Of a DNA stretch of 64,000 nucleotides, positions 1 to 64,000 are shown one piece after another. Where the stretch lies: positions 1-64,000 of the forward strand of contig NZ_FNCV01000004.1 of NCBI RefSeq assembly GCF_900100455.1, written 5' to 3'. Under the pieces are notes generated by a model. That model was not told where the DNA came from. It ran no database searches and saw only the letters and a program-made list of their open reading frames with translations. The DNA comes from Roseospirillum parvum (GTDB lineage Bacteria; Pseudomonadota; Alphaproteobacteria; Rhodospirillales; Rhodospirillaceae). How positions within the stretch are numbered: the first letter of the stretch is position 1; every line of letters starts with the position of its first letter. A program made the position numbers and the translations under genes.

Positions 1-10
1 GCGCCGAAAC

Positions 11-373
11 ATGGCTCCTTCTCGCCCACATTCGGCGGGTCACCCGCCTTCTCGCAAGGCCCTGATATCCTTCACGGAGTTTCGAATCAGACTCTCAGAC
101 GCAAAAATATTATGGGACCCTGCTGGGACAGTACGCGTTGTTTCCCAAAGCGCGGGACCGGCAGCAGATGACGGATCATTGATGAAATCTGCTGGGGCGT
201 GCACAGTGGATTGGGTAAAAGCAAATGAAAAAGAGCAGCTTGAAATGCTTCTTATTTTATTTGTCCAGCTAACCCTCTCGGAAGGTTTGCCAGCAATATA
301 TGTACATGAAGCGTTTAAATCTATCAATCAGTACCGAGAGGCGATTGATAGGGCAGGTTTCATTGTTCCATAA
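11..373 (+). CDS. Hypothetical protein in an AT-richer segment
   Basis: I do not recognise this protein. The reading frame runs to a TAA at 371-373 and could begin at ATG 11, at an internal ATG near 182, or upstream of the window. The second half (KSINQYREAID near the C-terminus) reads like a soluble helical protein with no signal peptide or membrane segment. Base composition of about 60-480 is visibly AT-richer than the rest of the window and uses codons such as AAA, ATA and TTA that neighbours avoid, which suggests recent acquisition or a remnant of an island lying to the left. The function is unknown and the start is uncertain. Confidence 0.45.
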   Translation: MAPSRPHSAGHPPSRKALISFTEFRIRLSDAKILWDPAGTVRVVSQSAGPAADDGSLMKSAGACTVDWVKANEKEQLEMLLILFVQLTLSEGLPAIYVHEAFKSINQYREAIDRAGFIVP

Positions 374-519
374 TTCAATTGATGATCGCTTGGATTGGCG
401 CGGGCATCCACAGATTATCGTTGTCGTTTTTTATTCGTGATCGAGCCACACTTGCGCCTTGAGGAGCGAGGATTTAGGCTCGATCCTGGTCAACAACGGC
501 AGTCAGGGACAACAGGCTC

Positions 520-795
520 ATGCGGGCGGTTTTCGTGATGATCAAGTGCGATCTGGGCAAGGCCTACGAGGTCGCCGAGCAGGCGGTGGAAACCGTGCCC
601 GAGGTTTCGGAGGTGCATTCCACCTCCGGCCAGTACGACCTGCTGGCCAAGTTCTACCTGGATGACGAGACCGACATCGGCCGCTTCGTCACCGAGCGGG
701 TGCAGACCCTGCCCGGCGTCGCCGACACCTTCACCCTGATCACCTTCAACGCCTTCACCCGCGATTCCTCGCCGGCCGGCACCCGCCTCGCCTGA
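520..795 (+). CDS. Stand-alone Lrp/AsnC ligand-binding (RAM) domain protein
   Basis: This 91-residue protein matches only the C-terminal effector-binding half of Lrp/AsnC regulators, a beta-alpha-beta-beta-alpha-beta fold. The central stretch VSEVHSTSGQYDLLAKFYLDD, interrupted here only by my numbering (about residues 28-48), is the typical ligand-pocket region with its conserved G-x-YDLL. There is no helix-turn-helix, so it cannot bind DNA as a normal Lrp does; family members of this kind form oligomers that sense amino acids or modulate full-length Lrp proteins. The stop is one base before the ATG of the ParA-like gene, so the two are probably co-transcribed. A weak ribosome site (AGGGACAAC) lies in front of ATG 520. 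Confidence 0.8.
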   Translation: MRAVFVMIKCDLGKAYEVAEQAVETVPEVSEVHSTSGQYDLLAKFYLDDETDIGRFVTERVQTLPGVADTFTLITFNAFTRDSSPAGTRLA

Positions 796-796
796 C

Positions 797-1591
797 ATGC
801 GGACCCTGGCCTGCTACGCCATCAAGGGCGGCGTCGGCAAGACCGCCGGCGCGGTCAATCTGGCTTGGCTGGCCGCCGAGCAGGGCTACCGGGTGATCCT
901 CTGGGACCTCGACCCGCAAGGGGCGGCCAGCTTCTATCTGGGGGTCAAGGCCAAGGTCAAGGGCGCCGCCGGCAAGCTGCTGAAGGACAAGGACGGTCTG
1001 GCCGAGCGGCTGCGCCCCAGCGCGCACGCCAACCTCGACCTGCTGCCGGCCGACTTCCGCTACCGCCACATGGACCGCCAGCTCGACGACCACAAGAAGC
1101 CCGAGCAGCGGCTGGGCAAGCTGTTGGCCGGCCTGCGCAAACACGCCGATCTGGTGATCCTCGACTGCCCGCCTAGCGTTTCGCTGGTCAGCGAGAACGT
1201 GTTCACCGCCGCCGACGCCATCCTGACGCCGCTCATCCCCACCACCCTGTCGCTGCGCACGCTGGCCCAGTTGCGCGAACTGGGCCGCGAGGTGGCGGCC
1301 GAGGTGGGCCGCCCGCCGACCCCGATCTGGCCCTATCTGTCGATGATCGACCGCCGCAAGCGCCTGCACCGCGAGATCGCCGAGCAGGTGGCGGCGGCCG
1401 AGCCGGACCTGATGGGCGACGCCATCCCCTATGCCAGCGCCGTCGAGCAGATGGGGTTGGAGCGCCAGCCGCTGCCCCTGTTCGCGCCGAGAAGTCCGGC
1501 CACCCAGGCCTTCCGCAACCTGTGGCGGGATGTCGACGGGCGCCTGTTCGGGCCGCGTCTGGCCCCGGTCGCCAAGCGCGCCACGGTCTGA
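797..1591 (+). CDS. ParA/MinD-family P-loop ATPase (orphan)
   Basis: A 264-residue ParA-type ATPase. The deviant Walker A motif KGGVGKT lies at about residues 10-16, the A' motif DLDPQG at about 38-43 and Walker B VILDCPP at about 119-125. Such ATPases dimerise on ATP and bind DNA or polar proteins to position chromosomes, plasmids or protein clusters. There is no parB or parS-like array next to it and the size is that of small chromosomal orphan ParA proteins, so cargo positioning is more likely than chromosome segregation. It follows the RAM-domain gene by one base. The extension around KVKGAAGKLLKDKDGLAE is lysine-rich. Role in segregation is inferred only from family. Confidence 0.85.
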   Translation: MRTLACYAIKGGVGKTAGAVNLAWLAAEQGYRVILWDLDPQGAASFYLGVKAKVKGAAGKLLKDKDGLAERLRPSAHANLDLLPADFRYRHMDRQLDDHKKPEQRLGKLLAGLRKHADLVILDCPPSVSLVSENVFTAADAILTPLIPTTLSLRTLAQLRELGREVAAEVGRPPTPIWPYLSMIDRRKRLHREIAEQVAAAEPDLMGDAIPYASAVEQMGLERQPLPLFAPRSPATQAFRNLWRDVDGRLFGPRLAPVAKRATV

Positions 1592-1628
1592 GCGCCGCCG
1601 GCGCGGCCTGCCTGCCGTGCCTTAAGCC

Positions 1629-1676
1629 TTACATGCCGCGCCTTACATGCCGCGCCTTACATGCCACGCCTTACAT
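1629..1676. repeat. 14-bp tandem repeat copying the end of the SPOR gene
   Basis: Three perfect or near-perfect 14-bp units of TTACATGCCGCGCC occupy 1629-1642, 1643-1656 and 1657-1670 (one base differs in the third), and a fourth partial unit begins at 1671, which is exactly the stop codon of the minus-strand SPOR-domain gene. Read on the minus strand each unit therefore repeats the last codon and stop, ATGTAA, followed by a GGCGCGGC spacer. The repeat fills the convergent junction between the parA-like gene and the SPOR gene. It looks like replication slippage rather than a functional site. Confidence 0.9.
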
Positions 1677-3068
1677 GAAGGTGCTGGCGCAGTACATGCC
1701 CTGGGCTTTCAGGCGTTCGCACATCTGGTCGGCGGCCTGTTTCGAGGGCAGGGGGCCGGCGATCAGGCGGTAGTAGGTGCCCTTGGTGCCCAACTGGATG
1801 GGCCGCACGGTGGGGCTCAGGCCCACCGAGGCATCGCCCAGCTTGTTCCTCAGCGTCTCCCAACCCTGCATGGCCGCCTGCTCGCTTTTGTAGGAGGCGA
1901 GGTGGACCCCGGCCTGACCGCTGCTCGGCTGGGTGGCGCCGGACAGGCTGGTCGGGCTGCTGGCAGAGCTGGAGGCGGCCACCGACGATGACCCGCTGCT
2001 CCGCGCGGCGCTTTGCGCGCCCTGGGCGGCGCGTTCGATGGCCGCCCGCTCGCGGGCGAACTCGTCGGAGGTGATCAGGCCGTCGGCGCGCAGACGCTCC
2101 AGCCGGCCGACCGCGGCGGCGGCCTCCATCAGCCCTTGCGGCGGGGCGGCCGGCGGCTCGGTGACCATCGGCTCGGCGGGCAGCAGGGCGTCGAGGATCA
2201 TCAGGCGTTCGCTGGCGTGCTCGCGGGCCGAGATGGCGCGCAGCTCGAAGGAGCGCCGCAACGCCCTGAGGCGGGCCACCACCTGATCGGCGGTGGGCAC
2301 CGGGCGGGTCAGGCCGACGGCCGGCGGCGGCGCGGTCAGGGGCAGAAGGGCGCCCCGGTTGGTCTGCCGGCGGGCCCGGTATTCCTGGTCGGTGATCAGG
2401 TCCTCGGCGACCAGCCGCTTGAGGATCTCGAAGCGCCGGGCGACGTTGGCGTTGCCCTCGGCGGTGACCGGTTCGGCCATCGGCCGGCCGGCGGTCAGGG
2501 TGCCCTGCTCGACCGGCGGCGCGGCGCTGTAGGAGGGCATGCCGCCGGGACCCAGGGGCTGCGGCGCCGCGCCGGTCCCCCACGGATTGGCTGAGGCGTT
2601 GACCTCCAGCGCCTGCAGGTTGGCCAGGGCGATGTCCATCACCCCGGCCGGCTGCATGCGGGCCCAGCCCTGCACGTTGACCTGGACCGCCGGACGCAGG
2701 GCCAAAAGGTCCTCGTAGGCGGTGCGGGCGCGGGCCGGGCGGCCGGTGTTCTGGTACAGGATGCCGGCGGCGAGCAGGGCGTAGGGGTCCTTGGGGTTCT
2801 GCTTCAGGGCCGCCGCCACGTGCCGTTCGGCGGTGGCGTAGTCGGCCCGGGCCAGGGCGCCCAGGGCGAGGTCGGCGTTGGGCCGGCTGTCGCCGAAGAA
2901 ATCGGTCTCGTTCAGGAAGCCTTCCTGGTCCAGCATGGCGGCACAGCCGGCCAGCCACGGCGCCAGCAACAGCACGGCGAGCAGCCGGCCGAGGCTGCGG
3001 GCGCCGCCCGGTCCCAGCTTCTGGGTGCGCCGCTGGATGCGCCGCTGGCGTCCCCGCATCGGCTTCAT
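1671..3068 (-). CDS. Lipoprotein with TPR-like, SHOCT-like and C-terminal SPOR domains
   Basis: I chose ATG 3068, preceded by GGGAGAG eight bases upstream, giving 465 residues. A lipoprotein signal ends in the lipobox LAGC at about residues 39-42. Next comes a tetratricopeptide-like stretch (ADYATAERHVAAALKQNP), then two short segments of SHOCT type (RLVAEDLITDQEYRARR and RLRADGLITSDEFARER), a Ser/Ala-rich linker, and a final SPOR domain of about 75 residues beginning VHLASYKSEQAAMQGW. SPOR domains bind glycan strands lacking stem peptides at division sites, so this is probably an outer-membrane lipoprotein reaching peptidoglycan. The frame stays open about 90 codons further upstream, but that part crosses the 12-bp repeats and is not convincing. 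The exact role is unknown. Confidence 0.85.
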   Translation of the reverse strand: MKPMRGRQRRIQRRTQKLGPGGARSLGRLLAVLLLAPWLAGCAAMLDQEGFLNETDFFGDSRPNADLALGALARADYATAERHVAAALKQNPKDPYALLAAGILYQNTGRPARARTAYEDLLALRPAVQVNVQGWARMQPAGVMDIALANLQALEVNASANPWGTGAAPQPLGPGGMPSYSAAPPVEQGTLTAGRPMAEPVTAEGNANVARRFEILKRLVAEDLITDQEYRARRQTNRGALLPLTAPPPAVGLTRPVPTADQVVARLRALRRSFELRAISAREHASERLMILDALLPAEPMVTEPPAAPPQGLMEAAAAVGRLERLRADGLITSDEFARERAAIERAAQGAQSAARSSGSSSVAASSSASSPTSLSGATQPSSGQAGVHLASYKSEQAAMQGWETLRNKLGDASVGLSPTVRPIQLGTKGTYYRLIAGPLPSKQAADQMCERLKAQGMYCASTFM

Positions 3069-3240
3069 GTCGGTGTCTCTCCCTGGCCCGGCGCCGGCCC
3101 GCCGACCAATGCCGGCCCCGCTTCTCAGGCGCGATCCCAACCCCGTCCGCCAAACCTCTGGACACACGGGACCTTTTATAGCCGATGGCAGCATAGCCCG
3201 CCGAGTCGCCCAAGGCAACACGGGCGATGCGCGCCGGCCC

Positions 3241-3288
3241 TCCTGACCACCCTCCTGACCACCCTCCTGACCACCCTCCTGACCACCC
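3241..3288. repeat. 12-bp tandem repeat, four copies
   Basis: Four perfect copies of TCCTGACCACCC lie head to tail at 3241-3288, with a degenerate fifth start. They sit in the 257-bp divergent region between the SPOR lipoprotein gene (start 3068) and the CYTH-CHAD gene (start 3326), so copy number would change promoter spacing. Because the unit is a multiple of three, it is also open in frame upstream of the CYTH start, where it would encode PDHP repeats. Confidence 0.9.
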
Positions 3289-3325
3289 TCTTGGCAGGCC
3301 GCCGGCGGGATGGCACATAGAGGGC

Positions 3326-4927
3326 ATGGACGCCAAGACTCCCCCACCCGACAGCGCCGCCGGCACCCCCGAACGCGAAATCAAGCTGCGCCTGCCGCCG
3401 GCCCGTCTGGCCGACCTCAAGGCCCATCCGGTGCTCGCCCGCCATGCCCTGGGCGCGCCGGAGACCCGCCAGTTGACCACCACCTACTTCGACACCCCGG
3501 ACGGCCTGCTGCGCGCCGCCGGGGCGACGGTGCGGGTGCGCACCGACGGTCGCGGCCGGGTGCAGACGGTGAAGGCCATGAACCCGGCCGGCACCGCCTT
3601 CGACCGCCTGGAGTGGGAAACCCCCACCGACCGCGACACCCCGCGTCCGGTGCGCCTGGAGGGCGCCGAGGGGCTGGACCCGGCGGTGGTGGCGCGGCTG
3701 GCCGACGAGACCGGGCTGGCCGAGCTGAAGCCGGTCTTCGTCATGGAGATGGCGCGCACCCAGCACCAGTTGGGGGGCGAGGACTGGGCGGTGGAGCTGG
3801 CCATCGACCACGGCGAGGTGCGGGCCGGCGGTCGCCGCGCCCCGATCGCCGAGGTGGAACTGGAACTGAAACGGGGCAGCGTCGACCGCCTCTACGCCCT
3901 GGCCCTGGAGTTGGCCGCCGACCTGCCCCTGAGCCTCGACCCGGAGACCAAGGCGGGGCGCGCCTGGCGGCTGGCCGCCGGCGATCCGCCGCCGGCCCCG
4001 GCCCGGGCCAAGGCGGTGCCGCTGCGCCTCGACGAGCCGCTGGGCGAGGCCTTCCAGGTGGCGGCGCGCGGGTGCCTCGGCCAGTTGATCGCCAACCAGC
4101 GGCCGATCCTCGAGCGTGGCCACGGCGATCCGGAAGGGGTCCACCAGATGCGCGTCGCGGTGCGCCGCCTGCGCTCGGTGATGGGCCTGTTTGGCCCGGC
4201 CCTGGAGGGCCGCGAACTGGCCCCCCTGAAGGACGAGCTGCGCTGGCTGAACGGCTTGCTCGGCCCGGCCCGCGACCTCGACGTGTTCATCGCCGAGATC
4301 CTCGACCCGGTGGGCGCCGCGCTGGCCGACAGCGCCGACCGGGCGACCCTGGCCGACGGCCTGGAGCGCCTGCGCCGCCACTTCGCGCAACGCCGGCTGG
4401 CCGCCTACGAGGACCTCTCGGCGGCCCTGTCGGGGGCGCGCTTCACCCGCCTGGTGGTCCGTCTGGCCCGCTGGATCGACGCCGGGGCGTGGCAGGGCGG
4501 GGCCCACCTCGCCGAGCCGCTGGGCCCCTACGCCGGCCGCCTGCTCGACAAGCGGGCCCGCAAGGTGCTGAAGGGCGGGCGCGGCCTCGACCAACTCGAC
4601 GAGACGGGGCGCCACGAATTGCGCCTGACCATCAAGAAGCTGCGCTACGCGGTGGATTTCTTCGTCGGCCTGGGGCCGCGTCAGGCGGGGCGCGACTATC
4701 TCGCGGCCCTGAAGGCCCTGCAACAACGCCTGGGCGAGTTGAACGACATCGCCGTGGCCCGCGACCTGCTGCACGATCTGGCCGGCAAAAGCTCGGCCGA
4801 GGAAGCCTGGGCCGCCGGCATGGTGGCCGGCTGGCACGCCGCCCGCCTGCCCGGCCTGCAAAGCGGTCTGGGCGCCGAATGGGCCACCTTCCAGCAGACC
4901 CCGCCGTTCTGGCGCGACCAGGGATAG
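3326..4927 (+). CDS. CYTH and CHAD domain-containing protein
   Basis: The N-terminal CYTH (triphosphate tunnel) domain is shown by the signature EREIKLRL at about residues 15-22 and alternating acidic/basic strands (VEVELELKRG region). The C-terminal CHAD domain carries its histidine-rich helices, VHQMRVAVRRLRSV at about 273-286 and HELRLTIKKLRYAVDF at about 432-447. CYTH domains hydrolyse or sense triphosphates with divalent metal, and CHAD domains bind inorganic polyphosphate, so a link to polyphosphate or triphosphate metabolism is likely. ATG 3326 gives 533 residues; an upstream in-frame ATG at 3227 would add a stretch encoded by the 12-bp repeats and is less likely. The ribosome site is poor, so the start is not firm. 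Confidence 0.88.
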   Translation: MDAKTPPPDSAAGTPEREIKLRLPPARLADLKAHPVLARHALGAPETRQLTTTYFDTPDGLLRAAGATVRVRTDGRGRVQTVKAMNPAGTAFDRLEWETPTDRDTPRPVRLEGAEGLDPAVVARLADETGLAELKPVFVMEMARTQHQLGGEDWAVELAIDHGEVRAGGRRAPIAEVELELKRGSVDRLYALALELAADLPLSLDPETKAGRAWRLAAGDPPPAPARAKAVPLRLDEPLGEAFQVAARGCLGQLIANQRPILERGHGDPEGVHQMRVAVRRLRSVMGLFGPALEGRELAPLKDELRWLNGLLGPARDLDVFIAEILDPVGAALADSADRATLADGLERLRRHFAQRRLAAYEDLSAALSGARFTRLVVRLARWIDAGAWQGGAHLAEPLGPYAGRLLDKRARKVLKGGRGLDQLDETGRHELRLTIKKLRYAVDFFVGLGPRQAGRDYLAALKALQQRLGELNDIAVARDLLHDLAGKSSAEEAWAAGMVAGWHAARLPGLQSGLGAEWATFQQTPPFWRDQG

Positions 4928-4968
4928 CCGGGGCCGGGCACGATCACCGCCAAGGCCGCTTCCCCATT

Positions 4969-5004
4969 GCCGGGTTTGTTTTTGCGGCCGGGTTTGTTTT
5001 TGCG
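4969..5004. repeat. Perfect 18-bp tandem duplication
   Basis: GCCGGGTTTGTTTTTGCG occurs twice without a gap, at 4969-4986 and 4987-5004, in the 209-bp spacer between the CYTH-CHAD gene and the SulP transporter gene. The unit is T-rich and so contrasts with the surrounding GC-rich sequence. It may lie in the transporter promoter region; no clear -10/-35 pair is evident. Confidence 0.9.
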
Positions 5005-5136
5005 GCAAAGTCCTGTATCCAGGACGCCTTGCGCTGGCCGCCCTGGCAGGGGCGCCCCCGCCCTTCCGAAAATCCCGCACCCATCAGCGCCGCGCGCCGC
5101 CGGCGGGCGCGCTGACGTCCCGCCATTGGGGAGACC

Positions 5137-6621
5137 ATGAAAGCTCTTTATGCCTACCGCGACCAATGGATCGGCAATGTCCGCGACGACATCCTGGCCG
5201 GTCTGGTCGTCGCCCTGGCCCTGATCCCCGAGGCCATCGCCTTTTCGATCATCGCCGGGGTGGACCCCAAGGTGGGGCTGTATGCCTCGTTTTCCATCGC
5301 CGTCATCGTCGCCATCACCGGCGGCCGGCCGGGCATGATCTCGGCCGCCACGGCGGCCACGGCGGTGCTGATGGTGACCCTGGTCAAGGATCATGGCCTG
5401 CAGTACCTGCTGGCCGCCACGGTGCTGGCCGGGCTGATCCAGATCGCCGCCGGGCTGGCCGGGCTGGGCCGGCTGATGCGCTTCGTCTCGCGCTCGGTCA
5501 TCACCGGTTTCGTCAACGCGCTGGCCATCCTGATCTTCCTGGCCCAGGTGCCGGAGCTGGTCGGCGTCACCTGGGTGACCTACGCCATGGTCGCCGCCGG
5601 CCTGGGCATCATCTACCTGTTCCCGCGGCTGACCAAGGCGGTGCCCTCGCCGCTGGTGACCATCGTCGTGCTGACCGCGCTGACCATGGCCCTGGGCCTG
5701 GACGTGCGCACGGTCAGCGACATGGGGGCCCTGCCCGACACCCTGCCGGTGTTCCTGCTGCCCGACATCCCGCTGACCCTGGAGACCCTTCAGATCATCC
5801 TGCCCTATTCGATCGGCGTGGCGGCGGTCGGGCTGCTGGAAAGCCTGATGACCCAGACCATCGTCGACGATCTGACCGACACCCCCAGCGACCGCAATCA
5901 GGAGTGCATCGGGCAGGGCATCGCCAACACCTGCACCGGCTTCATCGGCGGCATGGCCGGCTGCGCCATGATCGGCCAGTCGATGATCAACGTGAAGTCG
6001 GGCGGCCGGGGGCGATTGTCGACCTTCACCGCCGGGGTGATGCTGCTCTTCCTGATCGTCGTGCTGGGCGATCTGGTCGGGCGGATTCCCATGCCGGCGC
6101 TGGTCGCCATCATGATCATGGTCTCCATCGGCACCTTCTCGTGGTCGTCGATCCGCAACCTGCGCGACCATCCGCGTTCGTCGTCGGCGGTCATGCTGGC
6201 CACCGTGTTCTTCGTCGTCTACACCCACAACCTGGCCATCGGGGTGCTGGTCGGGGTGTTGCTGTCGGGGATCTTCTTCGCCGGCAAGATCGCCCAGCTG
6301 TTCCGGGTCAGCTCGGAGATTTCGCGTGACGGGCGGCAGCGCACCTACGTGGTCGAGGGGCAGCTTTTCTTCGCCTCGACCGAGGACTTCATGAAGGCGT
6401 TCGATTTCAAGGAGGCGCTGGAGCGCGTCACCCTCGATGTCAGCCGGGCCCACATCTGGGATGTGTCCTCGGTGGCGGCGCTCGACATGGCGGTGCTCAA
6501 GTTCCGCCGCGAGGGCGCCGAGGTGGAGATCGTCGGCATGAACGAGGCCTCCGAAACCATCGTCGACCGGCTGGCCGTGCACGACAAGCCGGGCGCCATG
6601 GACAAGTTGATGGATCACTAG
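5137..6621 (+). CDS. SulP-family inorganic anion transporter with STAS domain
   Basis: A 494-residue integral membrane protein. The N-terminus has the SulP signature ([20 protein letters not shown], residues about 13-32, with the conserved [12 protein letters not shown]), followed by 10-12 hydrophobic helices and a cytoplasmic STAS domain from about residue 400 ([17 protein letters not shown]). SulP proteins move sulfate, bicarbonate or other anions in exchange with or together with ions. A GGAG ribosome site precedes ATG 5137. A universal stress protein gene follows after 16 bases, and this pairing suggests joint expression. Bicarbonate and sulfate cannot be told apart from sequence alone. 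The length is slightly short of typical 550-residue members. Confidence 0.92.
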
Positions 6622-6637
6622 ATTGGGAGACGCACAG

Positions 6638-7492
6638 ATGTCCGGCATCCTGATGGCCCTGGTCGATGGCTCGGCCTACTCGGAAAGCGTCTGCCGCCAC
6701 GCCGCCTGGATCTGGCGGCGCACCGGCGCCCAGGTGAAGCTCTACCATGTGCTCGATCCGCGCCGCGCCCCGGCCCCGCCCGACCTGTCCGGCTCCATCC
6801 GCCTGGGGGCGCGCACAAACCTTCTGGAAAAGCTGAGCGCGCTTGACGAGCAGCACGCCAAGCTGGCCCAGGCCCAGGGCCGCGCCATCCTCGAGGACGC
6901 CCAGGCCCTGCTCGAGGCCGAGGGGGTGAAAGACGTCATCACCCGCCTGCGCCACGACGACATCGTGGCCACCGTCGAGCGGAAGGAAGGCGTGGCCGAC
7001 ATGATCCTGATCGGCAAGCGCGGCGAGGCGGCGGGGCTCGACAAGCCCCACCTGGGCTCCAATTTCGAGCGCATCGTGCGGGCCAGCCACAAGCCGGTGT
7101 TCGTCGCCAACCGGGCCTTCTCGCCCATCGAGCGGGTGCTGATCGCCTATGACGGCGGCGCCTCGTCCATGAAGGCGGTCGACTATGTGGCCCGCGACCC
7201 GCTGTTCGCCGGCCTCAAGGTGATCGTCGCCACCGCCGGCCAGGAAACGGCGGAAGTGACCAGGAGCCTGGAAAACGCCCGCGCCACCCTGACCGCCGGT
7301 GGCCACGAGGCCGAGACCAGGGTGCTCAAGGGGGCGCCGGAAAAGGCCCTGGCCGAGCTGGTGGAAGGCGGCGGCATCGACCTGCTGGTGATGGGGGCCT
7401 ATGGTCACTCGCGCATCCGCACCCTGGTCATCGGCTCGACCACCACCGAGATGATCCGCTCCTGCAAGGTGCCCGTGGTGCTGATGCGCTGA
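6638..7492 (+). CDS. Tandem universal stress protein (two UspA domains)
   Basis: The 284-residue protein carries two Usp domains. The first starts ILMALVDGSAYSES and the second starts at about residue 167 (ERVLIAYDGGASSMKA). The second keeps the nucleotide-binding motif G-x2-G-x9-G-S (GAYGHSRIRTLVIGST), whereas in the first the equivalent (IGKRGEAAGLDKPHLGSNFE) is looser. ATG 6638 is preceded by GGGAG at 6625-6629 and is preferred over the TTG at 6623. It is 16 bases behind the SulP transporter gene. Usp proteins bind ATP or ADP and act in stress adaptation, and a partner role with the transporter is inferred only from position. Confidence 0.93.
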   Translation: MSGILMALVDGSAYSESVCRHAAWIWRRTGAQVKLYHVLDPRRAPAPPDLSGSIRLGARTNLLEKLSALDEQHAKLAQAQGRAILEDAQALLEAEGVKDVITRLRHDDIVATVERKEGVADMILIGKRGEAAGLDKPHLGSNFERIVRASHKPVFVANRAFSPIERVLIAYDGGASSMKAVDYVARDPLFAGLKVIVATAGQETAEVTRSLENARATLTAGGHEAETRVLKGAPEKALAELVEGGGIDLLVMGAYGHSRIRTLVIGSTTTEMIRSCKVPVVLMR

Positions 7493-7549
7493 TCGGTTCC
7501 CCGCCCCGAGTTCCAGGCCCTGCCGAGTTTCCCGCCCGCCGAGGACGCC

Positions 7550-8269
7550 ATGCCCGATGGCCCGCTGACCGCCGCCCTCTACGCCGCCCTGGCCGGCCTG
7601 CCGATCATCATCGGCGGCGGACTGGCCCGGTTGGAGGGGCTGCTGCCGGGCTGGCTGGACATGGAACTGCGGCACACGGTGAACGCCCTGGTCGGCGGCA
7701 TCCTGCTGGCCGCGGTGGCCCTGGTCCTGGTGCCGCGCGGCATCGAGGTGCTGAGCCCGCTGGCCGTCTCGCTGTGTCTGGCCGGGGGTGGGGTGCTCTT
7801 CCTGTGGATCGACAAGGCCCTGTCGGAGAGCGGGGCCAAGGTGTCGCAGCTTCTGGCCATGCTGCTCGACTACCTGCCGGAGGCCATCGCCCTGGGCGCC
7901 ATGCTGGCCAGCGGCGCCCCGGCGGCCCTGCTGCTGGCCCTTCTGATCGGCCTGCAGAACCTGCCCGAGGGCTTCAACGCCCTGCGCGAGATGTGCGGCG
8001 GCCGCCACGGTCTGCCCTTCGGCAAGGCGCTGCTCCTGATGACCGGCTGCGCCCTGCTCGGTCCGCTGGCCGCCCTGGGCGGTCATGCGCTGCTGGCTGA
8101 TCAGCCCCAGGTGCTGGGCGGGGTGATGCTGACCGCGGCCGGCGGCATCCTCTACCTGACCTTCCAGGACATCGCGCCCCAGGTGCCCCTGCGCTCGGCC
8201 TGGGCGCCGCCGCTGGGCGCCGTGGGGGGCTTCCTGATCGGCGTCCTCGGCCACATGCTGGTCGGCTGA
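7550..8269 (+). CDS. ZIP-family divalent metal transporter
   Basis: A 239-residue membrane protein with about eight hydrophobic segments. The helix-4/5 signatures of ZIP transporters are recognisable as LLDYLPEAIALGAML (about 105-119) and LIGLQNLPEGFNAL (about 137-150), in which the usual H-x-x-P-E has lost its histidine in the first (DYLPE) and shows N-L-P-E-G in the second. ZIP proteins import zinc, iron or manganese into the cytoplasm. A GAGGA ribosome site lies five bases before ATG 7550. The loss of metal-binding histidines means substrate is uncertain. The gene ends directly at a copy of the mosaic hairpin repeat. Confidence 0.85.
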   Translation: MPDGPLTAALYAALAGLPIIIGGGLARLEGLLPGWLDMELRHTVNALVGGILLAAVALVLVPRGIEVLSPLAVSLCLAGGGVLFLWIDKALSESGAKVSQLLAMLLDYLPEAIALGAMLASGAPAALLLALLIGLQNLPEGFNALREMCGGRHGLPFGKALLLMTGCALLGPLAALGGHALLADQPQVLGGVMLTAAGGILYLTFQDIAPQVPLRSAWAPPLGAVGGFLIGVLGHMLVG

Positions 8270-8625
8270 TACCAGCCGGCGATGAGCAGGACTCATCGCG
8301 GCTTGGTCAAGCCCTTGGGGGTCCGGGCGCCTTTGAGTTGGGGGCTTTGCCCCCAAACCCCCACCGGGGAAGCAGGGCTTCCCCGGACCCCTCCATTCGT
8401 TGGTGAACAAACGCTACCTCCGAGCGGAACGCCCGGGGTTTTTGGTTGCAGGCCAGCTTCGCTGGCCTGCGAAAACAACCAGGGAGTGGCCGCTCGCTCG
8501 GCGATCAATGAATGAATGGCGGGGGTCCGGGGGAGCCCCTGGCTCCCCCGGTGGGGTTTTAAAGGGGCAAAGCCCCTTTCATTCATACCAACCGGCGGTG
8601 AGTTTTTCTCATCGCCGTCTGGTAT
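8270..8625. repeat. Mosaic hairpin repeat, copy 1
   Basis: This 356-bp element fills the convergent junction between the ZIP gene (stop 8269) and the small membrane protein gene. In order it holds an end palindrome (TACCAGCCGGCGATGAG paired with CTCATCGCGGCTTGGT), hairpins at 8340-8354 (GGGGGC/GCCCCC) and about 8368-8390 (CCGGGGAAG/CTTCCCCGG), a core with CCTCCGAGCGGAACGC, a hairpin on GCAGGCCAGC/GCTGGCCTGC near 8448-8473, one on CCGGGGGAGCC/GGCTCCCCCGG near 8530-8554, one at 8561-8579 (AAAGGGGC/GCCCCTTT), and a second end palindrome finishing CTCATCGCCGTCTGGTA. Near-identical copies recur elsewhere in the window. Open frames crossing it are not genes. Confidence 0.9.
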
Positions 8626-8646
8626 GAGGCCGGCCCGGGCGGGGGC

Positions 8647-8901
8647 TCAGCCCCGGTTCTGGCGCATGGCGTCGATCAGCTCGCGGTTGCGGGCCTCGGC
8701 GCGGCTGTTGTGGACCACCAGCACGGCGTGGATGACCGCCGCCAGCCACAGCCCGAAGCTGATCGGTGAGGCGAAGCCCAGCGTGCCGACCAGGATCAGG
8801 AAGGCGATCACCAACAGGCTCAGGTTGAGGATGGCCTGGATGAACTTGCCGGCGAACAGCAGGCCCAGGGGCGGCACGAACAGGGCGACAAGGTAGATCA
8901 T
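8647..8901 (-). CDS. Small YqaE/Pmp3-like membrane protein
   Basis: An 84-residue protein with two or three hydrophobic segments: VALFVPPLGLLFAG near the start, NLSLLVIAFLILVGTL in the middle and FGLWLAAVIHAVLVVHN before a charged tail. The PPLG near the N-terminus and the IHAV in the second half are those of the Pmp3/YqaE family, small membrane proteins linked to membrane potential and stress, though this one is longer than the usual 50-60 residues. Its ATG (8901-8899) follows the TAG of coq7 with no gap, so translation is probably coupled. Molecular function is unknown. Confidence 0.7.
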   Translation of the reverse strand: MIYLVALFVPPLGLLFAGKFIQAILNLSLLVIAFLILVGTLGFASPISFGLWLAAVIHAVLVVHNSRAEARNRELIDAMRQNRG

Positions 8902-9480
8902 CTAGAACCTCTCGGAGAGCCAGACGGCCAGCCGGGTGCCGCGCTTGATGGCGCCCGACAACAGGGGATAGGCGGGCGCCTCGGCGGCCCCCTCCTGGCG
9001 CGCCAGGTCGCGGTGTTCCACTTCTTCCTGGCGGAAACGCTCGATGGTGTCGCGCAGCTCGGCCTCGTCCTCGCCGAGCTGGTCGCGCTGGGCCGCGTAG
9101 TGGCGGTCGATGACCTCCTCCACCGCCTCGGTGCAGGCGTGGGCCGCCTTCTCGCCGAGCAGGGCGGTGCCGGCGCCCAGCGCGAAGCCGGCTACATGCC
9201 ACAACGGCTGGAGCACGGTGGGCCGCACCCGGCGCTCGACCAGCAGGCGGTCGAAGGTGCTGCGGTGCGCCACCTCCTGGTCGTGCATGTGCTGCAGGCG
9301 GGGGTTGCGCCGCCCGCCGCCGAGCACCGCCATCTGCCCCTGGTAGATGCGCACGGCGCCGTACTCCCCGGCCTGATCGACCCGGATGAATCGCTCCAGA
9401 AGCTGGCGCTTGTCGGGATCGCCGGGGCGGCGCGGCTCGGCGGTGCGTGGGCGGTGGGGGGCGGCGGGGTCGGTGGTCAT
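8902..9480 (-). CDS. coq7: Demethoxyubiquinone hydroxylase (Coq7)
   Basis: This 192-residue di-iron protein hydroxylates demethoxyubiquinone in a late step of ubiquinone synthesis. The metal ligands are visible as E in DQAGEYGAVRIYQGQ, E-x-x-H in HMHDQEVAHRSTFDRL, E in EAVEEVIDRHY and the final E-x-x-H in EEVEHRDLA. ATG 9480 is preceded by ACGGAG at five bases and is preferred over longer frames. It lies 28 bases behind dsbB in a minus-strand cluster yqaA-dsbB-coq7-small membrane protein. The enzyme is peripheral on the inner membrane. Presence of coq7 instead of UbiF is typical of Alphaproteobacteria and some other Proteobacteria. Confidence 0.95.
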   Translation of the reverse strand: MTTDPAAPHRPRTAEPRRPGDPDKRQLLERFIRVDQAGEYGAVRIYQGQMAVLGGGRRNPRLQHMHDQEVAHRSTFDRLLVERRVRPTVLQPLWHVAGFALGAGTALLGEKAAHACTEAVEEVIDRHYAAQRDQLGEDEAELRDTIERFRQEEVEHRDLARQEGAAEAPAYPLLSGAIKRGTRLAVWLSERF

Positions 9481-9508
9481 GGCGGCTCCGTTGACGGGCG
9501 GTCGCTGC

Positions 9509-10018
9509 CTATTTGGGGCGTGGGGCGCCGCCGGCAAGAGCCCCGGCCAACAGCGCCAGGGCGGAAAACACCAGCACATTGTAGCCGGCCATGGTCAGCC
9601 CGAACAGCGACCAGGTGATCTCGTCGCAGGCCGGCTGGGCGGGGCCGGCGGCCAGTTGGGCCCGAAGGTCGGCCAGCGAGGTGGCCTGGGCGCCGCCGGC
9701 CTGACAGGAGGCGGTGCCGGCCCACCAGTGCTGCTCCACCCCCACGTGCCAGCCGGCCAGCCCCAGGCCGACCAGGGCGACCAGACAGCCCACCGCGAGC
9801 AGCCAGCGCCGGGTCGACAGGCCGAGCGGCAGCAGCCCGCCGAGCCCGCCGAGAACGACCAGCGTGGCGTGGGGGATGCGCTGGTAATGGCACAGGGTGC
9901 AGGGCCTCAGGCCGAAGAAGTGCTGGGCGACCAGGGCCCCGCCCAGGGCCAGGGCGGAGACCAGGCCGATCAGCAGCAGGCCTCGCCGGGGGGTGAGGCG
10001 GTTCAGGAGATGACTCAT
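9509..10018 (-). CDS. dsbB: Disulfide bond formation protein B (DsbB)
   Basis: A 169-residue inner-membrane protein with four transmembrane helices. The first periplasmic loop has the quinone-linked redox pair in RPCTLCHYQR at about residues 35-44, which is the family signature C-x-L-C-x-x-Q-R, and the second loop has the other pair in TASCQAGG and PACDE. DsbB re-oxidises DsbA and passes electrons to ubiquinone, which fits its place just before coq7. The ATG overlaps the stop of the upstream YqaA-like gene by four bases (ATGA). No dsbA is seen in the window. Confidence 0.93.
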   Translation of the reverse strand: MSHLLNRLTPRRGLLLIGLVSALALGGALVAQHFFGLRPCTLCHYQRIPHATLVVLGGLGGLLPLGLSTRRWLLAVGCLVALVGLGLAGWHVGVEQHWWAGTASCQAGGAQATSLADLRAQLAAGPAQPACDEITWSLFGLTMAGYNVLVFSALALLAGALAGGAPRPK

Positions 10019-10608
10019 GGGTTGCCTCCCCCCAGCAGGCGGGCCGCCACCACCCCGGCCACCAGCAGCCCCACGAAGGCCAGGGTCAGCTTGCCCAGGT
10101 GGGCCTCGATGAAGCCGCGCATGGGGGTGCCGAAGCGCCACAGCAGGGCGGCGACCAGGAAGAAGCGCGCCCCCCGCGACAGCAGCGAGGCCGCCCCGAA
10201 CGCCCACGGGTTCATCTCCATCACCCCGCTGGTCAGGGTGAACACCTTGTAGGGGATGGGGCTGAAGCCGGCCGCGAAGACGATCAGAAGACCGTGCTCC
10301 TGGTACTGCGCCTGCAACTCGGCGAAGGTCTCGCTGGCGTGGTAGGTGTCGAGGATCCAGCGGCCCACGGTGTCGAACAGGCCAAGTCCGATCAGATAGC
10401 CGGCGAAGCCTCCGGCCACGCTGCCCAGCGTGCACACCAGGGCGATGCGGAAGGCGCGCGTCGGGGCGGCCAGCACCATGGGGATCAGAAGGACATCGGG
10501 CGGAATGGGAAAGACCGAGCTTTCCACGAAGGCGACCACGGCCAGCACCCACAATGCCTTGGGGTGTTCGGCCTGGCGCAGGGTCCAGTCGTAGGTGGCG
10601 CGCAGCAA
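10015..10608 (-). CDS. YqaA/DedA-family (SNARE-associated Golgi-like) membrane protein
   Basis: I take TTG 10608 as the start, with CGGAG seven bases upstream, which gives 197 residues beginning MLRATYDWTLRQAEHP, a normal YqaA N-terminus. Longer frames from ATG 10785 run through an inverted repeat and the conserved 49-mer and are unlikely. The protein has the DedA-type core with ESSVFPIPPDVLLIPM (about 28-43) and the later GFSPIPYKVFTLTSG, whose prolines and arginine-region lie in re-entrant loops. DedA proteins are lipid or undecaprenyl-phosphate flippases in several bacteria; the YqaA branch is poorly defined. Head gene of the cluster leading to dsbB and coq7. Confidence 0.88.
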   Translation of the reverse strand: MLRATYDWTLRQAEHPKALWVLAVVAFVESSVFPIPPDVLLIPMVLAAPTRAFRIALVCTLGSVAGGFAGYLIGLGLFDTVGRWILDTYHASETFAELQAQYQEHGLLIVFAAGFSPIPYKVFTLTSGVMEMNPWAFGAASLLSRGARFFLVAALLWRFGTPMRGFIEAHLGKLTLAFVGLLVAGVVAARLLGGGNP

Positions 10609-10654
10609 GGGGGGACTCCGCCGGGGCAGGGGGAAGGGCGTCGGCGGCCGCCAA

Positions 10655-10753
10655 GGGCATGCTGCGTGATTGGTGCTCGCGCAGCATGCCCCAGGCTGTT
10701 GATATTGCCGCAAATCGTCGTCGTGATCCGTTCCGGATCGCTCGGGATTTGCT
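10655..10753. repeat. Dispersed regulatory-like element: hairpin plus conserved 49-mer (copy A)
   Basis: A perfect 12-bp inverted repeat (GGGCATGCTGCG at 10655-10666 and CGCAGCATGCCC at 10680-10691) is followed after 13 bases by a 49-base block, 10705-10753, that matches 54808-54856 at about 41 of 49 positions without gaps, including the shared ATCGTCGTCG and CGGGATTTGCT. In the second place a 12-bp inverted repeat of different sequence lies at the same distance in front of the block. Here the element lies between divergent yqaA and tRNA-Leu; TATAAC at 10756-10761 right after it could be a -10 box for the tRNA. Function is unknown. Confidence 0.75.
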
Positions 10754-10834
10754 GTATAACAGCTTTGCCGGGGCGGGAACAGCAAGCCCTCTCTTGCCCA
10801 TTCCCCGGCGCCGGTGTAGGTGTTGGGGCCTTAA

Positions 10835-10919
10835 GGGGGCGTGGCGGAACTGGTAGACGCGCTCGACTCAAAATCGAGTGGCTTCGGCCTTGGGAGTTCG
10901 AGTCTCCCCGCCCCTACCA
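10835..10919 (+). tRNA. tRNA-Leu (anticodon CAA)
   Basis: A class II tRNA of 85 bases with encoded CCA. The acceptor stem pairs GGGGGCG (10835-10841) with CGCCCCT (10909-10915) including one G-U pair. The D arm has TGGTAGACGC, the anticodon arm is CTCGA/TCGAG around loop CTCAAAA giving anticodon CAA (reads UUG), a long variable arm follows (TGGCTTCGGCCT region), and the T arm is GGGAG/CTCCC with loop TTCGAGT. The discriminator is A at 10916 as expected for leucine. The large variable arm and A73 confirm leucine identity. Confidence 0.96.
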
Positions 10920-11021
10920 TCCCCTCCGGCCGGCCCTTTGGCGGCGCGGCGGAGCGGCACCCCGGCCCCCTGGCCCCCGCAGTGGCGCCGGGGAGGGCGC
11001 CGGGGCCGGTTACTTTTCCCC

Positions 11022-12008
11022 CTACAGCATCCCCGGCAGGACGCGGTCCGGCGGCTGGTGGCCGTCGGCGAAGGTGCGGATGTTGACGATCACCTTGTCG
11101 CCCATGGCCATCCGCCCCTCGATGGTCGCCGAGCCCATGTGCGGCAGCAGCACCACGTTGTCCATGGCCACCATCTTGGGGTTCACCGCCGGCTCGTGCT
11201 CGAACACGTCGAGCCCGGCCCCGGCCAGCTCGCCGCGCGACAGCATGCGGACCAGGGCGGTCTCGTCGATCACCTCGCCGCGCGCCGTGTTGACCACATA
11301 GGCATGGGACTGCAACAGCCGGAGGCGCCGGGCGCTGAGCAGATGGAAGGTGGCCGGGGTGTGCGGGCAATGCACCGAGATGACGTCCATGCGGGCCAGC
11401 ATCTGGTCCAGGCTTTCCCAGTAGGTGGCCTCCAGCTCGGTTTCGATGTCGGCGTGCACGCGGCGCCGGTTGTGATAGTGCACCGCCATGCCGAAGCCGC
11501 GCGCCCGGCGCGCCACCGCCTGCCCGATGCGCCCCATGCCGACGATGCCGAGGCGCTTGCCGGTGATCCGGTGGCCCAGCATGTGGGTCGGGCTCCAGCC
11601 GTTCCAGGTGCCGGTGCGGACCATGCGCTCGCCCTCGGCCAGCCGACGCGGCACGGCCAGGATCAGGGCCATGGTCATGTCGGCGGTGTCCTCGGTCAAA
11701 ACGTCCGGGGTGTTGGTCACGGTGATGCCGCGCTCGTGGGCGCTGGCCACGTCGATGTGGTCCATGCCGGTGCCGAAGTTGGCGATCAGCTTGAGGTTGG
11801 GCCCGGCCTGCGAGATCACCCCGGCGTCGATGCGGTCGGTCACCGTGGGCACCAGGACGTCGGCGTCCTTGATGGCGGCGATCAGCTCCTCTTTCGAGAA
11901 AGGGTGATCGTCGTCATTGAGGCGGGCGTCGTAGAGCTCCATCATTCGGGTCTCGATCGCCTCGGGGAGCTTGCGGGTGACAACCACCAACGGCTTCTTC
12001 AAACCCAT
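11022..12008 (-). CDS. gyaR: D-2-hydroxyacid dehydrogenase (glyoxylate/hydroxypyruvate reductase type)
   Basis: A 328-residue NAD(P)-dependent enzyme. The nucleotide-binding motif GIVGMGRIGQAVARR lies at about residues 154-168, the substrate/catalytic region includes ANFGTGMDHID (about 76-86), the catalytic arginine is in VNTARGEVIDE, the glutamate in AGAGLDVFEHEP and the histidine in LLPHMGSAT. It reduces glyoxylate or hydroxypyruvate to glycolate or D-glycerate. ATG 12008 is preceded by GGAG at seven bases and is chosen over an ATG ten codons upstream. The gyaR branch is widespread in Alphaproteobacteria, but exact substrate preference is not shown by sequence. Confidence 0.9.
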   Translation of the reverse strand: MGLKKPLVVVTRKLPEAIETRMMELYDARLNDDDHPFSKEELIAAIKDADVLVPTVTDRIDAGVISQAGPNLKLIANFGTGMDHIDVASAHERGITVTNTPDVLTEDTADMTMALILAVPRRLAEGERMVRTGTWNGWSPTHMLGHRITGKRLGIVGMGRIGQAVARRARGFGMAVHYHNRRRVHADIETELEATYWESLDQMLARMDVISVHCPHTPATFHLLSARRLRLLQSHAYVVNTARGEVIDETALVRMLSRGELAGAGLDVFEHEPAVNPKMVAMDNVVLLPHMGSATIEGRMAMGDKVIVNIRTFADGHQPPDRVLPGML

Positions 12009-12218
12009 GTCGCTTCTCCGCCCGGCCCGGCCGGCCACAGGCGACCGGGACGCTTTTCAAGGATGTACGGCTATACGTGCCTCCGCGAATAGCAAGAGGC
12101 GACCCCCATTGTCCAGAGCAGGTGTCCGCGCCGGCCACCACCAGCGCCCCTTGACCCGGCCTGTGGGCCTGCCCACACTGCCGATGGCCCGTCCCCTCCC
12201 CAAGTCATCCGGATCCCC

Positions 12219-12794
12219 ATGCCCCGACACCGTTCGCTTGCCGGAACGTCTTTCTCCCTGATCGCCGCGCTCCTGCTGCTGGCCCCCCAGACGCAAGCCC
12301 AGGAGCAGGTTCAGGCTCAGGAAAACGGGGCCGAGGCGGCCTCGGAGGCGCCCCGGGAAAGCGGCGTCAGCACCGGCCTGCCGCTGCCGCGCTTCGCCTC
12401 GCTGCGCTCCGACAAGGTCAACCTGCGGCGGGGTCCCGGGGTGCGCTATCCGGTCGACTGGGTCTACCTGAAGCGCGACCTGCCGGTGGAGGTGATCGGC
12501 GAGTTCGACACCTGGCGCAAGATCCGCGACCCGGAAGGCACCGAAGGCTGGGTCCACCAGAGCATGCTGTCCGGACGGCGGACCCTGATCGTCACCGGCG
12601 GCGAGCCGGTCGACCTGACCGCCGAGGCCGACCCCGACAGCCCGCCCCGGGCCCACGTCGAACCCGGCGTGCTCGGCCACCTTTTGACCTGCCAGGCCAA
12701 CGCCCGAACCTGCCGCGCCGAAATCAACGACCTCACCGGCTTCCTGCCCCGCGACCGCCTGTGGGGCATCCACCGCGGCGAACAGGTGGACTGA
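12219..12794 (+). CDS. Secreted SH3-domain protein
   Basis: A 191-residue exported protein. The signal peptide is hydrophobic (FSLIAALLLLAPQTQAQ), a Gln/Glu-rich linker follows, and then a bacterial SH3-like domain begins at about residue 62 (SDKVNLRRGPGVRYPVDWVY), with the characteristic NLR-x-GPG and the closing GWVHQSML. A second, weaker SH3-like unit with VEPGVLGHLLTC and GFLPRDRLWGI completes the protein and has two cysteines spaced closely. Such proteins bind cell wall or modulate wall enzymes. It stands divergent from gyaR and convergent with htpX. Partner and function are unknown. Confidence 0.85.
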   Translation: MPRHRSLAGTSFSLIAALLLLAPQTQAQEQVQAQENGAEAASEAPRESGVSTGLPLPRFASLRSDKVNLRRGPGVRYPVDWVYLKRDLPVEVIGEFDTWRKIRDPEGTEGWVHQSMLSGRRTLIVTGGEPVDLTAEADPDSPPRAHVEPGVLGHLLTCQANARTCRAEINDLTGFLPRDRLWGIHRGEQVD

Positions 12795-12817
12795 GCCGCC
12801 GGCCCGGGGAGCCTTGG

Positions 12818-12846
12818 CGCCAAGGGGCGCCGCGCCCCCTTGGCGG
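12818..12846. terminator. Hairpin in the SH3-gene/htpX convergent junction
   Basis: CGCCAAGGGGCGC and GCGCCCCCTTGGCG form a strong stem with one bulged base and almost no loop. It lies in the 66-bp gap between two converging genes, so it may end transcription from both sides. There is no clear T-run, so intrinsic termination is only a guess. Similar AAGGGGC-type stems occur within the mosaic hairpin repeats. Confidence 0.5.
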
Positions 12847-12860
12847 CGCCTGAAGCAGGC

Positions 12861-13730
12861 TCAGCCCCAGGGGCCGGCGGGTTTGGCGGTGGGGCCGGCC
12901 ATTTGCATCAGGGCGTTGATGCGGTTGGTGGTGTTGGGGTGGGTCGAGAAGAGGTTGTCCATCTTCTGTCCGTTGAGCGGATTGATGATGAACAGGTGGG
13001 CGGTGGCGGGGTTGCTTTCGGCCACCGGGTTGAGGGTCCTGCGCGCCGTTTCCTCCAGCTTTTTCAGGGCCGAGGCGAGGGCCTCGGGCTTGCCGGAGAT
13101 TTCCGCGCCGCCCTTGTCGGCGGCGTATTCGTTGCTGCGGCTGATGAACATCTGGACCAGCATGGCGGCCATCGGGGCGAGGATCATCAGGGCGAGGGTG
13201 CCGACGATGCCCATCTGGTTCTCGTTGTCGCGGTTGCCGCCGAAGAAGAGGGCGAAGTTGGCCAGCATGGAGATGGCCCCGGCCAGGGTGGCGGTGACGG
13301 TCATGGTCAGGGTGTCGCGGTGTTTGACGTGGGCCAGCTCGTGGGCCATGACGCCGCGCAGCTCGTCCTCGTTGAGGATGCGCATCAGGCCGGTGGTGGC
13401 GGCCACCGCGGCGTGATCGGGGCTGCGCCCGGTGGCAAAGGCGTTGGGCTGGTCGGACTCGATCACATAGACCTTGGGCATCGGCAGCTCGGCCCGCCGG
13501 GCCAGATCGGCGACCAGATTGTAGAAGGCCGGGGCCGAGGTCTGGTCGACCTGGCGGGCCTTGTACATCTTCAGCACCATGTCGGCCGAATTCCAGTAGG
13601 CGAAGGCGTTCATGCCGCCGGCCACCAGCAGGGCGATCACCATGCCGGTCTGCCCGGCCAGCAGATAGCCGACGCCCATGAACAGGGCGGTCATCCCGGC
13701 CAGCAGCATGGTTACCCGAAGCGTGTTCAT
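12861..13730 (-). CDS. htpX: Membrane zinc metalloprotease HtpX
   Basis: An M48-family peptidase of 289 residues. Two N-terminal transmembrane helices ([20 protein letters not shown] and [19 protein letters not shown]) are followed by the zinc site HELAH at about residues 130-134 and the third ligand in [13 protein letters not shown]. Two further hydrophobic segments lie between ([20 protein letters not shown] and [14 protein letters not shown]). HtpX degrades misfolded inner-membrane proteins together with FtsH. ATG 13730 was chosen because MNTLRV starts the family; the frame is open 22 codons further. No heat-shock promoter is obvious. Confidence 0.95.
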
Positions 13731-13809
13731 CGCCGTCGATCCTTTCGGACGGTTGAAGAGCGCTCTCACATATAGGCGGTCGGGACGGGCTGGCAAGCGG
13801 GGGAGGGAG

Positions 13810-16677
13810 TCAGTCCCGGGGCGGTTTGGCCAGCAGGTCGCCGAAGGCGGCGGGCGGCAGCGGCGGGCCGAACAGGAAGCCCTGGAACATGTCGCACGAC
13901 TGGCCGCTCAGGCGCTTTAACTGGGCCTCGGTTTCCACCCCTTCGGCGACCACGCCCAGCTTCAGCTTGCGGGCCATGGCGACCATCGCCTCGACCAAAA
14001 GGGCGCCGTCGCCCTCCTCCAGGATGTCGCGGATGAACGAGCGGTCCACCTTGAGCAGGGCGAAGGGGAAGCGCTTGAGGCGTCTGAGCGAGGCGGCGGC
14101 GGTGCCGAAGTCGTCGATGGCCAGGCGCACCCCCTGGGCGGCCAGGCGCAAAAGGGTGCCCTCGATGGCCGGGCCGTCGTGCAGCAGCACCTTTTCGCCG
14201 AACTCCAGCACCAGGGCGTCGGGGGGCAGGCCGTGCTCGTCCAGGGCGGTGGCGACCATGGTCGCCAGATCGTCCTCCATCAACTGACGGGTGGCCACGT
14301 TGACCGAGACGAACAGGTGCTCCCGCCCCGGCAGGGCGCGCCAGGCGGCGGCCTGACGGCAGGCGCAATCGAGCACGATGTGCCCGATGTCGGGGCCCAG
14401 GCCGATTTCCTCGGCGATGGGCAGGAACTCGGCCGGCGGCACCGGACCGGCGGTGGGGTGGACCCAGCGGACCAGGGCCTCGGCGCCGATCACCGCCTTG
14501 CCCGAGGCATCGACCATGGGCTGGAAGTGGACCTCGATCTGGCGGGCGGCGACGGCCCGCCTGAGATCGGTTTCCATGTTGGTGCGGGCGACCATTTCGG
14601 CGTTCATGGTCGGCTCGAAGAAGCGGTAGGCGTTGCGGCCGCTTTCCTTGGCCCGGTACATGGCGGTGTCGGCGTTGCGGATCAGCTCGCCGGTGCTGTC
14701 GCCGTCGCGCGGGTAGAGCGCCACGCCGAGCGAGCCACCGATCAGCACCTCGCGCCCGTGGGCGACGTGGAACGGGGCGCGCAGGCTTTCCAGCACCCGG
14801 CGGACCACCGCCACCAGATCGGCGTGCGACCCGGGGCTGGGCAGGATCAGGGTGAATTCGTCGCCGGCCAGCCGGGCCACGGTGTCGCTTTCGCGCACCG
14901 ACTCGGTCAACCGCTGGGCGACGGCGACCAGCAACTCGTCGCCGGCCTCGTGGCCCAGGGTGTCGTTGACCGCCTTGAAGCGGTCCAGGTCGATGAACAC
15001 CACGGCCACCTCTTCGTTGGTGCGCCGGGCCCGCATCAGGGCCTGGCCCAGGCGGTCGGTGAACAGGATGCGGTTGGGCAGCCGGGTGATGGCGTCGAAG
15101 TTGGCCTGCTCCCAGACCTGCCGGTCGGCCTGCTTGCGGGCGGTGATGTCTTCCTTGATGGCGACGAAATGGGTGATGCGGCCTTCCGGATCGCGGATCG
15201 GCTGGACCAGGGTCATGTCCCAGTACAGCTCGCCGGTCTTGCGCCGGTTCTGGAACTCGCAGCGCCACGGCTGGCCGGCCTGGATGGTCAGCCACATCTG
15301 GCGGATGACGTCGGGCGGGGTCAGGCCGGAGCGCAGGATGCGTGGCGTGGCCCCGATCACCTCGGTGTGCTCATACCCCGAATCGGCCAGGAACTTGGGG
15401 TTGGCGTATTCGATCACGCCCTGGGCGTTGGTGATGATGACCCCCACCGGCGACTGCTCGATGGCCCGCGACAGCTTGCGCAGATCGGCCTCGATGCGCT
15501 TGGCCTCGGTGACGTCGCGCAGGGTGCCGATCACCGTGTCGCCGTCCAGCCGGTCGGCGATGTGGACGCGCACCCAGCGACTGGGCTTGTCCTCGAAACG
15601 GTCCAGCGAGCGGTCCCAGCGGCGGAGCTGGATCTCGTACTCGGGCTCCATCGGCTGTCCGGCCAGCCGGCGGCGGTGGCGTTCGCGTTGCAGGCGGGCG
15701 TCGGTCGGGGTGAACATGTCGAAGGCCGACATGCCGGGGATTTCTTCCGCCGGGCGGCCGATCAGGCGGGCGAAGGCTTCGTTGGCGAACTCGAAGCGCC
15801 CCTTGCGGATCAGCACCAGGGCGTCCTGCAGGCTTTGCACCAGGGTCAGGTAGCGCTGCTCGCTGGCCCTCAGGCTGATCTCGGCCGCCTTGCGGGTGGA
15901 GATGTCGACGACGATGGCGAACGAGCCGTCGAAGCCGCCCTCGCCGTCGGTCAGGGTGGTGGACAGCATCTGCACCGCCAGGCCGCTGCCGTCGCGGCGC
16001 TTCAGCACCGTCTCGTAGCTGCGGGTGGCGGTGCGCCGGCGCAGATCCAGGTTGTGGTCGAAGCTGGCCAGGCCGTCGGCGGCGATGGTTTCGCGGGCCG
16101 GGCGGTTGACGATCTGTTCGCGCTTCAGCCCGGTCATGGCGCACAGGGTATCGTTCACGTCGACCGTGATGCCGTCCGCGTCGACCTCCCAGTAGCCTTC
16201 GGCCAGGGCGTTGAAGATGTTGCGGTAGCGCTGCTCGCTGTTGCGCAGCAGAAGCTCGACCGAGCGGCGGTTGGAGATGTCCAGCGCCTGGAAGACGACG
16301 CGCCGGCCGCGCGCCGTTTCCAGCGGCGCCAGGGCCAGGGTGCACCACACCCCGAAGCCGTCACCGGTCAGCACCCGGCCGTCGAAGAGCAGCGAGCCGC
16401 GCCGCCCGGCCAGCAGGTGGTCGAGTCGCTCGACCAGCCGGGCGCGGTCTTCCGGCGCCATGGCCGGGGCGACATCCTCGCCCAGCAACTCCTGCTCCTC
16501 GCGGCCGAGCAGCCGGCACAGGGCGCGGTTCACCTTGAGCCAGGTGCCGGCCGGACCGACCAGCCCCTGGGCCACCGGCGCCGAGGCGAACACCTCGGCC
16601 AGCTCGGCCCATGCATCGCGCGTCGGATCGGGCGGACCCACGCCGCCCCGGCGTTTCTCTCCCTGCATGTCCCTCAT
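13810..16677 (-). CDS. PAS-PAS-PAS-PAS-GGDEF-EAL c-di-GMP signalling protein
   Basis: This 955-residue cytoplasmic protein has four PAS units (about 25-145, 147-265, 268-395, 400-520), each ending in the usual DIS/DIT-x-RK-x-A linker, then GGDEF (about 525-695) and EAL (about 700-945). The cyclase motif is AGDEF ([12 protein letters not shown]) rather than GGDEF, which weakens but need not abolish synthesis. In the EAL domain, [11 protein letters not shown] and AIDDFGT are kept while the loop after DDFGT reads [11 protein letters not shown] instead of GYSSL, and LEFGEK replaces LELTES, so phosphodiesterase activity is uncertain. There are no transmembrane segments. ATG 16677 or 16668 could be used. 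It probably senses redox, light or a ligand by PAS. Confidence 0.9.
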
Positions 16678-16881
16678 GCCTCTCGGGCGCCACGCGGTGT
16701 TTGCCGTCGGGGCGCCGACGTCCCGTCCCGGGGGTTATTCTACGGATGCCGCCCGGCGCGCGTATATAGGCCTTCCGGCCACAAAAACCCTGTGGATACC
16801 TTATCCTTTGGGCCCGTGCCTCTCCCGGGGCGCCGCGTCTTTCCTGGGTCACCCCGGACCTTTGTCCAGGGTCCGCCACCC

Positions 16882-16920
16882 AAACCGGGTATCCAAAACC
16901 GGATATCCCAACCGGGTACC
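16882..16920. repeat. Three short direct repeats beside the hydrolase stop codon
   Basis: Three degenerate copies of AACCGGGTATCC occur back to back at 16882-16920, the second reading AACCGGATATCC and the third AACCGGGTACC. They end at the base before the stop codon of the minus-strand alpha/beta hydrolase and lie in the 243-bp gap in front of the GGDEF-EAL gene. They could be slippage products or a cluster of protein-binding sites; nothing distinguishes these. Confidence 0.6.
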
Positions 16921-17769
16921 TCAAAGATCGTGGTCGCGCAGCCAGTCGGCCATGGTCGTCGCCACCGCCTGCCAGCCCGGGGTGAACATCAGGCCGTGGC
17001 CCATGTCCGGAAACACATGATGGGCGCAGTTATAGTACAACCCTGTGGCGGCAACCATCCTTGATGACACGAAAGAGTCCGCGCCGCCGCCCAGGCTGAG
17101 GCGCGGCAGATTGGCCACCGGGGTCGGGTCGGGCGCCGGCCAGGCCAGCATCTCGAGCGGGGCGCGCCGGCTTTCGGCGCCGAGAAGGGCCAGCCACGGA
17201 TCGCTGACCCGGGGATCGGTGCCCGGCGGAAACAGCGCCCGGGCGACCACCGAGGCAACCGCCGCCCCGGGCCCGGCCAGTTGCACCATGCCCAGGTTGG
17301 CGAGCAGCCACGGGTCGGACATCATCATGTGCAGGCTGGGCCCCCACAGGCCGCTGGGCGGCACCGCGGCGAGCAGGATCATGCCGGCCCCGGTGCCCTG
17401 GGTGGCCGGCCGGGTCAGGTGATGCTGGACCAGGAAGCCGCCCATGGAATGGCCGACCAGGACCGGCGGCGCGCCGCAGTCCTCGCTCACCCGCTCGACC
17501 ATCACCGCCAGATCGGCCAGATAGTCCTCGACCGAGGCCGAGGCCAGCGACTCGGCGCCCGAGCTGTTGCCGTGGCCGCGCAGGCTGAACGCCCGCGCCG
17601 CCCAGCCGCGGGCGGCGAACCAGGGCAGGAAGTAGGGCCGATAGCACCACGCCCCGGCAAAGGCCCCATGGACGAACAACAGCGGGTTGGGCCGGCGCTC
17701 GACCCCGGGCGGCGGATCGGCCTTCAGCACCTCGAGGCGCACCGACGGGGACGGGCCGGACTGGGACAT
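16921..17769 (-). CDS. Alpha/beta hydrolase
   Basis: A 282-residue hydrolase of the alpha/beta fold. The oxyanion region reads FVHGAFAGAW (about 31-40), the nucleophile elbow is VGHSMGG (serine at about residue 113), the acid is probably D in GGGADSF and the histidine is in DMGHGLMF near the C-terminus. Members of this group hydrolyse esters, lactones or amides; the substrate cannot be inferred. It is divergent from the padR operon and shares its 258-bp control region. The start MSQSG at 17769 has only a weak ribosome site, and in-frame upstream extension is not convincing. Confidence 0.85.
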   Translation of the reverse strand: MSQSGPSPSVRLEVLKADPPPGVERRPNPLLFVHGAFAGAWCYRPYFLPWFAARGWAARAFSLRGHGNSSGAESLASASVEDYLADLAVMVERVSEDCGAPPVLVGHSMGGFLVQHHLTRPATQGTGAGMILLAAVPPSGLWGPSLHMMMSDPWLLANLGMVQLAGPGAAVASVVARALFPPGTDPRVSDPWLALLGAESRRAPLEMLAWPAPDPTPVANLPRLSLGGGADSFVSSRMVAATGLYYNCAHHVFPDMGHGLMFTPGWQAVATTMADWLRDHDL

Positions 17770-17903
17770 CTCGGATTCCAAGGCTTTTTTTCCACACAGA
17801 CACGGAATCGCCACCTTACCCGCCCAGCCCGTCGACTGGCGAGGTCCGAGATTGTCGCGTGGCATCAGGCACCGTTTCGACCCATATGGACATCCCCGGT
17901 GGC

Positions 17904-17932
17904 TTGACAGACCTATCGGCCCATCATATTTA
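17904..17932 (+). promoter_or_regulatory. Sigma70-like promoter of the padR-RND operon
   Basis: A perfect -35 TTGACA (17904-17909) and a -10 TATTTA (17927-17932) are separated by exactly 17 bases. The segment is AT-rich in an otherwise GC-rich region. The start of the palindromic operator overlaps the -10 box, and padR begins 96 bases further on. This is one of the clearest promoters in the window; alternative -10 choices shifted by a few bases are possible. Confidence 0.75.
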
Positions 17933-17961
17933 TAACGAGCCGATACTATCGTCTCGATATA
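17931..17961. promoter_or_regulatory. 31-bp palindromic operator candidate for PadR
   Basis: The left half TATAACGAGCCGATA and right half TATCGTCTCGATATA are inverted copies around a central C, with only the centre and two symmetric mismatch pairs breaking the dyad (TATAnCGAGnCGATA). It covers the -10 box and the likely transcription start of the promoter at 17904-17932, so binding would block initiation. The adjacent gene encodes a PadR-type repressor, which normally binds a palindrome at its own promoter; autoregulation and control of the pump is therefore the natural inference. Confidence 0.75.
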
Positions 17962-17970
17962 ACGCGCCCG

Positions 17971-18000
17971 CCCCGACCCCGACCCCGACCCCGACCCCGA
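17971..18000. repeat. Five perfect copies of a 6-bp unit in the padR leader
   Basis: CCCCGA is repeated five times without a gap between the operator and the padR start (18028). In RNA this is an unstructured, C-rich leader, and repeat number would alter the distance from the operator to the ribosome site. It resembles a hexanucleotide microsatellite; being untranslated it would not shift a reading frame. Confidence 0.9.
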
Positions 18001-18027
18001 TACCGGTTCCGACAAGGTTTCCCCGCC

Positions 18028-18615
18028 ATGGATGCCAAGACCCTCTGCCTGGGTGCCCTGGTGCTCGGCGACGCGTCCGGCTATGAAATCCGCAAGCTGT
18101 ACGAGGACGGGCCCTTGAGCCACGTCCACTACACCAGTTTCGGGTCGATCTATCCGGCCCTGGCCGCCCTGCTGAGGGAGGGGCTGATCCGCCTCACCGC
18201 CGGGGCGCCGGACGCGCGGGCCGACAAGAAGGTGTATGCCATCACCGAGGCCGGGCGGCGCCGCTTCGCCGAGTTGCTGACCGGACCCCCGGCCCCCGAC
18301 CGCTACCGCTCGGATGTGCTGTACGTGCTGTTTTTCGGCAATCTGGTGCCGCCGGCCCGGCTGTCGGCCATGCTCGACACCATGGCCGCGCAGGTCCAGG
18401 CCGACCTCGACCATGTGGAAAACCTGCCCCCCGAGTGCGTCCCGCCCGACAACCCGGGGCGCCGCTTCGTGGTCGAGTGGGGCCGCCACTACTTCCGAAG
18501 CACCCTCGATTTCATCCACTCCCACCGCCATCTGATCGACGGCGCCGCCCCTCCCGACGGGCCAGCGGACGACCCCGCCGAACACCGCCCCGCCCCCCAC
18601 AACGGAGCCTCCTGA
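18028..18615 (+). CDS. PadR-family transcriptional regulator
   Basis: A 195-residue regulator. The winged helix-turn-helix occupies about residues 5-85, with LCLGALVLGDASGYEIRKLY and SIYPALAALLREGLI forming helices and the wing ending KKVYAITEAGRRRFAELL, all typical of PadR. The C-terminal half is a helical dimerisation region of the Vir type, and the last 25 residues are Pro/Asp/Ala-rich. PadR proteins repress efflux and detoxification genes and are released by small phenolics or drugs. The gene overlaps the next (adaptor) gene by one base, and a 31-bp palindrome overlaps its promoter, so it most likely controls the whole pump-amidoligase operon. Confidence 0.92.
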   Translation: MDAKTLCLGALVLGDASGYEIRKLYEDGPLSHVHYTSFGSIYPALAALLREGLIRLTAGAPDARADKKVYAITEAGRRRFAELLTGPPAPDRYRSDVLYVLFFGNLVPPARLSAMLDTMAAQVQADLDHVENLPPECVPPDNPGRRFVVEWGRHYFRSTLDFIHSHRHLIDGAAPPDGPADDPAEHRPAPHNGAS

Positions 18616-19856
18616 TGCGTGCCTCCTACCTGATCGCCGGGGCCATCGCCCTGGCCGCCGCCGGCTGGATCGCCTCCGGGGTGCTGAGCGGCCCCGCCGA
18701 GCCGCCGCCGGCGGAGAGCGCGAAAGGCCCGGAGGCCGCCCCGGCCGCCGACGAGGCAGCCGAGGCGCCGCTGGCGGTGCGCGTGGCCACCGTGCGGGCC
18801 ATCCCGCATGTGTCCACGCTGACCGTCAACGGGCGCACCGAGGCGGCGCGCAAGGTCTCCATTCGCACCGAGACCAGCGGCCGGGTGAGCGCCCTGGGGG
18901 CCGACAAGGGCGAGACGGTGGCGGCCGGCCAGGTGCTGGTCGAGTTGGCCCTGGACGACCGCGCCGCCCGCCTGGACGAGGCCAAGGCGCTGCTGGAACA
19001 GCGCCGCATCGAGGTCGACGCGGCGCGCGAGCTGGCGGCCAGCAACTACACCTCGCGCACCAAGCTGGCCCAGGCCGAGGCGGCGCTGGCCCAGGCCCAG
19101 GCCGGGCTGGCGGCGATCCGCCTGGACCTTTCGCGGACCCGCATCGAGGCGCCTTTCGCCGGCCTGCTCAACCAGCGCCCGGTCGAGCAGGGCGACTGGG
19201 TCGGGGTCGGCGAGACGGTGGCCACGCTGCTCGAACTGGACCCCTTGAAGGTGCTGGCCGAGGTGCCGGAGATGCACGTCGCCGCGCTGCGCCCCGATCC
19301 CGGCGGCGCGGCCGACCCCACCACGCCCCGGGTCGACATCCGGCTGATCGACGGGCGGCGGCTTGAGGGGCGCATCACCTTCGTCTCCGCCGAGGCCGAC
19401 CCGCAGACCCGCACCTTCGCGGTGGAGATCACCGTCCGCAATCCCGACCACGACATCCCCGAGGGCATGACCGCCGAGGTCCGCCTGCCCCTGAGGCAGG
19501 TCATGGCGCACCGCGTCAGCCCGGCCCTTCTGACCCTGAACGACGCCGGCGAGGTGGGGGTCAAGCTGGTCGATGACGACAACACGGTGCGCTTCCTCAA
19601 GGCGCGCATCGTCGACGACAGCCCGGACGGCATCTGGCTGGCCGGCCTGCCCGACCCGGCGCGGGTGATCAGCGTCGGCCAGGAATTCGTGCTGGAAGGC
19701 CAGACCGTGCGCCCGGTGCCGGTCAGCGCCAGCAGCCCCACCGAAACCCCGGCCGACGCCGCGCCAAAGGCCGGCAACGGCCTTGAGACACCGCCCCCGG
19801 CGACCGCCGGCCCGGCCCCCATGATCGGCGCCCGCGCCGCCGGAGACCCGGCATGA
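18615..19856 (+). CDS. RND efflux membrane fusion (adaptor) protein
   Basis: A 413-residue periplasmic adaptor. An N-terminal hydrophobic anchor (LIAGAIALAAAGWIASGVL) is followed by an acidic/Ala linker, the first lipoyl half-motif (SIRTETSGRVSALGADKGET), a short coiled coil (LDEAKALLEQRRIEVDAARE to KLAQAEAALAQAQAGL), the second lipoyl half (TRIEAPFAGLLNQRPVEQGD) and beta-barrel and membrane-proximal domains. ATG 18615 overlaps the padR stop by one base and has GGAG seven bases upstream. It links the inner-membrane RND pump to an outer-membrane channel, which is not encoded here. A Pro/Ala-rich tail follows the last domain. Confidence 0.93.
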   Translation: MRASYLIAGAIALAAAGWIASGVLSGPAEPPPAESAKGPEAAPAADEAAEAPLAVRVATVRAIPHVSTLTVNGRTEAARKVSIRTETSGRVSALGADKGETVAAGQVLVELALDDRAARLDEAKALLEQRRIEVDAARELAASNYTSRTKLAQAEAALAQAQAGLAAIRLDLSRTRIEAPFAGLLNQRPVEQGDWVGVGETVATLLELDPLKVLAEVPEMHVAALRPDPGGAADPTTPRVDIRLIDGRRLEGRITFVSAEADPQTRTFAVEITVRNPDHDIPEGMTAEVRLPLRQVMAHRVSPALLTLNDAGEVGVKLVDDDNTVRFLKARIVDDSPDGIWLAGLPDPARVISVGQEFVLEGQTVRPVPVSASSPTETPADAAPKAGNGLETPPPATAGPAPMIGARAAGDPA

Positions 19857-22800
19857 GCCTGATCGACGCCGCCATCAACCGCACCCGCACGGTGCTCTCC
19901 ACCCTGCTGCTGATCCTCATCGCCGGCACCGTGTCGTTCGTGGAGATCCCCAAGGAATCGGCGCCGGACATCAACATCCCGATCATCGTGGTGTCGCTCA
20001 ACCACCAGGGCATCTCGCCCGAGGACGCCGAGCGCCTGCTTTTGAAACCCATGGAGCAGGAGCTGCGCACCGTCGAGGGGCTGAAGGAGATGCGCTCCGA
20101 CGCCCGCGAGGGCGGGGCCAGCGTGGTGCTGGAGTTCGAGGCCGGCTTCGACGCCGACACGGCGATGGACGACGTGCGCCGCCAGGTCGACATCGCGCAG
20201 ACCGAGCTGCCCGAGGAAACCGACGAGCCGGAGGTCAGCGAGGTCAACTTCAGCCTGTTCCCGATCCTCGTCGTGACGCTGGGCGGCGACGTGCCCGAAC
20301 GCACCCTTCTGACCCTGGCCCGCGAGCTTCAGGACGAGCTGGAAGGCATCCCCGAGGTGCTGGAAGCCCCCATCGGCGGCGACCGCGACGAGCAGGTGGA
20401 GATCATCATCGATCCGGTGCTGCTGGAAAGCTATGACGTCTCGGCCTCGGACTTCTCGGCCTTCCTGTCGCGCTCCAACCGGCTGATCGCCGCTGGCGCC
20501 CTGGACACCGGGCAGGGCCGCTTCTCGATCAAGGTGCCGGGCCTGTTGCAGAGCGTCGAGGACGTGCTCAACCTGCCGGTCAAGACCAACGGCGACGCGG
20601 TGGTGCGCCTGCGCGACATCGCCTCGGGCCGGCGGTCGTTCGAGGACCCGCTGGGCTTCGCCCGGGTCAACGGCAAGCCGGGGCTGACCATCGCGGTCTC
20701 CAAGCGCATCGGCGAGAACATCATCGACACCGTGGCCAAGGTGCGCCAGACCCTGGCCGAGGAAACCGCCGACTGGCCGCCGGGCATCGAGGTGCACATC
20801 ACCCAGGACCAGTCCAAGGACATCCGCGACAGCCTGTTCGACCTTCAGAACAGCGTCGTCACCGCCATCCTGCTGGTCATGGTGGTGGTGGTGGCGGCCC
20901 TTGGCCTGCGCGCCGGGCTGCTGGTCGGGGTGGCCATTCCGGGCTCCTTCCTGACCGCCATCCTGGTCCTGCACGCCACCGGGCTGACCATCAACATCGT
21001 GGTCCTGTTCGGCCTCATCCTGGCCGTCGGCATGCTGGTCGACGGGGCCATCGTGGTCACCGAGTACGCCGACCGCAAGATGAGCGAGGGCCTGGACCGC
21101 AAGGCCGCCTATGCCCTGGCCGCCAAGCGCATGGCCTGGCCGGTGATCGCCTCCACCGCCACCACCCTGGCCGCCTTCCTGCCCCTGGTCTTCTGGACCG
21201 GGGTGGTCGGCGAGTGGATGAAGTACCTGCCCTACACCCTGCTCGCCACGCTGACCGCCTCGCTCGTCATGGCGCTGATCTTCGTGCCCACCCTGGGCAG
21301 CGTGGTCGGCCGGCCGAGCCAGGGCAAGTCGGAGACGGCCAAGGCCATCGCCGGCGACAGCGACACCGACGTGACCCGCCTCAAGGGGCTGACCGGGCTT
21401 TATGCCCGCTCGCTGAGCCGGGCCCTGAAACATCCGGCGCTGGTCATCCTCGCCTCGGGGCTGTTGCTGGTCGCCGCCCAGGGGCTGTACTGGACCTTCG
21501 GCCACGGGGTCGAATTCTTCCCCGAGGTCGAGCCGCGCCAGGCCAACGTCTATGTCCACGCCCGGGGCAACCTGTCGGTGGCCGAGAAGAACGCCCTGGT
21601 CCAGGAGGTCGAGGCGCGCATCCTCGACTTTCCGGAGATCGCCTCGGTCTACACCATCGCCGGCGAATCCAGTCAGGTGCGCGGCGGCGGCGAGGACGTG
21701 GCGGCCGACGCCATCGGCAAGATCGGCATCGAGTTCATCGACTGGCAGCAGCGCCCGCCGGCGACCGAGATCCTGGCCCGCATGCGCGCCGCCACCGCCG
21801 ATCTGGCCGGGATCAGCGTCGAGGTGAGGAAGCAGGAGGAAGGCCCGCCCACCGGCAAGCCGATCCAGGTCGAGCTGTCGGCCCGCGATTTCACCCTGCT
21901 GCCGGCCGCCGTCGAGGCGGTGCGCCAGCGCCTGGAGGCCGATTCCGACTACGTGGACGTGGAGGATTCGCGGCCCCTGCCCGGCATCCAGTGGGAGCTT
22001 GCGGTGGACCGCGCCCAGGCCGCCAAGTTCGGGGTCGACGTGGCGGCGGTCGGCGACATGGTGCAGATGGTCACCACCGGCCTCAAGTTCTCCAGCTACC
22101 GCCCGGACGATGCCGAGGACGAGATCGACATCGTCGCCCGCTATCCCCGGGCCGAGCAGACCCTGACCCGGCTTGACCGCATCACCGTCAACACCAGCGC
22201 CGGGCCGGTGCCCATTTCAAGCTTCGTCAGCCTGACCCCCAAGGCCAGCACCGGCACCCTGAGCCGGGTCGACGGCAAGCGGGTGATGACCATCAAGGCC
22301 GACGTGGCGCCGGGGGTGTTGCCGGCCGACAAGCTGCCCGGCCTGGAAAGCTGGCTCAACCAGCCGGACAGTCTGCCCGACGGGGTCAACTACCGCTTCC
22401 GGGGCGAGGACGAGGAACAGAAGAAGAGCATGGAGTTCCTGGGCAAGGCGTTCATCGTCGCCCTGTTCCTGATGGCCATCATCCTGCTCACCCAGTTCAA
22501 CAGCTTCTATTCCGCCTTCCTCATCCTGTCGGCGGTGATCATGTCGACGCTGGGCGTCATGCTCGGCCTTTTGGTCTTCAACCAGCCCTTCGGGGTGGTG
22601 ATGACCGGGGTCGGGGTGATCTCGCTGGCCGGCATCGTGGTCAACAACAACATCGTGCTGATCGACACCTTCGACCGCCTGAAGACGCAGACCGGCGACA
22701 TCACCCAGGCGGTGCTGCTGACCGGCGTGCAGCGCCTGCGCCCGGTGCTTCTGACCACCATCACCACAATGCTTGGCCTGATGCCGATGATGTTCAAGAT

Positions 22801-23017
22801 GAACGTCGACTTCGTCAATCGGGCGATCACCTTCGGGGCGCCGTCCATGCAGTGGTGGTCGCAGTTGTCGATCGCCGTGGTCTGCGGGCTGGCCTTCGCC
22901 ACCGTGCTCACCCTGGTCTTCACCCCGTGCGCCCTGAAACTGCGCGCCGACATGGCGGTTGGGCTGGGGCGCCTGAAGGCCCGCCTGGGGCGCTCCCCCG
23001 CCGAGGCCGCCGAATAG
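19853..23017 (+). CDS. RND-family efflux pump permease
   Basis: A 1054-residue inner-membrane transporter of the AcrB/MexB superfamily. TM1 lies near residues 10-30, the large periplasmic loops follow, and TM2-TM6 begin at about 335 (VVTAILLVMVVVVAALGL). Helix 4 has LILAVGMLVDGAIVVTEY, close to the GMxVDD-type proton relay but with D-G in place of the usual D-D or D-N; helix 10 region is GVGVISLAGIVVNNNIVLID. The start overlaps the adaptor stop by four bases (ATGA). The change near the proton-relay aspartate places it with the divergent efflux group fed by one MFP and no dedicated outer-membrane factor. Substrate is unknown. Confidence 0.93.
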   Translation: MSLIDAAINRTRTVLSTLLLILIAGTVSFVEIPKESAPDINIPIIVVSLNHQGISPEDAERLLLKPMEQELRTVEGLKEMRSDAREGGASVVLEFEAGFDADTAMDDVRRQVDIAQTELPEETDEPEVSEVNFSLFPILVVTLGGDVPERTLLTLARELQDELEGIPEVLEAPIGGDRDEQVEIIIDPVLLESYDVSASDFSAFLSRSNRLIAAGALDTGQGRFSIKVPGLLQSVEDVLNLPVKTNGDAVVRLRDIASGRRSFEDPLGFARVNGKPGLTIAVSKRIGENIIDTVAKVRQTLAEETADWPPGIEVHITQDQSKDIRDSLFDLQNSVVTAILLVMVVVVAALGLRAGLLVGVAIPGSFLTAILVLHATGLTINIVVLFGLILAVGMLVDGAIVVTEYADRKMSEGLDRKAAYALAAKRMAWPVIASTATTLAAFLPLVFWTGVVGEWMKYLPYTLLATLTASLVMALIFVPTLGSVVGRPSQGKSETAKAIAGDSDTDVTRLKGLTGLYARSLSRALKHPALVILASGLLLVAAQGLYWTFGHGVEFFPEVEPRQANVYVHARGNLSVAEKNALVQEVEARILDFPEIASVYTIAGESSQVRGGGEDVAADAIGKIGIEFIDWQQRPPATEILARMRAATADLAGISVEVRKQEEGPPTGKPIQVELSARDFTLLPAAVEAVRQRLEADSDYVDVEDSRPLPGIQWELAVDRAQAAKFGVDVAAVGDMVQMVTTGLKFSSYRPDDAEDEIDIVARYPRAEQTLTRLDRITVNTSAGPVPISSFVSLTPKASTGTLSRVDGKRVMTIKADVAPGVLPADKLPGLESWLNQPDSLPDGVNYRFRGEDEEQKKSMEFLGKAFIVALFLMAIILLTQFNSFYSAFLILSAVIMSTLGVMLGLLVFNQPFGVVMTGVGVISLAGIVVNNNIVLIDTFDRLKTQTGDITQAVLLTGVQRLRPVLLTTITTMLGLMPMMFKMNVDFVNRAITFGAPSMQWWSQLSIAVVCGLAFATVLTLVFTPCALKLRADMAVGLGRLKARLGRSPAEAAE

Positions 23018-23026
23018 GAGGCAGCA

Positions 23027-24040
23027 ATGATCCCCACCCCGCGCCCAACCCCGCCGCCGCGCACCCTCAACCCCGAGGGCGCGCCGCGCCGCATCGGGGT
23101 CGAGCTGGAGTTCGCCGCCGTCTCGGCCGGCGAGGGGGCGCGGCTGGTCGCCGGGCTGTTCGGCGGCCGGGTGGTCGAGGAAGACCCGCACCGCTTCCGC
23201 ATCATCGACAGCCGGCTGGGCGACTTCACGGCCGAGCTCGACAGCCAGTACGTCCACCGCGCCGAGGGCGACGCCGAAACCGCCCCGGACGACCCGCTGG
23301 AGGCCCTGCTCGACGGCTTCCAAGACCGCCTGCGCGCCTTTTTCGGCGATCTCGGCTCGGCCGTCATCCCCTGCGAGGTGGTCTGCCCGCCGGTCCCGCT
23401 GGCCAGCCTGCCCGATCTGGAGGAACTGGTCGGCGCCCTGGTCAAGGCCGGCGCCGAGGGCACCCGGGCCCACCCCTTCCACGCCTTCGGGGCGCAGCTC
23501 AACCTGGAGATCGCCGAGGGCGGCACGCCGTGGATCGTCGACGTGCTGAAGGCCTACCTGCTGCTCTCCGACTGGCTGCGCGCCATCATCGACGTCGACC
23601 TGACGCGCCGGCTGGTCGCCTTCGCCGATCCCTTCCCGCGCGACTACGTGGCCCGGGTGGTCGATCCCGCCTACCGGCCCGACCTGTCCACCCTGATCGA
23701 CGACTATCTGGCCGCCAACCCGACCCGCGACCGCGAGCTGGACATGCTGCCCCTGTTCACCTGGCTGGATGAAGGGCGGGTGCGGGCCCGCATCGACGAT
23801 CCGCGCGTCAAGGCCCGCCCGGCCCTGCACTATCGCCTGCCCGACGCCAACCTGGGCCAGCCCGGCTGGAGCCTGACCCTGGAATGGAGCCGCTGGGCGG
23901 TGGTCGAGCGGCTGGCCGCCCGCCGATCAGTGCTCGAGGCCATGGGCCAGGCCTGGCTCGAGCACCGCAACCGCCGCCTGCCCGGCGGGCTGGCCAACGA
24001 CTGGGCGCTCAAGGCCAGCGAATGGCTGGTCCTGGCATGA
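23027..24040 (+). CDS. Amidoligase-family enzyme (glutamine synthetase-like fold)
   Basis: A 337-residue protein of the putative amidoligase family. The first strand carries the metal-binding signature IGVELEF at about residues 23-29, and further conserved patches are DFTAELDSQY (about 66-75), FGAQLNLEI (about 149-157), DPFPRDYVARV and SLTLEWSRW near the end. These proteins are predicted to use ATP to join a carboxylate to an amine, as glutamine synthetase does. The strong ribosome site AGGAGG overlaps the stop of the RND gene, nine bases before ATG 23027, and the stop overlaps the next gene, so it is translated as part of the pump operon. Substrates are unknown. Confidence 0.8.
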   Translation: MIPTPRPTPPPRTLNPEGAPRRIGVELEFAAVSAGEGARLVAGLFGGRVVEEDPHRFRIIDSRLGDFTAELDSQYVHRAEGDAETAPDDPLEALLDGFQDRLRAFFGDLGSAVIPCEVVCPPVPLASLPDLEELVGALVKAGAEGTRAHPFHAFGAQLNLEIAEGGTPWIVDVLKAYLLLSDWLRAIIDVDLTRRLVAFADPFPRDYVARVVDPAYRPDLSTLIDDYLAANPTRDRELDMLPLFTWLDEGRVRARIDDPRVKARPALHYRLPDANLGQPGWSLTLEWSRWAVVERLAARRSVLEAMGQAWLEHRNRRLPGGLANDWALKASEWLVLA

Positions 24041-24738
24041 TGGGGGGGCGGCGGCCGACCATCGGCGTCACCTCGTCGCGCGGCCGGGCGGTGGTGATGT
24101 GGGGCTTCTACTGGCTGGCCCTGACCCTGGCCGGGGTGCGCCCGATCCGCCTGCTCGCCCCGCCGGCCGGCGAGGCGGCCCATCTGCCCGAGCTGGACGG
24201 GCTGGTGGTCGGCGGCGGCGACGACATCGGGGCCGGCCTCTATGACGGCGAGCCGGGCCTCGACGTGCGCATCGACCCGGCCCGCGACGCCCTGGAACTG
24301 GCCCTGCTGGAACAGGCCGAGAAGCGCCGCCTGCCGGTGCTCGGGGTGTGCCGGGGGGCGCAGATGATGAACGTCTTCCGCGGCGGCACCCTGCACCAGG
24401 ACCTGTCCGAGGCCGGCCACCGCGCGGTGCCCCCGATGTGGAGCCCGCTGCCCCGCAAGCGGGTGAGCGCCGACCCCGACAGCCGGCTGGCCGCCATCAC
24501 CGGGCGCGCCGCGATGACCGTCAACAGCCTGCACCATCAGGCCATCAAGACGCCCGGCGACAACCTGACGGTCAGCGCCCACGACAGCTTCGGCGTCGTC
24601 CAGGCGATCGAGGACAGAAGCCGGCCGTTCCATGTGGGGGTGCAGTGGCACCCGGAATTCCTGATCTTCCAGAAGGCCCAGCGCCGCCTGTTCGCCGCCT
24701 TCGTGCGCGCCGTCCGCCAAACCGGATCGGCCGCGTGA
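24037..24738 (+). CDS. Class I glutamine amidotransferase-like gamma-glutamyl hydrolase (peptidase C26)
   Basis: A 233-residue protein of the PuuD/peptidase C26 type. It has GGGDDIGAGLYD near residue 58, the nucleophile elbow LGVCRGAQMMNV with cysteine at about residue 105, the conserved NSLHHQAIK near 170, and the His-Glu pair in QWHPEF near 208. These enzymes cleave gamma-glutamyl amide bonds. ATG 24037 overlaps the amidoligase stop (ATGATG), and 24040 is an equally possible start. Pairing of a GS-like ligase with a C26 hydrolase recalls the gamma-glutamyl-putrescine route (PuuA/PuuD), in which an amine is glutamylated, modified and released. Confidence 0.88.
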   Translation: MMGGRRPTIGVTSSRGRAVVMWGFYWLALTLAGVRPIRLLAPPAGEAAHLPELDGLVVGGGDDIGAGLYDGEPGLDVRIDPARDALELALLEQAEKRRLPVLGVCRGAQMMNVFRGGTLHQDLSEAGHRAVPPMWSPLPRKRVSADPDSRLAAITGRAAMTVNSLHHQAIKTPGDNLTVSAHDSFGVVQAIEDRSRPFHVGVQWHPEFLIFQKAQRRLFAAFVRAVRQTGSAA

Positions 24739-24850
24739 CACCGTGCCAGGTCAACTGAGTGGGGCGGAGTCCCGCCGCGCCTCCGGTTGGCTTGGCGGCC
24801 CTGGTTCGTGGCGCTGGTCGGCGGGGGGGCGGTTGGGGTACAAGGCGCCC

Positions 24851-26443
24851 ATGAATCTCGTCCGCGCCATAGCCACCGTCGGCGGCTTGACCCTGCTCAG
24901 CCGGGTCACCGGGTTCGCCCGGGACATTCTGATCGCCGGCCTGCTCGGGGCGGGCGGGGTGGCGGATGCGTTCTTCGTCGCCTTCAAGTTCCCCAACCTG
25001 TTCCGCCGCCTGTTTGCCGAGGGGGCCTTCACGGCCGCCTTCGTGCCCCTGTTCTCGCGCCACCTGGAGGGCGAGGAGCGGGCCCGGGCGCGGGCCGAGG
25101 CGCGGGCCTTCGCCGAGCGGGCGATGAGCCTGCTGGGGGTGGTCCTGCTGGCCCTGGTCGCCCTGATGGAAGCGATCATGCCGTGGGCCATCCACCTGTT
25201 CGCGCCGGGCTTTTCCGCCGTGCCGGGCAAGCTGGAGCTGGCCGCCGAGCTGAGCCGCATCACCTTTCCCTATCTTTTGTTCATCTCCCTGGTCTCGTTG
25301 CAGTCCGGGGTGCTGAACGGGCTGGGCCGCTTCGCCGCCGCGGCGGCGGCGCCGATCCTGCTCAACCTCACCCTGATCGCCTTCCTGGTCGCCCACAACA
25401 CCCTGCCCGAGCCGCCGTTTTCGGGCAGCGGCCACGCCCTGGCCTGGGCGGTGTCGGCGGCCGGGGTGATCCAGTTCGTCTGGCTGTGGGTCAACTGCGC
25501 GCGGGCCGGCATGACCCTGCGCCCGCGCCTGCCCCGGCTGACCCCGGAGGTGAAGACCCTGGCCCGGCGCATCGTGCCCGGGGCGATCGGGGCCGGGGTC
25601 TATCAGATCAACCTTTTGGTCGACACCATCCTGGCCTCGCTGGTGGCGCCGGGGGCGGTGTCGTACCTCTATTACGCCGACCGGGTGACCCAGTTGCCGC
25701 TCGGCGTGGTCGGGGTGGCGGTGGGCACGGCGCTGTTGCCCCTGCTGTCGCGCCAACTGAAGGCGGGGCGCGACGCGGCGGCCATGGGCAGCATGAACCG
25801 GGCGCTGGAGGTGGCCCTGCTGTTCACCGTGCCGGCGGCGGTGGCGCTGATGGTGCTGGCCGGGCCGCTGATCGGCGTGTTGTTCGAGCGCGGCGCCTTC
25901 GACGCCGAGGCCCGTCAGGCCACCGCCGGGGCGCTGGCGGCGTTCGCCGTGGGGCTGCCGGCCTATGTGCTGATCAAGGTGCTGGCACCCGGCTTCTTCG
26001 CCCGCGAGGACACCCGCACCCCGGTCAAGGTGGCGGCGGTGGCGTTGCTCATCAACGTGGTGCTGAACCTCTCCTTCATGTGGTGGCTGGGCCATCTGGG
26101 CATCGCCCTGGCCACGGCGCTCAGCGCCTGGGTCAACGCGCTCAGTCTGGCGCTGCTGCTGCGCCGGCGGGACAGCCTGGTGATCGACGACCGGCTGGCT
26201 TTCCGCCTGCCCCGGATCATCGCCGCCGCCGGCTTCATGGGCGGCGGCCTGGGGCTGGGCGTGCATGGGCTGGCGCCGTGGCTGGCGGCGGATGCCGGGG
26301 CCTCGGCCCAGGCGCTGGCCCTGAGCGCGCTGGTGCTCGGCGGCGGGGCGCTGTTCGGCCTGCTGGCCTGGGCCTTGCGGGCGCTGCGCCCGGCCGACCT
26401 TCTTCTGCTGCGCCGCCCGCCGTCCGATCTTCCAGCCTCTTGA
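24851..26443 (+). CDS. murJ: Lipid II flippase MurJ
   Basis: A 530-residue MOP-superfamily protein with 14 predicted transmembrane helices. The N-terminus is the family type ([20 protein letters not shown], about 14-33), with the arginine of the first helix pair and [22 protein letters not shown] following; a later segment, [18 protein letters not shown], and the helix 8-9 part with [14 protein letters not shown] are also typical. MurJ moves lipid II across the inner membrane for peptidoglycan synthesis and is essential. ATG 24851 was selected over the longer frame. The gene lies 64 bases ahead of trpS, an order seen in other Alphaproteobacteria. Confidence 0.95.
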
Positions 26444-26507
26444 CGCCCCAGGGGCAGCGGCCATACTCCGCGCCCATCCCTTACCCTTCCGCGAGACCCC
26501 CAAAACG

Positions 26508-27518
26508 ATGAGCCAGAACCGCATTTTCTCGGGCGTCCAGCCCACCGGCAACCTGCACCTTGGCAACTATCTGGGGGCGATCCGCAACTGGGAGCGCCTG
26601 CAGAACGACTACGAGTGCATCTTCTGTCTGGTCGACCTGCACGCCATCACCGTGTGGCAGGACCCGGCCGAGCTTCTGCGCAACACGCGCGAGGTGGCGG
26701 CCGGGCTGATCGCCGCCGGCATCGACCCCAAGGCCAACGTGCTGTTCATCCAGTCGCAGGTCGCCGAGCATGCCGAGCTGGCCTGGGTCTTCAACTGCGT
26801 GGCCCGCATCGGCTGGATGAACCGGATGACCCAGTTCAAGGAAAAGGCCGGCAAGAACCGCGAGAACGCCTCGGTCGGGCTGTACGCCTATCCCACCCTG
26901 ATGGCGGCCGACATCCTGCTCTACAAGGCCACCCACGTGCCGGTCGGCGAGGACCAGAAGCAGCACCTGGAGTTGGCCCGCGACGTCGCCACCAAGTTCA
27001 ACAACGACACCGGGCGCGAGGTCTTCCCGCTGCCCGAACCGTTGATCCTGGGCGAGGCGACGCGGGTCATGTCGCTGCGCGACGGGGCCAGGAAGATGAG
27101 CAAGTCCGAGCCCTCGGACTTCTCGCGCATCAACATGACCGACGACGCCGACACCATCGCCCAGAAGATCCGCAAGGCGAAGACCGATCCCGAGCCGCTG
27201 CCCGACTCCGTGGACGGCCTGGAAGGGCGGCCCGAGGCGGCCAATCTGGTCGGCATCTACGCCGCCTTGTCGGACACCACCCGGGCGGCGGTGCTGGCCG
27301 AGCACGGCGGGCAGACCTTCGCCAGCTTCAAGCAGGCGCTGACCGACCTGTCGGTGTCGGTGCTGGGGCCGATCAACGCCCGCATGGCCGAGCTGATGGC
27401 CGACCCGGCGGAGATCGACGCCACCCTGGCCAAGGGCGCCGAGCGGGCCCGCGCGCTGGCCGCCCCGACCATGGCCGAGGTCAAGTCGGCGCTCGGGTTC
27501 CTCAACCCCACGGGCTGA
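26508..27518 (+). CDS. trpS: Tryptophanyl-tRNA synthetase
   Basis: A 336-residue class Ic aminoacyl-tRNA synthetase that charges tRNA-Trp. The HIGH-type motif is in [17 protein letters not shown] near the N-terminus and the KMSKS loop reads [10 protein letters not shown] at about residues 199-208. LVDLHAIT and the [14 protein letters not shown] stretch are further family markers. Length is standard for the bacterial enzyme. It sits between murJ and cobN, with only 16 bases before cobN, so cobN may be read from the same transcript. Confidence 0.97.
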
Positions 27519-27534
27519 TTTCGGCGGCGTAACG

Positions 27535-30500
27535 ATGCACCTTCTGGCGGCCACCCCGGGACGCATTTCCGACGGCAGCGAAGCCGTGGACCTGGGCCAG
27601 GACCCCGCCGAGGTGGTGGTGCTGTCGGCCGCCGACACCGACCTTCGGCTGCTCTCCACGGCGCGGCGCGTGTTGGCCGGGCAGGGGGTCGCCCTGCCCT
27701 CGCTGAGGCTGGCCAACCTGCTCGACCTTCAGCACCCGATGTCGGTCGACCTTTATGTGGAGTCGGTGATCGCCCACGCCCGGCTGGTGGTGGTGCGGCT
27801 GCTCGGCGGGCGCGGCTACTGGAGCTATGGCGTCGAGCAGGTGCTGGCGGCGGTGGCCAGAAGTGGCGCTCAGGTGGTCTGGCTGCCCGGCGACGCCAAC
27901 CCGGACGCCGAGTTGACCCGGCTGTCCAGCGTGCCGGCCGATGTGCAGCACCGGCTGTGGCTCTACCTGATGTTCGGCGGCCCGGCCAACGGCGCCGGCT
28001 TCCTGCGCTACGCGGCCAGCCTGCTGGGCGGGGCGGACGACTGGACCGCCCCGGCGCCGATGGTGCCGGCCGGGCCGTACCGCCCGCCGGGGATTTGTTC
28101 CGATTCCGAAACAGAGGCGGCCGAGGGGCGGCCCCGGGCCCTGGTGGTGTTCTACCGGGCGCTTTATCAGGCGGCCGATCTGGCCCCGGTGGACGCCCTG
28201 CTGGCCGCCCTGGAGGCGCGCGGGCTGGCCGCCGAGGGGCTGTTCGTGACCAGCCTCAAGGACCCCCTGGTGCTGGCCACCCTGGAAGCCCGGCTGGCCC
28301 GCCGGCCGCCCGACGTCATCCTCAACGCCACCGGCTTTGCCAGCCGGCCGCCCGGGCGGCCCGGGGTGGGGGCGTTGGGCGAGGCCGACTGCCCGGTGCT
28401 TCAGGTGCTGTTCTCCGGCGGCGGCGAGGCGGCGTGGCGCGCGGGCGCCCACGGCCTGCCGGCGCGCGACATCGCCATGAAGGTGGCCCTGCCCGAGGTC
28501 GACGGCCGCATCCTGGCCCGGGCGGTGGCCTTCAAGGGGCCGGCCGGGCGCGACGACGCCTGTCAGGTGGAGTTGGCCGGCCTCGGCCCGGTCGCCGACC
28601 GCATCGCCTACACGACCGATCTGGCCGCCGCCTGGGCGCGCCTGCGGCGCACCCCGGCGGCGCAAAGGCGCCTCGCCCTGGTGCTGGCCAACTACCCGGA
28701 CCGGGAAGGGCGGATCGCCAACGGGGTGGGGCTCGACACCCCGGCCTCGGCGGTCGGGGTGCTGCGCGCCCTGGGCGGCGCCGGCTATGCGGTGGGCCAG
28801 CCGCCGGCCGACGGGGCGGACCTGATTGCCCTCCTGACCGAGGGGGCGCGGACGGTGCTGCTGCCCCGCGCCGCCTACCGGGCCTGGCTCGCCCGGCTGC
28901 CGGAGAGTGTGCCCGCCCGGGTCGGCGCGCGGTGGGGCAGGCCGGAAGATGATCCCAGCTTTGACAAGGCGTTGGATGGCTTTGTTCTGAGAGTGGTCGA
29001 GTTTGGTCAGGTGGCGGTGGGCATCCAGCCGCCGCGCAGCCGGGGGGGCGACCCGGTGGCCGCCTACCACGACCCGGAAATCCCCCCGACCCACGGCTAC
29101 ATGGCCTTCTATGCCTGGCTGCGGCAGGGCTTCGGGGTCCATGCGGTGGTCCACATGGGCAAGCACGGCACCCTGGAATGGCTGCCCGGCAAGGCCCTGG
29201 CCCTGTCCGAGGACTGCTTCCCGGAAGCCCTGCTCGGCCCCACGCCCCACCTCTACCCGTTCATCGTCAACGATCCGGGCGAGGGCACCCAGGCCAAGCG
29301 GCGCACCGGGGCGGTCATCATCGACCACCTGACCCCACCCCTGACCCGGGCGGAAAGTTACGGGCCTCTCAAGGACTTGGAGGCCCTGGTTGATGAATAC
29401 TATGAAGCCGCCGGAAGCGACCCCCGGCGTCTGGCCGTGCTGACCGAGGAAATCCTCTCCCTCTCGCGGACCATCGGCTTGGATCGCGATCTTGGTATCG
29501 AGCCTGAGGAAGATGCCCTCAGCGCATTGGGAAAACTGGATAATCACCTCTGCGAGCTGAAGGAGATGCAGATCCGCGACGGTCTGCACGTCTTCGGGCA
29601 GGCCCCCGAGGGCGACCGGCGCACCGACCTGCTGGTCGCCCTGGCCCGGGTGCCGCCGGCCGATGGCCTGTCGCTGCACCGCGCCCTGGCCGACGACCTG
29701 GGGCTGGCCTTCGACCCGCTGGACTGCCCCCTGGGCGAGCCGTGGACCGGCCCCCGCCCGGCCGTGCTGGAAAGCCTGGTCGCCGCCCCCTGGCGCAGCA
29801 CCGGCGACACCGTGGAGCGTCTGGAGGCGCTGGCCCGGGCCCTGGTCGCCGGCGACCTCGCCCCCGATCCGGCCTGGACCAACACCACCCGCGCCCTGGG
29901 CTGGCTCTCGGGCACCCTGGCCCCGGCGGTGGAGGCCTGCGGGGCGGCGGAAATGGCTGGTCTGCTGAGCGGGCTGGACGGCCGCTTCGTCCCCCCCGGC
30001 CCGAGCGGCGCGCCGACCCGGGGGCGCCCCGACGTGCTGCCCACCGGGCGCAACTTCTACAGCGTCGACAGCCGGGTGGTGCCCACCCCGGCGGCCTGGC
30101 GGCTGGGCTTCAAGTCGGCCACCCGGCTGCTCGAGCGCCACCTTCAGGACCACGGCGACTGGCCCCGGGCGGTGGTGCTCACCGCCTGGGGCACGGCCAA
30201 CATGCGCAGCGGCGGCGACGACATCGCCCAGGCCCTGGCCCTGCTCGGCGTGCAGCCCACCTGGGACACCCTGTCGCGCCGGGTCAGCGGCTTCGAGGTG
30301 TTGCCCCATGGCGTGCTGGGCCGGCCGCGCATCGATGTCATCCTGCGCATCTCCGGCTTCTTCCGCGACGCCTTTCCGGGGCTGGTCGATCTGATGGACA
30401 GCGCCGTGCGCGCCGTCGCGGCGCTCGACGAACCGCCCGAGGTCAACCCCATCCGCGCCCGGGTGGTCGCGGACGCCGCCGCCGAACAAGCCGCCGGGGC

Positions 30501-31236
30501 CGACCCCGAGGCCGCCACCCGGCGCGCCGCCTGCCGGGTCTTCGGGGCCCGCCCCGGGACCTACGGGGCCGGCCTCGAGGCGCTGCTCGACGGCGGCGGC
30601 TGGGCGGACCCGGCCGAGCTGGCCCGGGCCTACGTCGCCTGGGGGGGCCATGCCTATGGCGCCGGCCTCGACGGGGTGGCCGCCGAGGGCCTGTTCGCCC
30701 GCCGTTTGGCCAGCGCCGACACGGTGCTGAAAAGCCAGGACAACGCCGAACACGACCTTCTGGATTCAGCCGAATACGCCCCCTTCTCGGGCGGCGCGGC
30801 GGCCGCCGTGGAGCATTATTCCGGCTCCGCACCGACCACCTACCACGCCGACCACAGCCGCCCCGACAGCCCGCGCATCCGCACCCTGAAGGAGGAGATC
30901 GCCCGCGTCGTCCGGGGCCGCGCCGCCAACCCCAAGTGGATCGCCGGGGCGCGCCGCCACGGCTATCGGGGGGCGGCGGAAATGGCCGCCACCGTGGACT
31001 ACCTGACCGCCTTCGCCGCCGCCGCCAGCGGCACCGTGGACGACCACCACTTCGAGCAGCTTTTCGACGCCTACCTGGGCGACCCCGAAACCCGCGCCTT
31101 CCTCGCCGAGGCCAACCCGGCCGCCCTGGCCGAGATGGCCGCCCGTTTCCGCGAGGCCATTGCGCGCGGCCTGTGGCAGCCCCGCCGCAACGCCACCCCC
31201 GGGCTGTTGGACGGACTGTTGCCCGACCGGCTATAG
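27535..31236 (+). CDS. cobN: Cobaltochelatase subunit CobN
   Basis: A 1233-residue large subunit that, with CobS and CobT and ATP, inserts cobalt into hydrogenobyrinic acid a,c-diamide in the aerobic (late cobalt) cobalamin pathway. The family start [20 protein letters not shown] is present, and the well-conserved core includes [20 protein letters not shown] (about 539-558), a matching [20 protein letters not shown], and later [19 protein letters not shown]. The C-terminus resembles magnesium chelatase H. The ribosome site before ATG 27535 is poor, which fits translational coupling to trpS 16 bases upstream. Two stretches (about 28940-29010 and 29345-29570) use less GC-rich codons than the rest of the gene. 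No cobalamin riboswitch is seen. Confidence 0.96.
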
Positions 31237-31274
31237 TCCGCCTCTCCTCCATCTTCCCATCAGGACCCTCCACC

Positions 31275-32051
31275 ATGAGCGCCAAGCCGACCAGCCGCCG
31301 CCTGACCGTCACCGACATCCGCAAGAAGAAGGGCCAGGAGCGCGTGGTCTGCCTGACCGCCTACACCGCCTCGGTGGCCTGGCGGGTCGACGAGGTGGTC
31401 GACCTGATTCTGGTCGGCGACAGCCTGGGCATGGTCCTCTACGGCCTGGAAACCACCGTCGGGGTGACCGTGGAGATGATGATCAACCACGGCGCCGCCG
31501 TGGTCCGCAGTTCGCGCCGCACCCTGGTCTGCGTCGACCTGCCCTTCGGCAGCTACCAGGAAGGCCCCATCCAGGCCTTCCACACCGCCGCCCGCATCAT
31601 GAAGGAAACCGGCTGTCAGGCGGTCAAGCTGGAGGGCGGCAAGGAGATGGCCGAGACCGTGCGCTTCCTGACCGAGCGCGGGGTGCCGGTGTTCGGCCAT
31701 GTCGGGCTGATGCCGCAGATGGTCAACGCGGTGGGCGGCTTCCGCAAGCGCAACGACGGCGAGCGCATCCTGGAGGACGCCAAGGCCATCGCCGAGGCCG
31801 GGGCCTTCGCCATGGTGGTCGAGCACACCACCCCGGAAATCGCCCGCGAGGTCACCGCCGCCGTCGACGTGCCGACCATCGGCATCGGCGCCGGGCCCCA
31901 CTGCGACGGCCAGATCCTGGTCACCGAGGACATGACCGGGCTGTCGGCCAAGACGCCGCCCTTCGTCAAGCGCTACGCCGAGGCCGGCGACGCCATCCGC
32001 GACGCCGTCACCGCCTACGCCGAGGAAGTCCGCGCCGGGCGCTTTCCCTGA
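31275..32051 (+). CDS. panB: 3-methyl-2-oxobutanoate hydroxymethyltransferase
   Basis: The first committed enzyme of pantothenate synthesis, transferring hydroxymethyl from 5,10-methylene-THF to ketoisovalerate. The 258-residue protein shows [13 protein letters not shown] at the start, the metal-binding [11 protein letters not shown] (about 44-54), the active-site EGG in [20 protein letters not shown] (about 133-139) and [12 protein letters not shown] near residue 200. AGGA lies nine bases ahead of ATG 31275. It is placed between cobN and cobO, which is unusual because it belongs to coenzyme A rather than cobalamin synthesis. No panC is present in the window. Confidence 0.96.
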
Positions 32052-32070
32052 GGCGGGAAGTACACTATCT

Positions 32071-32085
32071 TGTGTCCATGACACA
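32071..32085. promoter_or_regulatory. Dyad across the cobO start codon
   Basis: TGTGTC and GACACA form a perfect 6-bp inverted repeat around CAT, so that the ATG of cobO (32078-32080) sits at the centre. In mRNA a six-base stem with a three-base loop could hide the start codon. There is also no good ribosome site at normal distance, the nearest GGGAAG lying about 18 bases upstream. The observation is exact, but a regulatory role is speculative. Confidence 0.45.
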
Positions 32086-32701
32086 GGAAGACCACAACCC
32101 GCCGGACTCCGACCGCCACCAGGAAAAGATGGCCCGCAAGAAGGCGGCGCGCGACCGTCTGATGGCGAGCAAGGAGGGCGACAAGCCCCTGCTCATCGTC
32201 ACCACCGGCACCGGCAAGGGCAAGACCACCGCCGCGCTGGGCATGATCGTGCGCTGCCTGGGCCACGGCATGAAGGTGGGCGTGGTGCAGTTCATCAAGG
32301 GCGCCTGGGACACCGCCGAGCGCCGCTTCTTCGAAGCGCTGCCCGGCGATCTGATCACCTTCCACGCCCTGGGCGAGGGGTTCTCGTGGGAGACCCAGGA
32401 TCAGGCCCGCGACACGGCGGCCGCCGAGCGGGCCTGGACCGCCGCCAAGGAGATGCTGGCCGACCCCGCTTTCGCCATGATCGTGCTCGACGAGATCAAC
32501 GTCGCCATCCGCAACGGCCAACTGGATGAGCAGGTTGTGATCGACGCCATTGCCCACCGCCCGCACCGTCAGCATGTGGTGATGACCGGGCGCGGCGCCT
32601 CCGAACGCCTGATCGAGGCGGCCGACCTGGTGACCGAGATGAAACTCCTCAAGCACCCCTTCCGCGGCGGCGTCAAGGGCCAGCCCGGCGTCGAGTTCTG
32701 A
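32078..32701 (+). CDS. cobO: Cob(I)yrinic acid a,c-diamide adenosyltransferase (CobO/BtuR)
   Basis: A 207-residue ATP:corrinoid adenosyltransferase that adds the adenosyl group to Co(I) corrinoids. The P-loop VTTGTGKGKTTAALG lies at about residues 42-56, followed by VGVVQFIKGAWDTAER and the Walker B-like MIVLDEINVAI at about 128-138; the C-terminus HPFRGGVKGQPGVEF is typical of the family. The basic N-terminal extension (KMARKKAARDRL) is common in proteobacterial members. It lies 26 bases downstream of panB and forms the cobalamin group with cobN and, beyond the SYLF gene, cobQ. Confidence 0.95.
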   Translation: MTQEDHNPPDSDRHQEKMARKKAARDRLMASKEGDKPLLIVTTGTGKGKTTAALGMIVRCLGHGMKVGVVQFIKGAWDTAERRFFEALPGDLITFHALGEGFSWETQDQARDTAAAERAWTAAKEMLADPAFAMIVLDEINVAIRNGQLDEQVVIDAIAHRPHRQHVVMTGRGASERLIEAADLVTEMKLLKHPFRGGVKGQPGVEF

Positions 32702-32801
32702 GGTCTTCGCCATCTCCCTGCCCCATTGTCGGGGCATCACCGACGTCTATAGCTTCGCCCGGATCACCCATGATCCGCCCCGCCAGACCAGGAGTCCGCC
32801 C

Positions 32802-33620
32802 ATGCCCCGCGTCCTGCTCATCGCCCTCGGCCTGCTGCTCGGGGCGCTCGCCGCGCCCGACGCCCGGGCCGCCGACATGGAAACCAAGGGCGAGGCCCTG
32901 GGCCAGCTCGGCAAGGCCATGGCGGTGACCAAACGGGTCCGCGCCGAAGCCAACTTCAAGCCCGAGATCGAGCCCATGCTGGCCCGCGCCCGGGGCGTCA
33001 TGATCATCCCCGAGTTCTACAAGGGCAGCTTCATCGTCGGCGGCGCCTACGGCACCGGCCTGATGATGGTCCGCCAAGCCGACGGCAGCTTCTCCCCACC
33101 CGCCTTCTACAAGGTCATGGAAGGCAGCGTCGGCCTGCAGATCGGCGGCCAGCGGGCCGAAATCATCATGCTGCTGATGACCGACAAGGCCATCCGCGCC
33201 GTCATGAAGGACCAGTTCAAGGCCTCGGCCGGAGTCGGCATCACCGTCGGCGTGCTGGGCGGCAACGTGGGCACCGGATCGACCACCGAAATCGACCAGG
33301 ACATCTACTTCTTCAGCCTGGCCACCGGCCTGTTCGCCGGCGGCGCCCTGGAAGGCGCCGTCATCCAGCCGCGCACCGACTACAACACCGCCTTCTACGG
33401 CCAGCCGGTCAGCCCCGAAACCATCCTCTTCGAAGGCCGGGTCTCCCAACCCGACGCGGCCGAACTCCAGACCGCCCTGGGAACCAACCAACTCGCCCCC
33501 GCCGCCAGCCCCCCCAACGGCACCCCCCCTGCGGTCGAAGCCGAACCCGAAACCAGCCAAGGCGCCCCCGGTCCCGCCCCGGTCAGCGAACAGGAACTGT
33601 CCGCGCCGAGCGGGAACTAG
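32802..33620 (+). CDS. Secreted SYLF (YSC84-type) lipid-binding domain protein
   Basis: A 272-residue exported protein. The signal peptide LLIALGLLLGALAAPDARAAD is cleaved near residue 24. The SYLF domain follows: a helical part (about 28-60), MLARARGVMIIPEFYKGSFIV, GGAYGTGLMMVR, and later SAGVGITVGVLGGNVG with the typical glycine-rich strands. SYLF domains bind phosphoinositides in eukaryotes; bacterial periplasmic members are poorly understood. The last 60 residues are Pro/Ala/Glu-rich and probably disordered. AGGAG lies seven bases before ATG 32802. It is 100 bases after cobO and just before a copy of the mosaic hairpin repeat. Confidence 0.88.
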   Translation: MPRVLLIALGLLLGALAAPDARAADMETKGEALGQLGKAMAVTKRVRAEANFKPEIEPMLARARGVMIIPEFYKGSFIVGGAYGTGLMMVRQADGSFSPPAFYKVMEGSVGLQIGGQRAEIIMLLMTDKAIRAVMKDQFKASAGVGITVGVLGGNVGTGSTTEIDQDIYFFSLATGLFAGGALEGAVIQPRTDYNTAFYGQPVSPETILFEGRVSQPDAAELQTALGTNQLAPAASPPNGTPPAVEAEPETSQGAPGPAPVSEQELSAPSGN

Positions 33621-33632
33621 GTGCGGGAAAGG

Positions 33633-33961
33633 AAAGGGGCGCCGCCCCTTTAAATCCCCGCCGGGGGGACTGGGTCCCCCCGGACCCCGCCAAGTCGTTG
33701 GAGCGCAAACGCGCACACGGAGTGGAACGCTCCAGGTTATTTGGTTGCAGGCCAGCTTCGCTGGCCTGCTTAAACAAAAACCACGACGTGTTCCGCTCAG
33801 AGGCAACGATTGTTCACCAACGAATGGAGGGGGTTCGGGGGACCGCCTCGGTCCCCCGATGGGGGTTTGGGGGCAAAGCCCCCAATCAGTCGCCTGGGGG
33901 GCGCCCGGACCCTAAGGGCTTGACCAAACCGCGATGAGTCCTACTCATCGCCGGTTGGTAT
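33633..33961. repeat. Mosaic hairpin repeat, copy 2
   Basis: This 329-bp copy lies between the SYLF gene and cobQ, which are on the same strand. It starts with the hairpin AAAGGGGC/GCCCCTTT at 33633-33651 and lacks the left end palindrome seen in copies 1, 3 and 5. Then follow a GGGGGGAC/GTCCCCCC stem, the GCAGGCCAGC/GCTGGCCTGC hairpin near 33746-33764, a core with TTGTTCACCAACGAATGG, a GGGGGAC/GTCCCCC stem, GGGGGC/GCCCCC, and the right end palindrome finishing CTCATCGCCGGTTGGTAT. Sequence is more diverged than copies 1 and 3. It is a direct repeat of copy 3 on the other side of cobQ. Confidence 0.85.
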
Positions 33962-33976
33962 GAAACAAAAGCCAAG

Positions 33977-33999
33977 GGCGGATCGCGGCGCGATCCGCC
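33977..33999. promoter_or_regulatory. Perfect palindrome upstream of cobQ
   Basis: GGCGGATCGCG (33977-33987) and CGCGATCCGCC (33989-33999) are perfect inverted copies around one base. It lies 58 bases before the cobQ start and just outside copy 2 of the mosaic repeat. It may be an operator, or a hairpin in the leader transcript. No matching palindrome is seen in front of cobN or cobO. Confidence 0.6.
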
Positions 34000-34019
34000 A
34001 TGGGTCCCCGCGAAAAACC

Positions 34020-34037
34020 AGCCGCCGCAAGGCGGCT
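34020..34037 (+). promoter_or_regulatory. Leader hairpin before cobQ
   Basis: AGCCGCC (34020-34026) and GGCGGCT (34031-34037) pair around a GCAA tetraloop and are followed by TTTCC. The GNRA loop makes a stable RNA hairpin. It ends 20 bases before ATG 34058, so it lies just ahead of the ribosome site (CGGAGG) and could be a weak terminator, a readthrough barrier after copy 2 of the repeat, or a control hairpin. It lacks a long T-run and does not resemble a cobalamin riboswitch. Confidence 0.5.
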
Positions 34038-34057
34038 TTCCTGCTCGGAGGGTCGCC

Positions 34058-35533
34058 ATGACAGCGCGGCTGTTGATGGTTCAGGGCACCGGGTCCGATG
34101 TTGGCAAGTCGTTGATCGTTGCGGCGTTGTGTCGGGCCTATGTGCGGCGGGGGTTGAGGGTACGGCCGTTCAAGCCGCAGAACATGTCCAACAACGCGGC
34201 GGTCACCGGGGATGGGGGCGAGATCGGCCGGGCCCAGGCGGTGCAGGCCCGGGCGGCCGGAGTGGTGCCCAGTCGTCACATGAATCCGGTGTTGTTGAAG
34301 CCGGATTCGGATCGCGGGGCGCAGGTGGTGGTTCAGGGGCGGGTGCAGGGTCGGGCCGCCGCCGGGGATTATCAGGCCCTGAAGCCAACCCTGATGGGTG
34401 CCGTGCTGGAGAGCCTGGAGGTGCTGGCCACCGAGGCCGATCTGGTCCTGGTCGAGGGGGCGGGCAGCCCGAGCGAGATGAACCTGCGCCAGGGCGACAT
34501 TGCCAACATGGGCTTTGCCACCCGGGTCGGCTGTCCGGTGGTGCTGGTCGGCGACATCGACCGGGGCGGCGTGCTGGCCCAGATTGTCGGCACCCATGCC
34601 CTGCTGCCGCCCGAGGAGCGGGAACTCATTGTCGGCTACCTGATTAACCGGCTGCGCGGCGACCCGGGGCTGTTCACCCCGGCCATCGACATCATCGGCC
34701 GCCATGTGGGCTGGCCGTGCCTGGGGGTGGTTCCCTGGCATGCGGCGGCGGCCCGCCTGCCGGCCGAGGATTCCATGGCCCTGGAGAGGGGGCTCGACAG
34801 TCCCGCCGAGGCGCCGTTGCGGGTGGTCGTGCCGAGGCTTTCAAGGATCGCCAACTTCGACGATCTCGACCCCCTGAAGGCCGAGCCCGGGGTGGCTCTT
34901 GAGATCGTCCCGCCGGGCCGGGCGCTGCCGCCGGCCGACCTGATCGTGCTGCCCGGCTCCAAGGCCACCCTGGGCGAGTTGGCGTTGCTTGCCGAGCAGG
35001 GCTGGGATCATGACATCCGGGCCCATCATGCCCGGGGCGGGCGGGTCATCGGGCTGTGCGCCGGCTTTCAGATGCTGGGCCGCGAGGTGCGCGACCCCGA
35101 TGGTCTGGAGGGTCGGCCGGGCCGGGCCCCGGGGCTGGGTCTGCTCGACATGGTGACCACCATCTCGCCCGCCAAGACGCTTCGTTCCGCCAGCGGAACA
35201 ACCATCGACGGCGACCTGCCGGTGGCCGGTTACGAAATGCACATGGGGGTTTCGGAAGGCCCCGCCCTCACGCGGCCCTGGCTGCGCCTGAGCGATCCCG
35301 AGCGGTTGGAGGGGGCGGTGTCGGCGGATGGCCGGGTGCGCGGCAGCTACCTGCACGGCCTGCTCGACAGCGATGCCCTGCGGGCCCATCTGCTCGGAGT
35401 GGCCGAGACCACCAACCACCACGCCCGGGTGGAGCAGGCGCTCGACCAGTTGGCCGGGCACCTGGAAAGCCACGTCGATCTCGATGCCCTGCTGGCCCGG
35501 GCCTGCCCGGCCAGGGGGGCGCCGCCCCCCTGA
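34058..35533 (+). CDS. cobQ: Adenosylcobyric acid synthase (glutamine-hydrolysing)
   Basis: A 491-residue enzyme that amidates side chains b, d, e and g of adenosylcobyrinic acid a,c-diamide. The N-terminal P-loop-like ATPase has [20 protein letters not shown] (about 9-28), then KPQNMSNNA and [12 protein letters not shown]; the glutamine amidotransferase half has [15 protein letters not shown] with the catalytic cysteine at about residue 331 and a C-terminal [14 protein letters not shown] lies eight bases before ATG 34058. The gene is bracketed by directly repeated mosaic elements and uses more TTG and GTT codons in the first 400 bases than its neighbours, which may mean transfer or relocation. 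Confidence 0.96.
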
Positions 35534-35556
35534 AGGCAGACCGGGCCGCGGGGGTT

Positions 35557-35911
35557 ACACCAGACGGCGATGAGAGAAACTCACCGCCGGTGGTATGAAT
35601 GAAAGGGGCTTTGCCCCTTTGAAACCCCACCGGGGGAGCCAGGGGCTCCCCCGGACCCCCTCCATTCATTCATTGATCGCCGAGCGAGCGGCCACTCCCT
35701 GGTTGTTTTCGCAGGCCAGCGAAGCTGGCCTGCAACCAAAAACCCCGCGCGTTCCGCTCGGAGGTAGCGTTTGTTCACCAACGAATGGAGGGGTCCGGGG
35801 AAGCCCTGCTTCCCCGGTGGGGGTTTGGGGGCAAAGCCCCCAACTCAAAGGCGCCCGGACCCCCAAGGGCTTGACCAAGCCGCGATGAGTCCTGCTCATC
35901 GCCGGCTGGTA
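35557..35911. repeat. Mosaic hairpin repeat, copy 3
   Basis: This 355-bp copy fills the convergent junction between cobQ and argG and ends at the base before the argG stop. It is almost identical to copy 1 but in reverse orientation, with the AAAGGGGC/GCCCCTTT hairpin on the left, then CCGGGGGAGCC, GCAGGCCAGC/GCTGGCCTGC, CCGGGGAAG, GGGGGC/GCCCCC, and the end palindrome closing CTCATCGCCGGCTGGTAT. Only scattered single-base changes separate it from copy 1, 27 kb away. Confidence 0.9.
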
Positions 35912-37189
<1,278 letters not shown>

Positions 37190-37313
37190 GTCGGGGCCTT
37201 GCGTTTCATGCAGTGGGAAGAAGGGGCGGGAGTATAGGCCAAGCCGGTTACGGAGCAAGGGGCTGCGGTGTAGACTGGCCACTCTGTCGGCGGGCTGCGA
37301 GGGAGGCTTGAAG

Positions 37314-37643
37314 ATGGCGTTCGGGCGACGGTTCGATACCCGCGATCCGACGGACCAGGCACAGAAGCGGTTGGGCGGCCGCATCGAGGAGGCGGCCGAC
37401 CGGCAGTTCGACCAGCTGATGGCCGGCCGCGACCCCGCCACCCTGGACGAGGCGGCCTATGCCGAACTCAGGCGCGAGGCCCGGGCGCGGGCCAACAACG
37501 CCCTGATGGGCACCCTGGACGACTCCAACTGGGCCTGGAACGCCGAAACCGGGCAGTTCGCCCGGCGCCGGGGCTCCATGCTGAAGGTGGTGGCGGCCGG
37601 GGTTGTCGGGCTGATCGGGCTGATCCTGTGGCGCCTGTTCTGA
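37314..37643 (+). CDS. Small tail-anchored hypothetical protein
   Basis: I do not recognise this family. The 109-residue product is charged and helical over most of its length ([18 protein letters not shown]) and ends in one hydrophobic segment ([21 protein letters not shown]), so it is probably a single-pass protein anchored by its C-terminus. GGGAGG lies eight bases ahead of ATG 37314, which is preferred over an ATG 46 codons upstream that lies in the argG promoter region. It is divergent from argG and 294 bases upstream of the GGDEF-EAL gene. There is no annotated motif to suggest function. Confidence 0.7.
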
Positions 37644-37937
37644 GCGGCGGGCCGGCCCCGCGCAACCGGTGATCAGGGCCGGCCTTGCCAGTTCCCCCGG
37701 CGGCACAGTACCATGACCGCCGCTTTCCCTTGCCAGTCCGCCGGCATCGGGTCCGACCCGGGTCCGCTGTCCGGAGGTCGGAAGGTGGGGGTCGGAAGGC
37801 GGCGCAGGGCGATCCGGCGCAGGGCGTGCGCCGTCGGGGCGTCCCTTGAAGGCCGGAGAGCCGGTGCGTGGGTTGCGCGGTTGCGCCGTGGATGGCGGCG
37901 TGCCCCCCGAGCGAATGGGTTGACGTGTGGACGCGGC

Positions 37938-40880
37938 ATGACGACGGCGGTACCTCCCCGCCCATCGGGGGCTGAGGCCCCCACTCCCGAAGCCATCGGG
38001 GAGATTCTGCGCACCGCCTTCGCGGCGGTGGCGGAGGGGGTTGTCGTGCTCGACCCGGAGGGCAACTTCGTTGTCTTCAACCCGGGGGCGGAAAGCCTGT
38101 TCGGCCATCGCGGGCCCAGCGTGATCGGCCAGAGCGTGGACCTCATCCTGCCCGATCACACCGGTGGCATCCACCTGTTCGCCGGCGGCGATCCGGCGGC
38201 CGGGCCGATCAAGGCGGGGCGGCGTTTCGTGCCCTGCCTGCGGCGCGACGGCTCGACCTTCACCGCCGAGCTGCACCTGTCCACGGCGCCGATGGGCAAC
38301 CAGCGCCTGCTGATCGCGGCGGTGCGCGACGCGGTGGTCTTCTCGAGCGCCCGCGACATGTGCGACGACGCCGAGGAGCGGCTGAGCTCGCTGACCGCGA
38401 CCATGCCGGGCATCGTCTTCCAGCGGGTCATGCAGGTGGACGGCACCATCTACTACCCCTTCTTCTCGGCCGCCGTGCGCGACCTGATCGGCTACGACCC
38501 CGACGAGATGCCGATCAACCAGGAAGGCTATCCGGACGCCATCCACTGGGCCGACCGCCAGGACTATCTGGCCGCCATCCGCCGCTCGGCCCGGCACATG
38601 GTGCCGATGCAGGAGGAATTCCGCGTCATCACCCGCCATGGCGAGGTGCTCTGGCTGCGCGGCACCTCGCGCCCGGCCCGCATGGCCAACGGCGACATCC
38701 TGTGGGATGGCGTGCTGATCGACGTGACCGACAAGGTGCGGGCCGAGCAGTGGCTGGAAATGGTCATGGACCATGCCGCCGACTGCATCATCACCATCGG
38801 CGAGGACGGCACCATCGAATCGGTCAACGCGGCGCTGGTCGAGGCCTTCGGCTACCCGGCCGAGGAGCTGATCGGGGCCAACATCGCCATGCTGCTGCCC
38901 GAGGAGATGGACGGCCCGCCCGACCAGGCCCTGCGCCGTTTCCTGGCCGCCCCCGGGCTGGCCCCCGACCAGGGGGTTCCGCACCACGATGCCCTGGAGC
39001 TGAGGGGCCAGCGGCGCGACGGCCGCACCTTCGCCCTGGAAATGGCGCTCTCGGAGGTGCTGACCGAGGGCAAGCGGCTGTTCATCGGCATCCTGCGCGA
39101 CATCACCGGGCGCAAGGCGACCGAGCAGGCGCTGCACGAATCCCAGCAGCGCCTGGGCAACATCGCCAACAACATTCCCGGCGTGGTCTTCCAGCGCTAC
39201 CAGCGGCGCGACGGCCGGGCCGGCTTCAACTACCTCTCCGACGGCTGCGGGGCGGTGCTCGGCGGCACCGCCGAGGAGCATCTGGCCGACGGCAAGCTGT
39301 TCCTCGAGGCCCTGCACCCGGAGGATCGGGCGACCTTCATTGGCTCGGCCAAGGCCTCCATGGCCAGCCTGGAGTCGCTGGAGGAGGACTTCCGGGTGGT
39401 CCACCGTGACAACGGCCAGATCAGTTGGCTGCGCGTGCTCGCCGTGCCGCGCCGGCTGGACGACGAGACGGTGATCTGGGACGGCGTGGCGCTCGACGTC
39501 ACCGACCGCAAGAAGGCCGAGGAACACATCCGCTTCCTGGCCTTTTTCGACACCGTCACCGGGCTCGGCAACCGGGCCCGCTTCCTTGAACGCTTCGAGA
39601 CGGCGCGCCACAACGCCGAGCAGACCCGCACCTGGATCGCCGTGCTGTCGCTGGGGCTCGACCGTTTCGGCATCGTCAATGCCTCGATGGGCCATTCCAC
39701 CGGCGATCAGGTGCTGGCCGCCGCGGCGCGGCGCATCCAGGGCTGCCTGGGCGCCGAGGACCTGTTGTGTCGGGCCGGCGGCGACCGCTTCCTGGTCATG
39801 CTGACCGGCATCTCGGCGCTGGACGACATCTACGACACGGTGGAGGTGATCCAGCACGGCTTCCTCGCCCCGATCACCGTCGAGCGCCACGAATTCGACC
39901 TCACCGCCAGCCTGGGGGCGGCCGTCTATCCGCGCGACGGGGCCACCGCCGAGGTCCTGATCCAGCACGCCGACGCCGCCCTGCAACGGGCCAAGAGCGG
40001 CGGTCCCGGCACCTTCCAGCTGTTCACCGAGGAAATGGGGGCCCGCGCGGCGCGCACCCTGACCATGCAGAACCGCCTGCGCCGGGGCCTCGACAACCGC
40101 GAGTTCCTGGCCTTCTACCAGCCGCAGATCGACCTGCGCGACGGCCGGGTGGTCGGCATGGAGGCACTGGTCCGCTGGCAGAGCCCCGACGAGGGGCTGG
40201 TCAACCCGTCCGAGTTCATCCCGGTGGCCGAGGAATACGGCCTGATCGACGCCATCTGCGAGCAGGTGCTGTTCGACGCCTGCCACTGGAACAAGCGCTG
40301 GCAGGACCTGGGGCTGGCCCACGTGCCGGTGGCGGTGAACATCTCCGGCCGCCAGTTCCACAACGCCGCCGCCCTGATGGCCTCGGTGCGCGATGCCCTG
40401 GGCCAGAGCGGTCTGGCTCCGGGCTTCCTCGAACTCGAGCTGACCGAAAGCTCGGCCATGTCGGACCCGGAAAACGCCATCAACGTGGTCCGCATGCTGG
40501 CCGATCTGGGGGTGTCCTGCGCCATCGACGATTTCGGCACCGGCTATTCGTCGCTGTCGGTGCTCAAGCGCTTTCCGCTGTCGAAGCTGAAGATCGACCG
40601 AAGCTTCGTCATGGAGGTGACCACCGACCCCAACGACGCGGCCATCGTCTGCGCCATCATCGCCATGGCCAACGCGCTCAACCTGAACGTGGTGGCCGAG
40701 GGGGTGGAAACCCAGGAACACCTGGACTTCATGCACGGCGTGGGCTGCAACAACATCCAGGGCTTCCTGATCTCGCGCCCGCTGCCGCCGGAGGAGATGG
40801 AGCTCTTCTTCTCCAAGGCGCGGGCCCAGCCGACCACCGCCAGCAAGGTCGCGGCCGGCGGGTCGGGGCTCGGGGGCTGA
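37938..40880 (+). CDS. PAS-rich c-di-GMP protein with degenerate GGDRF and intact EAL
   Basis: From ATG 37938 the product has 980 residues and no transmembrane segment. Four PAS units are visible: about 20-130, 140-270 (PAS with WLRGTSRPARMANGDILWDG), 275-400 and 410-530. The GGDEF domain has GGDRF (CRAGGDRFLVML), in which the glutamate needed for catalysis is arginine, so cyclase activity is unlikely, though GTP or c-di-GMP binding may remain. The EAL domain is canonical, with GMEALVRW, LELELTESS, AIDDFGTGYSSLSVLKRFPL and [12 protein letters not shown], so it probably degrades c-di-GMP. Another in-frame ATG lies at 37713, but that leader is Arg-rich and unlike protein. The J-domain gene follows after 8 bases. 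Confidence 0.9.
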   Translation: MTTAVPPRPSGAEAPTPEAIGEILRTAFAAVAEGVVVLDPEGNFVVFNPGAESLFGHRGPSVIGQSVDLILPDHTGGIHLFAGGDPAAGPIKAGRRFVPCLRRDGSTFTAELHLSTAPMGNQRLLIAAVRDAVVFSSARDMCDDAEERLSSLTATMPGIVFQRVMQVDGTIYYPFFSAAVRDLIGYDPDEMPINQEGYPDAIHWADRQDYLAAIRRSARHMVPMQEEFRVITRHGEVLWLRGTSRPARMANGDILWDGVLIDVTDKVRAEQWLEMVMDHAADCIITIGEDGTIESVNAALVEAFGYPAEELIGANIAMLLPEEMDGPPDQALRRFLAAPGLAPDQGVPHHDALELRGQRRDGRTFALEMALSEVLTEGKRLFIGILRDITGRKATEQALHESQQRLGNIANNIPGVVFQRYQRRDGRAGFNYLSDGCGAVLGGTAEEHLADGKLFLEALHPEDRATFIGSAKASMASLESLEEDFRVVHRDNGQISWLRVLAVPRRLDDETVIWDGVALDVTDRKKAEEHIRFLAFFDTVTGLGNRARFLERFETARHNAEQTRTWIAVLSLGLDRFGIVNASMGHSTGDQVLAAAARRIQGCLGAEDLLCRAGGDRFLVMLTGISALDDIYDTVEVIQHGFLAPITVERHEFDLTASLGAAVYPRDGATAEVLIQHADAALQRAKSGGPGTFQLFTEEMGARAARTLTMQNRLRRGLDNREFLAFYQPQIDLRDGRVVGMEALVRWQSPDEGLVNPSEFIPVAEEYGLIDAICEQVLFDACHWNKRWQDLGLAHVPVAVNISGRQFHNAAALMASVRDALGQSGLAPGFLELELTESSAMSDPENAINVVRMLADLGVSCAIDDFGTGYSSLSVLKRFPLSKLKIDRSFVMEVTTDPNDAAIVCAIIAMANALNLNVVAEGVETQEHLDFMHGVGCNNIQGFLISRPLPPEEMELFFSKARAQPTTASKVAAGGSGLGG

Positions 40881-40888
40881 GCGGCCGG

Positions 40889-41680
40889 GTGCTGACGCAG
40901 CGCTACACCGTTCCCTGCGCCACGGCCTTTGCGCTGGAGGTGCGCGAGGTGGCCCGTCGGCGCGGCGTGGCGGTGGCCGATCTGGCCCGTGCCGCGCTGC
41001 TCACCCTGCCGCCCGCAACCCTGGCCCGCCTGCCCGACCCTGGGCCGCCGGCGGCCGACGACATGGAAACCGTGATCCTGCGCAGCGGTCCGGCGGCCGG
41101 GCAAAGCTGGCATCGCCGGCCGCGCCTGCAGGTGCGTCTGGCGCCCGGGCTGTCGGCCGCCACCATCCGCCGCGCCCTGGCCCTGGCCCTCGATCTGGAC
41201 GGTGGCCGGCGGACGCTGGCGCTGGCCGAGCCGGCGGGCGGCGCGCCCGGGCCGGCGGCGGCGACTTCCAGCGGCGACATCAACGGTGACATCAACGGTG
41301 ACACCAACGGGGGCGACCAGGGGGGGGACCAGGGAGGCGACGACAATGCCCCGCAGGGGAGCGACGACAACACCCCCCCGCAGGGGAGCGACGATAACGC
41401 CCCGGCGGCCGCCCTGAGCGCCCTCAAGGACGAGTTGGAGCGCCTGCACGCCATCGTCGCCGTACTCGCCTTCGAGCCCCTGCCGGGCGGCATCCTGTGC
41501 CGGGCCGACGCCCTGCACGTGATGGGCTTCCCGCCCGGCGCCATCCCCGACGAGCGGACCATGCGGGCCCGCTTCCGCATGCTGGCCACCATCCACCACC
41601 CGGATGGCCCCTATGGCAGCCACCGCCGGATGAGCCAGCTCAATCAGGCCATGCAGGTGCTGCGCGCCGGCCTGCCCTGA
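40889..41680 (+). CDS. J-domain protein with repetitive acidic linker
   Basis: The start is taken at GTG 40889 giving 263 residues, as no ATG lies in frame at a sensible place; the frame is open far upstream in the shadow of the previous gene, so the start is uncertain. The C-terminal about 60 residues resemble a J domain: ALHVMGFPPGAIPDERTMRAR, then the HPD tripeptide in ATIHHPDGPYG, and the LNQAMQVLR helix. J domains stimulate Hsp70 ATPase. Between about residues 130 and 175 is a low-complexity linker rich in Gly, Asp, Asn and Gln built from short tandem repeats. It follows the GGDEF-EAL gene by 8 bases and ends at a mosaic repeat. Confidence 0.75.
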   Translation: MLTQRYTVPCATAFALEVREVARRRGVAVADLARAALLTLPPATLARLPDPGPPAADDMETVILRSGPAAGQSWHRRPRLQVRLAPGLSAATIRRALALALDLDGGRRTLALAEPAGGAPGPAAATSSGDINGDINGDTNGGDQGGDQGGDDNAPQGSDDNTPPQGSDDNAPAAALSALKDELERLHAIVAVLAFEPLPGGILCRADALHVMGFPPGAIPDERTMRARFRMLATIHHPDGPYGSHRRMSQLNQAMQVLRAGLP

Positions 41681-41686
41681 GGGGCG

Positions 41687-42012
41687 ATACCAACCGGCGA
41701 TGAGTAGGACTCATCGCGGTTTGGTATTAGTTGGGGGCTTTGCCCCCAAACCCCCACCGGGGAAGCAGGGCTTCCCCGGACCCCTCCATTCGTTGGTGAA
41801 CAAACGCTACCTCCGAGCGGAACGCCCGGGGTTTTTTGGTTGCAGGCCAGCTTCGCTGGCCTGCGAAAACAACCAGGGAGTGGCCGCGCGGTCGGAGATC
41901 AATGAATGGAGGGGGTCCGGGGGAGCCCCTGGCTCCCCCGGTGGGGTTCTAAAGGGGCAAAGCCCCTTTCATGCGGACCTTTGGATGAGTTCATCTCATC
42001 GCCGGTTGGTAT
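41687..42012. repeat. Mosaic hairpin repeat, copy 4
   Basis: This 326-bp copy sits in the convergent junction between the J-domain gene and the PPOX-like gene, in the same orientation as copies 1 and 5. It opens with ATACCAACCGGCGATGAG and includes GGGGGC/GCCCCC at about 41731-41745, CCGGGGAAG/CTTCCCCGG, the core with CCTCCGAGCGGAACGC, GCAGGCCAGC/GCTGGCCTGC, CCGGGGGAGCC, AAAGGGGC/GCCCCTTT and the right palindrome ending CTCATCGCCGGTTGGTAT. The right end is altered compared with copy 1 (GCGGACCTTTGG before the last dyad) and a short internal segment is missing after the first palindrome. Confidence 0.9.
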
Positions 42013-42677
42013 CACGCCACCTCCCAGGCCTTCAGGCACGCGGGCACTTCGACCCCGTCGAGGTTGCGCGGGTCGGGCTGGGGCGGCCCGGCCGCCTTGA
42101 GGGCCAGGGGCAGGGTGCCGGCCCAGATGGGCAGGGCGTAGTCGGCCGCGTCGTCGGACGGCCCGTCGGCCCGGATCTTGGCCGATGCCTCGTCAAGGGG
42201 CAGGGACAGCACCGCCGTCGCCTTCAACTCGTTGTCGGTGATCGGGCGCAGGGTCTCCCAGCGTCCGGGATAGAGCGCCTCGATGAAGCCCTTGAGGCGG
42301 GCCCGCTTGGCCTCGGGATCGTCGACCAGCCGGGCCCGCCCGAGCACCATCACCGAGCGGAAGTTGGCCGAGTGGTGCATCGCCGAGCGGGCCAGCACCA
42401 GCCCGTCGAGCCGCGAGACGGTGACGCAGACCTCGGCCCCGGCGGCGGCCATCAGGGTGCGGTTGGTGCGGGCCCCGTGGATGTACAGGTGGTCGCCCTC
42501 GCGCCAGTGGAAGGTGGGGGTGACGTAGGGCTGGCCGTCGATCACCACCCCCACATGGCAGATCGGCACGGCGTCGAGGATGGCATCGATGGTCGCCCGG
42601 TCGTAGTGGCCGCGCCCCGGCTTGCGGCGCAGGCGGACGCGGTCCGAGGGGGGCGGGGCGGGGCTGTCGTGGGGCAT
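42012..42677 (-). CDS. Pyridoxamine 5'-phosphate oxidase-like FMN-binding protein
   Basis: A 221-residue member of the split-barrel FMN-binding group (Pyridox_ox_2-like). It has the RKPGRGHYDRATIDAILDA start typical of this branch, VGVVIDGQPYVTPTFHWRE (about 38-56), LYIHGARTNRTL, SAMHHSANFRSVMVLGRA and WAGTLPLAL near the end. Members bind flavin and some bind heme or nucleotides; real pyridoxamine oxidase activity is not implied. AAGGA lies seven bases before ATG 42677. It is divergent from the aminotransferase-ftsK-asnB run and converges on the J-domain gene through repeat copy 4. Confidence 0.85.
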   Translation of the reverse strand: MPHDSPAPPPSDRVRLRRKPGRGHYDRATIDAILDAVPICHVGVVIDGQPYVTPTFHWREGDHLYIHGARTNRTLMAAAGAEVCVTVSRLDGLVLARSAMHHSANFRSVMVLGRARLVDDPEAKRARLKGFIEALYPGRWETLRPITDNELKATAVLSLPLDEASAKIRADGPSDDAADYALPIWAGTLPLALKAAGPPQPDPRNLDGVEVPACLKAWEVA

Positions 42678-42838
42678 GCCGGGTCCTTGGGCAGGGGAAG
42701 GGAGCGGCAAGTCTGGCCGATCGCGCCCGGCAGGACCAGCCCCCCACCCTTGACGGCGAGGGCGAAAAGCGGCTCTTGTCGGGCAGGCGGGCGGCCCGCC
42801 GCCCATCCCTCACGACCCAGCCCAGGACCCTGCCCCGG

Positions 42839-44059
42839 ATGACCCCGGTTCCCCTCAATCCCCGGCTTTCGGCGCTTGGCGGCTATCCGTTTCCGCGCCT
42901 CAACGCCCTGTTGGCCGACCTTCAGCCGCCGCCCGACCTCGAGCCCATCGTGCTGTCCATCGGCGAGCCGCGCCACGCCCCGCCGCCGTGGGCCGCCGCC
43001 CGGCTGGCCGAGGCCCCGGGCTGGGGGCGCTATCCGCCGGCCCCCGGCGAGCCCTCGCTGCGCCAGGCCATCCACCGCTGGCTGCTGCGCCGCCATGGCG
43101 CGGCGGCGACCCTGGTCGATGCCGAGACCGGCATCGTCCCCGTCTCGGGCACCCGCGAGGCCCTGTTCATGGTCGCCCAGGCGGTGCTCGACCCGGCCGC
43201 CGAGCGGCGCCGCGCGGTGCTCATGCCCAACCCGTTCTATCAGGTCTACCACGGGGCGGCGGTGCTCAACGGGGGCCGTGCGGTGCCCCTGCCCGGGGCG
43301 CCGGGCCGCCCCGGCATCCCCGATTTCAGCGCCCTGTCCGACAGCCTGCTGGCCGAAACGGCGCTGGTCTACCTGTGCTCGCCATCCAACCCGGAAGGCT
43401 CGGTGGCCGACCAGCCGACCTGGATCGACCTGATCACCCTGGCCCGCCGCCACGGCTTCGCGGTGATCGCCGACGAGTGCTACTCGGAAATCCACTACAC
43501 CGAGGCGCCGCCCGCCGGGGCGCTCACCGCCTGCCACGCCCTGGGCCAGGGGCTGGACAACGTGCTGCTGTTCAACAGCCTGTCCAAGCGCTCCAGCCTG
43601 CCGGGGTTGCGCTCGGGCTTCGTGGCCGGCGATTCGCGCTTGGTCGGCGCCCTGACCGCCATCCGCAACTACGCCATGGCCGGGGTGCCGCTGCCCATCC
43701 AGGCCCTGAGCGCCGATCTGTGGGATGACGAGGACCACGTCGCGGAAAGCCGCGCCCTCTACCGGACCAAGCTGGACCGCGCCGAGGCCCTGCTGGCCGG
43801 CCGTTTCGGCTACCGGCGGCCGGAGGGCGGCATCTTCCTGTGGCTCAAGGTGGGCGACGGCGAGGCGGCGGCCCGCAAACTGTGGCGCGAGGCGGCGGTG
43901 AAGGTGCTGCCCGGGGCCTACATCACCCGCCCGGAGGCCGATGGCAGCAACCCCGGGGCGCCGTATATCCGCCTTGCCCTGGTCGCTGAGCCGGCGGCCA
44001 CCGAGCAGGCCATCGAGCGCCTGATCGCCACCCTCGACGAGGGGGCGGACGCCCGATGA
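42839..44059 (+). CDS. PLP-dependent aminotransferase, succinyldiaminopimelate aminotransferase type
   Basis: A 406-residue fold-type I aminotransferase. The start [20 protein letters not shown] is like that of DapC-type enzymes, SIGEPRH gives the substrate-binding region, [11 protein letters not shown] the conserved N-P-x-[15 protein letters not shown] the D-E-x-Y of the cofactor pocket and [14 protein letters not shown] the Schiff-base lysine (about residue 247). It would transfer amino groups from glutamate to N-succinyl-L-2-amino-6-oxopimelate in lysine and peptidoglycan synthesis. The stop overlaps ftsK by four bases, an arrangement seen in other Alphaproteobacteria. Substrate is inferred, not shown. 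Confidence 0.88.
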
Positions 44060-46521
44060 GTGCCGCCCGCCGCGCCCCCTTCCTGCCCCCCGGCAGTTGG
44101 CCCCGGCTGGCCGCCCTGGGCTGTCGCCTGGGTGGCCTCGCCCTGGTCGGCCTGGGGGTGGCCGGGCTGCTGGCGCTGCTCAGCTACCATCCGGCCGACC
44201 CCTCGCTGAACACCGTGCCCGCCGCTCCCGATCCGGCGACCCAGCCGGGCGACGGGGTGGTCAACCTGATCGGCCGCCCCGGGGCCTACGTGGCCGACCT
44301 GTTGCTCCAGGGCCTGGGCGTGGCCGGCGCCCTGCCGGCCCTGGCGGCGCTGACCTGGGGCAGCCGGCTGGCCGCCGGCGGCACGGTCGGGGACACGGTC
44401 GGCGGCTGGTGGCTGCGCCTGCTCGGGCTGGTCGGGCTGTGTCTGGCCGCCGCCCTGGCGGTCGCCCCGCTGCTGGGCGACACCGGCTGGCCGGTCGATG
44501 CCGGGCCGGGCGGGGTGGCCGGCCGGGTGCTGTTCGAGCAAAGCGGCCAGCTGGCCGAGGCGCTGGGGCTGGCCAGTGGTCTGCGCTGGCTGACCGTGCC
44601 CCTGGCCGCCGTGCTCGCCCTGGCCCTGGTGGCGCCGGTGCTGGCGGTCGGCCGGCGCGAGGTGGACGGAGCCCGCGACCTGTGGCAGCGCGGCCGGGCC
44701 GGCCTGGGCGCCGCCCGGGCGGCGCTGGCCGACCTGCCGGGCACCGGGCGCGCCATGTGGGCCGGCCTCACCGCCCGTCTGGCCGGCGGCCGCCCGCCGC
44801 CGCCGCCGCGCCGCGAGCCGCACCTGGACGAGGACGAGGACACGGCGGAGACCGAGGCGCCGGCGATCGGCGAACCCCCGCCCCGGCGGCGCAAGCCGCG
44901 CCCGCGGGCGGTGGTCGATCCGCCGCCCAAACAGGCCCCGCCGTCGCGCCGCGAGATGGCGGCCCGCCAGGGCTCGCTGCTGCCCGAGCCGGACGGCGAC
45001 GGCCCCACCCTGCCGCCGCTCGACCTGTTGGCCCTGCCCAAGACAGCCGGCCAGACCCGGATCAGCCAGGACGCCCTGGCCGAGAACGCGCGCCTTCTCG
45101 AAAGCGTGCTGGCCGAGTACGGGGTCAAGGGCGAGATCGTCAAGGTGCGCCCCGGGCCGGTGGTGACGCTGTACGAACTGGAGCCCGCCCCGGGCACCAA
45201 GACCAGCCGGGTGATCGGTCTGGCCGACGACATCGCCCGTTCGATGAGTGCGGTGTCGGTGCGCATCGCGGTGGTGCCGGGGCGCTCGGTGATCGGCATC
45301 GAGCTGCCCAACCTCAAACGCCAGACGGTCTACCTGCGCGAACTGCTGGCCGCCGAGGCTTTCGAATCGGCCAAGGGCGGGCTGACCCTGGCCCTGGGCA
45401 AGGACATCGGCGGCACCCCGGTGCTGGTCGATCTGGCCCGCATGCCCCACCTCTTGATCGCCGGCACCACCGGCTCGGGCAAATCGGTGGCGGTCAACAC
45501 CATGATCCTCTCGCTGCTCTACCGGCTGAGCCCGGAGCAGTGCCGCTTCATCATGATCGACCCCAAGATGCTGGAGCTGTCGGCCTACGACGGCATCCCG
45601 CACCTGCTGGCCCCGGTGGTCACTGACCCCGGCAAGGCGGTGGTGGCCCTCAAATGGGCGGTGCGCGAGATGGAAGACCGCTACCGCGCCATGAGCCAGC
45701 TCGGGGTGCGCAACATCGCCGGCTACAACCAGAAACTCACCGACGCCCGGGCCCGGGGCGAGAACCTGAAACGCACCGTGCAGACCGGCTTCGACCCCGA
45801 GACCGGCCAGCCGATCCACGAAGAGCAGCCGCTGGACATGACTCCGCTGCCCTTCATCGTGGTCATCGTCGATGAAATGGCGGACCTGATGCTGGTCGCC
45901 GGCAAGGACGTGGAGGCCTGCATCCAGCGCCTCGCCCAGATGGCGCGGGCGGCTGGCATCCACCTCATCATGGCCACCCAGCGGCCCTCGGTGGACGTCA
46001 TCACCGGCACCATCAAGGCCAACTTCCCGACCCGCATCAGCTTCCAGGTGACCAGCAAGATCGACAGCCGGACCATCCTCGGCGAGCAGGGGGCCGAGCA
46101 GCTTCTGGGCCAGGGCGACATGCTGTACATGGCCGCCGGGGGGCGCATCCAGCGCGTCCACGGACCCTTCGCCAGCGACCAGGAGGTGGAGGAGGTGACC
46201 GCCTTCCTGGCCAGCCAGGGCGAGCCCGACTACCTCTCGGCGGTGACCGAGGAAGGCGACGACGCGCCGCCCATCCTGGGCCTTGATGGCGCCACCCAGG
46301 GGTCGGGCGGCAACGGCGACAGCGGCGATGCCCTGTTCGATCAGGCGGTGGCCCTGGTGGCGCGCGAGCGCAAGGCCTCGACCAGCTTCGTGCAGCGCCA
46401 TCTTCAGATCGGCTACAACCGGGCGGCCCGCATCATCGAGCGCATGGAGGCCGAGGGCATGGTCGGCAAGCCCAACCACGTGGGCAAGCGCGAGGTGTTG
46501 CTGCCCCCGAGCGACGAGTAA
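44056..46521 (+). CDS. ftsK: DNA translocase FtsK
   Basis: An 821-residue septal DNA pump. The N-terminal region has about four transmembrane helices ([20 protein letters not shown] at about 22-41 and others to about 200), followed by a Pro/Arg/Glu-rich linker. The motor begins near residue 330 ([17 protein letters not shown]), with Walker [16 protein letters not shown] (about 471-485), Walker [15 protein letters not shown] and [23 protein letters not shown]. The last about 65 residues form the winged-helix gamma domain ([19 protein letters not shown]) that reads KOPS sites. It overlaps the aminotransferase gene and lies five bases from asnB. Confidence 0.96.
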
Positions 46522-46526
46522 TCGCC

Positions 46527-48419
46527 ATGTGTGGGCTGGCCGCAGTGGTCGACCTCGCCGCCGCCGGCCTGCCCGCCGAGGCCGCCGGGGGGATGGCGCG
46601 GGCCCTTGAGCGGCTCACCCCGCGCGGCCCCGACGGCGGCGGGGTGTGGGCCGATGCCCACTGCCGGCTGGGCCACCGGCGGCTGGCGGTGATCGACCTG
46701 TCGCCGGGCGGCGCCCAGCCGATGGCCGGCCACGGGCTGGTCCTCACCTACAACGGCGAAATCTACAACTACCGGCAGCTTCGGGCCGAGCTTGAGCAGG
46801 CCGGGGTGGCGGTGGCCGGCGACAGCGACAGCGCCGTGCTGCTGGCCGGCTGGGCCCACTGGGGCGCGGGGTTGCTGCCCCGGCTGAACGGCATGTTCGC
46901 CTTCGCCCTGTGGGACGGGCGGGCCCGCGAGTTGATCCTGGCCCGCGACCGCATGGGCAAGAAGCCGCTCTATCTGCGCACCGAGGGGGGGCGGCTGGCG
47001 GTGGCCTCCGACCTGGTTGCCCTGGGGCATGTGTGGCCCGGTGGCTGGTCGCTGGATCGGGCCGGGTTGGCCACCTATTTCGCCCTTGGCTACAGCCTCG
47101 ATCCCCAAACCGTGCTCAGCGAGGCCAAGACCCTGCCGGCCGGCCACATGGCCCGTTTCTCGGCCCGGGGGCTTGAGGTGCGGCGCTGGCACCACCCCGT
47201 CCCCCCGGCGCCCATCACCGACTCCGTCACTGACCCCGGGGAGGCCGCCGGGCGCCTGCGCGCCGCCGTCGACGGGGCCGCCGCCGCCCGTCTGGTCGCC
47301 GACGTGCCGGTCGGCGCCTTCCTGTCCGGCGGCATCGATTCGGCCGTCGTCTGCGCGGCCCTGGTCGCCGGCGGGCACACGGTCAACAGCTACACCATCG
47401 GCAGCGCCGGGGCCGCCGACTACTACGAGGAACGCCCCGCCGCCCGCCGGATCGCCGCGCACCTGGGGCTGGCCCATACCGAGATCGAGATCGACCCGGC
47501 CGGCGACACCGCCTGGGTCGAGCCCTTCTTCGAGGCCATGGACGCTCCCTTCGCCGACAGCTCGGCCATTCCCACCTTCCTGCTGGCCCGCGAAATGCGC
47601 CGCCACTTGACCGTCGCCCTGTCCGGCGACGGGGCCGACGAGGTGTTCGGCGGCTACCGCAAGTATCAGGGCGAGTTGCACGCGGCGCGCTACCAGCGCC
47701 TGCCCGCCGCCCTGCGCCGACGCCTGATCGAGCCCCTGGCCCGCCGCCTGCCGGAGGGCAAGGACTCGGCGCTGATGGATGCCTCGCGCAAGGCGCGGCG
47801 CTTCCTGGCCCACGCCGGGGCCGACCCGGTGGCCCGCCAGGCCGGCTGGATGCGCCGCCTGTCGGCGGCCGAGCTGGCCGCCCTGGGCCTGCCCGAGGCC
47901 GACATCGAAAGCGCCGTCGCGGCCGCCCGGGGAGACATCGCCGACCCCCTGAACGCCCTGCTGGCGGCCGACATGGCCCTGGTCCTGGCCGGCGACATGC
48001 TGGTCAAGGTGGACCGCTTTTCCATGGCCCATGCGCTGGAGGTGCGCTCACCCTTCCTCGACCCGGCGGTGGTCGACCTTGCCGCCGCCCTGCCCGGCGA
48101 GCTCAAGATCCGGCCCGGGGCGGGCAAGTGGATCCTGCGCCACGCCTTCGCCGACCGCCTGCCGGCGGAGGTCTTCGCGCGCCCCAAGAAAGGCTTCGAG
48201 ATTCCCTTGGCCCAGTGGCTTCAGGGCCCGCTGGCCGGGCCGCTGGCCGAGGCCACCGACGCCGCGCGCCTGACAGCCCGGGGCCTGATCGACCCCACCC
48301 TGCCGGCCCTCTGGCGGGACCGCCTGGGCCGCCCCGGCCATGATCCGAGCTGGCATCTGTGGAGCCTGATCTGCCTCGACCAGTGGCTGGCCCGCCATGG
48401 TCCCGTGTTCGGTCTGTAA
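46527..48419 (+). CDS. asnB: Asparagine synthase (glutamine-hydrolysing)
   Basis: A 630-residue class II amidotransferase. The catalytic cysteine is residue 2 (MCGLAAVVD), the glutaminase pocket has RRLAVIDLSPGGAQPM and YNGEIYNYRQLR, and the synthase domain has the PP-loop LSGGIDSAVVCAAL at about residue 269 and SGDGADEVFGGYRKY. The C-terminus is complete. It makes asparagine from aspartate, glutamine and ATP, although homologues also act on peptide or glycan carboxylates. It follows ftsK after five bases, where lolA usually lies in related genomes. It ends at a mosaic repeat. Confidence 0.93.
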   Translation: MCGLAAVVDLAAAGLPAEAAGGMARALERLTPRGPDGGGVWADAHCRLGHRRLAVIDLSPGGAQPMAGHGLVLTYNGEIYNYRQLRAELEQAGVAVAGDSDSAVLLAGWAHWGAGLLPRLNGMFAFALWDGRARELILARDRMGKKPLYLRTEGGRLAVASDLVALGHVWPGGWSLDRAGLATYFALGYSLDPQTVLSEAKTLPAGHMARFSARGLEVRRWHHPVPPAPITDSVTDPGEAAGRLRAAVDGAAAARLVADVPVGAFLSGGIDSAVVCAALVAGGHTVNSYTIGSAGAADYYEERPAARRIAAHLGLAHTEIEIDPAGDTAWVEPFFEAMDAPFADSSAIPTFLLAREMRRHLTVALSGDGADEVFGGYRKYQGELHAARYQRLPAALRRRLIEPLARRLPEGKDSALMDASRKARRFLAHAGADPVARQAGWMRRLSAAELAALGLPEADIESAVAAARGDIADPLNALLAADMALVLAGDMLVKVDRFSMAHALEVRSPFLDPAVVDLAAALPGELKIRPGAGKWILRHAFADRLPAEVFARPKKGFEIPLAQWLQGPLAGPLAEATDAARLTARGLIDPTLPALWRDRLGRPGHDPSWHLWSLICLDQWLARHGPVFGL

Positions 48420-48827
48420 TACCAGCCGGCGATGAGCAGGACTCATCGCGGCTTGGTCAAGCTTTGAGTTGGGGGCTTTGCCCCCAAACCCCCACCGGGG
48501 AAGCAGGGCTTCCCCGGACCCCTCCAGTCGTTGGTGAACAATTGTTCCCTCCGAGCGGAACGCGTCGTGGTTTTTTGGTTGCAGGCCAGCTTTGCTGGCC
48601 TGCGAAAACAACGTGGGAATGGGCGCGCGGCCTCAGATCGCCCTCCCAATGGTTCGCTTGCAGGCCGGCCTTGGCCTGCGTGCGGAAATCCGGGCTCGCT
48701 CGGCGATCAATGAATGAATGGAGGGGGTCCGGGGGAGCCCCTGGCTCCCCCGGTGGGGTTTTAAAGGGGCAAAGCCCCTTTCATTCATACCAACCGGCGG
48801 TGAGTTACTCTCATCGCCGTCTGGTAT
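48420..48827. repeat. Mosaic hairpin repeat, copy 5 (expanded)
   Basis: At 408 bp this is the longest copy, filling the convergent junction of asnB and dnaQ. Ends and outer hairpins match copy 1 (TACCAGCCGGCGATGAG at the left; CTCATCGCCGTCTGGTAT at the right). After the usual GCAGGCCAGC hairpin (here with one changed loop base) an extra segment of about 80 bases is inserted, including a second stem on GCAGGCCGG/CCTTGGCCTGC near 48660-48680. A short stretch present in copy 1 after the first palindrome is missing. This shows that modules are gained and lost between copies. Confidence 0.88.
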
Positions 48828-48832
48828 AAGGG

Positions 48833-49522
48833 TCAGGCGCGGGTCCACAGGGGGTCTTTGAGGCGTGCCAGGAAGGCGGCGTGGGCGGCCAGTTCCTCGT
48901 CCGTCGGGGTGTGCGGCCGGGGCTCGCGGTAGGGGCGTTCGGGGGGCGGGGGCGGGGCGTCGCCGGCCTCGGCGCCGCCGCCGACGCGGCCCAGGGCGAG
49001 GCCTGGCTGGCGGCCGCCGATCAGCTCCAGGTAGACCTCGGCCAGCAGTTCGGCGTCGAGCAGGGCGCCGTGCAGGGTGCGCGCCGTGTTGTCGATGCCG
49101 AAGCGGCGGCACAGGGCGTCCAGGCTGGCCGGGGCGCCGGGAAAGCGGCGCCGCGCCATGCCCACGGTGTCGATGGCCCGCTCGCCGGACAGGGCGGGCC
49201 GGCCGAGGCGGGCCAGCTCGGCGTTGAGGAACCCCATGTCGAAGGCGGCGTTGTGGATGACCAGTTTGGAGTCCTCGCCGAGGAAGGCGAGGAAGGCGTC
49301 CACTTCCTGGGCGAAGGTCGGCTTGTCGGCCAGGAAGGCGGCGCTCAGGCCGTGCACCCGTTCGGCCTCGGCCGGCATGTCGCGTTCGGGATTGAGGTAG
49401 ACGTGATACTTGCCGCCGGTGGGGACGTGGTTGACCAGCTCCAGGCAGCCGATCTCGACCACCCGATCGCCGCTCAGGGGGTCGAGGCCGGTGGTTTCGG
49501 TGTCCAGGACGATTTCGCGCAT
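48833..49522 (-). CDS. dnaQ: DNA polymerase III epsilon subunit (3'-5' proofreading exonuclease)
   Basis: A 229-residue DEDDh exonuclease. ExoI is [11 protein letters not shown] near the N-terminus, ExoII is [13 protein letters not shown] (about 93-105), and ExoIII is the later [20 protein letters not shown] with histidine and aspartate (about 155-174). The last 45 residues are Pro/Arg-rich, followed by the clamp-type tail. The start [12 protein letters not shown] at 49522 was chosen because upstream sequence runs into hairpin repeats. In related species dnaQ follows coaE directly; here a 217-bp block of hairpins separates them. Confidence 0.95.
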
Positions 49523-49557
49523 TGGTCGCCTCGTGGGGTCGGGGTGGGGATGATAGC

Positions 49558-49736
49558 AAAGGGGCGCTGCCCCTTTGAACCCCGCTGGGGAGGCCGGGAG
49601 GCCTCCCCAGACCCCACCATGAATCAAAACCCCACCAAGGGGGGCTTGCCCCCCTTGGTGGGGTTTTAAGTCACGGCGGGGGTCCGGGGGGGCCCCTGGT
49701 CCCCCCGGCGGGGGTCAAGGGGGCAGCGCCCCCTTG
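49558..49736. repeat. Hairpin cluster, partial mosaic-like element (copy 6)
   Basis: This block between coaE and dnaQ has no end palindromes of the ATACCA type but is made of the same kind of stems: AAAGGGGC/GCCCCTTT at 49558-49576, CTGGGGAGGCC/GGCCTCCCCAG at 49585-49610, the 20-bp terminator stem at 49626-49667, CCGGGGGG/CCCCCCGG near 49685-49709 and CAAGGGGGC/GCCCCCTTG at 49716-49736. It is probably a partial or related element that arose from the same modules. Confidence 0.7.
49626..49667. terminator. Perfect 20-bp bidirectional terminator stem
   Basis: AAAACCCCACCAAGGGGGGC (49626-49645) and its exact complement at 49648-49667 are separated by only two bases. It carries an A-tract on the left and a T-tract on the right, so it has the form of an intrinsic terminator on both strands. 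It lies downstream of coaE on the minus strand and would stop the aroE-coaE transcript before dnaQ. This is the strongest hairpin in the window. Confidence 0.8.
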
Positions 49737-49739
49737 CTC

Positions 49740-50330
49740 TCACCGCCCCCCGATCTCTCCGAGCAGCCGCCGCAGCGCCCGCCGGGTGGCAACCCGGGAA
49801 GTGGCGGGGATGACGCTGTCGGCCAGCCGGCGTTTGGCGGCGTCGGGCATCTGGCGTCTCAGGATGCCGTTCAGGCGTTGCGGTGTCATGCCGGGGCGGG
49901 CCAGGGCGCGGCGGCGTTGCAGGAAGACCGGCGCGCTGACCACGGCGATGTGGTCGCAGCGCCGCCGGGCCCTGGGGCTTTCCAGAAGCAGCGGCACGTT
50001 GAGCACCACCAGCGGCGTGCGGCGGCGGCGGTGGTGCGTAAGGAAGCGGCGCTCCTCGGCCCGCACCAGCGGATGCACGATGGCCTCCAGGCGCTTCAGG
50101 GCGGCCGGCCGGCCGAACACCTGCCCGCCCAGCCTGGGACGGTCGACGGCGCCGTTCTCGACCACCCCGGGGAAGGCCCGGGCGATCGCCGGCACGGCGG
50201 CTCCGCCGGGGCCGAGCAGGGCGTGCACGGTGGCGTCGGCGTCGTGCACCGGCAGGCCCATCTCGGCCAGCATGTGGGCGGCGGTGGACTTGCCCATGGC
50301 GATGGAGCCGGTCAGGCCCAGGACGATCAT
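49740..50330 (-). CDS. coaE: Dephospho-CoA kinase
   Basis: A 196-residue P-loop kinase for the last step of coenzyme A synthesis. The Walker A motif GLTGSIAMGKSTAAHML is at about residues 5-21, then the conserved PVHDADATVHALLGPGG (about 28-44), and VLNVPLLLESP (about 109-119), which belongs to the core of the family. ATG 50330 overlaps the aroE stop by four bases (ATGA). The order aroE-coaE is conserved in Alphaproteobacteria, though maf normally precedes and is not here. Confidence 0.95.
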   Translation of the reverse strand: MIVLGLTGSIAMGKSTAAHMLAEMGLPVHDADATVHALLGPGGAAVPAIARAFPGVVENGAVDRPRLGGQVFGRPAALKRLEAIVHPLVRAEERRFLTHHRRRRTPLVVLNVPLLLESPRARRRCDHIAVVSAPVFLQRRRALARPGMTPQRLNGILRRQMPDAAKRRLADSVIPATSRVATRRALRRLLGEIGGR

Positions 50331-51241
50331 GCCAGTCCTTCGAGGACGTGGGCCCTGAGCGCGGCATCGACCGTGGGGGCCACCCCGAACCACGCGGCAA
50401 AGCCCACGGCGGCCTGATGGAGCAGCATCCCCAGTCCGTCCGAGGTCGGGTTGCCGCGCTCCCGGGCGGCGGCCAGCAGGGGCGTTTCCAGCGGGCTGTA
50501 GACGATGTCGGCGACCACGGCGGCGGTTGGCAGGGCAGAGAGATCGAGGTCAAGCGGCGGCTGGCCGGTCATCCCGAGCACGGTGGTGTTGACCAGCAGG
50601 TTGGCGCCCTTGAGGGTGCCGGCCCGGTCGGCCCAGTCGGCAACCCGGACCCGGTCGTCGTCCAGATGCTCGGCCAGCAGTTCCGCCTTGGCCCGGGTGC
50701 GGTTGACCAGCCACAGGCGCGGCGCCCCGGCATCGAGCAGGGCGACGGCGATGGATCGCGCCGCGCCGCCGGCCCCCAGCAGCACCGCCGGGCCGGCGCT
50801 GGGGGTGAAGGCGGGGGCGGCCTCGGCGAGGCCGGCCAGGAAACCCTGGCCGTCGGAATTGTCGCCGGAGATGGTGCCGTCGGCCGAAAAGACCAGGGTG
50901 TTGACGGCGCCGATGCGCGAGGCGGCCGGGCTCAGCCGGTGGCACAGGGGCAGCGCGGCTTCCTTGTGGGGCACCGTCAGGTTGACCCCGGCCAGCCCCA
51001 GGCGGGGCAGCAGGTCGAGCGTTGCCCCCAGGTCCTCGGGGCGCACCGGCAGCGGGACGTAGGCCCCGTCGATGCCATGGCGGGCCAGCCAGAACCCGTG
51101 CAGCCGGGGCGACAGGCTGTGCTTGACCGGCCAGCCGAGCACCGCCGCCACCCGGGCGGCGCCGGAAAGGGGAGTCGCCACCCGGGCGGCGCCGGAAAGG
51201 GGAGTCGCCACCCGGGCGGCGCCGGAAAGGGGAGTCGCCAT
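50327..51241 (-). CDS. aroE: Shikimate dehydrogenase with triplicated N-terminal repeat
   Basis: The enzyme reduces 3-dehydroshikimate with NADPH. Normal homology begins VAAVLGWPVKHSLSPRLHG, with the shikimate-binding S-x-S; then NLTVPHKEAAL (catalytic lysine), GAVNTLV, DGQGF, the NADP motif LLGAGGAARSIAV, NRTRAKAE and a late DGLGMLLHQA. In front of this lie three exact copies of the ten-residue unit ATPLSGAARV, encoded by a 30-bp tandem repeat. The first unit starts with ATG 51241 and the next two with GTG (51211, 51181), so any of three codons could start. The gene lies six bases after the LpoA-like gene. Total length is 304 residues from ATG. Confidence 0.95.
   Translation of the reverse strand: MATPLSGAARVATPLSGAARVATPLSGAARVAAVLGWPVKHSLSPRLHGFWLARHGIDGAYVPLPVRPEDLGATLDLLPRLGLAGVNLTVPHKEAALPLCHRLSPAASRIGAVNTLVFSADGTISGDNSDGQGFLAGLAEAAPAFTPSAGPAVLLGAGGAARSIAVALLDAGAPRLWLVNRTRAKAELLAEHLDDDRVRVADWADRAGTLKGANLLVNTTVLGMTGQPPLDLDLSALPTAAVVADIVYSPLETPLLAAARERGNPTSDGLGMLLHQAAVGFAAWFGVAPTVDAALRAHVLEGLA
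51148..51240. repeat. 30-bp in-frame tandem repeat at the aroE 5' end
   Basis: Three perfect 30-bp units (on the plus strand beginning GCCACCCGGGCGGCGCCGG and ending GAAAGGGGAGTC) occur back to back at about 51148-51237. Each unit holds a start codon at its 5' side on the coding strand (ATG in the first, GTG in the others). No other family member I know has this segment, so it is likely recent slippage. Loss or gain of a unit keeps the frame. Confidence 0.92.
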
Positions 51242-51247
51242 CGCAGC

Positions 51248-52669
51248 CTACCCCTGGGGCACGGTGCCGATGCCGGCTGGCTCGGGGAAGCTGGTCGGCG
51301 CCGGGCTGACCAGCTCGCGGCCCTGCGGGGTGACCGCCATCACCGCCAGACCGCGCTCGTTCAGGCCGTCCGGGGTCAGGCGGAAGATGCCGTTGACCCC
51401 GGCGAAGCCGGTCGGCTGGGTCAGGGCGCGGGCCGAGAAGGCGGCGGCGCCGCCCTGGCGGGCCAGCACGGCGGCCAGGGCGGTGGCGTCGTAGCCCAGG
51501 CTGGCGATGGTCGGCGGGGCGCTGCCGAAGGCCCGGCGGTAGCGCTCGGTGAAGGCGTCCTTGGGCCCCGCCGCCGGGGCCGGGAACCACGCCCCGACCA
51601 TGCCCGGTTCGCGGCCCAGGTTGCTTTCCTCGGCCCAGCGCATGGTGCCGAGCAGTTTCACCGCCGCCGGATCGACGTCGTAATAGGGCAGAAGGGCGGC
51701 GATCTCGATCAGCCGGTCGCCGCTGGCCACCACCAGCAGGGCGTCGAAGTTGGGCGCGCCCAGGGTGTCCATCTCGGCCAGCCGGGCGGCGGCGGCGGTG
51801 CCGACCGCATCGCCGCGCGCCTTGAGCGCCGAGACCTGGGCCTGCAGCGCTCCCTGGCGGCTGGCGTAGTCGGCCAGGCTCTTGACCACGCCGGCCATGT
51901 CCTCGGTCGCCGGGTCGAAGCGGGCGATGCGGCCCAGCGGGCGACGGTGGTCGGCCGCCACCCGGCGCGCCGCGTCGACCACCAGATCCCCCTCGGCGCC
52001 GGCCGGGGCGAGCACGGCGACGGTGTCATGCTGCTGGGCGTAGGCTTCCTCCATCACCCGGCGCACCTGGTCCTTCATCAGGAAGCCCATCAGGTGAACG
52101 CCCGGCGCCGCCACCCCGGGGACCGAGGAGAAGGCGACCATCTCGACCCCCGCCGCCTGGGCCGGCGGGCTGGCCGCCGTCACCGATTGGGCGAACAGCG
52201 GTCCGAGCAGCAGTTGCGCCCCTTCCTCCAGGGCCTGATGGCTGGCCGCGGCGGCGCCCTGGGGGGTGCCGGCGGTGTCGTAGGGTTGCAGCACGAAGGC
52301 CGGCTGGGCGACGTCGAACAGGGCCATCTGGGCGGCGTTGAGGATGGCCTGGCCGACCGGCGCGGCGCGCCCGGAGAGCGGCAGCAGCAGGCCGACGCGG
52401 ACCAGCCCGTCCTGGCGGTCGGGCGGCACCACCCCGGTCTGCCAGGGCAACTCGGGTTGCGGCTCGGGCGGCGGCAGGGGGGCGGGTTCGGGCTCGGGCG
52501 CCACCACGGCCGGGGCCGGCGCCGCCGCCACCGGGGGCGGCGGCTCTTCCGCCGGCGGCGCTTCAGGTGCTACCTGTTGGATGGTCTGGCAACCGGCCAG
52601 CCCCAGCATCAGGGCCCCGATGAGGACCCGCCGCAGTGGCTTCGGCGTGGCGTGGCGTGGCTCAGGCAT
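51248..52669 (-). CDS. LpoA/YraM-like penicillin-binding protein activator lipoprotein
   Basis: A 473-residue lipoprotein. The lipobox LAGC ends a signal peptide at about residues 24-27, then a long Pro/Ala/Glu linker (about 30-80) leads to a periplasmic-binding-protein fold of type 1 (VRVGLLLPLSGRAAPVGQAI at about 90-109, LGPLFAQSV, and a later SLGYDATALAAVLA). In gammaproteobacteria the C-terminal domain of LpoA activates PBP1A; the alpha branch keeps the same fold. GGGAGG lies five bases before ATG 52669. It is divergent from rsmI, preserving the yraL-yraM-yraN neighbourhood known in E. coli, although here it is turned round. Confidence 0.88.
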   Translation of the reverse strand: MPEPRHATPKPLRRVLIGALMLGLAGCQTIQQVAPEAPPAEEPPPPVAAAPAPAVVAPEPEPAPLPPPEPQPELPWQTGVVPPDRQDGLVRVGLLLPLSGRAAPVGQAILNAAQMALFDVAQPAFVLQPYDTAGTPQGAAAASHQALEEGAQLLLGPLFAQSVTAASPPAQAAGVEMVAFSSVPGVAAPGVHLMGFLMKDQVRRVMEEAYAQQHDTVAVLAPAGAEGDLVVDAARRVAADHRRPLGRIARFDPATEDMAGVVKSLADYASRQGALQAQVSALKARGDAVGTAAAARLAEMDTLGAPNFDALLVVASGDRLIEIAALLPYYDVDPAAVKLLGTMRWAEESNLGREPGMVGAWFPAPAAGPKDAFTERYRRAFGSAPPTIASLGYDATALAAVLARQGGAAAFSARALTQPTGFAGVNGIFRLTPDGLNERGLAVMAVTPQGRELVSPAPTSFPEPAGIGTVPQG

Positions 52670-52731
52670 GGTACCTCCCGGGTCGACCGGCGCCCCGCCG
52701 GCCGCCCCGGGACCGACGGAGAACACGAGCT

Positions 52732-53595
52732 TTGGGCGACGCTTCCCTGGCAGGGTTATATGTCGTGGCCACCCCCATCGGCAACCTCGGCGACTTCACC
52801 GAGCGGGCCCGCGCGGTGCTCGCCGGGGTCGATCTGATCGCCTGCGAGGATACCCGGGTGACCGGCCGCCTGTGCGGCCACTTCGGCATCACCACCCCGC
52901 GCCAAGCCTACCACGAGCACAACGCGGCGCGCGAACGGCCGCGCCTGTTGGCCCGGCTGGCCGCCGGCGAGCGCATCGCCCTGGTCAGCGACGCCGGCAC
53001 GCCGCTGATCTCCGACCCCGGCTACCGGCTGGTCGCCGAGGCCCGCGCCGCCGGCCACGCGGTGCGCACGGTGCCCGGGGCCTCGGCGGTGATGGCCGCG
53101 TTGACCGTCGCCGGCTTGCCCACCGACCGTTTCCTGTTCGCCGGCTTCCTGCCCCCCAAGGGTGGGCCGCGCCGGCGCGCCATCGCCGAGCTGGCCCCGG
53201 TGCCGGCAACCCTGGTGCTGTTCGAGTCGCCGCGCCGTCTGCCCGAGACCCTGGCCGATCTGGCCGAGGGGTTGGACGGCGGGCGTCTGGCCAGCGTCTG
53301 CCGCGAGCTGACCAAGTTGTACGAAGAGGTGCGCCACGGCTCCCTGGCCGAGCTGGCCGGGCACTACGCGGCCGAGGGGCCGCCCAAGGGCGAGGTGGTG
53401 CTGGTCATCGCCCCGCCCGAGGCTCCGGCGGCGGCCAGCCAGGGCGACATCGACGCGGCCCTGCGCCAGGCCCTGGACGAGGGGCTGTCGGTGCGCGACG
53501 CGGCGCGCCGGGTCAGCGAGCGGACCGACACCGCGCGCCACACCGTCTACGCCCGCGCCCTGGCCCTTAAGAATGGCGAAGAAGACGCGCCATGA
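52732..53595 (+). CDS. rsmI: 16S rRNA 2'-O-ribose C1402 methyltransferase
   Basis: A 287-residue SAM-dependent tetrapyrrole-methylase-fold enzyme. The start [20 protein letters not shown] is the family N-terminus and begins with TTG 52732, since no ATG lies nearby in frame; GGAG stands ten bases upstream. Other motifs are CEDTRVTG (about 41-48), [13 protein letters not shown] (about 83-95) and [11 protein letters not shown]. The C-terminal extension ([19 protein letters not shown]) is the RsmI helical domain. The protein methylates the ribose of C1402 in the decoding centre. The stop overlaps the yraN frame. It diverges from the LpoA-like gene by 62 bases. Confidence 0.95.
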
Positions 53596-53603
53596 GAGGA
53601 TCC

Positions 53604-53978
53604 ATGAACCGGCGCCAACAGGCCGAGGCCCAGGGCCGCGCCGCCGAGGACAGCGCCGCCGCCCACCTGGAAGATCAGGGCTGGATCATCCTCGCCCGGC
53701 GCCATCGCGGCCAGCGCGGCAGCGGGGCCGGCGAGCTCGATCTGATCGCCCGCACCGACAGCACCCTGGCCTTTGTCGAGGTCAAGCGCCGGCCCTCCCC
53801 CGAGCAGGCCCTGCTCAGCCTGACGGCGCGCCAGCGGCGCCGCATCGAAACGGCGGCCGAGGCGTTCCTGGCCGGGCATCCCGAGCTGGCCGGCCTCGAC
53901 ATCCGCTTCGATCTGATCACCCTGGCCCCCGCCGCGCCGCCGCACCATCTGGCCGACGCGTGGCGGGTCGGCGACTGA
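53604..53978 (+). CDS. UPF0102/YraN family nuclease-like protein
   Basis: A 124-residue protein of the YraN family. It has the endonuclease-like core GAGELDLIARTDSTLAFVEVK (about 42-62 with E-L-D-L-I and V-E-V-K, the catalytic-type residues) and ARQRRRIETAAEAFL after it. ATG 53604 has AGAGG five bases upstream; ATG 53592 overlaps the rsmI stop and is possible too. YraN proteins resemble Holliday-junction or restriction-type nucleases but their role is not proven. It follows rsmI as in many Proteobacteria. Confidence 0.9.
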   Translation: MNRRQQAEAQGRAAEDSAAAHLEDQGWIILARRHRGQRGSGAGELDLIARTDSTLAFVEVKRRPSPEQALLSLTARQRRRIETAAEAFLAGHPELAGLDIRFDLITLAPAAPPHHLADAWRVGD

Positions 53979-54047
53979 CATGCCGTGTGTCGGTCCTCAA
54001 GCCATTCCGCCGCCGGACCGGCGCGCCAACCGCAAACAGGAAACAAC

Positions 54048-54752
54048 ATGGGCAGCTTGACCCTGGTCGCCTTCGACGTGGACGGAACCCTGATCGACAG
54101 CCAGGGGACCATCGTCCTGGCCATGGAACGGGCCTTCGAGGGGCACGGCCTTGCGGTGCCGCCCCCGGCGGCGGTGCGCGGGGTGATCGGCCTGTCGCTG
54201 CCCGAGGCCATCGGGCGCCTGTTGCCCGAGGACGCGCCGCCGGCCCTGGCCGAGGCGCTGTCGGCCGACTACCGGGCGGCGTTTTTCGAGCTGCGCCAGG
54301 CCGGGGCGCCCGACCCCCTGTTCCCCGGCGCCGCCCAGGCCCTGGTCCGGGCGGCCCGGGCCGGGCATCTGCTGGCCCTGGTCACCGGCAAGTCGCGGCG
54401 CGGCGTGACGGCCCTGCTGGAGCGCCCGGACGTGCAGGCCCTGGGGGTGTCCATCGACGCCATCGCCACCGCCGACGATGGCCCCGGCAAGCCCGATCCC
54501 TTCCTGCTCAGAAAGGCGATGGCCGACGTGGGTGTCGATCCGGCCTTCACCCTGATGGTCGGCGACACCACATACGATATGGAGATGGCCGTTCGGGCTG
54601 GCGTGCCCGCCGTTGGCGTGTCGTGGGGCTACCATGCCCCGCAGGCGCTGGCGGCGGCCGGGGCCGGCCGGGTGATCGACCGTTTCGAGGAATTGTCATT
54701 CGACGACCTGCCCGCCGGGCGGCGGATGCTGGGGGAAACGCATCCCGCCTAG
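54048..54752 (+). CDS. HAD-superfamily hydrolase, phosphoglycolate phosphatase-like
   Basis: A 234-residue HAD-IA phosphatase. Motif I is AFDVDGTLIDSQ near the N-terminus, motif II is LVTGKSR (about 113-119), motif III is the lysine in GPGKPDPFLL, and motif IV is MVGDTTYDMEMA (about 167-178). It would remove phosphate from a small metabolite such as phosphoglycolate; the substrate is not known. CAGGAAAC precedes ATG 54048. In related genomes such a phosphatase often lies next to the ATP12 gene; here a hairpin element and asmA come between. Confidence 0.9.
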   Translation: MGSLTLVAFDVDGTLIDSQGTIVLAMERAFEGHGLAVPPPAAVRGVIGLSLPEAIGRLLPEDAPPALAEALSADYRAAFFELRQAGAPDPLFPGAAQALVRAARAGHLLALVTGKSRRGVTALLERPDVQALGVSIDAIATADDGPGKPDPFLLRKAMADVGVDPAFTLMVGDTTYDMEMAVRAGVPAVGVSWGYHAPQALAAAGAGRVIDRFEELSFDDLPAGRRMLGETHPA

Positions 54753-54856
54753 ATCGTTTCGCGGGCTCTGTTTCGAGTCGCGCGAAACGATCCAGTTTCT
54801 TTAAGTCTTGACGCAGATCGTCGTCGCGGTCCGGTTCGGATCGCCCGGGATTTGCT
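54752..54856. repeat. Dispersed regulatory-like element: hairpin plus conserved 49-mer (copy B)
   Basis: Perfect 12-bp arms GATCGTTTCGCG (54752-54763) and CGCGAAACGATC (54781-54792) are followed after 15 bases by a 49-mer at 54808-54856 that matches copy A (10705-10753) at about 41 of 49 bases. The first arm begins at the last base of the HAD stop codon, so the hairpin may end that transcript. The 49-mer includes TTGACG at its left and GGGATTTGCTCTAG at its right end and stops 14 bases before the AAAGGAGAG ribosome site of asmA, so it is placed like a promoter or operator of asmA. Confidence 0.75.
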
Positions 54857-54887
54857 CTAGCCAGAATGCCAAAGGAGAGAGCCTGTC

Positions 54888-57233
54888 ATGCGTCTGGGAA
54901 CCCCGATCAAGATCGCGGCCGGCCTGGGGGCCCTTGTGGTCGTCGCCGTGATCGCCGTGGTCGTCGTGCTGATGACCATCGACGTCAACCAGTACAAGCC
55001 CGAGATCGTCGCCGAGGTGGAGAAGGCCACCGGCCGCCAGTTGACCATCGACGGCGACCTCGGCCTGTCCATCGGCCTCAGCCCGGCCATCGGCGTCGAT
55101 GGCGTGACCTTCGCCAACGCCGACTGGGGCAGCCGCCCGGAAATGGTCAAGGTCGGCCACTTCGCCGCCGAGGTGGACCTGTTCTCGCTGCTCGGCGGCG
55201 GCATCACGGTCAACCGGCTGGTGCTGGAAGACGCCGACATCCTGCTTGAGACCAAGGCCGACGGCAGCGGCAACTGGGCCATGGGCCCGGCCGAGGCGGC
55301 GCCCGCCGAAACCGAGGCGGCGCCGGCGGACAGCGGCGAGGGCGGCATGTCCGGCCTGCCGGCGATCCGCGCCGTGACCATCAAGAACGCCAGGCTGACC
55401 TACATCGACGGTACCGGCGGGCCGGGCACCGAGCTTCTGATCGAAAGCCTGGACGCCGAGGCCGATGGCCTGTCCGGGCCGCTGGCGGTCGACCTCAAGG
55501 CGGTGTTCAACCAGCTTCCGGTGACCGTGGTCGGCGATCTGCCCTCGGTTCAGGCGCTGCGCTCGGGCGGCCCGCTGCCGATGGACGTGACCATCGAGAC
55601 GGCCGGGGCCACCCTCAAGGTCAGCGGCAGCATCGCCGACGCCTTGCAGCAGAAGGGCATCGATCTGGCCATCGCCCTGTCCGGCGAGCAGATCGCCCGC
55701 CTCGCCGAGCTGCCCCAGGCGGCCGGCATGGCGGTGCCGGTGCCGGCGCTCGGCCCCTACGACATCAAGCTGGCCGCCAAGGGCGACCTGCCCAACCTGT
55801 CGATCATGGGCCTGGACGTGGAACTGGGCGAGGACGGGGCGCTGTTCATCACCGCCAAGGGCGACGTGAAGAACCCGATGGGCCCGTCCGGCATCAACGT
55901 GGCGCTCGCCGTGAAGGCCGAGGACCTCTCGGCGCTGGAGCAGATGGGCGGCGACCTGTCGGCGGTGCCGCCGTTCGAGATGGCGGCCACGGTCAAGGAT
56001 CAGGGGCCGGCCTGGGCCCTGTCGGACATCGTCTTCAAGGGGGCGGGCAGCGATCTGGCCGGCACCGCCCTGGTCGATGTCAGCGGCGCCCGGCCCAAGG
56101 CCGAGGTGGACCTGACCTCGGAGGTGCTCGATCTGGCCACCCTGATGCCGCCGGCCGAGGACGGCGCGGCGGCCGAGCCGGCGGCCAGGAAGGACAAGGT
56201 GTTCCCCTCCGACCCGCTGCCTTTCGACCTGCTGAAAATGGCCGACGCCAAGGTCAAGCTGGCGGCCGGGCAGTTGATCCTGCCCAACAAGATGCCGATC
56301 CATGACCTGTCGGTCGATCTTGCCCTGGACAACGGGCGGCTGGCCATCGCGCCGGCCGAGGCCACCCTGGGCGACGGCCGGCTGACCAGCAACGTGGTGC
56401 TCGATGCCTCCTCGGGCAGCAACGCCGGGCTGGCGGTGGATGTGATCGGTAAGCAGATCAACGCCGGCAAGCTGGTCCAGGCGATGTCGGGCGAGAAGCT
56501 GCTCACCGAGGGGCTGACCGACGTCACCGTCAAGCTGAAGGGCGGCGGGGCCTCGGTGGCGGCGCTGATGGGCAGCCTGAACGGCAACCTGCTCATCGAC
56601 ACCGGCGAGGGCAGGGTCCACAACCGGCTGCTCAACTGGGCCGGGGCGGACGTCTTCAACCAGTTGGCCGAGGAGCTCAACCCCTTCACCGAGAAGCGCG
56701 AGTACACCCCGATGATGTGCACCGTGGTCAACTTCAAGGTGACCGACGGGGTGGCGGTGACCGACCAGGGCATCGCCTTCGAGACCGACAAGATGACCGT
56801 GGTCAGCTCGGGCAAGATCAACCTGGGGACCGAGCAGTTGGACATGGCGGTGCGGCCCAAGGCCAAGTCGGGCACCGGCATCGGGGCCGGCAAGCTGGCC
56901 GAGATGGTGCGCCTCAACGGCACCCTGGCCAACCCCGGGGTCGGCCTGGACGTGGCCGGGGCGGCCAAGACCGCCGCCTCGGTCGGCGCCGCGGTGGCCA
57001 CCGGTGGCATCTCGCTGCTCGCCCAGGGGCTGATGGAGCGCTCGAGCGCCGATCCCGACCCCTGCGCCACCGCCAAGGGGGTGGCCTCGACCCGGCCCGC
57101 CGCCGAGTCGGACAACAGTGCCTCGGGCTCGCCCACCGACGCGGTCGGCGACGCGGCCAGCGGGGCCGGCAAGGCGGCCGAGGACGCCCTGAAGGGCGTC
57201 GAGGAAGGCCTTGGCGGACTGTTCGGCAACTGA
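54888..57233 (+). CDS. AsmA-family outer-membrane homeostasis protein
   Basis: A 781-residue inner-membrane protein with one N-terminal transmembrane anchor ([21 protein letters not shown] at about 12-32) and a large periplasmic part. The AsmA N-terminal domain has [20 protein letters not shown] (about 32-51), and the C-terminal AsmA_2-type domain lies near residues 560-710 ([20 protein letters not shown] to [18 protein letters not shown]). The Ala/Pro/Glu stretch near 125-150 and an acidic end are variable. AsmA-like proteins carry or bridge lipids between membranes. A strong AAAGGAGAG site precedes ATG 54888. The gene heads the asmA-ATP12-acylphosphatase run. Confidence 0.9.
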
Positions 57234-58006
57234 TGAGCAACACTTCCACCACCACCACCGGCCCGGGCGATGGCGCCCGGGCCGCCGAGCCCACCCTGAA
57301 ACCCTCCGCCAAGCGGGCCTACACCACCGCCAGCGCCGGCCCGACCGAGGGTGGCCACGCGGTGATGCTGGACCGCCGCCCGCTGTCCACGCCGGCCCGC
57401 GCGGCGCTGGTTCTGCCCTCGGCCGCCCTGGCCGGGGCGCTGGCCGAGGAGTGGCAGGCCCAGGGGCCGCGCCCGGCCCCGGCCACCATGCCCCTGACCC
57501 GGCTGGCCTTCACCGCCGTCGACCGGGTGGGCCCGGGGCGCGATCAGGTGGAGGCCAGCCTGCTGTCCCATGTGGACGGCGATCAGATCTGCTACCCGGC
57601 CGAACGCCCGGCCGCCCTGGCCGCCGCCCAGACGGCCCACTGGCAGCCCCTGCGCGACTGGGCCATGCAGGCCCTGGACGCGCCGCTCGCGGTGGCCGGC
57701 GGGGTGATGCCGGTGGCCCAGCCGCCGGCCGTGGGGCAGGCCTTCGGGGCCGCCCTCAAGCGCCTCGACGGCTGGCGGCTGACCGCCGTGCAGGAGGTCG
57801 CCGGGATCACCGGCTCGCTGGTCCTCGCCCTGGCCCTGGCCCACCGCCACCTCGATGTGGCCGGCGTCTGCGCCGCCGCCCACCTCGACGAGCGCCACCA
57901 GATGGCCGACTGGGGCGAGGACGCCGAGGCCCTGGACCGCCTCGCCCGGGCCGAGGCCGACATCGCCGCCGCCGGCCGCTTTCTCGATCTGCTGGAGGAG
58001 CCATGA
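57233..58006 (+). CDS. ATP12-family F1-ATPase assembly chaperone
   Basis: A 257-residue protein whose core starts after a Thr/Ala-rich leader of about 25 residues: [21 protein letters not shown] and [14 protein letters not shown] match ATP12, which binds free F1 alpha subunit before assembly. Further markers are [14 protein letters not shown] (about 84-97), [10 protein letters not shown] and the C-terminal [17 protein letters not shown] (about 221-237). ATP12 occurs in mitochondria and Alphaproteobacteria, so it also supports the taxonomic guess. ATG 57233 overlaps the asmA stop by one base. No atp genes are found in the window. Confidence 0.93.
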
Positions 58007-58290
58007 GCGACCCCCCGATCAGCCTGTCGGTGCGCATCACCGGCCGCGTTCAGGGCGTCTGGTATCGTGGCTGGACGGTCGAGGAGGCGACCCGCCGGGG
58101 CCTTTCGGGCTGGGTGCGCAACCGCGCCGACGGCTCGGTGGAGGCCCTGTTCCACGGCCCGGCCGACGCCGTCTCGGAGATGGTCGCCGCCTGCCACCAG
58201 GGCCCCCCCGCCGCGCGGGTGCGCGAGGTGCTGACCAGCCCCGGAACGTCCCCCGCCGAGCCCGCCTTCGTGCAGCGATCTTCGGTCTGA
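58003..58290 (+). CDS. Acylphosphatase
   Basis: A 95-residue enzyme of the acylphosphatase family. The substrate-binding loop [12 protein letters not shown] (about 14-25) contains the catalytic arginine, and the asparagine is in [19 protein letters not shown]. It hydrolyses carboxyl-phosphates such as 1,3-bisphosphoglycerate or acetyl phosphate. ATG 58003 overlaps the ATP12 stop by four bases. The usual VQGVxxR reads VQGVWYR, as in many bacteria. Confidence 0.93.
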
Positions 58291-58414
58291 CCGGGCCCGG
58301 GCGCGGCGCCGTGCTTTACGGCATGGCGGGGGCGTGGTTCACTGTCCTGGCACGGGATTTCGATCAACTCTTCGCCATTGCGGGTTGTTTCCCCGGCCGT
58401 CGGGGAGGAGGGCG

Positions 58415-59506
58415 ATGTTGCTGATGGTGCCTTTCGCGCGCCTGTTGATGCTTCTCTGCCTCGGCCTTGCCCTGGCCGGCTGTGAGCGCGTCGAGCCGGT
58501 GCGACTGGCCGCCCTGATGCCGCTCGGCGGGCCGGCGGCCTCGGTCGGCCAAAGCCTGCGCGAGGGGCTGGAACTGGCGGTCGACGAGATCAACCAGCGG
58601 GGTGGTCTGAACGCCCGGCCGATCGAACTGACGGTGGTCGACAGCACCGCCGCCCCCGGCGGCCTGGAGGCGGCCTACCACGAGGTGGTCGCGACCGACC
58701 CGCTGCTGATCATCGCCGGCACCAGCAATGTGGCGGTGGCCCTGAAGCCGCTGGCCGAGGCCGACCGTCGGCTGCTGTTCGGGCTGGTCGCCACCGCCCC
58801 GGCGCTGACCGAGAACGCCACCTGGAGCTATCGCTACTGGCCGCTGGCGGCGGCCGAGGTGCCGGCCATGCTGGCCGGCCTGCCGCCGGACGAGAACCTG
58901 AGCCTGGGGGTGGCCTTCCTCGACGACGCCTATGGACGCTCGGTGGCCGAGGGGCTGGCCGAGCATGTCCGCCGGCGCGGCGGGCGCGGTCTGATGATCC
59001 CCTTCGCCCTGACCACCACCGACTATTCCGACCTGGCCCAAACCCTGGGCGACACCGACGCGGTGGCCATCGTGGCCTTCGACGCCCACATCCGGGCGGT
59101 GCTCGAGGCGCTGGAGGCCGCCAACTACCGGGGCCGGCGGCTGGCCAGCAGCTCCGGCGCCCTGCCCGCGATGTTCGATCATCCCGCCGCCGAGGGGCTG
59201 TATGTGGCGGCCCCGGCCATCTACAATCCCAGTTTCCTGGTGTCCGAGCAGACCCGGCAGACCTACGAGGCGCGCACCGGCAAGCCCTTCGACCAGTACG
59301 CCGCCAACGGGGTCGATTTCATCCGTCTGCTGGATGGCCTGCTGGTTGATCGCGAGGTCTCCGCCGTGTCGCTGAAGGCCCGGCTGGCCGACGGCTTTGC
59401 CTATGCCGGGCTGTTCGGCAACGTCAGCCTGTCGGCCGGCGGCCACGACATCGAATTCCCCCTGCTGGCGGCCCGCGTCGAGGGCGGCCGGCTGGTCTAC
59501 CGCTGA
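58415..59506 (+). CDS. Lipoprotein type 1 periplasmic solute-binding protein
   Basis: A 363-residue lipoprotein with lipobox LAGC at about residues 19-22. The fold is that of leucine/isoleucine/valine-binding proteins: VRLAALMPLGGPAASVGQSL (about 27-46) with the typical GLELAVDEINQRGGLNARPI, then SNVAVALKPLAEADRR and VAFLDDAYGRSVAEGLAEHV. GGGAGGAGG lies five bases before ATG 58415. No permease or ATPase genes are near; instead a membrane diguanylate cyclase follows after 22 bases, so it likely delivers ligand to that sensor rather than to a transporter. The ligand is probably a small amine or amino acid, but this is unproven. Confidence 0.9.
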   Translation: MLLMVPFARLLMLLCLGLALAGCERVEPVRLAALMPLGGPAASVGQSLREGLELAVDEINQRGGLNARPIELTVVDSTAAPGGLEAAYHEVVATDPLLIIAGTSNVAVALKPLAEADRRLLFGLVATAPALTENATWSYRYWPLAAAEVPAMLAGLPPDENLSLGVAFLDDAYGRSVAEGLAEHVRRRGGRGLMIPFALTTTDYSDLAQTLGDTDAVAIVAFDAHIRAVLEALEAANYRGRRLASSSGALPAMFDHPAAEGLYVAAPAIYNPSFLVSEQTRQTYEARTGKPFDQYAANGVDFIRLLDGLLVDREVSAVSLKARLADGFAYAGLFGNVSLSAGGHDIEFPLLAARVEGGRLVYR

Positions 59507-59528
59507 GAACGGGAGGGCCGCCGCCACG

Positions 59529-61658
59529 ATGCCTGCCCGCTTTCAGCCCCGCCTGACCATCCGCGCCCGGCTGGCCATCATCACCCTGGCCGGGCTGGTG
59601 GTGCTCGGCGGACTGGGGCTTTTCACGGTGCGTGGCGCCTACCGGGCGCTGGAGGTGGCCTACGGGCAAAGCATGGCGGAAACCGCCCAGGCCATGCTGG
59701 GCCAGATCGGCGGCAGCGTGGTCGCCCGGCTCGACCAGTTGGAGCGGCTGAGTGATCGCGCCGAGGTCACCGCACGGATGCGGGCCGCCAACCGCCGGCC
59801 GCTTGACGCCGGCCCCGACACGGTGCTCTCGGAACTGCTGCGCGATGCCTTCATCGATGCCGAGCGGCGCCGCTTCGGGCGCAGCGTGTTCGCCCAGGTG
59901 GTGCTGATCGACCGCCGCGGGCTGGTCGTCGCGGCCACCGATCCGCCGGCCCGTCCGTTGCTCGCCGACCGCACCTGGTGGCGCGGCGCCATGGCCCGGG
60001 GCCGCCATGTCGGTGGCCTGGCCTACGATCCCCTGCTCGATGCCCATGGGCTGGTGGTGGCGGTGCGCCTGGACGATGCCCGCGGCCAGCCGCTGGGGGT
60101 GGCCAAGGCGCTGCTGTCGGCCGGCTGGATCATCCGCGAGGCGGCCCAGGCGGCCCAACTGGCCGGCAACACCGACATCCATCTGGTCACCGCCGACACC
60201 CGTCAGATCTTCTCCACCCGGCCCTTCCGCTTTCTCGAGCACGTCGACGACCGCCGCTACGTCAGGGCCAGTCGGGCGGCGACCGGCAACGGCGCCGGGG
60301 GCGACGATTTCGTGCAGGTCACCGAGGGCGGCCGGGCGCGCGTCTACGCCTTTGCCAGCAGCCGCTCGGCACCGGCCCTCGGCCATCTCGGCTGGACCCT
60401 GTTCGTCGGCCGCGACGCCCGGCAGGTGCTGGCTCCGGCGGAAGCCCTGGAACTGCGGATCAGCGTTGCCTACGCGGTGGTGCTGCTGGCCGGGCTGTTC
60501 GCCGCCGGGCTGCTCGCCCGCTCGCTGGCCCGGCCGGTGCTCAGGATCCGCGATGCCGCCAGCAAGATCGCCGAGGGCGACCTGGAACAGCGGGTCGACT
60601 TGAAACGCGACGACGAGATCGGCGATCTGGCCGCCGCCTTCAACCTGATGAGCGACCGTCTGCGGGACAGCTACCACGCCCTCACCGCCGAGATCGCGGT
60701 GCGCCAGAAGGCCGAGGCCGACATGGCCGCCCAGGCCCACCGCGCCCTGGAAAGCGAGATCGAGCTCAACACCCTGATCGAAAGCACCGACGACTTCATC
60801 TGGTTCGTTGATCGCGAGGGCAGGCTGGTGCTGTGGAACTCGGCGGTCAGCGACTATCGGGCCCAGCGCGGCAAGGGGCCGGTGCGGCGCGGCATCACCG
60901 CCGCCGACATGCTGCCGGCCGACAAGGCCGCCGAGTGGGAGGAGTTGTACCGGCGCACCCTGTCCGGCGAGCGGCCGATCATCGAGCTTGAGTTGTCCGA
61001 CGGCCGCCACCAGACGTTTGCCTTCGCCCCGATGATGCGCGAGGGCGAGGTGATCGGCGCCTCGGTGTTCAGCCGCGACATCACCGTCCGCCGGGCCATG
61101 GAACGCCAGCTCGAGCAACTGGCCAGCACCGATCCGCTGACCGGGGCCAGCAACCGCCGCCGGTTCATGAAACAGGCCCAGGTGGAGTGGGAGCGCAGCC
61201 AACGCTACGACAGCCCGCTGAGCCTGCTGATGATCGACATCGACCACTTCAAGTCGATCAACGACACCCACGGCCATGCCATCGGCGACAAGGTGCTGAA
61301 GGCGATGGTCATGGAGTGTATCGCCCGGCTGCGCGGCACCGACCTGCTGGGCCGCCTGGGGGGCGAGGAGTTCGCCGTCCTGTTGCCGCAGACCCCGGCC
61401 GCCGCCGCCGCGCAGACCGCCGAACGCCTGCGTCAGGCGCTGGCCGAGTTGAGCGTGGCCACCGACAACGGACCGCTGCGCTTCACGGTCAGTCTGGGGC
61501 TGGCCTGCCGGGTCGGGGCCGAGGACACCGTCGAGGAGTGCCTGCGCCGCGCCGACGCGGCCCTCTACAAGGCCAAGGCCGGCGGCCGTGATCGGCTGGT
61601 CGTCGATCCGTCCGCGTCCGGTGTCGCTCTCGAGTCGGATCGCGGCCTCGCTTCGTAA
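59529..61658 (+). CDS. Membrane diguanylate cyclase with Cache-like, HAMP, PAS and GGEEF domains
   Basis: A 709-residue sensor. TM1 is near residues 18-36 (LAIITLAGLVVLGGLGLFTV), the periplasmic part (about 40-305) resembles dCache and includes VLIDRRGLVVAATDPPARPL and HLVTADTRQIFSTRPF, TM2 is VAYAVVLLAGLFAAGLLARS at about 315, HAMP follows (RDAASKIAEGDLEQRVDLKR), then PAS about 415-540 and GGDEF about 545-700 with intact GRLGGEEFAVLLP. The inhibitory RxxD site is not obvious. It lies 22 bases behind the binding lipoprotein and 62 bases in front of the FliN-type gene. It probably makes c-di-GMP when a periplasmic ligand is sensed. Confidence 0.93.
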   Translation: MPARFQPRLTIRARLAIITLAGLVVLGGLGLFTVRGAYRALEVAYGQSMAETAQAMLGQIGGSVVARLDQLERLSDRAEVTARMRAANRRPLDAGPDTVLSELLRDAFIDAERRRFGRSVFAQVVLIDRRGLVVAATDPPARPLLADRTWWRGAMARGRHVGGLAYDPLLDAHGLVVAVRLDDARGQPLGVAKALLSAGWIIREAAQAAQLAGNTDIHLVTADTRQIFSTRPFRFLEHVDDRRYVRASRAATGNGAGGDDFVQVTEGGRARVYAFASSRSAPALGHLGWTLFVGRDARQVLAPAEALELRISVAYAVVLLAGLFAAGLLARSLARPVLRIRDAASKIAEGDLEQRVDLKRDDEIGDLAAAFNLMSDRLRDSYHALTAEIAVRQKAEADMAAQAHRALESEIELNTLIESTDDFIWFVDREGRLVLWNSAVSDYRAQRGKGPVRRGITAADMLPADKAAEWEELYRRTLSGERPIIELELSDGRHQTFAFAPMMREGEVIGASVFSRDITVRRAMERQLEQLASTDPLTGASNRRRFMKQAQVEWERSQRYDSPLSLLMIDIDHFKSINDTHGHAIGDKVLKAMVMECIARLRGTDLLGRLGGEEFAVLLPQTPAAAAAQTAERLRQALAELSVATDNGPLRFTVSLGLACRVGAEDTVEECLRRADAALYKAKAGGRDRLVVDPSASGVALESDRGLAS

Positions 61659-61720
61659 AGCCTTCGGTAACCGGAGAGGGGTAGCCTTGAGCCTCGATCC
61701 ATGGCGCTTCGGGGACCCCA

Positions 61721-62098
61721 ATGGCCGAGGAAGACGGCAGCCACACCCAAACCAGCAACGGTGGCGGCAACGGCAACGGCCCGCCGGCCGACACGGTGCT
61801 CGCCCAGGTGGCCGCCGCCGCCCTGCCCGGCAGCGCCGGGCGGCGCACCGACACGGCGGTCTACAACGTCACCGTCGAGGTCATCGTGGTCCTCGGCAAA
61901 TCCACGCTGAGGGTCAACCAGCTTCTGAAGCTGGGCCGTGGGGCGGTGGTCGAGCTGGACCAGAAGACCAACCAGCCGGTGGAAATCTACGCCAACGACA
62001 TCCTCATCGCGCGCGGCGAGGTGGTCATCGTCGAGGGCGACCGCATCGGCGTCACCCTGACCGAACTGGTCCGCTCGATCTACGACCAGCGGGGCTGA
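61721..62098 (+). CDS. fliN: FliN/SpoA-type flagellar motor switch protein
   Basis: A 125-residue protein. After a Gly/Asn-rich head (about 1-40) comes the SpoA/C-ring domain, VYNVTVEVIVVLGKSTLRV (about 47-65), NQLLKLGRGAVVELDQ and the YANDILIARGEVVIVEGDRIGV core, which are characteristic of FliN. FliN sits at the base of the flagellar C ring and controls rotation. The gene is alone, without fliM or fliG, so it may be an extra copy. The ribosome site is poor (GGGGACCCC before ATG 61721). It follows the diguanylate cyclase by 62 bases, linking c-di-GMP to motility by position. Its stop abuts that of the marR gene. Confidence 0.9.
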   Translation: MAEEDGSHTQTSNGGGNGNGPPADTVLAQVAAAALPGSAGRRTDTAVYNVTVEVIVVLGKSTLRVNQLLKLGRGAVVELDQKTNQPVEIYANDILIARGEVVIVEGDRIGVTLTELVRSIYDQRG

Positions 62099-62446
62099 TC
62101 AGCCTTCCGTCCGCGACGCCGCCACCACCAGATCGGCGAACTCACGCAGGAACACCGAGCCCTTCACCGTGCGCTGGATGAACACGTTGCGGCGGTCCGC
62201 CTCGTCGGGCTTGCGTTTGGCCAGGCCGAGCGCCGAAAGGCGGTCCACCGCCCGCGTGATGGCCGGCTTGGAAACGTTCAGCCGCTCGGCCAGACCGCGC
62301 ACGGTGTGCGGCGGCTCCTCCAGGTAGACGCACAGCAGCAGGGCCATCTGGCGGGCCGACAGGTCGGGCCCCTCGCGGCGCACGCTGTCGACCACCGCCC
62401 GATGCCACAAGGCCAACGCCTGGGCCGGCTCCAGGGTGTCTGCCAC
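62099..62446 (-). CDS. MarR-family transcriptional regulator
   Basis: A 115-residue winged-helix protein. The helix-turn-helix lies in VRGLAERLNVSKPAITRAVDRLSALGLAKRK (about residues 49-79), with the wing PDEADRRNVFIQRT and a final dimerisation helix. It is shorter than usual for MarR (about 140) because the first helix region is trimmed. The target is unknown. It faces fliN end to end without a gap and transcribes away from gshB on the same strand, 130 bases downstream of that gene. Confidence 0.88.
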   Translation of the reverse strand: MADTLEPAQALALWHRAVVDSVRREGPDLSARQMALLLCVYLEEPPHTVRGLAERLNVSKPAITRAVDRLSALGLAKRKPDEADRRNVFIQRTVKGSVFLREFADLVVAASRTEG

Positions 62447-62576
62447 GACCCGCCTCCCGCTAAACGTTCCACACCCGTACCGATTTACCCCAGGCGGCGG
62501 GGAAGGTCAAATCGGCGGGCCCTCCAGGGGGGCAATGGGGGGGCAATGGGGCGGTCGTGGGGCGGTCGCGGGGCGC

Positions 62577-63539
62577 TCAGCGCGGCAGATATGTTTCGAT
62601 GGCGTCCCAGATCATCCCGGGCAGGTTGGAGCCATCGAAACGGTCGATCTCCTGCAGGCCGGTGGGCGAGGTGACGTTGATCTCGGTCAGGCAGTCGCCG
62701 ATCACGTCGATGCCGACGAACAGCAGCCCCTGTTCCTTCAGCACCGGGCCCAGGGCGGCGCAGATGTCGCGCTCGCGCGGCGTCAGGGTGGATTTGGCGG
62801 CGCGCCCGCCGACGTGCAGATTGGAGCGCGTCTCGCCATCGCGCGGGATGCGGTTGACCGCCCCCGCCACCGCGCCGTCGATCAGGATGATGCGCTTGTC
62901 GCCCTGGCGCACCTCGGGCAGGTAGCGCTGCACCATCACCGGCTCGCGGCTGGCCGCGGCGAACATCTCAAGCAGGCTGTTGAGGTTGGTGTCCTCGGGC
63001 CTGAGGTGGAACACCCCGGCCCCGCCGTTGCCGTACAGCGGCTTGACGATGATGTCGCCGTGCTCGGCCCGGAAGTCGGCGATGGCCTTGGCATCGGCGC
63101 TGATCAGGGTGGGCGGCACGAACTCGGGAAAGGCCAGGGCGAACAGCTTTTCCGGCGCGTTGCGCACCGAGCCCGGGCGGTTGACCACCAGGGTTTCGGG
63201 CTCGATCGCCTCCAGCAGGTGGGTGGCGGTGATGTAGGCCATGTCGAACGGCGGGTCCTGGCGCATCATCACCACGTCCACGTCGGCTGCCAGGTCCAGC
63301 GTTTCCTCGGCTCCCAGGGTGGCATGGTTGCCGGCCTCGCGGCGCACCGAAAGGGGCCGCGCCCGGGCGCTGACGCGCAGCCGGCCATCGGTCCGCGCGC
63401 GGGCGCTCAAGGCCGCCGGCGGGTAGTGGAACAGGCGGTGGCCGCGCCGCTGGGCCTCGAGCGCCAGCACGAAGGTGGAGTCGGCGTTGATGTCGATGCC
63501 CTCGACGGGGTCCATCTGGAAGGCGACGGTGAGCGGCAT
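62577..63539 (-). CDS. gshB: Glutathione synthetase
   Basis: A 320-residue ATP-grasp ligase joining gamma-glutamylcysteine to glycine. The start is [19 protein letters not shown], with a family-wide MDP-x-x-x-I; then [18 protein letters not shown] (about 90-107), the ATP-binding [17 protein letters not shown] (about 187-203) and [16 protein letters not shown] near the end. It lies 35 bases downstream of the BON-domain gene on the same strand. In other Alphaproteobacteria gshB follows rsmI-yraN; here the two groups are 9 kb apart and on opposite strands. Confidence 0.96.
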
Positions 63540-63574
63540 GGCGGCGGGTCCGGTAAGTCGTTACGGGGGGGCAA

Positions 63575-64000
63575 TCAGTCGCCGGGGGCGCCCTTGATCC
63601 CGACGTAGGAGACCACCCGGCGCACGTGGGCGATGTCGCGGGCGTGGGCGATCACCCGGTCCCGCTCGGCCGCCGACTGGGCGGTGCCCATCAGATAGAC
63701 CACGCGGTCGGCCACGTCGACGGCATAGTTGATGGATAAAATCTCGCCGTCGAACAGGAGGCGGGCTTCCAGGGTCTTGGCGATCCACAGGTCGCGTCCG
63801 GCGTCGGCGGTGTCGCCCTGGGTGCGGCTGTCCTGGCCGGCCACCCGAAGCTCGTTGATGACCCGGTGGATGGCTTCCTCGCTCCAGGCCAGACGGACCG
63901 CCGCCAGCCGGAGGTCGGCGGTGTCCACCACCCCGGTCAGCAGGGCGACGCCGTCGCGCACCGTCACCGTCGCCTGGAGCGGCAGGCGGTGGTCGAACTC
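63575..64000 (-). CDS. BON-domain protein (partial, 5' end outside window)
   Basis: The frame is open to the last base, so only the C-terminal 141 residues are seen. Two BON units are visible, the first with VRDGVALLTGVVDTADLRLA and the second around NYAVDVADRVVYLMGTAQS, followed by the HARDIAHVRRVVSYVGIKG ending. BON domains bind phospholipid and stabilise the outer membrane; OsmY and DolP are the known examples. The N-terminus is not in view, so a signal peptide or lipobox cannot be confirmed. It is the probable first gene of the BON-gshB pair. Confidence 0.85.
   Translation of the reverse strand, partial: EFDHRLPLQATVTVRDGVALLTGVVDTADLRLAAVRLAWSEEAIHRVINELRVAGQDSRTQGDTADAGRDLWIAKTLEARLLFDGEILSINYAVDVADRVVYLMGTAQSAAERDRVIAHARDIAHVRRVVSYVGIKGAPGD

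What the first reader, a model, noticed from the sequence alone, without database searches (positions are those of the whole stretch)
58415..62098. Solute-binding lipoprotein, diguanylate cyclase and FliN in one run
A LIV-type binding lipoprotein with no transporter genes is followed after 22 bases by a membrane Cache-HAMP-PAS-GGEEF protein and then, 62 bases later, by a lone FliN-type protein. This suggests a sensory module in which a periplasmic ligand, through the binding protein, sets c-di-GMP and the flagellar switch.
Basis: partly seen in the sequence, partly recalled or inferred. Interest (0 to 1): 0.5.

Follow-up and report, generated by a model that had tools for sequence, protein, structure and literature searches.

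The report
Binding-protein sensor pair beside FliN
A membrane-anchored binding protein and the membrane signalling enzyme encoded next to it appear to be a true sensing pair that recurs, with different enzyme ends, in unrelated bacteria, while the flagellar-motor gene that follows is most likely a separate neighbour.

Summary

The first two are a real unit. Searches with the binding protein alone gave 15 genomes. In 14 the next gene encodes a homologue of this cyclase's membrane sensor; the 15th has both genes on different contigs. Only the sensor half is shared: the output end is GGDEF in 6, histidine kinase in 8 and HD-GYP in 1. This points to a periplasmic binding protein that acts on a dCache receptor, as NspS acts on MbaA. 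It is a separate family: LIV-type protein, no EAL domain. I found no description of it in the papers searched.

FliN is probably not part of it. It is a second FliN paralogue; two FliN copies occur in 20 of 25 same-family genomes. None of 19 relatives' second-fliN loci has the pair; 9 have a yejF-like gene and 5 a related MarR gene nearby. No fliN was found beside the pair in the 14 other genomes. Co-transcription here is possible but untested.

The complex, ligand and direction of signalling are inferred, not shown.

The parts
58415..59506 (+). LIV-type (Peripla_BP_6) solute-binding lipoprotein, 363 aa; lipobox Cys at residue 23
   Evidence: model m08df4076a644 pLDDT 90.6, Z up to 33.9 to type I binding proteins
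59529..61658 (+). Membrane diguanylate cyclase, 709 aa: dCache-HAMP-PAS-GGEEF
59625..60470 (+). Periplasmic double-Cache sensor region of the cyclase with flanking membrane-helix residues (the part conserved with the binding protein)
   Evidence: model m50ba14a03a01, pLDDT 87.3; dCache matches; homologues next to the binding protein in 14 of 15 genomes
60510..60668 (+). HAMP domain
   Evidence: Pfam PF00672
60780..61094 (+). PAS_4 domain, not found in the five other GGDEF-type partners
61122..61595 (+). GGDEF domain with GGEEF active site and RxxD inhibitory site
61721..62098 (+). Second FliN paralogue (FliN2), 125 aa; neighbour, not a conserved part of the module

Best explanation
The first two genes encode a dedicated periplasmic input module for c-di-GMP. 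A lipid-anchored type I binding protein captures a small solute; the loaded (or empty) protein docks on the double-Cache domain of the neighbouring cyclase; the movement passes through the HAMP and PAS domains and sets GGDEF activity, which also carries a product-inhibition site. The conserved unit is binding protein plus sensor; the output end is interchangeable (GGDEF, histidine kinase or HD-GYP in relatives). The third gene is an independent second FliN of the flagellar C-ring, widespread in this family of bacteria, which the pair happens to precede in this genome. Shown: gene order, predicted folds, conserved pairing, output exchange, no FliN found beside the other pairs. Inferred: physical docking, signal direction, and that FliN2 acts in the C-ring, perhaps like Caulobacter FssF. 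Unknown: the ligand (fold neighbours bind amino acids, aromatic acids, urea or amides).
For: Binding-protein-only searches gave 15 genomes; the next gene is the sensor homologue in 14 of 15, with gaps of -4 to 25 bases in 11 of those 14 and 84, 198 and 322 in three. In the 12 genomes searched with both profiles each has one strong match to the binding protein (E <= 2.2e-124; next best 1.4e-29) and one to the sensor (E <= 1.2e-92; next best 9.7e-33). In 385 class genomes the same 2 have both and none has one alone at E 1e-40; in 61 genomes of the window and its relatives the same 4 have both at E < 1e-60. Output ends: GGDEF 6, kinase 8, HD-GYP 1 of 15. Pairwise distances of the two proteins correlate (r 0.849, 0 of 20000 permutations as high). 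Three genomes came to light after the rule had been seen: 3 of 3 paired. Membrane tethering is likely: lipobox Cys in 12 of 15, a hydrophobic N-terminus without it in 3. A solved chain, 5ere, matches both folds in its two halves (Z 31.8 and 16.3).
Against: No complex was modelled or measured. The correlation of distances follows from joint inheritance and does not show contact. G445 has the two genes on different contigs, with another gene after the binding protein. The scans used alignments built from members already known to be paired, which may favour paired relatives. A second, weaker sensor-like protein that covers nearly the whole profile exists in the Hahella genome (9.7e-33) and one covering positions 5-324 in D. 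magnetovallimortis (5.8e-16), so the sensor family may extend beyond the pairs. The dCache domains of the closest solved structures bind ligands themselves, so the binding protein could be a bystander or a second input. The Omnitrophota and Anaerolineales members are metagenome bins and may be misassigned; the Omnitrophota contig is 3 kb. 5ere has only 10-15% identity to these proteins, and one paper calls it a cytosolic receptor (PMC6234866, passage).
Confidence: 0.7

Rival explanations
1. All three genes form one sensory operon: the binding protein controls the cyclase, and c-di-GMP or FliN2 dosage then tunes the flagellar switch.
For: Same strand, 22- and 62-base gaps, no promoter-like or terminator-like site found between the genes by a simple scan. 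In Caulobacter a second FliN (FssF) acts in chemotaxis and surface sensing, where two diguanylate cyclases also act (PMC11580411, passages and discussion read).
Against: 0 of 19 relatives' second-fliN loci carry the binding protein or the sensor. No FliN hit at E <= 1e-3 in the fetched loci of the 14 other genomes, 3 to 16 kb each. The MarR gene that abuts the end of fliN2 here is near it in 5 of 19 relatives, which suggests that this side is older than the arrival of the pair.
Confidence: 0.12
2. The binding protein is an orphan transport component that delivers solute to an uptake system elsewhere; it sits beside the cyclase without touching it.
For: The fold is that of ordinary LIV-type transport proteins, and such proteins can work with distant permeases (recalled). 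One of four more distant LIV-type loci used as controls (L077) also lacks LivHMGF genes nearby.
Against: No LivH or LivM match beside the pair in any of the 14 other genomes' loci (E <= 1e-10) or in window 50-64 kb; the only Liv-like hits, 25-30% identity in the Roseospira locus, are to one ABC-type ATPase. Three of the four controls (L074-L076) do have the transporter genes. The pairing persists across classes and phyla.
Confidence: 0.12
3. The cyclase's dCache domain senses its own ligand and the lipoprotein is a modulator, for example a competitor or buffer for that ligand.
For: Many of the closest solved dCache domains are titled as complexes with amino acids or organic acids.
Against: It does not by itself explain why close members of this sensor family were found only together with this binding protein.
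Confidence: 0.15

Closest known systems
NspS-MbaA (Vibrio cholerae, Sinorhizobium meliloti)
   Same: A periplasmic binding protein and a membrane c-di-GMP enzyme with HAMP domain, encoded side by side (overlapping by 3 to 16 bp, or 3 to 13 nt apart), found in under 1.4% of proteobacterial genomes searched there (PMC9993111, section 17 read).
   Different: NspS is PotD-like; MbaA has SGDEF plus an EAL domain and no RxxD site. Here the protein is LIV-type, the enzyme is GGEEF with RxxD and has no EAL, and relatives swap the output for kinase or HD-GYP.
LuxP-LuxQ
   Same: A binding protein paired with a Cache-type receptor; LuxQ stands under 'Cache - no cofactor or ligand binding' in a table of PMC8694187 (passage). 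That LuxP is the partner of LuxQ is recalled.
   Different: LuxQ is a kinase (recalled); it was not among the listed fold matches, which excludes nothing; LuxP was not compared.
5ERE, Dret_0059 of Desulfohalobium retbaense
   Same: One chain matches a type I binding-protein fold (32-352) and a dCache fold (345-593).
   Different: Fused rather than two genes; 10-15% identity to ours; its dCache is listed under cytosine (PMC8694187, passage).
FssF, second FliN of Caulobacter crescentus
   Same: A second FliN homologue beside canonical FliN in an alphaproteobacterium; 103 aa (PMC11580411).
   Different: FssF's sequence was not in hand, so orthology with this FliN2 was not tested.

Membership tests
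Binding-protein-dependent membrane receptors (general kind) | Binding protein gene conserved next to a membrane receptor gene rather than a transporter | tested here: met
   14 of 15 genomes; no LivH or LivM beside them
Binding-protein-dependent membrane receptors (general kind) | Loaded binding protein binds the receptor's periplasmic domain and changes output | not testable with these tools
   single-chain structure prediction only; no bench work
NspS-MbaA | PotD/PotF-like binding protein | tested here: not met
   Peripla_BP_6, type I fold
NspS-MbaA | Tandem GGDEF and EAL domains | tested here: not met
   no EAL match in the window cyclase or in the 14 other partners scanned, two of which were scanned incompletely
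LuxP-LuxQ | Receptor with a Cache-type periplasmic domain | tested here: met
   dCache fold, 6mni Z 19.7 over 238 residues
LuxP-LuxQ | Kinship of the binding protein with LuxP | not tested
   no LuxP comparison was run
LIV-type ABC uptake system | LivHMGF transporter genes alongside | tested here: not met
   none in window 50-64 kb at E <= 1e-15
Diguanylate cyclase | GG[DE]EF active site in a GGDEF domain | tested here: met
   GGEEF, with RxxD at the right spacing
Flagellar FliN | FliMN_C domain above curated cut-off | tested here: met
   70.2 bits against 23.8
Flagellar FliN | TIGR02480 (fliN) cut-off | tested here: not met
   78.2 bits against 84.05; the other FliN of this genome scores 102.9
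FssF (second FliN of Caulobacter) | Orthology with CC_2175 | not tested

The most novel reading that the evidence does not exclude
A tethered LIV-type binding protein and a dCache receptor form one portable two-protein input cassette. Bacteria of up to four phyla have joined it to different outputs (GGDEF, HD-GYP, or kinases, three of them with RR-GGDEF or RR-HD genes next door), most of them feeding c-di-GMP. Ligand recognition is delegated to the binding protein, and the dCache domain serves as its dock.
Probability: 0.55. Interest if true: 0.6.

Novelty: new variant of a known kind. Interest (0 to 1): 0.5.

Why it matters
To my knowledge few binding-protein-driven c-di-GMP receptors have been worked out. 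Here a strict, rare pairing with exchanged output ends marks the binding protein as partner of the sensor domain itself, giving 14 natural adjacent pairs in which to test how a binding protein drives a dCache receptor and what solute it reports. It also corrects a tempting error: the FliN next door looks like an independent neighbour, not an output of the module.

Tried and rejected
Three-gene operon as a conserved unit: rejected for FliN. Ordinary LIV uptake locus: rejected, no transporter genes; of four more distant LIV-type loci used as controls, L074-L076 have the genes and L077 does not; L061 and L063, also returned, were not examined. Plasmids: the binding protein has no plasmid match at E 1e-30; the FliN search of plasmids gave 94 records, 25 of them Azospirillum, and told nothing about the module. 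Foreign base composition: GC 0.71 for both genes of the pair against 0.69-0.78 for six neighbours; GC3 0.91 against 0.92-0.96, a slight difference. A recalled sigma-54 promoter pattern gave no match in the window. LuxQ is not among the listed fold matches, which excludes nothing. A sequence search of solved structures with the sensor profile gave mainly HAMP hits. The FliN tree has few columns and many unresolved forks: a group of 31 rows holds the 20 same-family second FliNs plus 11 from other families of the class, but second FliNs of other families in the same order fall with the canonical copies, so a single origin is not shown. Paper searches: 'Peripla_BP_6' with 'GGDEF' and 'operon', 0 papers; four more on binding proteins and receptors listed none that describes this pair, judged by title and start of abstract. 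The review of binding proteins in signalling (PMC8050422) is not held. The whole-genome profile searches scored only the best 4 to 7 candidates per genome, so the rarity figures are lower bounds.
Full report
Three genes on the + strand lie at the stated places with gaps of 22 and 62 bases. Pfam finds Peripla_BP_6 in the first, HAMP, PAS_4 and GGDEF in the second (dCache_1 only below its cut-off) and FliMN_C in the third. The lipobox, the GGEEF site and the RxxD inhibitory site are present. AlphaFold models are good for both the periplasmic sensor (pLDDT 87.3) and the binding protein (90.6). The sensor is a double-Cache domain (6mni Z 19.7 over 238 residues; the top row, Z 20.1, is an integrative model) and the binding protein a type I, LIV-like fold (Z up to 33.9). 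No LivHMGF-like genes lie in window 50-64 kb.

Is the run a unit? I tested each neighbour separately. With the binding protein as query, 9 of 61 genomes (the window's and 60 relatives) gave a match at E <= 1e-10, but only 4 gave a close one: the window's genome and G059, G015 and G048. With the cyclase's N-terminal 400 residues as query, the same four genomes gave the only matches below 1e-60; three weaker matches (G059, G057 and the window's own genome) cover its last 95 to 223 residues. In all three relatives the two genes are neighbours, 8 to 23 bases apart, and no FliN is there. Their cyclases lack the PAS domain.

A scan of named species genomes with an alignment of those four binding proteins returned 10 loci: Hahella MAG, Rhodospira trueperi, an uncultured Rhodospira, Roseospira navarrensis, a Rhodospirillales MAG, three Desulfamplus genomes (one of them D. 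magnetovallimortis), an Omnitrophota MAG and an Anaerolineales MAG. Of 385 class genomes, 2 have the binding protein at E <= 1e-40 (the window's and G306), and the same 2 have the sensor. Of 297 genomes of D. magnetovallimortis's phylum, 4 have it at E <= 1e-60, 3 of them new: G462, G540 and G465. Of 301 genomes of the Anaerolineales member's phylum and 274 of the Hahella member's class, only those members themselves matched. In total, 15 genomes.

In 14 of the 15 the gene right after the binding protein encodes a homologue of the window's sensor region. Gaps between the genes are -4, 4, 7, 7, 8, 8, 8, 17, 22, 23, 25, 84, 198 and 322 bases, with some start codons chosen by me. The exception is G445, a fragmented Desulfamplus bin: its binding protein is followed by another gene, and its sensor protein begins a separate 4.3-kb contig. 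In the 12 genomes searched with both profiles, each has one strong match to either protein. Other matches are far weaker and most of the sensor ones cover only the HAMP region; the exceptions include a protein in the Hahella genome that covers nearly the whole sensor profile at 9.7e-33 and one in D. magnetovallimortis covering positions 5-324 at 5.8e-16. Whether these have binding proteins beside them was not looked at. The binding proteins were found without regard to their neighbours, though with queries built from paired members; the last three came after the rule had been noticed, and all three fit it.

The output half is not conserved. It is GGDEF in six (window, uncultured Rhodospira, R. 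trueperi, Roseospira, Rhodospirillales MAG, Hahella MAG), all six with RxxD and GGEEF. It is a histidine kinase or hybrid kinase in eight (G306, three Desulfamplus, G462, G540, G465 and, below the Pfam cut-off on a contig end, the Omnitrophota member). It is HD-GYP-like (HD_5) after four GAF domains in the Anaerolineales member. Two Desulfamplus kinases are followed by a receiver-GGDEF protein, and the G462 kinase by a receiver and a receiver-HD_5 protein, so 10 of 15 loci hold a likely c-di-GMP enzyme as partner or next gene. That one sensor family stays with one binding protein while the far end changes is the best evidence that the two meet at the periplasmic side. Distances between species in the two proteins correlate (r 0.849; 0 of 20000 permutations as high); this is expected of co-inheritance and does not prove contact. 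The trees of the two proteins (12 genomes) are alike in their main groups but poorly resolved around the window sequence.

The binding proteins are likely tethered: a lipobox cysteine in 12 of 15, a hydrophobic N-terminus without one in the other 3. A solved protein, 5ere, matches both: residues 32-352 match the binding protein (Z 31.8, rmsd 3.5, 315 aligned) and 345-593 the sensor (Z 16.3, rmsd 4.8, 221 aligned). At 10-15% identity it shows that nature joins these two folds, not that it is a family member. A published table lists its Cache domain under cytosine and LuxQ under Cache domains without ligand (PMC8694187, passage); another paper calls 5ere a cytosolic receptor (PMC6234866, passage).

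FliN. The genome has three FliMN_C proteins on three contigs: a FliN above the TIGR02480 cut-off (C18), FliM (C8) and this one. Two FliN-type matches or more occur in 20 of 25 same-family genomes; two have one and three none, and in each of the 20 one copy groups with the canonical FliN and one with FliN2. In 19 relatives, regions of 5 to 12 kb round the second fliN hold neither the binding protein nor the sensor; a yejF-like gene is close in 9 and the window's MarR homologue in 5. Two of the 19 have a different GGDEF protein convergent with fliN2 close by. In this genome the MarR gene reads towards fliN2 and abuts its end. So fliN2 with marR looks like the older arrangement and the pair a newcomer upstream; this is an inference, and the insertion itself was not traced. 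A second FliN in Caulobacter, FssF, localises to the flagellated pole in a C-ring-dependent way, is dispensable for swimming and needed for directional switching (PMC11580411, passages and discussion read). FliN2 is plausibly of that kind, but orthology was not tested, and the FliN tree is only roughly resolved.

Comparison. The nearest characterised system I know is NspS-MbaA: binding protein and membrane c-di-GMP enzyme encoded side by side, rare in proteobacteria (PMC9993111, passages and section 17 read). It works alike but is not the same family: NspS is PotD-like and MbaA carries SGDEF and EAL without RxxD. Sensor kinases driven by binding proteins are often encoded beside them (PMC11113362, abstract and passages), and binding proteins of at least 13 families are reported to bind receptors (PMC9602780, passages). 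The general kind is therefore known; the LIV-type/dCache family with exchanged outputs was not found in the papers searched.

Limits. No complex was predicted, as the tool folds single chains. The ligand is unknown. Bins of uncultured organisms may be misassigned: the Omnitrophota and Anaerolineales binding proteins are 58% identical to that of G462, and their sensors 47% and 57%. By the titles of their records, R. trueperi and Roseospira are strains and D. magnetovallimortis an isolate, so two phyla rest on more than bins and the other two do not.

Noticed in passing
L037, L039-L045, L049 (relatives' second-fliN loci): In 9 of 19 relatives the second fliN lies next to a yejF-like gene, in 8 of them with yejE- and yejB-like genes too (names from NCBIfam matches of the L037 copies); why a C-ring gene sits there is unexplained.
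   Followed up: partly
62099-62446: MarR-type regulator read towards fliN2 and abutting its end; a homologue is near the second fliN in 5 of 19 relatives.
   Followed up: partly
L121, L126, L236: In three loci the binding-protein/kinase pair is followed by receiver proteins carrying GGDEF or HD_5 domains, a kinase route to the same second messenger.
   Followed up: partly
PDB 5ere chain: One solved chain matches the binding-protein model and the sensor model in its two halves, a natural fusion of the two folds.
   Followed up: partly
54888-58290 and 62577-64000: Upstream: AsmA family, ATP12 chaperone and acylphosphatase genes; downstream: glutathione synthetase and a BON-domain protein on the - strand; no link to the finding seen.
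   Followed up: no
L034 5357-5839, L038 6428-6898: Two relatives have a different GGDEF protein convergent with the second fliN, so a cyclase gene beside this fliN is not unique to the window.
   Followed up: no
L141 (G443:C148:165590-166843): A second, more distant sensor-like protein in the Hahella genome covers nearly the whole sensor profile (E 9.7e-33); its neighbours were not examined.
   Followed up: no
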